This document shows, piece after piece, positions 1 to 28,570 of a stretch of 28,570 bases of DNA. Source of the stretch: a virus. The stretch's first letter is position 1. Every line of letters starts with the position of its first letter. The stretch covers positions 1-28,570 of IMG/VR virus record IMGVR_UViG_3300028025_004553, one strand, 5' to 3'. The position numbers were made by a program, and so were the translations under genes. Under the pieces are notes generated by a model. The model was not told the DNA's origin. It was given only the letters and a program-made list of their open reading frames with translations, and ran no database searches.

Positions 1-3031
<3,031 letters not shown>

Positions 3032-3035
<4 letters not shown>

Positions 3036-3589
3036 GTCTAGTATTAGGTATTGTTGCCGCGTCTGGAGGGGTTACCAGTGACTTCGAGCCAATCTCTACG
3101 GTAGTAACCACTAGCGGTAGCGCTACATCAGTTACTTTCTCCAATCTAGGCACTTATGCGTCTACCTATAAGCACTTGCAACTTAGATACTTAGCTTCTA
3201 GCAACACAGGGTTAGGAGATATGGCAATTAGATTCAACAACGATTCAGGTGCAAACTATACCCACAGAAACATGTATGCAAAGGGTGGCAACTCCGGTTT
3301 AGTGGGCGCTAGAGCAACAGGACAAACCGGAATATCAGTAGGTGTCTTTCCTTACTCCATGTACGGAGTGGCAATAGTGGATATTATGGACGCATTCTCA
3401 TCTACAAAAACAGCAAACCTGAAGTCGCAGTTCGGCTGTGCTACTGGAACAGCATCATCTTCACGAGCTGGATACTATGCTGGATCTTGGGGCAGCACAG
3501 ACGCACTGACTAGCATAACTGTGTACGCAGTAAATGGGGGCTCGATGACCACCAATTCGCAATTTACTTTATACGGTATAAAGGGGTAG
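3032..3589 (+). CDS. Beta-rich virion/fibre-tip protein, paralogue 1 of 3
   Basis: This 185-residue protein starts at an ATG overlapping the stop of the collagen-like gene by 4 bases, so translation is probably coupled. It has the form common in environmental phage structural proteins: a [20 protein letters not shown] strand pair, an RFNNDSG segment, an [17 protein letters not shown] segment and a terminal FTLYGIKG. It is rich in Ser, Thr and Gly, with no signal peptide or membrane span, which fits a jelly-roll or beta-sandwich head. Position directly after a shaft gene suggests it is a tip or adhesin bound to that fibre. I know of no assigned catalytic activity for this type; the binding target is unknown. 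Confidence 0.7.
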
Positions 3590-3592
3590 CGC

Positions 3593-4084
3593 ATGTATGG
3601 AGCTAGTGCACCGCTTAAGAAGGTATCTATTACATCCCCGACTGCCTCAGTTACTTTTACCGATATACCTCAAACTTATAGAGATTTATATATTGTTCTA
3701 AATGGCGGTATGACCTCTAGGGGAAACCCATCTATCACTATTCCAAGCCAAGCTTGGAGTATGTCAGGCGGTAAATACAACATAGGAGGGACTACCTATG
3801 ACGTTGTGAGCTCTGTAAATGACAACCTAACTCTTCATGTTAATTATTGGACTACTACTAACTCTGGGTTTATGGAAATTTCAATATTTAATTACAGTAA
3901 CGCAAACAATGATTTAGCCCTAGTAATGAGCGCATCTGCCGCAGGGTCCGCCACATCGGGTGATATTACGGGAATGTCAATAGGCACCGGACTCACCACT
4001 AAGAACGCGGGTACTACTCAACTAACCATTACTGGACCTTTTACCGCGGGAACAGAGCTAAAAATGTGGGGGATTAAGGCCTGA
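3593..4084 (+). CDS. Beta-rich virion/fibre-tip protein, paralogue 2 of 3
   Basis: The product has 163 residues and starts at ATG 3593, three bases after the previous stop, with a good AAGGGG ribosome site inside the end of the upstream gene. It repeats the same plan as its neighbour: an ASVTFTDIPQTYRDLYIVL opening, a central FNYSNANNDLALVMS segment and a terminal FTAGTELKMWGIKA. It is a diverged tandem paralogue of the 3032-3589 product, probably another fibre-tip or decoration subunit. Similarity is clear in the N- and C-terminal motifs only; the middle is divergent, as expected for receptor-binding surfaces. Function beyond a structural role is not visible. Confidence 0.65.
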   Translation: MYGASAPLKKVSITSPTASVTFTDIPQTYRDLYIVLNGGMTSRGNPSITIPSQAWSMSGGKYNIGGTTYDVVSSVNDNLTLHVNYWTTTNSGFMEISIFNYSNANNDLALVMSASAAGSATSGDITGMSIGTGLTTKNAGTTQLTITGPFTAGTELKMWGIKA

Positions 4085-4086
4085 TC

Positions 4087-4587
4087 ATGAGTCTAAAACA
4101 CTACTACACAACCACACTTGGCTCTAGCCAAGCCTCTATAACGGTCTCCAGCATTCCTCAAAACGGTAGCGACTTGCTAATAAAAGTATCGGCCAGAGGC
4201 ACTGGCACGGGAGTATATAACAACATAGAGTTTCAACTAAATGGGACTAGCACCCTAGACTCTGGATATATCTTACGAATGCAAGACACCACGTTAAGCG
4301 GGACAGAATACGCTTTCTCGTCTGGGTCAATTATGGTTGGAAATGGATCTACGTCAGGTATGTTTGGAGTTGCCGATTTCTATGTAACTAACTATACATC
4401 CAGCACCCTAAATAAAGGCATCTCTCAAATAGCTACCGCGGACTCCCCACAAACATCTAATACCTATTCCATCCACAAGCAATTAGGTAGATCCAATCAA
4501 ACGTCACCGATTACCAGCGTTTATATTGCCGGAACGCTGCCATTTACCGCAGGCACTACAATATCGGTATATACCATTAATAACTAA
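4087..4587 (+). CDS. Beta-rich virion/fibre-tip protein, paralogue 3 of 3
   Basis: A 166-residue protein starting at ATG 4087, two bases after the previous stop, with AAGG upstream. It has the same architecture as the two genes before it: ASITVSSIPQNGSDLLIKV near the N terminus, FYVTNYTSSTLNKGIS in the middle and LPFTAGTTISVYTINN at the end. The ending has drifted from LYGIK to VYTIN, so this is the most diverged of the three. I infer a third adhesin or tip subunit encoded in tandem. There is no signal peptide, membrane span or catalytic motif. Confidence 0.65.
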   Translation: MSLKHYYTTTLGSSQASITVSSIPQNGSDLLIKVSARGTGTGVYNNIEFQLNGTSTLDSGYILRMQDTTLSGTEYAFSSGSIMVGNGSTSGMFGVADFYVTNYTSSTLNKGISQIATADSPQTSNTYSIHKQLGRSNQTSPITSVYIAGTLPFTAGTTISVYTINN

Positions 4588-4606
4588 GAATATATAAGGA
4601 TAAAAA

Positions 4607-4840
4607 ATGTCAGAAGAACTAACTAACTTATTTGTAGACTTGGCTACCGGCCAAGAATATAGTGTCGCACTCACCGAGGAGGAGCTGGCAGAAGTTCAGG
4701 CTAGAGCAGCAGCAGCAGAGCAGGCAGAACTTGATATGATTGCCGCAGCCGAGGCAAAGGCTATGGCCAGGGCTTCAGCTATTGCCAAGCTACAAAGCCA
4801 AGGACTTACTCAAGAAGAGATCGAAGCCCTATACTCTTAG
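4607..4840 (+). CDS. Small helical fibre-assembly chaperone-like protein
   Basis: This is a 77-residue, Ala/Glu-rich, predicted all-helical protein with an AAGGA ribosome site before ATG 4607. The N terminus reads as a short beta or tail-like segment (LFVDLATGQEYSVAL), followed by a long helix and a C terminus AKLQSQGLTQEEIEALYS. Small proteins ending in a GLTxxEIxxL motif are common next to phage tail fibre genes. The same ending occurs in the 6928-7257 product, which also closes a fibre block, so I infer a fibre-assembly chaperone or small structural partner. That role is inference from position and shape, not from a catalytic motif. Confidence 0.6.
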   Translation: MSEELTNLFVDLATGQEYSVALTEEELAEVQARAAAAEQAELDMIAAAEAKAMARASAIAKLQSQGLTQEEIEALYS

Positions 4841-4842
4841 GG
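4827..4842. promoter_or_regulatory. CCCTA/TAGGG inverted repeat upstream of promoter-like site
   Basis: CCCTA-tactct-TAGGG spans the stop codon of the small gene and lies 9 bases before the TAAAAT box at 4852. The same half-sites occur with a 1-base spacer directly before the TAAAAT box at 15733. It could be an operator or a weak hairpin. Confidence 0.35.
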
Positions 4843-4849
4843 TCCACAT

Positions 4850-4857
4850 GGTAAAAT
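4850..4857 (+). promoter_or_regulatory. Promoter-like GGTAAAAT element before second fibre block
   Basis: GGTAAAATTAG sits in the 44-base gap between 4840 and 4885. TAAAAT resembles a -10 hexamer (TATAAT). The same GGTAAAAT core occurs in the gaps at 7309 and 15731. No convincing -35 is seen, which would fit an activator-dependent or phage-modified promoter. Confidence 0.4.
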
Positions 4858-4884
4858 TAGTATTTAAGACAACTTAGGACAAAA

Positions 4885-5595
4885 ATGGCAATCAATTTCC
4901 CCGACTCACCTCAGGTGAACGATGAGTTTACAGTAGACTCCCGCATCTGGGCTTGGGATGGATCCGTATGGAGGATTGTAACTGCCAGCCTAGGCCCAAC
5001 TGGACCAGTAGGTCCTACTGGAGCCGTAGGTCCTACTGGCCCTACTGGTCCAACGGGGGCGACTGGTGCAGATAGCACAGTTGCTGGGCCAACTGGACCG
5101 ACCGGCGCGACTGGTGCAGACTCTACAGTTGTAGGACCGACTGGCCCTACTGGTGCTGACTCAATTGTTCCAGGGCCAACAGGTCCAACTGGTGCTACGG
5201 GAGCGGACTCAATTGTTCCAGGGCCAACAGGTCCGACTGGTGCAACGGGAGATACTGGTCCGACTGGTGCGACTGGTGCTACTGGTGCTGCCGGAACATT
5301 TAGCTCCGCTCAAACTATCGTAAGTAAATCAGCTAACTACTCTCTAGTATCTGGAGATGCCGGATCGCTTATTACTAATTCAGGCGCAATCACTATTACT
5401 GTCGAAGGTCTTTCAGTAGGTCAGCAGGTTGACTTTATTCAAGCCAACGCGGCACAAATAACATTTGTAGCCGGAAGTGGCGTGACACTGTATTCCAAGG
5501 AAAGCAAACTAAAGACGGCGGCTCAGTGGTCTCCCGCGGGAGTCAAGTGTATTGCTACCAATACATATGCCCTCGTTGGCGACCTAGGTTCATAA
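4885..5595 (+). CDS. Short collagen-like fibre shaft protein
   Basis: A 236-residue protein starting at ATG 4885 after an AGGA site. Three parts are visible. Residues 1-32 form an N-terminal module ([15 protein letters not shown] ... WAWDGSVW), also found at the start of the 7361-9484 product and probably the virion-attachment or trimer-capping end. Residues about 37-140 are Gly-X-Y repeats (GPT, GAT, with ADSTV/ADSIV spacers). Residues about 145-236 form a beta domain ([17 protein letters not shown] ... YALVGDLGS) homologous to the C terminus of the 1-3035 product. It is much shorter than the other two shafts. The gene begins the second fibre block; its partner tip is probably the beta-propeller protein that follows one base later. 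Confidence 0.85.
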
Positions 5596-5596
5596 A

Positions 5597-6922
5597 ATGG
5601 CCTTTTCTGTAGCACTACTGGGTGCTAGTTCACCGGCAATCTCTAACTACTGGGTATCAGCCTTTGGGGAGGCTGCGAATACTTACGAGGGAATTCAGGG
5701 CATAGCAATTGACTCTAGCGGTAACGGCTACGTCTGCGGGTATGGAAATGGCCCCGGAAATATTAGCGCTGCGTTTTTAGGCAAGCTGGACCGATATGGA
5801 CGTAAGGTTTGGCAAAAATGGTATCAAGTTTCAGGTAAAGAAACTTACTTCCAATCAATGCAGTGTAGTGGGACAGAGTTGTATTTAGTAGGCGCTGTCT
5901 ACACTAGCGGAGTTGCTAAACGACTACACATGAAGCTGGACCTAAATGGTGCAATTCAGTGGCAGCGCCTAGTGGGCGATGGGGTAACCAGTAATACTCA
6001 TTTTCACCAAAAGTCCCTAGCATTGGATCCTTTCGGAAACACAGTCTCAGTAGCAGGATTTGGAAGCGCGCCTAGCAAGTACTACATGACAACCCGTTTT
6101 AATACTTTAGGTGACAACTTCAATACGTATTACAGATTGACGCACGGCAGCAACGGATACTTTGACAACATAAAAATTGACGGATCTACACAAAACAATT
6201 ACCTGTATGGTGATTTTGCCTCAACCGGCTCATTTCCAGAAGCCTACGGTCTAGTTACAAAAATGAGTGAAACCGGGTCTCACTTGTGGAGCACCTACTT
6301 TAACAATGACTCTAACCGATACAGCAGCATACTTTCTATGTCGGCAGACACTACTTATGCTTACGCAGCCGGATACCAAAGCACGGATTCTGGAGTAACT
6401 CCCTATACGGTAACGGCGTTTATCACTAAACTGAATGGATCTAACGGTTCGGTAGTTTGGTCTAGGGCGCTGGATAATGCACTTTGGAGGTCTGTAGTTC
6501 ACTCCGCCAGCACAGGAAATATATACGCAATAGGAAGCACGTATCCAGACTATAAGCTTATAGTAGCTAAGTATGACTCAAGTGGAACCCTGCAATGGCA
6601 GCGAACCATGACAGGCGTGGCGTCAGGGTACGGTATGGAAATTAGGCTAGATTCTAGCGAGAATCTATATCTCCCCCTAAGCTCAGTAACGATTAATGGG
6701 ACATCGGGCGACTGCGTAGGAATGATAAAAATTCCAGGAGATGGGTCTCTAACCGGAACATACGGCGACATCGTTTACGCAACATCTTCGTTATCTGCAG
6801 TTACGCCAGCCAACTGGGCTTCAACGAGCTCTTCAATTACAACCATGTCTTCTAGCTCAGCTACAGGAGATGCCGCAGCAACTACATCAACTCTTACAGA
6901 GTACAAGAGAAATATAGGATAG
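5597..6922 (+). CDS. Beta-propeller (SBBP-like repeat) fibre-tip protein
   Basis: This 441-residue protein contains repeated units of the type IAIDSSGNGYVCGYG ... LDRYGRKVWQKWY, with later copies such as VAKYDSSGTLQWQR and IRLDSSENLYLPL. Such repeats (SBBP family) build beta-propellers and are frequent in environmental phage adhesins. The N terminus MAFSVALLGASSPAISNYW is a short non-repeat anchor; the last 40 residues are Ser/Thr-rich and low complexity. The start is one base after the stop of the collagen-like shaft gene, so co-translation and physical partnership are likely. No catalytic residues are recognisable. I infer receptor or glycan binding. Confidence 0.75.
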   Translation: MAFSVALLGASSPAISNYWVSAFGEAANTYEGIQGIAIDSSGNGYVCGYGNGPGNISAAFLGKLDRYGRKVWQKWYQVSGKETYFQSMQCSGTELYLVGAVYTSGVAKRLHMKLDLNGAIQWQRLVGDGVTSNTHFHQKSLALDPFGNTVSVAGFGSAPSKYYMTTRFNTLGDNFNTYYRLTHGSNGYFDNIKIDGSTQNNYLYGDFASTGSFPEAYGLVTKMSETGSHLWSTYFNNDSNRYSSILSMSADTTYAYAAGYQSTDSGVTPYTVTAFITKLNGSNGSVVWSRALDNALWRSVVHSASTGNIYAIGSTYPDYKLIVAKYDSSGTLQWQRTMTGVASGYGMEIRLDSSENLYLPLSSVTINGTSGDCVGMIKIPGDGSLTGTYGDIVYATSSLSAVTPANWASTSSSITTMSSSSATGDAAATTSTLTEYKRNIG

Positions 6923-6927
6923 ACATT

Positions 6928-7257
6928 ATGTATATTGACACTAATAGCAACACATACCCGCTATACCCGGGAGATATTATGCTAGTCTCCCCGAGTTGGT
7001 CTATGGGAGACCCGCTGCCTTCAGGTTGGTTTGAAGTACAGCAGACAACCCCGCCAACAATTAATAGTACTCAGTTGTACTATGAAGAAGCTCCTTCACT
7101 TGCAGATGGCGTCTACACTCAGGTTTGGAATGTACGCGAGCTAACTCAGGAAGAGTTAGACGCAATTCAGGCCCCAGTTACAGCACGTCAAAAGCTAAAG
7201 ACCGTAGTTGGTCTAACTGATGCCGAAATTGAATCACTAATTAGAGGCCTTAGATAG
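6928..7257 (+). CDS. Small fibre-assembly chaperone-like protein
   Basis: A 109-residue protein starting at ATG 6928, five bases after the previous stop, with AGGA upstream. The first 70 residues are beta-rich and aromatic (SGWFEVQQTTPP, DGVYTQVWNVRELTQEEL), resembling small phage proteins that end in a W-x-V-R-E-L-T segment; the last 40 are helical and end in GLTDAEIESLIRGL. That ending matches GLTQEEIEALYS in the 4607-4840 product. Both genes close a fibre block, so a chaperone or tail-fibre assembly role is the best guess. This is inference from location and the shared C terminus. Confidence 0.6.
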   Translation: MYIDTNSNTYPLYPGDIMLVSPSWSMGDPLPSGWFEVQQTTPPTINSTQLYYEEAPSLADGVYTQVWNVRELTQEELDAIQAPVTARQKLKTVVGLTDAEIESLIRGLR

Positions 7258-7275
7258 TAGCCAGTAGCCGCTGAA

Positions 7276-7303
7276 GGTAGCCTGCCAGGCTGCCTTAGCT
7301 ACC
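7276..7303. promoter_or_regulatory. Nested inverted repeat between fibre blocks
   Basis: GGTAGC at 7276-7281 pairs with GCTACC at 7298-7303, and inside it AGCCTG-c-CAGGCT at 7279-7291 is a second palindrome. There is no T-run, so a factor-independent terminator is doubtful. It lies just before the promoter-like box at 7309 and may be an operator or an RNA hairpin separating blocks. Confidence 0.45.
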
Positions 7304-7308
7304 TGTAT

Positions 7309-7320
7309 GGTAAAATAGAG
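7309..7320 (+). promoter_or_regulatory. Promoter-like GGTAAAATAGAG before third fibre block
   Basis: The 12-base string GGTAAAATAGAG is identical to the one at 15731-15742, and both lie in intergenic gaps upstream of + strand genes. TAAAAT would be the -10. The start codon at 7361 follows after 40 bases with an AGGA site. No clear TTGACA-like -35. Confidence 0.45.
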
Positions 7321-7360
7321 CTAGATTTGACCAATCGCCCCTCCATGCTCAGGACAGATA

Positions 7361-12942
<5,582 letters not shown>

Positions 12943-12972
12943 AAAACAGCTCCGAGATTAACTTATTTATCT

Positions 12973-15552
12973 TTAGTTAGCATACCTAGTAGCAAGACTC
13001 CAGTTAACTTCTGACTTTACAACACGAGGCCTCTGAGAGAATCCGGCAAGCTCTGCGCGAGAACCCTGACCACTAATCTGTAGGCCACGATCCTGCAACT
13101 TACGGTGGAAGGCAATCTGAGTCATTGCGCGTTCACCGCGTTCTTCCGACCACATGCGGTAAATGCCAAACAAATCTTTAACGTTCAGAGATGAACCTTC
13201 TGACTGATTGGTTTCTTCATCAAGGAACAAGCCAATACGGTCTTCGTTCTTACGATAGATGTTTGCTGCTTCAGAAACTGCAGTACACCACCCAAGTGGG
13301 TCACGTGCACCAGAGCTTAGGTACTTAATCGCACCTTCAACAGCCCATGAAAGAACTGCTGGCAGTCCGCCCTCAGGGTCAACAAGGTATGCCTTCAAAT
13401 CTGGGTCTGGATTCTCTGCAACATATGACCAAGGGATTGGGCGTAGACGACGCCACATAGCGTCATCGTTAATAATTGGACGGTGGTTGGTTGTAATCCA
13501 CAGCTTGCCCTGAGCCTTAAAGCTAAACGGTTCGCCACCAGGATTACGTCCGTTAAGAGTGGATGAACCAGTCAAGGCCTTAATTCTGTTTTCGTTGATG
13601 CGCTCAGATTCAGGCAACTCATCAACCCAAATCATTCGCTTACCACGAAGTGCAGCCATGTAGTACTCGCTAGAAGATTTAACCGCACCAGTCTGAGCAG
13701 CCAGTTCTTCAGGAGGTAGAGTTCCGGCGTACTGCTCGGAACCAAGTGCTTCAAAGATAGTTTCAACAAACGTGTTCTTACCAGAACCTGCTGGACCGTA
13801 GACAAGGAATAGAACGTCCTGGTTGCTCAGTCCGGTAAGTGTATAACCTACTGCACGCTGAATCCAGTCCTGTAGTTCTTTATCTCCACCAGTTGCAAAG
13901 TCAATAAACTGCTCCCAGCGGGCGTTACGAAGTCCAGGTGTGTATCCAACCGATGCACGCTTTGTGATGTAAAGTTCTGGCTTACCTTTTAGCAAGTTAC
14001 CAGTCTTCAAATCAATTACACCGTTGGAAACACCAAGCAAGTGAGCGTCGCCATCCCAACGTTCGATCGGTGCCTGGATGCGAGGGTCTGATGTAGCCTG
14101 CTTAAGAGTACTAACCAATCTGCTTGTAGATTTAGCCTGGGTAGCCCACTTAATCAAATCAAGTTTTGTCTGCTGCTCGTCTTCTGAATAGTTAAGAACT
14201 TCTGAAACGATTGTCTTAGAGATGGTTTTTGTAAGTTCCTGTATTTCAATCTCTTCAACGTCTGGCTTCCAGTACTGCTGATCCCAGTGGAACCAACCAA
14301 GCCCAGGCGTGTATCGCATAACAGAACCGTATGTGTCGACAAGTCGACGGCCGTTACCGACATCTGTAAGACTTCGCTTACCAGGAGTACCGTTCATTGG
14401 ATCGTCTGGATCCGGCGGACCATCTAGGTTACTGATCGCATCACTTAGAGACATCCCAGACTCTACGTCCTGAGCAATAGACGCACCTACGGAACTAGCG
14501 CCCTTAACAGAAGAGTTTGTTAGCGTAGATATAGTTTCTTCCTGAGACTGCTCCGCCCAACGCTTTCCCTGTTCCCATTCGTTTAATCCCTGCCACATTT
14601 TGTTTGATACAGGGTGATCAGCAACAAATTCGATTGCACGGCGTACGTGCATTAGTAGAGAGTTAGTTCCCTCGAGCTCCATTGGTGGCTTAACCATCTC
14701 GTGGTTAAAGCGAATCATCATGGTTTCGATAGCATTGCGACTGATCGAGTCAGTGCCAATTTTATTAGCTAGAGCGCAAGCTAGAGCATAGATTGTGACA
14801 GCACGTTCGCCCTCTTCAATGCCTTCCTGGAAAAGCTTTTCGACATCAATCTTTTCACCCTTGAACTCAAGGTTGTTAAAGTCGCTCCACTCACCGTCTC
14901 GGTAAGCGTTAGCACCGCGAGCGCGTTTACGCAAAGCGTTAAGTAGCTTCTCAGGAGCTTCAGCCATGTCCATAACCCAAGGCTCGTGCCCAGGCTTCCA
15001 GTCATAAGTGATCCCAGAGAAGTGACGAGAAGGGGCGATAAGCACATATCCGTTGTGCTTAATATCGATACCCTTCATACCATCTTTTGAAAGGTTACCT
15101 ACTAGGTTTTCGTTTGGGTCACACTTGTAGAAAAGGTGACGACCACGAGCAACCTTGCCACCGTAGCTGTACTCACCTGTGAAAGCTTCAACAGTTGGAG
15201 GTAGCTCACCCTCAACAAGATTTTCAAATTCTAAGAACGAGTCGTCTCCACCAGAACGTGGATCAATATCAATTACAAAAAAGCCAGAAGGCCCAGCGTG
15301 TACACCGATGTTGTAGTCAGGATTCTCTTCCCACCACTGAGTAACTTTTTCTACGTCAGATGTCGCATCGAGCTGTCCCTTAAAGCTCGCTGGGTGTTTA
15401 CCTACGTCTTTAGGCTCTTTGTGCGGAGCGTTACATGTACAGCGAGCGCCTTCAGTAATACCGTGACACGGCATGACCTTCCAGCCTTTATTGGCGAACC
15501 AAACAGCTCCTCTAGCTAGCTTTCCGTTGCCAGCTGTCTCCCAGGCGCTCAT
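12973..15552 (-). CDS. Bifunctional prim-pol / D5-type primase-helicase
   Basis: An 859-residue replication protein. Residues about 10-200 match the prim-pol (bifunctional DNA primase/polymerase) domain: a Cys/His cluster (C29, C38, C40, H44), GKHPA at 51-55, and an acidic VIDID strand near residue 95 with a following GGRH-like RGRHLFY segment. The C-terminal half is a P4/D5-type superfamily 3 helicase: Walker A GPAGSGKNT (about 585-593), Walker B RMIWVDEL, a sensor LWITTNHRP and a basic MWRRLRPIPW segment. It would make primers and unwind DNA at the fork. ATG 15550-15552 overlaps the stop of a possible 11-codon leader. The gene converges on the fibre region with only 30 bases between, and is split from the other - strand replication genes by a + strand operon. 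Confidence 0.9.
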   Translation of the reverse strand: MSAWETAGNGKLARGAVWFANKGWKVMPCHGITEGARCTCNAPHKEPKDVGKHPASFKGQLDATSDVEKVTQWWEENPDYNIGVHAGPSGFFVIDIDPRSGGDDSFLEFENLVEGELPPTVEAFTGEYSYGGKVARGRHLFYKCDPNENLVGNLSKDGMKGIDIKHNGYVLIAPSRHFSGITYDWKPGHEPWVMDMAEAPEKLLNALRKRARGANAYRDGEWSDFNNLEFKGEKIDVEKLFQEGIEEGERAVTIYALACALANKIGTDSISRNAIETMMIRFNHEMVKPPMELEGTNSLLMHVRRAIEFVADHPVSNKMWQGLNEWEQGKRWAEQSQEETISTLTNSSVKGASSVGASIAQDVESGMSLSDAISNLDGPPDPDDPMNGTPGKRSLTDVGNGRRLVDTYGSVMRYTPGLGWFHWDQQYWKPDVEEIEIQELTKTISKTIVSEVLNYSEDEQQTKLDLIKWATQAKSTSRLVSTLKQATSDPRIQAPIERWDGDAHLLGVSNGVIDLKTGNLLKGKPELYITKRASVGYTPGLRNARWEQFIDFATGGDKELQDWIQRAVGYTLTGLSNQDVLFLVYGPAGSGKNTFVETIFEALGSEQYAGTLPPEELAAQTGAVKSSSEYYMAALRGKRMIWVDELPESERINENRIKALTGSSTLNGRNPGGEPFSFKAQGKLWITTNHRPIINDDAMWRRLRPIPWSYVAENPDPDLKAYLVDPEGGLPAVLSWAVEGAIKYLSSGARDPLGWCTAVSEAANIYRKNEDRIGLFLDEETNQSEGSSLNVKDLFGIYRMWSEERGERAMTQIAFHRKLQDRGLQISGQGSRAELAGFSQRPRVVKSEVNWSLATRYAN

Positions 15553-15587
15553 TAGTTAACCGCCATAGCGTCGCTGAAATTATCCAT
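15552..15587 (-). CDS. Possible 11-codon leader peptide coupled to the primase
   Basis: The frame ATG at 15585-15587 to TAA at 15552-15554 codes MDNFSDAMAVN. It has a strong GGAGAG ribosome site (15591-15596) three bases before its ATG, whereas the primase ATG has only a weak GGCGG. Its stop overlaps the primase start as TAATG. I infer translational coupling. The peptide itself may have no function, and the true primase signal could simply be weak. Confidence 0.4.
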   Translation of the reverse strand: MDNFSDAMAVN

Positions 15588-15786
15588 GTTCTCTCCAAAA
15601 AACCTAATGATGATAAGAGCCTACACCGTAATTATGAGCAGTGCAAACATTTTCTTGATTGCGCGTGTTTAACGCGTCCTATCAACTCGGTTGACCTAAC
15701 AACTCGCCACAATAGGTTCGACCCTAGTAGGGTAAAATAGAGAAAGCAAATCTAATTACTTCCCTCAGAGAATTCTATTATAGTCT
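15588..15786. promoter_or_regulatory. Divergent control region with three tandem palindromes
   Basis: This is the longest gap in the window and separates the - strand primase from the + strand operon. Three perfect inverted repeats occur within 71 bases: CGCGTgtttaACGCG (15662-15676), TCAACtcgGTTGA (15682-15694) and CCCTAgTAGGG (15722-15732). They differ in sequence, so they may bind different factors. Divergent promoters are expected here. No tRNA-like structure or iteron array is visible; an origin is possible but unsupported. Confidence 0.5.
15731..15742 (+). promoter_or_regulatory. Promoter-like GGTAAAATAGAG before the + strand operon
   Basis: Identical 12-mer to 7309-7320. The TAAAAT box directly abuts the CCCTAgTAGGG palindrome, so a protein bound there would contact the region between -35 and -10. 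The first gene starts 45 bases downstream at 15787. Confidence 0.45.
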
Positions 15787-16119
15787 ATGCCTACCGAGAT
15801 TATTTTCACAATCGCAGCCGTCATTACAGCACTTGGTGTTATATTTGGTGGCGTCTATGCTACTTTTCGACTTCTATCGAGAGTTAGTCAAGCCATCGGC
15901 GTAGATTCTCGTGGACGCACTATATCAGAGCGTCTAGACAGAGTGGAACATCAACTCTGGGAAAACGGCGGTAGCTCTCTAGCAGATCGCGTAAACGTTA
16001 TCAACGAGCACAGCGTTAAAACTGCAGCCGAGGTCGAGCTAATTAAAGATTTGATCATCTCGTCTCGCACAGAGCCTATTCAGGTAGTTAGAAAACCTCG
16101 CCAGAAAAAAGCCATCTAA
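15787..16119 (+). CDS. Small membrane protein with coiled-coil tail (DUF2746-like)
   Basis: A 110-residue protein. Residues about 4-28 form one hydrophobic span (IIFTIAAVITALGVIFGGVY), followed by a charged, helical, partly coiled-coil region and a basic C terminus (RKPRQKK). The shape resembles DUF2746-type actinophage membrane proteins, which are often found among lysis genes, so a holin-like or spanin-like role is possible. Here it heads an operon of a phosphoesterase and sulfation or glycosylation genes, not an endolysin, which weakens the lysis idea. No clear ribosome site precedes the ATG. Topology is likely N-out/C-in or the reverse; the sequence does not decide it. Confidence 0.6.
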   Translation: MPTEIIFTIAAVITALGVIFGGVYATFRLLSRVSQAIGVDSRGRTISERLDRVEHQLWENGGSSLADRVNVINEHSVKTAAEVELIKDLIISSRTEPIQVVRKPRQKKAI

Positions 16120-16147
16120 ACTACAAATTATGTAGTAGTATCTTTCC

Positions 16148-16170
16148 TAGTGCACTATAACCACTAGGAG
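16148..16170. promoter_or_regulatory. Inverted repeat around the ribosome site of the next gene
   Basis: CCTAGTG and CACTAGG flank a 9-base loop just upstream of the GTG start at 16175, and the right arm contains the AGGAG ribosome site. Folding would hide the ribosome site, so it may tune translation. A second small palindrome (CTACAaattaTGTAG) lies at about 16120-16134. Confidence 0.4.
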
Positions 16171-16174
16171 AGAT

Positions 16175-16453
16175 GTGAACCTCAACGACAAGCTGAAGGT
16201 TGCAGCTGAAGAAGCCGCTACCAAGCTCTGTAAATTGGCAACGTTGCTAAATGGTCCAGAGTTATCTGAAGACGAGAAGAAAAATTTAATTATCCTTCTT
16301 GAAGTCGATGAGCGTAATCCCGCTCGAGTTCCTAGTTCAACCATCGGGCAGATTCTAAGAGAAGAAGGCTATGATCTCAGCGATAGTGCTGTAGACCGTC
16401 ACCGCCGAGTTCCAAAGACATGCGCCTGCAAAAGAACAGTAGGTAGTAAATAA
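16175..16453 (+). CDS. Small putative helix-turn-helix DNA-binding protein
   Basis: A 92-residue protein. GTG 16175 is the start because the nearby ATG at 16173 is followed at once by a stop, and AGGAG lies at 16166-16170. The N-terminal half is helical and charged. The C-terminal half reads VPSSTIGQILREEGYDLSDS then AVDRHRRVPKTCACKR: a helix-turn-helix-like pattern ending in a basic patch with a C-x-C. Similar SxxxVxRHRR endings are seen in small actinophage DNA-binding proteins. Its stop overlaps the start of the phosphoesterase gene (TAATG), so the two may act together on DNA. I cannot name a target site; identity is tentative. Confidence 0.55.
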   Translation: MNLNDKLKVAAEEAATKLCKLATLLNGPELSEDEKKNLIILLEVDERNPARVPSSTIGQILREEGYDLSDSAVDRHRRVPKTCACKRTVGSK

Positions 16454-17652
16454 TGGGACTAGCGGATCGTCTAGAGGCACTGGCTTCTCCAGGTAAAAAT
16501 GGATCTGACTTTAAAGTTTTAAACACACCAGAGAACTGGCGTCCAAAGGTGGACGTAGATAGTGTCAATGGTGGTTACGTAGTTTCGCACCCATCTGAAG
16601 TCGGTGGACTCCCAGATGCAGACGCAATCCTAGAGCAGTTTGAAATGAATCCCGCTGACTGGACCGTGACCTCGGTTCGTCGCGGTAAGTGGCAGAAGTT
16701 TGACGGTGAGTTCCTAGAATCACTTCGCGTAAATATTGTTCCCGCTGCTGTAAATCGTATGGAGCAGCTTGATGCAGAAAAACTTGTAGACGAAATTAAG
16801 AAGTGGCGTCCAGCCGCTAATGCAAAGCAGGGTATCGGCGAAGGGTCTTTTGCACTTTTCCCAGCTGACCAGCAGATTGGTAAAAAAGCTGGCGGTGGTG
16901 GTACTCAGCAGTCAATCGATCGAATTCTTGCACTGACCGAATCAGCAGTACACAGATATAAGGGCTACCAGAAAATGGGAATGGGCCTTGGCACAATTAC
17001 ACTTGGCCTTCCAGGCGATCACGTTGAAGGTAACGTATCTCAGGGTGGTCGTCTTCAGGGACTCGCGGCATCTGATCTTGGTATAACCGAGCAGGTACGT
17101 GTTGCACGTCGTTTGCTTATGGCGCAGATTAAAGCGTTGGCTCCTCTTGCTCAGAACATGATTGTTCCAGTTATCAACGGAAACCACGATGAAGCTGGTC
17201 GCTATGTTGCAACAGATCCAGCTGACGGTTGGAACGTTGAGATTGCATCATCAGTACAGGACGCTTGCGCAGAGAATCCTGCGCTACAGCACATTGAATT
17301 CCGTTATCCATCTTCGGGACACCAGACTCTTGTAACAGAGATTTGTGGGACGCACTTAGGCATGTTCCACGGACACCAGGCAAATCAGAACAGCATCGAA
17401 AAGTATCTAGCAGGTCAGACTCTCGGTCAGACTGCGCTAGGTGGTGCAGACATCTGGGTGTCAGGACACTTCCACAACTTCCGCACAATGGACATTGGTG
17501 AACGCCTATGGTGCCAGTGCCCGACAACCGACCCGGGGTCAGACTGGTTCCGTGACCGTGCTGGTGCTCAGTCGAAGGCTGGACTACTTACTATGGTATT
17601 TGGTGGCAGCTTTGATCCACGCGAGAACCTAAGCGTGTTGTCGATAAAGTGA
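16453..17652 (+). CDS. Metallophosphoesterase (calcineurin-like), DNA-associated
   Basis: A 399-residue protein with the full set of metallophosphoesterase motifs: D139-Q-Q-I-G-K (usually D-x-H; here Gln replaces His), G188-D-H-V-E-G-N, G243-N-H-D-E, H306-G-H, and G338-H-F-H. This family uses two metal ions to cleave phosphoesters; phage members of this size are often grouped near SbcD/Mre11-type nucleases. The first 130 residues are not recognisable as a known domain. The Gln in motif I is typical for a phage subgroup with D-x-Q-I-G-K, so the enzyme is probably active. It is translationally coupled to the small HTH-like protein upstream and to the sulfotransferase downstream (GTGA). The substrate is not visible; DNA, RNA or a nucleotide is likely. 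Confidence 0.8.
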   Translation: MGLADRLEALASPGKNGSDFKVLNTPENWRPKVDVDSVNGGYVVSHPSEVGGLPDADAILEQFEMNPADWTVTSVRRGKWQKFDGEFLESLRVNIVPAAVNRMEQLDAEKLVDEIKKWRPAANAKQGIGEGSFALFPADQQIGKKAGGGGTQQSIDRILALTESAVHRYKGYQKMGMGLGTITLGLPGDHVEGNVSQGGRLQGLAASDLGITEQVRVARRLLMAQIKALAPLAQNMIVPVINGNHDEAGRYVATDPADGWNVEIASSVQDACAENPALQHIEFRYPSSGHQTLVTEICGTHLGMFHGHQANQNSIEKYLAGQTLGQTALGGADIWVSGHFHNFRTMDIGERLWCQCPTTDPGSDWFRDRAGAQSKAGLLTMVFGGSFDPRENLSVLSIK

Positions 17653-18347
17653 ACAAGGAACAAAGAGACCTTCGGGACGCTTTAGATTTATCTCTATTTA
17701 ACACCACCTTCTTCGTGGGTGCCCCGCCAAGAAGTGGCAACACTTATCTCAGATATGTATTAAAAGATGCATACAGCAATCCAATTAAAGACTCTGGCAG
17801 CTTAATTAAAAACAACCACTCTAGTTCGTATGCTCTTAATCAAGCTTTAAGCACCGAGAGTGTTGCCCCTATTTTTATTTGCCCCATCAGAGACCCATAT
17901 GACACTTTAAAGTCTAAATTAGTCAGAACATTCTTTGAGTGGGATACTGCGCCTAACGTCATCGAACACGCACCTTCGGTTGATGACCTGTGTCTTTACT
18001 GGGAGATATTGCTTATAGACCCGTCTAAATTCTGTTTAGTAGATTTCAAAGAGTTAGTTGTCGATAAAGATAAGGTCGTCTCCAAGATCGACGAGAGATA
18101 TCCAGAAATTAAGATTTATAAAAACCCTACCCCGGCTACAAACGAGCAATTGCTGGCAGAGATGAGCAAAGAGGACGGGGACAAATATGGCGACAATATT
18201 AAGTTGTACCTGTCGTCTGCTCACATTCCTAGAAGTAAGTCAGAATACTCGGATGCCGCTGAGGAGCTACTATCTAGCCCGGCATACGCTAGGCGACTAG
18301 ACTATCTATACGTTATGTACAAAGAGCTACTAGATCTAACAATATAA
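17649..18347 (+). CDS. PAPS-dependent sulfotransferase
   Basis: A 232-residue protein that starts at GTG 17649, overlapping the previous stop (GTGA). It carries both PAPS-binding signatures of the sulfotransferase family: the 5'-phosphosulfate loop A25-P-P-R-S-G-N-T-Y-L34 and the 3'-phosphate motif I80-R-D-P-Y-D-x-x-x-S89, with the R81/S89 spacing seen in known enzymes. Family members move a sulfo group from PAPS to a hydroxyl or amine on a glycan, lipid, protein or small molecule. Length is at the short end of the family. There is no signal peptide, so it acts in the cytoplasm. The next gene encodes an APS kinase, which would supply its donor. The acceptor is unknown; a glycan is favoured by the glycosyltransferase in the same operon. 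Confidence 0.8.
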   Translation: MNKEQRDLRDALDLSLFNTTFFVGAPPRSGNTYLRYVLKDAYSNPIKDSGSLIKNNHSSSYALNQALSTESVAPIFICPIRDPYDTLKSKLVRTFFEWDTAPNVIEHAPSVDDLCLYWEILLIDPSKFCLVDFKELVVDKDKVVSKIDERYPEIKIYKNPTPATNEQLLAEMSKEDGDKYGDNIKLYLSSAHIPRSKSEYSDAAEELLSSPAYARRLDYLYVMYKELLDLTI

Positions 18348-18354
18348 GGACTAC

Positions 18355-19104
18355 ATGATAATTTTATTTTTTGGCCTCCCCGGCTCTGGTAAGACCACTC
18401 TAGCCAAAGAGATCTTGAAGCACACCCCTGCTATCCACTTAAACGCGGATGATGTGAGGGCCGACCTGAGTATTGATCTAGGCTTCTCTCCAGAAGACAG
18501 AATTGAGCAGGCAAGAAGAATGGGTGCAATGGCGCGCCTGCTCTCGGCGCAGGGGCACGTGGTATTGGTTGATTTTGTGAATCCAACCGAGGCAACCCGT
18601 AAAGCTTTTGGTAAAGCAGACTTCACTGTCTGGGTTAATCGAATCAACTACAGTCGCTTCGAGGACACTAACTTCTTGTGGGAGACTCCAGAAAAATTTG
18701 ACATACAAATAGTTAGCGGTATGGAGTTAGCTACAGAAGTTACTGTAGTTATGGCAGCTACTGGTCTATACGACTGGAAGAAGCCAACAACTTTAATGCT
18801 TGGTCGCTATCAGCCTTGGCACGAAGGTCACGACGCTTTGTACGATGTTGGTCTAGATAAGACGGGGCAGGTACTAGTAGCTGTGCGCGACACCCAAGGG
18901 ACCTCGGAAAAAGACCCCCTAAGCCACGACCAGGTTACGCACTACATAGAGAAGTATCGCCCCAACGCACTTGTGATGCGAGTACCTAACATAACCAACA
19001 TCATCTACGGACGTGATGTCGGCTATAAAATTGAAAAGATCGAGCTTAGCTCCGATCTTCAAGAGATATCTGCAACTAAAAAGCGTCAGGAACTTGGGCT
19101 ATGA
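18355..19104 (+). CDS. APS kinase fused to HxGH nucleotidyltransferase
   Basis: A 249-residue protein after an AAGGA site. Residues 1-135 match adenylylsulfate kinase: Walker A G7-LPGSGKTT15, the LNADDVRADL substrate segment (29-38), and DLGFSPEDRIEQARR (41-55), a hallmark of the family. It would phosphorylate APS to PAPS. Residues about 142-249 form a second nucleotidyltransferase fold: GRYQPWHEGH (150-159, the HxGH motif), Y-G-R-D-V-G-Y (218-224) and ISATKKR (238-244). The order, kinase then adenylyltransferase, parallels animal PAPS synthetases, but this domain is far smaller than ATP sulfurylase and its GRxQPxHxGH motif looks more like NMN adenylyltransferases. So APS kinase is well supported; the second activity is open. 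It overlaps DUF2061 downstream (ATGA). Confidence 0.82.
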   Translation: MIILFFGLPGSGKTTLAKEILKHTPAIHLNADDVRADLSIDLGFSPEDRIEQARRMGAMARLLSAQGHVVLVDFVNPTEATRKAFGKADFTVWVNRINYSRFEDTNFLWETPEKFDIQIVSGMELATEVTVVMAATGLYDWKKPTTLMLGRYQPWHEGHDALYDVGLDKTGQVLVAVRDTQGTSEKDPLSHDQVTHYIEKYRPNALVMRVPNITNIIYGRDVGYKIEKIELSSDLQEISATKKRQELGL

Positions 19105-19307
19105 AAGTAACCAGATCTAGATCTTTTGTAAAAGCTCTGAGCTACAGAATTTGGGGGACCTTGTCTTCGTTCGTTGTAGCTTTTGTTATAACGGGCAGTG
19201 CGGAGCTGTCCGGTCTAATTGCATTTTGGGAGACAGTGGTGAAGGTAGGAATCTACTACGTGCATGAACGTGGATGGAATTTTGTTCAGTGGGGTAGACG
19301 TGGCTAA
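19101..19307 (+). CDS. DUF2061 small membrane protein
   Basis: A 68-residue protein. It has the DUF2061 pattern: basic start with S-x-x-K-A-x-x-Y-R, a hydrophobic span (about 14-31), a second span (about 34-51) beginning G-L-I-A-F-W-E, and a conserved K-x-x-x-Y-Y-x-H-E-R-x-W near the end. The family's function is unknown; I recall it beside sulfate-activation genes in some bacteria and phages, but did not verify this. Its start overlaps the stop of the APS kinase gene (ATGA) and its end overlaps the glycosyltransferase gene. It may be an inner-membrane partner of the sulfation or glycosylation step; that is inference from position only. Confidence 0.8.
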   Translation: MKVTRSRSFVKALSYRIWGTLSSFVVAFVITGSAELSGLIAFWETVVKVGIYYVHERGWNFVQWGRRG

Positions 19308-20370
19308 AGTTGCAGTCTATACAATAGCTTTAAACGAAGAAAAGCACGTCGAGCGTTGGTACAACTCTATTAAGGATGCAGACTACATCCTGATTGCAGA
19401 TACCGGATCTACAGATAAGACGGTAGAGATTGCTAAAGGGCTTGGCATCAATGTAGTCAATATACTTATCAAGCCTTTCCGGTTTGACACTAGTCGCAAC
19501 GCTGCGTTGGCAGCTCTGCCTGCAGATATTGATTACTGCATCTCGCTAGATATGGACGAGGTCCTTACTGAAGGGTGGCGTCAGGACATAGAGACGCTGC
19601 CTGTATTGGAGCAGAACCAGTCTGCAATTATGCGTAGTACGCTTACTTGGAACTTTAAAGAAGATGGCACTCCTGGCCTACAGTACGGGGCGGATAGGGT
19701 TCACTCACGTTGGGGCGTGCTGTGGCGTCAACCAGCTCACGAAATCATCAGCACCTACGGCGACTACGAAGAAAAGCGCGGCTGGGTAGGATTCGGTATT
19801 TACCACTTAGCAGACGCTACTAAGTCACGCGGTCAGTATATGGCCATGCTTAAGATGGCGACTCAGGAGAGCCCGTACAGTGATAGAAACGCCTTCTACT
19901 ACGCTAGAGAGCTATACTTCTATGGTTTGTACGCAGAGGCGGCTAAAGAGTTTAAGCGTCACCTAGAGCTACCTACGGCCGTATGGAAGCCAGAAAGAGC
20001 TGCTGCTTTAAGGTACTTGTCCATTTGTGAGCCAGAAAGCGCTGAGACGCATCTAGTTAAAGCGGTAGCAACTGACCCAAGTCGAAGAGAGCCTAAGGTA
20101 GCCCTTGCTCAAGAGTTCTATAAGAAGCAGGACTGGGCTAATTGCTATAAGTGGGCAACCAGTGCGCTGGAGATTGAGACAAAGCCTCTTGACTATATGT
20201 GCGAAGAGTTTGCTTGGGACCACACGCCGTGGGATCTGGCCGCGCTAGGTGCTTATAATTTAGGGAAATTTGAAGAGGCACTAAAGTACGGATCAAAGGC
20301 GGTAGAACTTACGCCTTCAGATCAGAGGTTAGTAGTTAACCTCGCTTATTACTCTTCTGCTCTTTCCTAG
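19300..20370 (+). CDS. GT2 family glycosyltransferase with TPR-like C terminus
   Basis: I choose GTG 19300 (356 residues, MAKVAVYTIALNEEK) because a GGGG site precedes it and it overlaps the upstream gene by only 8 bases; ATG 19264 is an in-frame alternative without a ribosome site. Residues 1-200 form a GT-A fold: V-Y-T-I-A-L-N-E-E at 6-14, A33-D-T-G-S-T-D39, and the metal-binding D84-M-D86. WRQPAHEII follows around residue 145. The C-terminal 150 residues are helical repeats with alternating Ala/Tyr/Leu patterns (EFYKKQDWANCYKWA, YNLGKFEEALKYG), like TPRs, which in related enzymes bind the acceptor protein. It would transfer a sugar from a nucleotide sugar. It is the last gene of the + operon and runs 35 bases into the convergent WhiB gene. 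Confidence 0.82.
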   Translation: MAKVAVYTIALNEEKHVERWYNSIKDADYILIADTGSTDKTVEIAKGLGINVVNILIKPFRFDTSRNAALAALPADIDYCISLDMDEVLTEGWRQDIETLPVLEQNQSAIMRSTLTWNFKEDGTPGLQYGADRVHSRWGVLWRQPAHEIISTYGDYEEKRGWVGFGIYHLADATKSRGQYMAMLKMATQESPYSDRNAFYYARELYFYGLYAEAAKEFKRHLELPTAVWKPERAAALRYLSICEPESAETHLVKAVATDPSRREPKVALAQEFYKKQDWANCYKWATSALEIETKPLDYMCEEFAWDHTPWDLAALGAYNLGKFEEALKYGSKAVELTPSDQRLVVNLAYYSSALS

Positions 20371-20809
20371 ACTGCTGAGAGTGGTAAGCGTCTACCGCGT
20401 TAGCACTAGTACGACTCTGCCAAGAGAAGCCACAGTCAGCACAGTCAACAATTTTCATAGTAGACCAGCGGCCCTTTGTTGGGCGATCAATTGTGCGTGA
20501 GCTTAGGCTTGAAGTTTTTGCTTTGCAGTATGGACACAGCGGGAAGCGCTTATGACGCATCTCTTGCCCCTCCCAGTTAATCGAGAGAGTTCGTCTAATC
20601 TTTTTGTAAGTTAGTCCGCCCCAAATACCCCAGGTTTGTCTCTCCTCTAGAGCGGTCTGCAGACACTCCTTGCGAACAGGGCAGATGTCGCACAGCTTTA
20701 GAGCTGCCTGTTGCTGAGATGGCTTATTGGCAAAAAAATTGTCTATGTATATTTTATTTGAAGGCTTAGAGCATTCAGCGTCTTCATGCCATTCCGGAGA
20801 TTCAATCAA
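20336..20809 (-). CDS. WhiB-family regulator fused to a zinc ribbon
   Basis: A 157-residue protein starting at TTG 20809, which overlaps the upstream stop (TTGA). Residues 1-75 are a complete WhiB domain: cysteines C13, C40, C43 and C49 (C-x2-C-x5-C) for a [4Fe-4S] cluster, and the G61-I-W-G-G65 turn that contacts the primary sigma factor. WhiB proteins are confined to actinobacteria and their phages. Unusually, residues 92-126 add two C-x2-C pairs (C92/C95 and C123/C126), a zinc-ribbon pattern, before a basic tail; most phage WhiB proteins stop soon after the GIWGG region. It would bind the host sigma factor and reprogram transcription. The gene converges with the glycosyltransferase gene and overlaps its end by 35 bases. 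Confidence 0.88.
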   Translation of the reverse strand: MIESPEWHEDAECSKPSNKIYIDNFFANKPSQQQAALKLCDICPVRKECLQTALEERQTWGIWGGLTYKKIRRTLSINWEGQEMRHKRFPLCPYCKAKTSSLSSRTIDRPTKGRWSTMKIVDCADCGFSWQSRTSANAVDAYHSQQSRKEQKSNKRG

Positions 20810-21144
20810 AAGTCGTATACCTTTACCCAGGTGGCTGGAATTACATTATCTAAAATGTACCCATCTTCAGTTTCGCCATTTACATCACAAGGCAGAGCAG
20901 ACTCTTCCCCCGTTGGTGAAGTGCCAGAATATCCTAGGGTTACTTCCCCCATGTCAATCATCTGAAAGCCCTGGTGGAGGGATAGCGCTATCCCCTCTCG
21001 CTGCAATGTAGAGGCTAGTGCTTTCCTAACCACTTCATGCTCTAGGTCCACATGGTCTTCAGTGTAGAACAAAAGAGAGCCATCACGGCTCTCTTCAAGG
21101 TCCCACAAAAACCAAAGGGACTCGCCAATACGAGAATCTTTCAT
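20806..21144 (-). CDS. Conserved-looking hypothetical protein, possibly leaderless
   Basis: A 112-residue acidic protein if ATG 21144 is used; an upstream in-frame TTG at 21165 would add 7 residues. I prefer the ATG because a TACAAT -10 box (21151-21156) ends six bases before it, so transcription would start at or next to the ATG and give a leaderless mRNA, a common arrangement in actinobacteria. The sequence has no known domain; it is mixed alpha/beta with WFLWDLEESRDGSLLFY near the start. Its stop overlaps the WhiB start, so both genes are probably co-transcribed. Function unknown. Confidence 0.55.
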   Translation of the reverse strand: MKDSRIGESLWFLWDLEESRDGSLLFYTEDHVDLEHEVVRKALASTLQREGIALSLHQGFQMIDMGEVTLGYSGTSPTGEESALPCDVNGETEDGYILDNVIPATWVKVYDF

Positions 21145-21150
21145 AAAAAG

Positions 21151-21156
21151 ATTGTA
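21151..21156 (-). promoter_or_regulatory. TACAAT -10 box for a leaderless transcript
   Basis: On the - strand TACAAT is followed by six bases and then ATG 21144, placing the expected +1 at the start codon. No good -35 is seen; the palindrome at 21177-21192 overlaps where it would be. Confidence 0.4.
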
Positions 21157-21176
21157 TCTTGACAAGTCCCGGGTTA

Positions 21177-21192
21177 CACGGTATCCACCGTG
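21177..21192. promoter_or_regulatory. CACGGT/ACCGTG palindrome at the WhiB operon promoter
   Basis: A perfect 6-base inverted repeat with a 4-base spacer. It overlaps the -35 position of the putative leaderless promoter. An operator is likelier than a terminator because no T-run follows on either strand. Confidence 0.45.
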
Positions 21193-21207
21193 AATTACAA
21201 TTTTAAC

Positions 21208-21465
21208 TTATAGCAGTCCAGGGTGTAGCAAAGTGTTCTTCAGGGTAACGTGAGCTGTCACTACAAAGTTGTCGCTCTCATTGGCAGCCTTAATCTCCTC
21301 GACTGTCTTGACGTCACCAAAGCTTATTTTAAACTCAACGTCTACTTTTGACCAGATATCGGTCATGTCCGGGTAACCCAGGAAGCGCTCGATAGCCATA
21401 GATGTCTGCTCTTTGGCGGCATCTAAATTAGGTACTACAAATTTGACTTCAAAGTTTGTACGCAT
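21208..21465 (-). CDS. Hypothetical protein
   Basis: An 85-residue protein starting at ATG 21463-21465, which overlaps the stop of the upstream gene (TAATG). It opens with a beta strand (NFEVKFVVPNLDAAKEQ), then a helix and two further strands (DVEFKISFGD, NFVVTAHVTLKN). The beta-alpha-beta-beta pattern suggests a small compact domain such as a ferredoxin-like fold, but I recognise no family. Membership in the replication transcript is its only functional hint. Confidence 0.55.
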   Translation of the reverse strand: MRTNFEVKFVVPNLDAAKEQTSMAIERFLGYPDMTDIWSKVDVEFKISFGDVKTVEEIKAANESDNFVVTAHVTLKNTLLHPGLL

Positions 21466-21893
21466 TACTTGACTCTCTTTTCTAGCTTGTACGGTGAGTA
21501 GTGGACGCCCTTAAGTTCAGGAGACTTGCCATCAGTCGAATTAACAATTATGTCACCGTATCGTACGGCAATTACTTTTCCGCGTCTTCCGTTGTGCATA
21601 ACACCAGTCTTGTCATCGAAAGCATCGATTAGCACTCGAATCTCGTCACCAATATTTATCTGACCCGGCTGAGCTGGGACCCAAACGGCGTCTGGCTCTT
21701 CCTCTACTTCGAGTAGTGCCTTGCTTAGAGCTAGCTTGCTAAACACTGCAACTGCTTCTTTGGCTAGTCCAGGAGAAAGCTTCTCCATGGTTTCCCAGAC
21801 CTTAAGTAGTTCCATTACAGCTTTACCGGAACCGATCTTAACCTTAGCTTCGGCCATCTGCTGGTTTACCCATTCATAATTTACTTCAGGCAT
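21465..21893 (-). CDS. Hypothetical protein with SH3/KOW-like C terminus
   Basis: A 142-residue protein. The first 75 residues are helical (NQQMAEAKVKIGSGKAVMEL and a following Lys/Glu/Leu-rich helix). From about residue 80 there is a small beta-barrel-like region: INIGDEIRVLIDAFDD, then GRRGKVIAVRYGDIIV and YSPYKLEKRVK, a KOW/SH3-like pattern (G-D-x-V-x-V ... G-x-x-G-x-V). It overlaps the glycosyltransferase-like gene upstream by 8 bases and shares one base with the next gene. Nucleic-acid or ribosome contact is possible for such folds, but function is unknown. Confidence 0.55.
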   Translation of the reverse strand: MPEVNYEWVNQQMAEAKVKIGSGKAVMELLKVWETMEKLSPGLAKEAVAVFSKLALSKALLEVEEEPDAVWVPAQPGQINIGDEIRVLIDAFDDKTGVMHNGRRGKVIAVRYGDIIVNSTDGKSPELKGVHYSPYKLEKRVK

Positions 21894-22923
21894 TTTTAAC
21901 CTCTTCCTTATTGTTTATTAGTCTATCTAATTTCTCTACTGCTACATATCTGTCTGGAATTGAAGCAAGATACACGGCTTTCTGAGTCTTAGCCAGCTCG
22001 TTTCTCCTAGCCTCTGACATCTCCTCGACCTGATATCCGAGGAAGCCCCAGGCGTCCGACATCTCAATTGTTTCTCGCCAGTCAGTAATAATTGGTGACC
22101 CGGCGTTCAGCGCTTGCGCGTACCTATAGGTCCACCAAGTGCCGACTCCGCGGTCCTGAGGTGAGACCATCGCGCCCAATGAAACTTTCAAGCGCACCAG
22201 TATGTCGGCATCTACTTCTTTTTTGCTCTGCTTCATAGAATCTACGTTCCGAGCTAGAGTGCTGACCATACTCTTAGACCAAGCGGTTGTCGGGTTATCA
22301 ACTACCCAGTTGTTGTCTCTCATGTCTGGCATTTCATAGCCAGGATTAATTAAGTGAGAGTCAAGATTTAAGGCAACCAGACTAGTGCGGGTGGAGATGC
22401 CAGCAGACTGAGCTACAGCATCGTCTGACTTCCAAGGTAGTCCAGGGTAAATTGTCTTGTGCCAGTTACCGCTTGCCATCTTTGCAGATACAGTTGCGAA
22501 AGATTCCAATAGCGTTTGATTTTCTTTAACCAGACGGTGCTCGCTACGTTTTTCGTAGAACTTAGAAATTAAAATTTTAGGATCTCTAGCTACAGAAGCA
22601 AAACTAGTTCTGTACTGCCACAGCTGAGGGTTGTCTAGGACGAGAGATACTCGATCGTCTCCAGACGTTAGATTGAGAAGGTGCAAGGCACCGTATACCT
22701 TGTTAGCCGAAAGACTGGTAGGCGGTATAACGCCGATAAAAATTCGATCATACTTTTCAAGATCGGCTTTAGTCCAAGTAACACTAGGCTCTTTCCAGTC
22801 AACTGAATGCTGAGGAAGACTCTCCGAAATTACCTTTGACATCGCGCCAAAGAACCCAAGCTTCGAGTAGTGCACAGACTCGTTAGTGTGCCCTGAGGAC
22901 ATTCCTGTGAATAGTATTTTCAT
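21886..22923 (-). CDS. Putative GT-B fold glycosyltransferase
   Basis: A 345-residue protein with an AGGAAA site before ATG 22923. The N terminus MKILFTGMSSGHTNES and a following Gly-Ala-rich helix look like the first Rossmann strand and loop of a GT-B enzyme. The C-terminal part (about 250-285) has PQDRGVGTWWTYRYAQALNA then GSPIITDWRE, which resembles the nucleotide-sugar binding segment of GT-B enzymes (G-x-x-x-x-R-xx-E-A-x-x-x-G-x-P-V). No signal peptide or membrane span. It lies inside the replication operon rather than with the other glycosyltransferase, so glycosylation of DNA is one candidate role, as with T4 enzymes; a glycan acceptor is also possible. The family call is moderate. Confidence 0.55.
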   Translation of the reverse strand: MKILFTGMSSGHTNESVHYSKLGFFGAMSKVISESLPQHSVDWKEPSVTWTKADLEKYDRIFIGVIPPTSLSANKVYGALHLLNLTSGDDRVSLVLDNPQLWQYRTSFASVARDPKILISKFYEKRSEHRLVKENQTLLESFATVSAKMASGNWHKTIYPGLPWKSDDAVAQSAGISTRTSLVALNLDSHLINPGYEMPDMRDNNWVVDNPTTAWSKSMVSTLARNVDSMKQSKKEVDADILVRLKVSLGAMVSPQDRGVGTWWTYRYAQALNAGSPIITDWRETIEMSDAWGFLGYQVEEMSEARRNELAKTQKAVYLASIPDRYVAVEKLDRLINNKEEVKNA

Positions 22924-22938
22924 TTCTTTTCCTATTTT

Positions 22939-22966
22939 AAAAAGAAGAGGGCACCTTTCGATGCCC
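22939..22966 (-). terminator. Intrinsic terminator-like hairpin
   Basis: On the - strand GGGCA and TGCCC pair around an 8-base loop (22949-22966) and are followed by TCTTCTTTTT. It lies in the 58-base gap after the ssDNA-binding protein gene and probably lowers readthrough into the genes at 22923 and below. Confidence 0.6.
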
Positions 22967-22981
22967 CCTTCATTTATTTAT

Positions 22982-23581
22982 TTAGAACGGTTCGCTTGAA
23001 ACCGGAGCTGCTACCGGTGGTGCCGGTGGAGCCGGTGGAGCTGCTACAACAGGGTTGTTGATAGAAGGTCCGTCAAACGGGGTAGCTACAGCTGGTGCTG
23101 GAGCAGGTGCAGCAGCCGGTGCCGGTGCTGGAGCAGCTGCAGGAATGTTTGCAGTTGGGTCAACAGTCGGTGAAGCAGCTGTGCGGTGGTAGGTGCTGAT
23201 CTTGTTGCCAACACTGCCCTGGTAAGTGTCCTGAATGACCTTGCCACGGAAAGTGCGGTGTAGAAGAGCCTGCTCAATCTGAGCGTTTGTAGGGTTGGTA
23301 TCGAAATAGTCTTTACCAAGACCTAGAGCGCTAACCTTTACAAAGAACATGGTTAGTGCCTTAGGGTTCTCTGGCGAAACGGTCAGGTTATCCCAGACCT
23401 TACGCTTGTTGAACGGGCCACCCTGGACTTCGGTAGTGATCTTAAACATCGTCTTACCAGTCTGGGTGTTAGTTGCCTTAGCTTCTACGACCTTTAGCTC
23501 GTAGTCACCTTCTGGCATCGGTTCGTAGCTAGAGACATCTCCAGCATCTTTGACAAGTTCACTCCAATTTAGTGAGCTCAT
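22982..23581 (-). CDS. Phage ssDNA-binding protein (DUF669-like)
   Basis: A 199-residue protein. Residues 1-130 resemble DUF669-type phage proteins, proposed OB-fold ssDNA-binding proteins: MPEGDYELKVVEAKATNTQT, then a F-K-I-T-x-E-V strand with GG, and W-D-N-L-T-V-S-P. Then comes an unstructured linker of Ala and Pro (about 140-190) ending in an SSEPF tip, which recalls the acidic-hydrophobic tail that bacterial SSBs use to recruit partners. It would coat single-stranded DNA during replication and recombination. It lies directly downstream of a RecA-like ATPase and a Cas4-like nuclease, as expected for a recombination set. The linker is unusually long and low in complexity. Confidence 0.7.
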   Translation of the reverse strand: MSSLNWSELVKDAGDVSSYEPMPEGDYELKVVEAKATNTQTGKTMFKITTEVQGGPFNKRKVWDNLTVSPENPKALTMFFVKVSALGLGKDYFDTNPTNAQIEQALLHRTFRGKVIQDTYQGSVGNKISTYHRTAASPTVDPTANIPAAAPAPAPAAAPAPAPAVATPFDGPSINNPVVAAPPAPPAPPVAAPVSSEPF

Positions 23582-23586
23582 AGGTA

Positions 23587-24351
23587 TTAACCTGCTTTCT
23601 TTGTTGTGGTTTTGGTCTTCTCTCCGAAGACCATGTCTAGCATGCGCTCTACGCCTAGGTCGCCCTGTTCGACGACTTTACCTAGACGACCCTGAACGCG
23701 CTCTCCTGCTTCATATTCTGGTGTGCGCTCAACGTACATGCGTCGTACCTTATATGGTGGCTGGAGTGGGTCTGGATTCGGCATAGTTTCTACTGTGATC
23801 GCTCCAAGAACGTCATAGAAGTATGGTGCCTGAATTGCAAGCTGACCCTGTAGGTAAGGACGGTATACGCCATCCTGACCCTTACGTGCCATTGCGGTTA
23901 GAACTACAGCCTCAAGAGGCTGAGTCGGGTGCATTGTCAAGTCGCGAAGGTCACGAAGTAGCGCGCCCATGTGGCGAAGCAATTCGCCCCACTGCTGCAT
24001 CTTCATCTGTTCGGTTCCTGCAATGTTGTCCATGCACTTAACCTGCAACTCAGAAATTGAGTCAATGATTAGTGATTTGAACTGGTGCTTGCCGCTCTGA
24101 AGCCACTGGAAGGCTTTCATAACGACATCATAATCGCGAACCTGGACAACAACTGTGTCCCAAGTACCGTCTGCCTGAGGCGGTTCTTCGCGAATTGGAT
24201 CCCAATACTTAACGTTGATTGGGAGGAATCGGTGTCCACCCTCAACGTCGAGCATTAGGCGTGGGTAAGGAGCCGTAACAGCAAAAGTTGATTTACCAAC
24301 CTTTGATTCGCCATAAACCATTAATGTTAAACTGCGATCTACTTCGGACAT
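23587..24351 (-). CDS. Sak4-like RecA-fold ATPase
   Basis: ATG 24351 gives 254 residues with an AGGAAG site six bases upstream; a GTG three bases earlier is an alternative that is too close to that site. It has Walker A G14-ESKVGKST22, an acidic LDVEGG segment (about 34-39) and Walker B S93-LIID97. The short core without extra domains fits the AAA_24/Sak4 group of phage recombination ATPases, which promote single-strand annealing and work with the phage SSB. The gene lies between a Cas4/RecB-like nuclease, whose stop overlaps its start, and the SSB-like gene. ATPase assignment is strong; annealing activity is inferred from context. Confidence 0.8.
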   Translation of the reverse strand: MSEVDRSLTLMVYGESKVGKSTFAVTAPYPRLMLDVEGGHRFLPINVKYWDPIREEPPQADGTWDTVVVQVRDYDVVMKAFQWLQSGKHQFKSLIIDSISELQVKCMDNIAGTEQMKMQQWGELLRHMGALLRDLRDLTMHPTQPLEAVVLTAMARKGQDGVYRPYLQGQLAIQAPYFYDVLGAITVETMPNPDPLQPPYKVRRMYVERTPEYEAGERVQGRLGKVVEQGDLGVERMLDMVFGEKTKTTTKKAG

Positions 24352-25289
24352 CACTCACTTCCTTTCTTCTCTTCTATTCCGTAATAACCGTATGGGTCGG
24401 ATGACTCAAACGCATCGCTAATCGCTGCTTCGGCGGCAGAGCCGTCGTCAATAAGCGGACAAATAGCGAAGAACTGGCACTTCCACTTGCAATCGCGAGA
24501 TGGCTTTGGGTACGCAAGCTTTAGGTGACTCACTCCCTCGTCCAATCCTTCACGAACGCGCATCATATCTTCCAGTGTGCCTTCAAGGCGCTGGTAGAAA
24601 GAGCGGAGTGCAAACTTATTGTGGCGAACTTCAATCTGGTCATAGAACGGTGGCTTAGCATAAGCACCGCGCTTAACCTTACGAAGCATCGTAAAGATAC
24701 CGCCTTCTGAACGCTCGCCTTCCTGATTCTGAGCCTCTTCCAAGGTCATGTAGGTTAGCACCTGTTCATTCATGTGAGCAGTAGAACCAAAGTCAGCGAA
24801 TGATCCACCAACGGTCTTAAAGTCACGGAACATACGAACGCCGTCAATCTTACGACGTACACGCATGTCAATCTTTCCCTGAAGAATAACTTTGCCATCA
24901 AGCATCGGGCGCTCGATAATCTCTTCTGTAGAAATCATGTCAAGCTCTGCATCGATACCTTCGATAGCAATCCACTCAAGGTAGCCCTCAAGCATTACTC
25001 GACCGAGCTCGCCTTCGGTTTCTAGTTCAGTAGTTTCACGGCCGGCATCTGTCATCAGCTTAATGTCAGACTTAACTAGTTCTGCGTGAATCTCTAGTAG
25101 GTCTCGCTCCATGTTAGAGCTGTAGTACTGGTCAAGAGCTTCGTGAATACGAGAACCAAGGGCAAGTGCTCCGGTGTAGTTCTGCATCTTTGGCTTAAGA
25201 CGGCGGTAGTAGTTGAACCACCAACGGCGTCGGCAATCCTTAAATGTCTGGATCTCTGAGTTAGAGATTCTTACTGGTTCAGTTGTCAT
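24351..25289 (-). CDS. Cas4/RecB-like PD-(D/E)XK nuclease with Fe-S cysteines
   Basis: A 312-residue protein. It shows the RecB-family nuclease order: an ISNSEIQTFKDCRRRWWF opening with C19, G45-SRIHEAL with H49, G138-K-I-D141 and D156-F-K158 (the D ... DxK active site). Near the C terminus C267, C271 and C277 join C19 in a four-Cys pattern as in Cas4 and AddB, where they hold a [4Fe-4S] cluster. Such enzymes resect DNA ends to single strands. It overlaps the SNF2 helicase upstream (ATGA) and the Sak4-like ATPase downstream, which would use the strand it makes. There is no CRISPR array, so a Cas role is not indicated. Confidence 0.85.
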   Translation of the reverse strand: MTTEPVRISNSEIQTFKDCRRRWWFNYYRRLKPKMQNYTGALALGSRIHEALDQYYSSNMERDLLEIHAELVKSDIKLMTDAGRETTELETEGELGRVMLEGYLEWIAIEGIDAELDMISTEEIIERPMLDGKVILQGKIDMRVRRKIDGVRMFRDFKTVGGSFADFGSTAHMNEQVLTYMTLEEAQNQEGERSEGGIFTMLRKVKRGAYAKPPFYDQIEVRHNKFALRSFYQRLEGTLEDMMRVREGLDEGVSHLKLAYPKPSRDCKWKCQFFAICPLIDDGSAAEAAISDAFESSDPYGYYGIEEKKGSE

Positions 25290-27097
25290 GCCTTAACCTT
25301 ATCTTCCTTTAGCATTTTTAGCAAGTTATCTTTATCTTTGACAATCTGCTCAAAGTTGTCGGCCTTAGTATCAAGAGCTTCGATTACTCGATTCTCAATA
25401 GTTCCTTCGGTCACGTAGTCAGTAATAAGTACTGATTCGTGGATCTCTGAACCGATACGGTGGACTCGGTCTAGAGCCTGTTTGTAGTCAACTAGTGACC
25501 ACGGTCTCTGAAGCATAACAAGGCGACGTGCCTTTGTCAAGGTGACACCAACACCACCCGCTTGAGCAGTGAAAAGAATCCACTTGGTCTTGCCGTTCTG
25601 GAAATCATCAATAGACTTCTGACGCTCATCAGCATCTAGTGCTCCCGTAATTAGACCGTGAGGAATCCCCTCTTTAGTCATACGTGCACTAAGAATCTCA
25701 ATAAGCTGGCGTGACACCGCGCAAACTGCAACAGAATCATCGCCAAAGTCTTCGTTCTTGATATCGTCCATCAGAGCATCGACTTTACAAGAAGGGTCTG
25801 ACAATAAAATCTGCTCCTGCCCGGCTTCGTCTATTGCAACAGTTGCGTACGAGCTAGCAAACTGGAGAAGACGAATTGTCTGAGTCAGCGGGTTAGGTGC
25901 AACTACGGTGTCACCTACAACTCCAGAACCATCCTCAAGCATTGTGATCATGTGCTCTCGCATCTGCTTGTAGGCCTTAGCCTGCTTAGCACCCATCTCG
26001 ACATCGCGACGGTCAGTGAGAACTTCTGGAAGCCAAGGAAGAACCTTAGCCTTAAGCATGCGACGCATACGCGGGTTGATGGCTGCATAGAACTCGTTTT
26101 CCATGTCTGGCTTAACACCGAGAACCATCATTCCGCCAAATGCGTTAAACATAGTGTTGACCATGCGGTCAATCCACTTAGTCTTGTTAGGCCATTCTTC
26201 CGGAGAAATCCAGTGCAGGATTGCCCACATATCTACAACGTTGTTGGCAATCGGCGTACCAGTGAGCGCAAAGCGTACCTTGGCATCGCCAGTAGCTGCC
26301 CAAAGAGCACGCGACTGCTTAGACTTAGGGTCCTTTGAGCGGTGCATCTCGTCTGCAATTACAGATTTAAAGTCAATAGTATTTAGTTCACGCTCGTGCA
26401 CTTCACAGCGCGAAGGCGTGATTCTAGGATCGATACCCTTACATTCAATACAACGAGCTAGAGCAATAGAGCCATATGGTGCCAGTCTTGAGTGTGTACG
26501 CAAAGACTCCCAGTTCACGACATAAACCTGCGCTGGGTGTTCAAACTGATTACGACGCTGGACTGCAGTTCCCTTGATAACCTGAACATCTACTCCAGGC
26601 CACCATTTATCAAACTCGCGTTCCCAGTTCATCTTCAAAGTATTAGGGCAGACAATAAGAGCGGGGAATACTTCCTCGCCATTGTCCTGCATTCGCTTAA
26701 GTGCTCGAATAGCCTGAGCGGTCTTGCCAAGTCCAGGCTCATCCGCGAGCAGTGCACGTTTAGCTGTAGCTAGAAACTTAACACCAGCGCGCTGGTGAGG
26801 AAACAGGTCGGCGTCACCGTCGTCACTAACTTCTACATCGCGAAGCTCATTTGACGGATCAATACGTACGGCCTTTTCGTTGGCAGCCCATCCGCTGAGC
26901 CTTGGGCCAACTTCTAGGTCCTGCTTAAAAGTGGAGCGTAGAGCTAGGCAACTAGCCCATGAAAGAGGCAGACGCCACAACTGGTCCTTAGCGTTCCAGG
27001 AAGCTCCTGGGATGCTCTTGCAAAGCTCTTTTAGACGCCATTCAGCGTTAATTACGATGTGCGTGTCTGTAGCATCAAGCTCAACGTGAATTGTCAT
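25286..27097 (-). CDS. SNF2-family helicase/translocase with HARP-like N terminus
   Basis: A 603-residue superfamily 2 enzyme. Residues about 10-60 (IPGASWNAKDQLWRLPLS) resemble the HARP/DNA-annealing module of SMARCAL1-type proteins. Motif I is D-E-P-G-L-G-K-T (about 118-125), motif II is D-E-M-H (about 249) instead of DEAH, motif III is L-T-G-T-P-I, and motif VI is QALDRVHRIGS (about 541-551). A small insert at about 214-232 holds C-x2-C ... C-x2-H, a possible zinc knuckle. It probably remodels forks or anneals strands during phage replication. It overlaps the nuclease gene downstream (ATGA). The DEMH variant keeps the catalytic D and E. Confidence 0.87.
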   Translation of the reverse strand: MTIHVELDATDTHIVINAEWRLKELCKSIPGASWNAKDQLWRLPLSWASCLALRSTFKQDLEVGPRLSGWAANEKAVRIDPSNELRDVEVSDDGDADLFPHQRAGVKFLATAKRALLADEPGLGKTAQAIRALKRMQDNGEEVFPALIVCPNTLKMNWEREFDKWWPGVDVQVIKGTAVQRRNQFEHPAQVYVVNWESLRTHSRLAPYGSIALARCIECKGIDPRITPSRCEVHERELNTIDFKSVIADEMHRSKDPKSKQSRALWAATGDAKVRFALTGTPIANNVVDMWAILHWISPEEWPNKTKWIDRMVNTMFNAFGGMMVLGVKPDMENEFYAAINPRMRRMLKAKVLPWLPEVLTDRRDVEMGAKQAKAYKQMREHMITMLEDGSGVVGDTVVAPNPLTQTIRLLQFASSYATVAIDEAGQEQILLSDPSCKVDALMDDIKNEDFGDDSVAVCAVSRQLIEILSARMTKEGIPHGLITGALDADERQKSIDDFQNGKTKWILFTAQAGGVGVTLTKARRLVMLQRPWSLVDYKQALDRVHRIGSEIHESVLITDYVTEGTIENRVIEALDTKADNFEQIVKDKDNLLKMLKEDKVKA

Positions 27098-27127
27098 CGT
27101 ATTCCTTTCGTCATTCCTATATACATA

Positions 27128-27166
27128 TTAGCAGAAAAAATGCTTCATATGTGAAATTTTTGCTAA
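27128..27166 (-). terminator. AT-rich stem-loop between resolvase and SNF2 genes
   Basis: TTAGCAgAAAAAT at 27128 pairs with ATTTTTGCTAA at 27156-27166 with one bulge. It sits in the 76-base gap below the resolvase stop. It may end the polA-ruvC transcript; a TGCTAATAT string on the - strand, partly inside it, could be an extended -10 restarting transcription for the SNF2 operon. Either role is tentative. Confidence 0.4.
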
Positions 27167-27173
27167 TACCTTT

Positions 27174-27644
27174 TTATTCTAGCAGTTTAACTGGTTTCCA
27201 GCCACTTTTAATTAGTCTGAGTAGGGCGTGTCGGATTGCATCTAGTGCGTGACCCTCACCACCACGGTGCCAATAGCCTAGTTTCTTTAGAGCTGGGTTA
27301 GGAAACATAGCCTTGGCATCAGCCGGGCTCTGGAAGTAGATGTCATCAGCTGGACGGCCAGCATCCATTAGGCACTGCTTAAGGATGCCAATCTGCTCCA
27401 AAGAGTAGGGAGCCTGGGAGTTTTTAACGGTCTGAGCGTTGATGGTGAAGCGCTCGCAGACTACCTCTAAATCGGCCCCCTCCGGCCCGTAGAGGGCCAA
27501 AGTCTGACGAATAGGTTCGGCATACTCTTCCTGCTGAAACTCTCCTGACCAGAGCATTACGGGCTCCTGACCCGTTTCTAGGAAGAATAGTGCCATCCCG
27601 GTAGCTTTGCCTGGATCTACAGATAATACCCATTTTTTAGTCAT
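27174..27644 (-). CDS. RuvC-like Holliday junction resolvase
   Basis: A 156-residue protein. Acidic residues of the RuvC/RNase H fold are all visible: D10 in S-V-D-P-G-K-A-T-G, E64 in V-V-C-E-R-F, and D135 in G-E-G-H-A-L-D-A with H132 nearby. Length fits RuvC-type resolvases. It would cut branched DNA junctions during replication, recombination and before packaging. Its start shares one base with the polA stop (TAATG), so translation is coupled. It is likely cytoplasmic, with no extra domains. Confidence 0.83.
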   Translation of the reverse strand: MTKKWVLSVDPGKATGMALFFLETGQEPVMLWSGEFQQEEYAEPIRQTLALYGPEGADLEVVCERFTINAQTVKNSQAPYSLEQIGILKQCLMDAGRPADDIYFQSPADAKAMFPNPALKKLGYWHRGGEGHALDAIRHALLRLIKSGWKPVKLLE

Positions 27645-28570
27645 TAGTACTTTGCTCCCCAGTTCTCTAGTGGCCCGTCAGCGTCTGCTGTGAGCGGTAC
27701 AGCCCATCCTTCGGTCGTGGTCATACATTTACGAACTAGCTGTTTAAGCTCCTCAGCGTCCTTCCTAGGGGCGTTTAGGACTATTTCGTCGTGCACTGGG
27801 ACGATCAAAAGTTCTGTTAGGTCGGCCTGATCTAGCTTGACAAGATTTGACTTAAAGACCTCCGCAGCACCGCCTTGAATTAAGTAATTAACTAGGGTAT
27901 ATACACGGCCCTCATCACACGGTAGACGCCTTCCGGTCCAGGTTGTAACGTAGCCCTGACCCTCTCTTAGCTGACGCTCCATACCCTTACTTTCAATCTT
28001 CTTTTGGAAGGCCTGCATACCAGGAAAACGAACGTCAAAAGCGTCTGATACTGCACGCATCTGTTCTTCTGGAACACCAGCGGTAAGCGCCTGCTTGGTT
28101 ACACCAGCGCCATATAGGCGACCGTAAACTACACCCTTGATGAGACCACGGCGCTTGTCCGATTTCTGCATAGTCGGGTCGGCATAAATCTCACGGCCGA
28201 TCTCAGTAAACGGGTCAGAGCCAGTTGCATCGGCAAGATTGAAAAGGCTGATTAGGTTTGCATCGCCAGAAAGAGACGAGAACATACGGAACTCAACCTG
28301 GTCGAGGTCGGAGGTAATAATTACGTGGTCGTCATCCTTAGGTAGGAACGCACGTCGGACTGTATCGTCGCCCTTTGGAAGAGTTTGCAGAGCGGGGTTC
28401 TGAATAGACATACGTCCAGTACGAGCACCAAGTGTTTTGACCGATGGGTGAACGAAACCATTAACGTTGTCGTTGATGAAGTTTAGGAAGTAGGTATTGG
28501 CAATCTTGTCAGCTTTACGCTGCTTAAGCATCGTGTCAGCCAGCTGCTTGACTTCAGGGGAGCCCTGAAT
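27644..28570 (-). CDS. polA: DNA polymerase, family A (5' partial)
   Basis: The frame stays open to the window edge, so the N-terminal part, including any 3'-5' exonuclease domain, lies outside. About 308 residues of the palm and fingers are visible with all three polymerase motifs: A, S-D-L-D-Q-V-E-F-R (metal-binding Asp); B, R-R-G-L-I-K-G-V-V-Y-G then R-L-Y-G-A-G; and C, V-P-V-H-D-E-I. In motif B the residue equal to Phe762 of E. coli Pol I is Tyr, as in T7 polymerase, which lowers discrimination against dideoxynucleotides. It replicates the phage genome with the primase and SSB encoded nearby. It heads the - strand operon as seen here. Confidence 0.93.
   Translation of the reverse strand: MQGSPEVKQLADTMLKQRKADKIANTYFLNFINDNVNGFVHPSVKTLGARTGRMSIQNPALQTLPKGDDTVRRAFLPKDDDHVIITSDLDQVEFRMFSSLSGDANLISLFNLADATGSDPFTEIGREIYADPTMQKSDKRRGLIKGVVYGRLYGAGVTKQALTAGVPEEQMRAVSDAFDVRFPGMQAFQKKIESKGMERQLREGQGYVTTWTGRRLPCDEGRVYTLVNYLIQGGAAEVFKSNLVKLDQADLTELLIVPVHDEIVLNAPRKDAEELKQLVRKCMTTTEGWAVPLTADADGPLENWGAKY

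Follow-up and report, generated by a model that had tools for sequence, protein, structure and literature searches.

A candidate phage sulfation module encoding a putative two-step PAPS synthetase

Gene organization of the locus

We analyzed a 28,570-base virus record from IMG/VR (IMGVR_UViG_3300028025_004553; the window), which contains WhiB and tail fiber genes and, on the plus strand, the tight gene run described here. A calcineurin-like phosphoesterase/exonuclease gene (phrog_284; 16453..17652), which is of the replication/repair type and outside the proposed sulfation function, lies in the same run directly upstream of the gene for a predicted 232-aa PAPS-dependent sulfotransferase (ST; 17649..18347), assigned based on motifs, an AlphaFold2 model, and VIA-align. 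The ST gene has a GTG start at 17649 that overlaps the end of the phosphoesterase gene, including its stop codon, by 4 nt. After a gap of 7 nt containing AAGGA follows the gene for KIN (18355..19104), a 249-aa candidate bifunctional PAPS synthetase composed of an APS-kinase-like domain (residues 1 to 138; 18355..18768), recognized by motifs and structural matches, and a nucleotidyltransferase (NT) domain (18784..19101), a candidate minimal ATP sulfurylase based on motifs, cellular fusions, and an operon. KIN overlaps by 4 nt (ATGA) with the gene for a 68-aa small membrane protein of the DUF2061 family (19101..19307), and the run ends with the gene for a GT2 glycosyltransferase that carries TPR repeats at its C-terminus (phrog_13126; 19264..20370). 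Because the alignments of GT2 homologs begin at residue ~15, the true start of this gene is probably the GTG at 19300, 8 nt inside the DUF2061 gene. The first-pass annotation of this DNA had described a sulfation and glycosylation run with overlaps or gaps of <10 bases; all its ORFs lie where it had placed them, and the junctions from ST to GT2 (gap of 7 nt, overlap of 4 nt, and probable overlap of 8 nt) agree with that description.

Sequence and predicted structure of the encoded proteins

PAPS sulfotransferases are expected to have a 5'-phosphosulfate loop of the type (P/A)-R/K-S-G-x-T near the N-terminus and a 3'-phosphate site of an Arg and a Ser ~8 residues apart. ST has the loop P27-R28-S29-G30-N31 as well as R81 and S89, both conserved, and the PAPS-binding residues listed in the first-pass annotation are thus present. 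Among six relatives, R28, S29, G30, H57, R81, and S89 are invariant; in a set of eleven sequences, S29, G30, H57, and R81 are invariant and R28 is nearly so. A profile match below threshold places H57 opposite KSH of SULT1A, and this residue may form part of the catalytic base region (K-x-H). The AlphaFold2 model (pLDDT 77) matched sulfotransferases in all 50 of the best 50 VIA-align entries (Z 9.0 to 12.0; rmsd 3.6 to 6.0), which, at the level of the fold, supports the expectation of a sulfotransferase with a PAPS pocket. The best Foldseek hit had an E value of 3e-3, and the score against Pfam Sulfotransfer_3 was 20.2 bits, under the 27-bit cut-off. The single ST protein gave zero matches in IMG/VR and a phage collection, and zero matches as the sole query in a PDB sequence search; scanning with the copy from locus L004 recovered near-identical contigs only. 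Judged by its sequence and predicted fold, ST is a diverged member of the sulfotransferase family.

KIN as a whole matches phrog_10255 ("kinase") at 3e-55, and its AlphaFold2 model has a pLDDT of 92.5. The kinase domain scores 65.7 bits against PF01583 (cut-off 21.1) over residues 2 to 85 only, and it contains the P-loop GLPGSGKT and the motifs D-L-G-F-x3-D-R-x-E-x2-R-R and F-x2-P-T-x2-T-R. Within the APS-site motif L-G-F-x3-D-R-x-E-N-x-R-R, which KIN possesses, F44, D48, R49, E51, R54, and R55 are invariant in 80 sequences, while the position of N52 is occupied by Q in 64, N in 11, and H in 5 of them. The full lid of true CysC (K-G-L-Y-K-K-A-R...F-T-G-I-D) was sought in KIN, and its K-G-L-Y-K-K-A-R segment is absent, with a shortened R-F-E-D-T-N in its place. 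Because KIN reaches 62.4 bits against the NCBI equivalog TIGR00455, short of the cut-off of 138.7, we refer to it as APS-kinase-like rather than as a canonical CysC. In VIA-align, where the rows for KIN span residues 1 to 139, i.e., the kinase part without NT, the best 28 structural matches were APS kinases (Z 16.6 to 19.2; identity 24 to 32%), including 5cb6/5cb8 (Z 19.2, rmsd 1.7, 31% identity over 138 residues), and a gluconate kinase scored Z 16.4 at 15% identity.

The first-pass annotation had recognized KIN as an APS kinase fused to a nucleotidyltransferase, and the PF01583 match, the motifs, and phrog_10255 bear this out, with the C-terminal nucleotidyltransferase only weakly matched in Pfam (E 0.019). 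KIN had no match at E ≤ 1 to PF01747 or PF01507 and was, therefore, not classified as Sat or CysDN. The NT domain contains the motifs G-R-Y-Q-P-W-H-E-G-H, P-N-I-T-N-I-I-Y-G-R-D-V-G-Y, and E-I-S-A-T-K-x-R, and its catalytic motifs are invariant in all 34 sequences, which argues that NT is not a leftover domain. The HUP-type motifs of NT, G-R-D among them, follow the order seen in Sat (PF01747): H-x-G-H, Y-G-R-D, and E-I-S-A-T-K-x-R of NT run parallel to H-L-G-H, I-G-R-D-H-A-G, and E-I-S-G-T-K-I-R of Sat. Unlike Sat, NT lacks the profile match, is about a third of the size, and has an N-terminal half that is nearer to NMN adenylyltransferases; hhalign against a single Sat template sequence identified the common E-I-S-x-T-K-x-R motif only. 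The closest relative of this N-terminal half is the archaeal-type NMN adenylyltransferase MJ0541 (1f9a; E 8e-8), with which NT shares the ATP-binding half (G-R-F-Q-P-F-H-x-G-H). The similarity ends after this half and covers profile residues 3 to 60 of 109; the NMN-binding half is unmatched, the NCBIfam cut-offs for a full NMN adenylyltransferase were not reached, and NT instead has an invariant P-N-x4-Y-G-R-x-V-G-Y block. Given the NMNAT-like N-terminal half and a single motif in common with the Sat template, a reading of NT as a sulfurylase stands on context and short motifs.

The DUF2061 protein scores 64.6 bits against PF09834 (cut-off 23.1), and GT2 scores 32.1 bits against PF00535 (cut-off 23.3) with DMD in "SLDMDEV," so that the membrane protein and the DxD motif described earlier were both recovered.

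Genomic context of KIN and of the NT domain

We identified at least 597 KIN relatives in IMG/VR viral contigs and counted co-occurrence over 36 independent KIN clusters, using a distance of 1 kb for sulfotransferases. A sulfotransferase lies ≤1 kb from KIN in 23 of the 36 clusters and directly upstream, within 30 nt, in 13 of these 23; none was detected within 1 kb in the other 13 of the 36 clusters. With the same HMMs, we found no sulfotransferase at any of 80 glycosyltransferase-family loci used as controls, and the difference argues against chance adjacency of ST and KIN; a rough Fisher test on 22/36, with control loci that were not dereplicated and had shorter flanks than the KIN loci (6 versus 8 kb), gave a p of about 1e-14. 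The KIN-adjacent sulfotransferases fall into six sequence groups without clustering between groups. The side-by-side arrangement of a PAPS sulfotransferase and an APS-kinase-type enzyme, which the first-pass annotation had pointed out and which was to be sought in relatives, is thus conserved. DUF2061 is located downstream of KIN in 31 of the 36 clusters and accompanies KIN more constantly than any other partner, either transferase included, a feature that had been overlooked. At the nearest relative, L002, KIN occurs without ST and DUF2061; an apparent sulfotransferase there (HMM ST70) turned out to be a 2OG oxygenase, with which a fused gene of L003 has its N-terminal part in common.

The NT domain is also present in cellular genomes, including those of streamlined marine bacteria. 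In two OCS116 genomes, NT is fused to a complete APS kinase (PF01583 2-152/152, 216 bits) with NT N-terminal, the reverse of the domain order in KIN; a third case is broken off by the contig end. In both genomes, Sulfotransfer_3 genes are located 7 to 18 kb away on the same contig. Within a streamlined family of alphaproteobacteria, the five NT-bearing genomes all carry NT as a gene of ~118 aa, the last in an operon of the order CobA-sulfite reductase-CysH-DUF2061-kinase-NT. PF01747 and PF01507 had no match in either OCS116 genome with a complete fusion, four of the five alphaproteobacterial genomes gave no hit to classical ATP sulfurylase (PF01747), and PF01507 gave nothing above cut-off except CysH in G174, G271, G349, and G043; because bacterial genomes may be incomplete, these absences of Sat and CysDN are weak. 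In one NT-bearing genome, a surface-glycan cluster includes a Sat-like gene. Among 369 gammaproteobacterial genomes surveyed, NT was present in 3, with no further sulfate operon.

A candidate PAPS synthetase and alternative readings

From the domain identities, the gene order, the conserved co-occurrence, the cellular fusions, and the operon, all of which are read directly from sequence, we infer enzyme activities, APS formation by NT, the role of DUF2061, and an acceptor. We consider it fairly probable that ST, KIN, and DUF2061 together constitute a sulfation module of the phage, with KIN as a compact two-step PAPS synthetase. The NT domain would adenylylate sulfate with ATP to give APS, i.e., the ATP sulfurylase reaction carried out by a domain of roughly 110 residues that shows no profile relationship to Sat or CysDN; the N-terminal domain would phosphorylate APS to PAPS; and ST, translated just upstream of KIN, would use PAPS to sulfate some acceptor. 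DUF2061 would assist sulfate activation as a small membrane protein, perhaps in sulfate entry or membrane anchoring. Against this reading stand the missing lid segment and the low TIGR00455 score of the kinase, the 13 clusters with no sulfotransferase detected within 1 kb, the lack of ST and DUF2061 at L002, the cultured Casjensviridae phages in which neither partner of KIN was detected, and the Sat-like gene of one NT-bearing genome. NT is probably an APS-making enzyme, a role that the first-pass annotation had overlooked, in which case the donor may be built up from sulfate and ATP without drawing on host APS. On balance, we also lean toward NT representing a third, previously unrecognized class of ATP sulfurylase (about 110 to 118 residues, NMNAT-derived). 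Widespread phages would employ it, joined to APS kinase, in a miniature PAPS synthetase that serves sulfation, and streamlined alphaproteobacteria would employ it as a separate protein in assimilatory sulfate reduction.

As in known PAPS synthetases (metazoan PAPSS; bacterial Sat-CysC and CysN-CysC), an APS-kinase domain in KIN is joined to a putative APS-making domain, and the kinase matches bifunctional PAPS synthetases at Z 17 to 19. Unlike in these enzymes, the partner is a nucleotidyltransferase of ~110 aa without PF01747 or CysDN match, the kinase lid is shortened, and the protein has 249 residues versus about 600 for PAPSS. Phage sulfotransferases have been reported singly (PMC10580990, PMC8290583), as in cyanophages S-SKS1 and S-SRM01, and their function was described as remaining unclear (PMC10580990); our literature search found no prior link of phage cysC to a phage sulfotransferase or to a nucleotidyltransferase fusion. 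If the proposed pathway is correct, phage sulfotransferases gain a function and a testable donor, and phage "cysC" genes, at present interpreted in terms of sulfur assimilation, would mostly serve sulfation. A minimal ATP sulfurylase would, moreover, explain sulfate activation in genomes without Sat/CysDN but with CysH and sulfite reductase, and predictions that deny such plankton the use of sulfate would need correcting.

An unlikely alternative, though the likeliest of those considered, is that KIN is an APS kinase only, which would still make PAPS for ST from APS supplied by a host ATP sulfurylase, with NT acting as a nucleotidyltransferase on another small molecule or being an NMNAT-like domain that is regulatory or left over. 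The NMNAT-like N-terminal half and the lack of significant similarity to Sat are in agreement with this possibility; the invariant NT motifs, the NT-kinase fusions in both orders, the presence of NT in the CysH operon, and the end of NMNAT similarity past the ATP-binding half argue against it.

That GT2 builds a glycan that ST sulfates, as the first-pass annotation had proposed, appears improbable and is not supported. The order ST-KIN-DUF2061-GT is common to three diverged lineages (the window, L004, and L013; KIN identity 62 to 64%), which favors the proposal. Against it, GT2 is restricted, as a neighbor of KIN, to a small phage lineage (the window, L002, L004/L089-L092, and L013; also L007), adjoins KIN in L002 where ST and DUF2061 are missing, and is missing from the majority of KIN-ST loci; 79 of 80 GT2 relatives elsewhere lack a KIN gene within about 6 kb, and a cultured actinophage has a GT2 homolog beside a tryptophan halogenase and WhiB. 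Because GT2 is rarely near KIN, sulfation of a glycan is only a guess, and the GT2 gene probably serves surface modification, independently or in an accessory role.

We regard as quite improbable that the cysC-like gene is an auxiliary gene of sulfur assimilation that boosts host cysteine synthesis, as the 62 phage cysC genes reported from freshwater metagenomes have been interpreted (PMC10914622). The cellular CysH/sulfite reductase operon does employ the same kinase and NT; however, single-sequence queries for cysH, sulfite reductase (cysI), and Sat found none near KIN at 80 phage loci, and sulfotransferases adjoin KIN in most independent clusters, so that the phage context fits sulfation rather than sulfate assimilation.

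In the Campylobacter O-methyl phosphoramidate pathway, a CysC-like kinase works with a cytidylyltransferase. By analogy, KIN might make a different 3'-phosphorylated nucleotide donor, a very remote prospect to which the altered lid, the nucleotidyltransferase, and the neighbors of KIN in cultured Casjensviridae phages (an unannotated or NADAR gene, and DNA methyltransferase rather than sulfur genes; neither ST nor DUF2061 was detected within the 50 kb searched) would be suited, but which is at odds with neighboring transferases that are PAPS sulfotransferases of several groups, with the bacterial kinase-NT pair next to CysH and sulfite reductase, and with the fusion of NT to a canonical APS kinase.

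A sulfotransferase and a kinase-nucleotidyltransferase fusion in one gene run

The four-gene run with tight junctions that the first-pass annotation placed at 17649-20370 is borne out. It comprises the sulfotransferase gene ST (17649-18347), KIN (18355-19104), which encodes a fusion of a kinase and a C-terminal nucleotidyltransferase (NT), a DUF2061 gene (19101-19307), and a GT2 glycosyltransferase gene (GT; likely start, GTG at 19300), with 7 nt between ST and KIN, a 4-nt overlap of KIN with DUF2061, and an 8-nt overlap of DUF2061 with GT. Upstream, a calcineurin-like phosphoesterase/exonuclease gene overlaps ST by 4 nt, while a WhiB gene on the opposite strand ends the run. The 28.6-kb virus fragment, which also encodes a primase, a helicase, and collagen-like tail fibers, is most simply that of an actinophage, a host assignment that we infer. 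The G+C content of ST (0.418) is below that of the window (0.48) and of the adjoining genes, in keeping with a recent acquisition of ST.

Single-sequence database searches with ST found no relative, and its Sulfotransfer_3 score (20.2 bits) is below the cut-off. Using an alignment of ST with diverged relatives adjoining KIN in other phages, we found that R28, S29, G30, H57, R81, and S89 are invariant; among eleven sequences, S29, G30, H57, and R81 still are. A PDB search with the ST profile ranked SULT-type enzymes at the top, not significantly (E = 0.012), and the best 50 VIA-align entries for an AlphaFold2 model of ST (pLDDT 77) were sulfotransferases only (Z, 9 to 12). Alignment and predicted fold thus support the earlier claim of a PAPS-type sulfotransferase with R28-S-G-N, R81, and S89, and they indicate that ST is a diverged PAPS-dependent enzyme.

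For the kinase half of KIN (AlphaFold2 model of KIN, pLDDT 92.5), the best structural matches are APS kinases (Z, 19.2; rmsd, 1.7; 31% identity; 138 residues), with gluconate kinase behind them (Z, 16.4; 15% identity). Regarding the APS kinase hallmark motifs noted previously, the APS-site residues F44, D48, R49, E51, R54, and R55 are invariant across 80 relatives, in which position 52 is mostly Gln (Asn in CysC), but the K-G-L-Y-K-K-A-R lid segment is absent and KIN scores under the equivalog cut-off for APS kinase. Because of these two deviations, the kinase half is APS-kinase-like and not a canonical CysC.

Gene neighborhoods of KIN in viruses

KIN relatives are encoded in at least 597 viral stretches in IMG/VR, of which we surveyed 80 loci. 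DUF2061 almost always follows KIN, either directly or after one intervening gene, and sulfotransferases are frequent upstream. After dereplication at 90% KIN identity, DUF2061 lies downstream of KIN in 31 of 36 clusters. A sulfotransferase lies ≤1 kb from KIN in 23 of the 36, compared with 0 of 80 loci around GT relatives searched with identical HMMs, and the proposed co-occurrence of sulfotransferase and kinase is therefore conserved in relatives; in 13 of these 23, the sulfotransferase is directly upstream of KIN on the same strand (≤30 nt). The KIN-adjacent sulfotransferases form six groups with no clustering between groups by BLAST; two of the group representatives score weakly, and the other four are above or just short of a Pfam sulfotransferase cut-off. 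If the donor were shared, unrelated sulfotransferases would be expected to be recruited repeatedly beside the one enzyme that makes it, as observed here.

Phage cysC and phage sulfotransferases have each been described on their own (PMC10914622, PMC8290583, PMC10580990), and 62 freshwater phage cysC genes were read as sulfur-assimilation genes (PMC10914622). Since single-sequence queries for CysH, sulfite reductase, and Sat around phage KIN found none, the context of KIN argues against that reading for any of the published genes that may be KIN. A literature search, with most subscription journals outside its scope, returned no account of a conserved cysC-sulfotransferase pairing, of the kinase-nucleotidyltransferase fusion, or of a minimal sulfurylase candidate.

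KIN probably serves sulfotransfer in the window phage. Not all loci fit this reading: L002, the closest among the matches listed (81% KIN identity), has KIN and GT without ST and DUF2061. KIN is also found in cultured phages (Casjensviridae and DLP_6), and in two of these no sulfotransferase or DUF2061 was detected within the 50 kb examined. Based on these loci, KIN may be useful without a phage sulfotransferase, e.g., by supplying host enzymes or another PAPS-dependent step. The cultured phages (L082, L083, L084, L305, and L306; Clavibacter phage 33, DLP_6, Bhz60, and Suzuki) are possible experimental systems or a possible sign of a second use. In Bhz60, a gene annotated NADAR precedes KIN, with a MazG-like gene nearby.

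A candidate APS-forming nucleotidyltransferase

From domains, gene order, co-occurrence, fusions, and an operon, we infer a pathway in which NT would convert sulfate and ATP to APS, the kinase half APS and ATP to PAPS, and ST would sulfate an acceptor. We consider the complete pathway, including APS formation by NT, somewhat likely. In two OCS116 alphaproteobacteria (L086, L087), NT forms the N-terminal part of a fusion with a complete APS kinase that matches PF01583 from end to end (216 bits); a third copy, in a gammaproteobacterial MAG, is cut off by the contig end. Neither OCS116 genome has PF01747 (Sat) or PF01507 matches, and both carry 2 to 3 large Sulfotransfer_3 proteins 7 to 18 kb away on the NT contig. 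Overall, 12 of 385 alphaproteobacterial genomes have NT.

Of six streamlined genomes (0.6 to 1.1 Mb) that form one family, five have a stand-alone NT of ~118 aa, always as the last gene of an operon (L200 7992-12353; L201, L202, L300, and L301) in the order CobA-type methylase, sulfite reductase, CysH, DUF2061, short-lid kinase, and NT. This is an assimilatory sulfate reduction operon with NT and the short-lid kinase in place of Sat or CysDN. NT is the candidate APS-forming enzyme because such an operon needs one and NT is the sole unassigned enzyme there with the right chemistry. PF01747 is absent from four of the five genomes; in the fifth, G043, a Sat-like gene is part of a surface-glycan cluster on a separate contig. 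In the genomes other than G401 (G174, G271, G349, and G043), all PF01507 hits over the cut-off are CysH. With no stated completeness for the bacterial genomes, absences from them weigh little. A minimal sulfurylase could fill a gap such as that in another streamlined lineage, in which the sulfate-to-sulfite route is noted to be unresolved (PMC6794327).

The motifs G-R-x-Q-P-x-H-x-G-H, Y-G-R-x-V-G, and I-S-A-x-x-x-R show little or no variation among 34 NT sequences. The G043 Sat-like protein shares this motif order (Q-T-R-N-I-P-H-L-G-H, I-G-R-D-H-A-G, and E-I-S-G-T-K-I-R), with G-R-D in the middle; the arginine of Sat G-R-D-H touches sulfate. Hhalign of NT against one Sat sequence recovered the last motif only. 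The first half of NT resembles archaeal NMN adenylyltransferase (E = 8e-8), and the second half showed no resemblance in that comparison. Such short motifs are suggestive and not proof.

In two other alphaproteobacteria, Sulfotransfer_3 genes lie 2.7 kb (L207 3902-5002) and 0.2 kb (L208 8914-11016) from a cellular KIN or kinase-NT genes. The remaining cellular NT copies (L203-L206, L298) have unrelated surroundings. At L221 1793-2857, a Sat-like ATP sulfurylase gene lies beside a pyruvate-kinase-like gene and a NeuB-like surface-glycan cluster (genome, ~0.8 Mb), perhaps for glycan sulfation by the bacterium itself.

Possible acceptors

GT in the KIN run is confined to one small lineage. Elsewhere among the phages, KIN is coupled to an aspartyl/asparaginyl hydroxylase gene with a Sulfotransfer_2 gene alongside, an arrangement suggesting that a protein or small molecule is first hydroxylated and then sulfated. 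Upstream of KIN in L003, a partial ORF (3-956) encodes an oxygenase-sulfotransferase fusion, in which a Sulfotransfer_2 domain is preceded by a segment matching the C-terminal end of a 2OG-Fe(II) oxygenase (L002 1844-2503). Based on the coupled hydroxylase and this fusion, another possibility is that KIN-linked sulfation proceeds by O-sulfation of a previously hydroxylated acceptor.

In L026-L029, L032, L036, L037, L058, and L081, Sulfotransfer_2, aspartyl/asparaginyl beta-hydroxylase, KIN, and DUF2061 form one run, and in most of these loci a tryptophan-halogenase-like gene comes next. In the window, a 1152-aa protein with 21 DUF5122 beta-propeller stretches (9484-12942) and a second propeller-like protein (5597-6922) are encoded beside the collagen-like tail fibers; both are possible adhesins and possible targets of sulfation.
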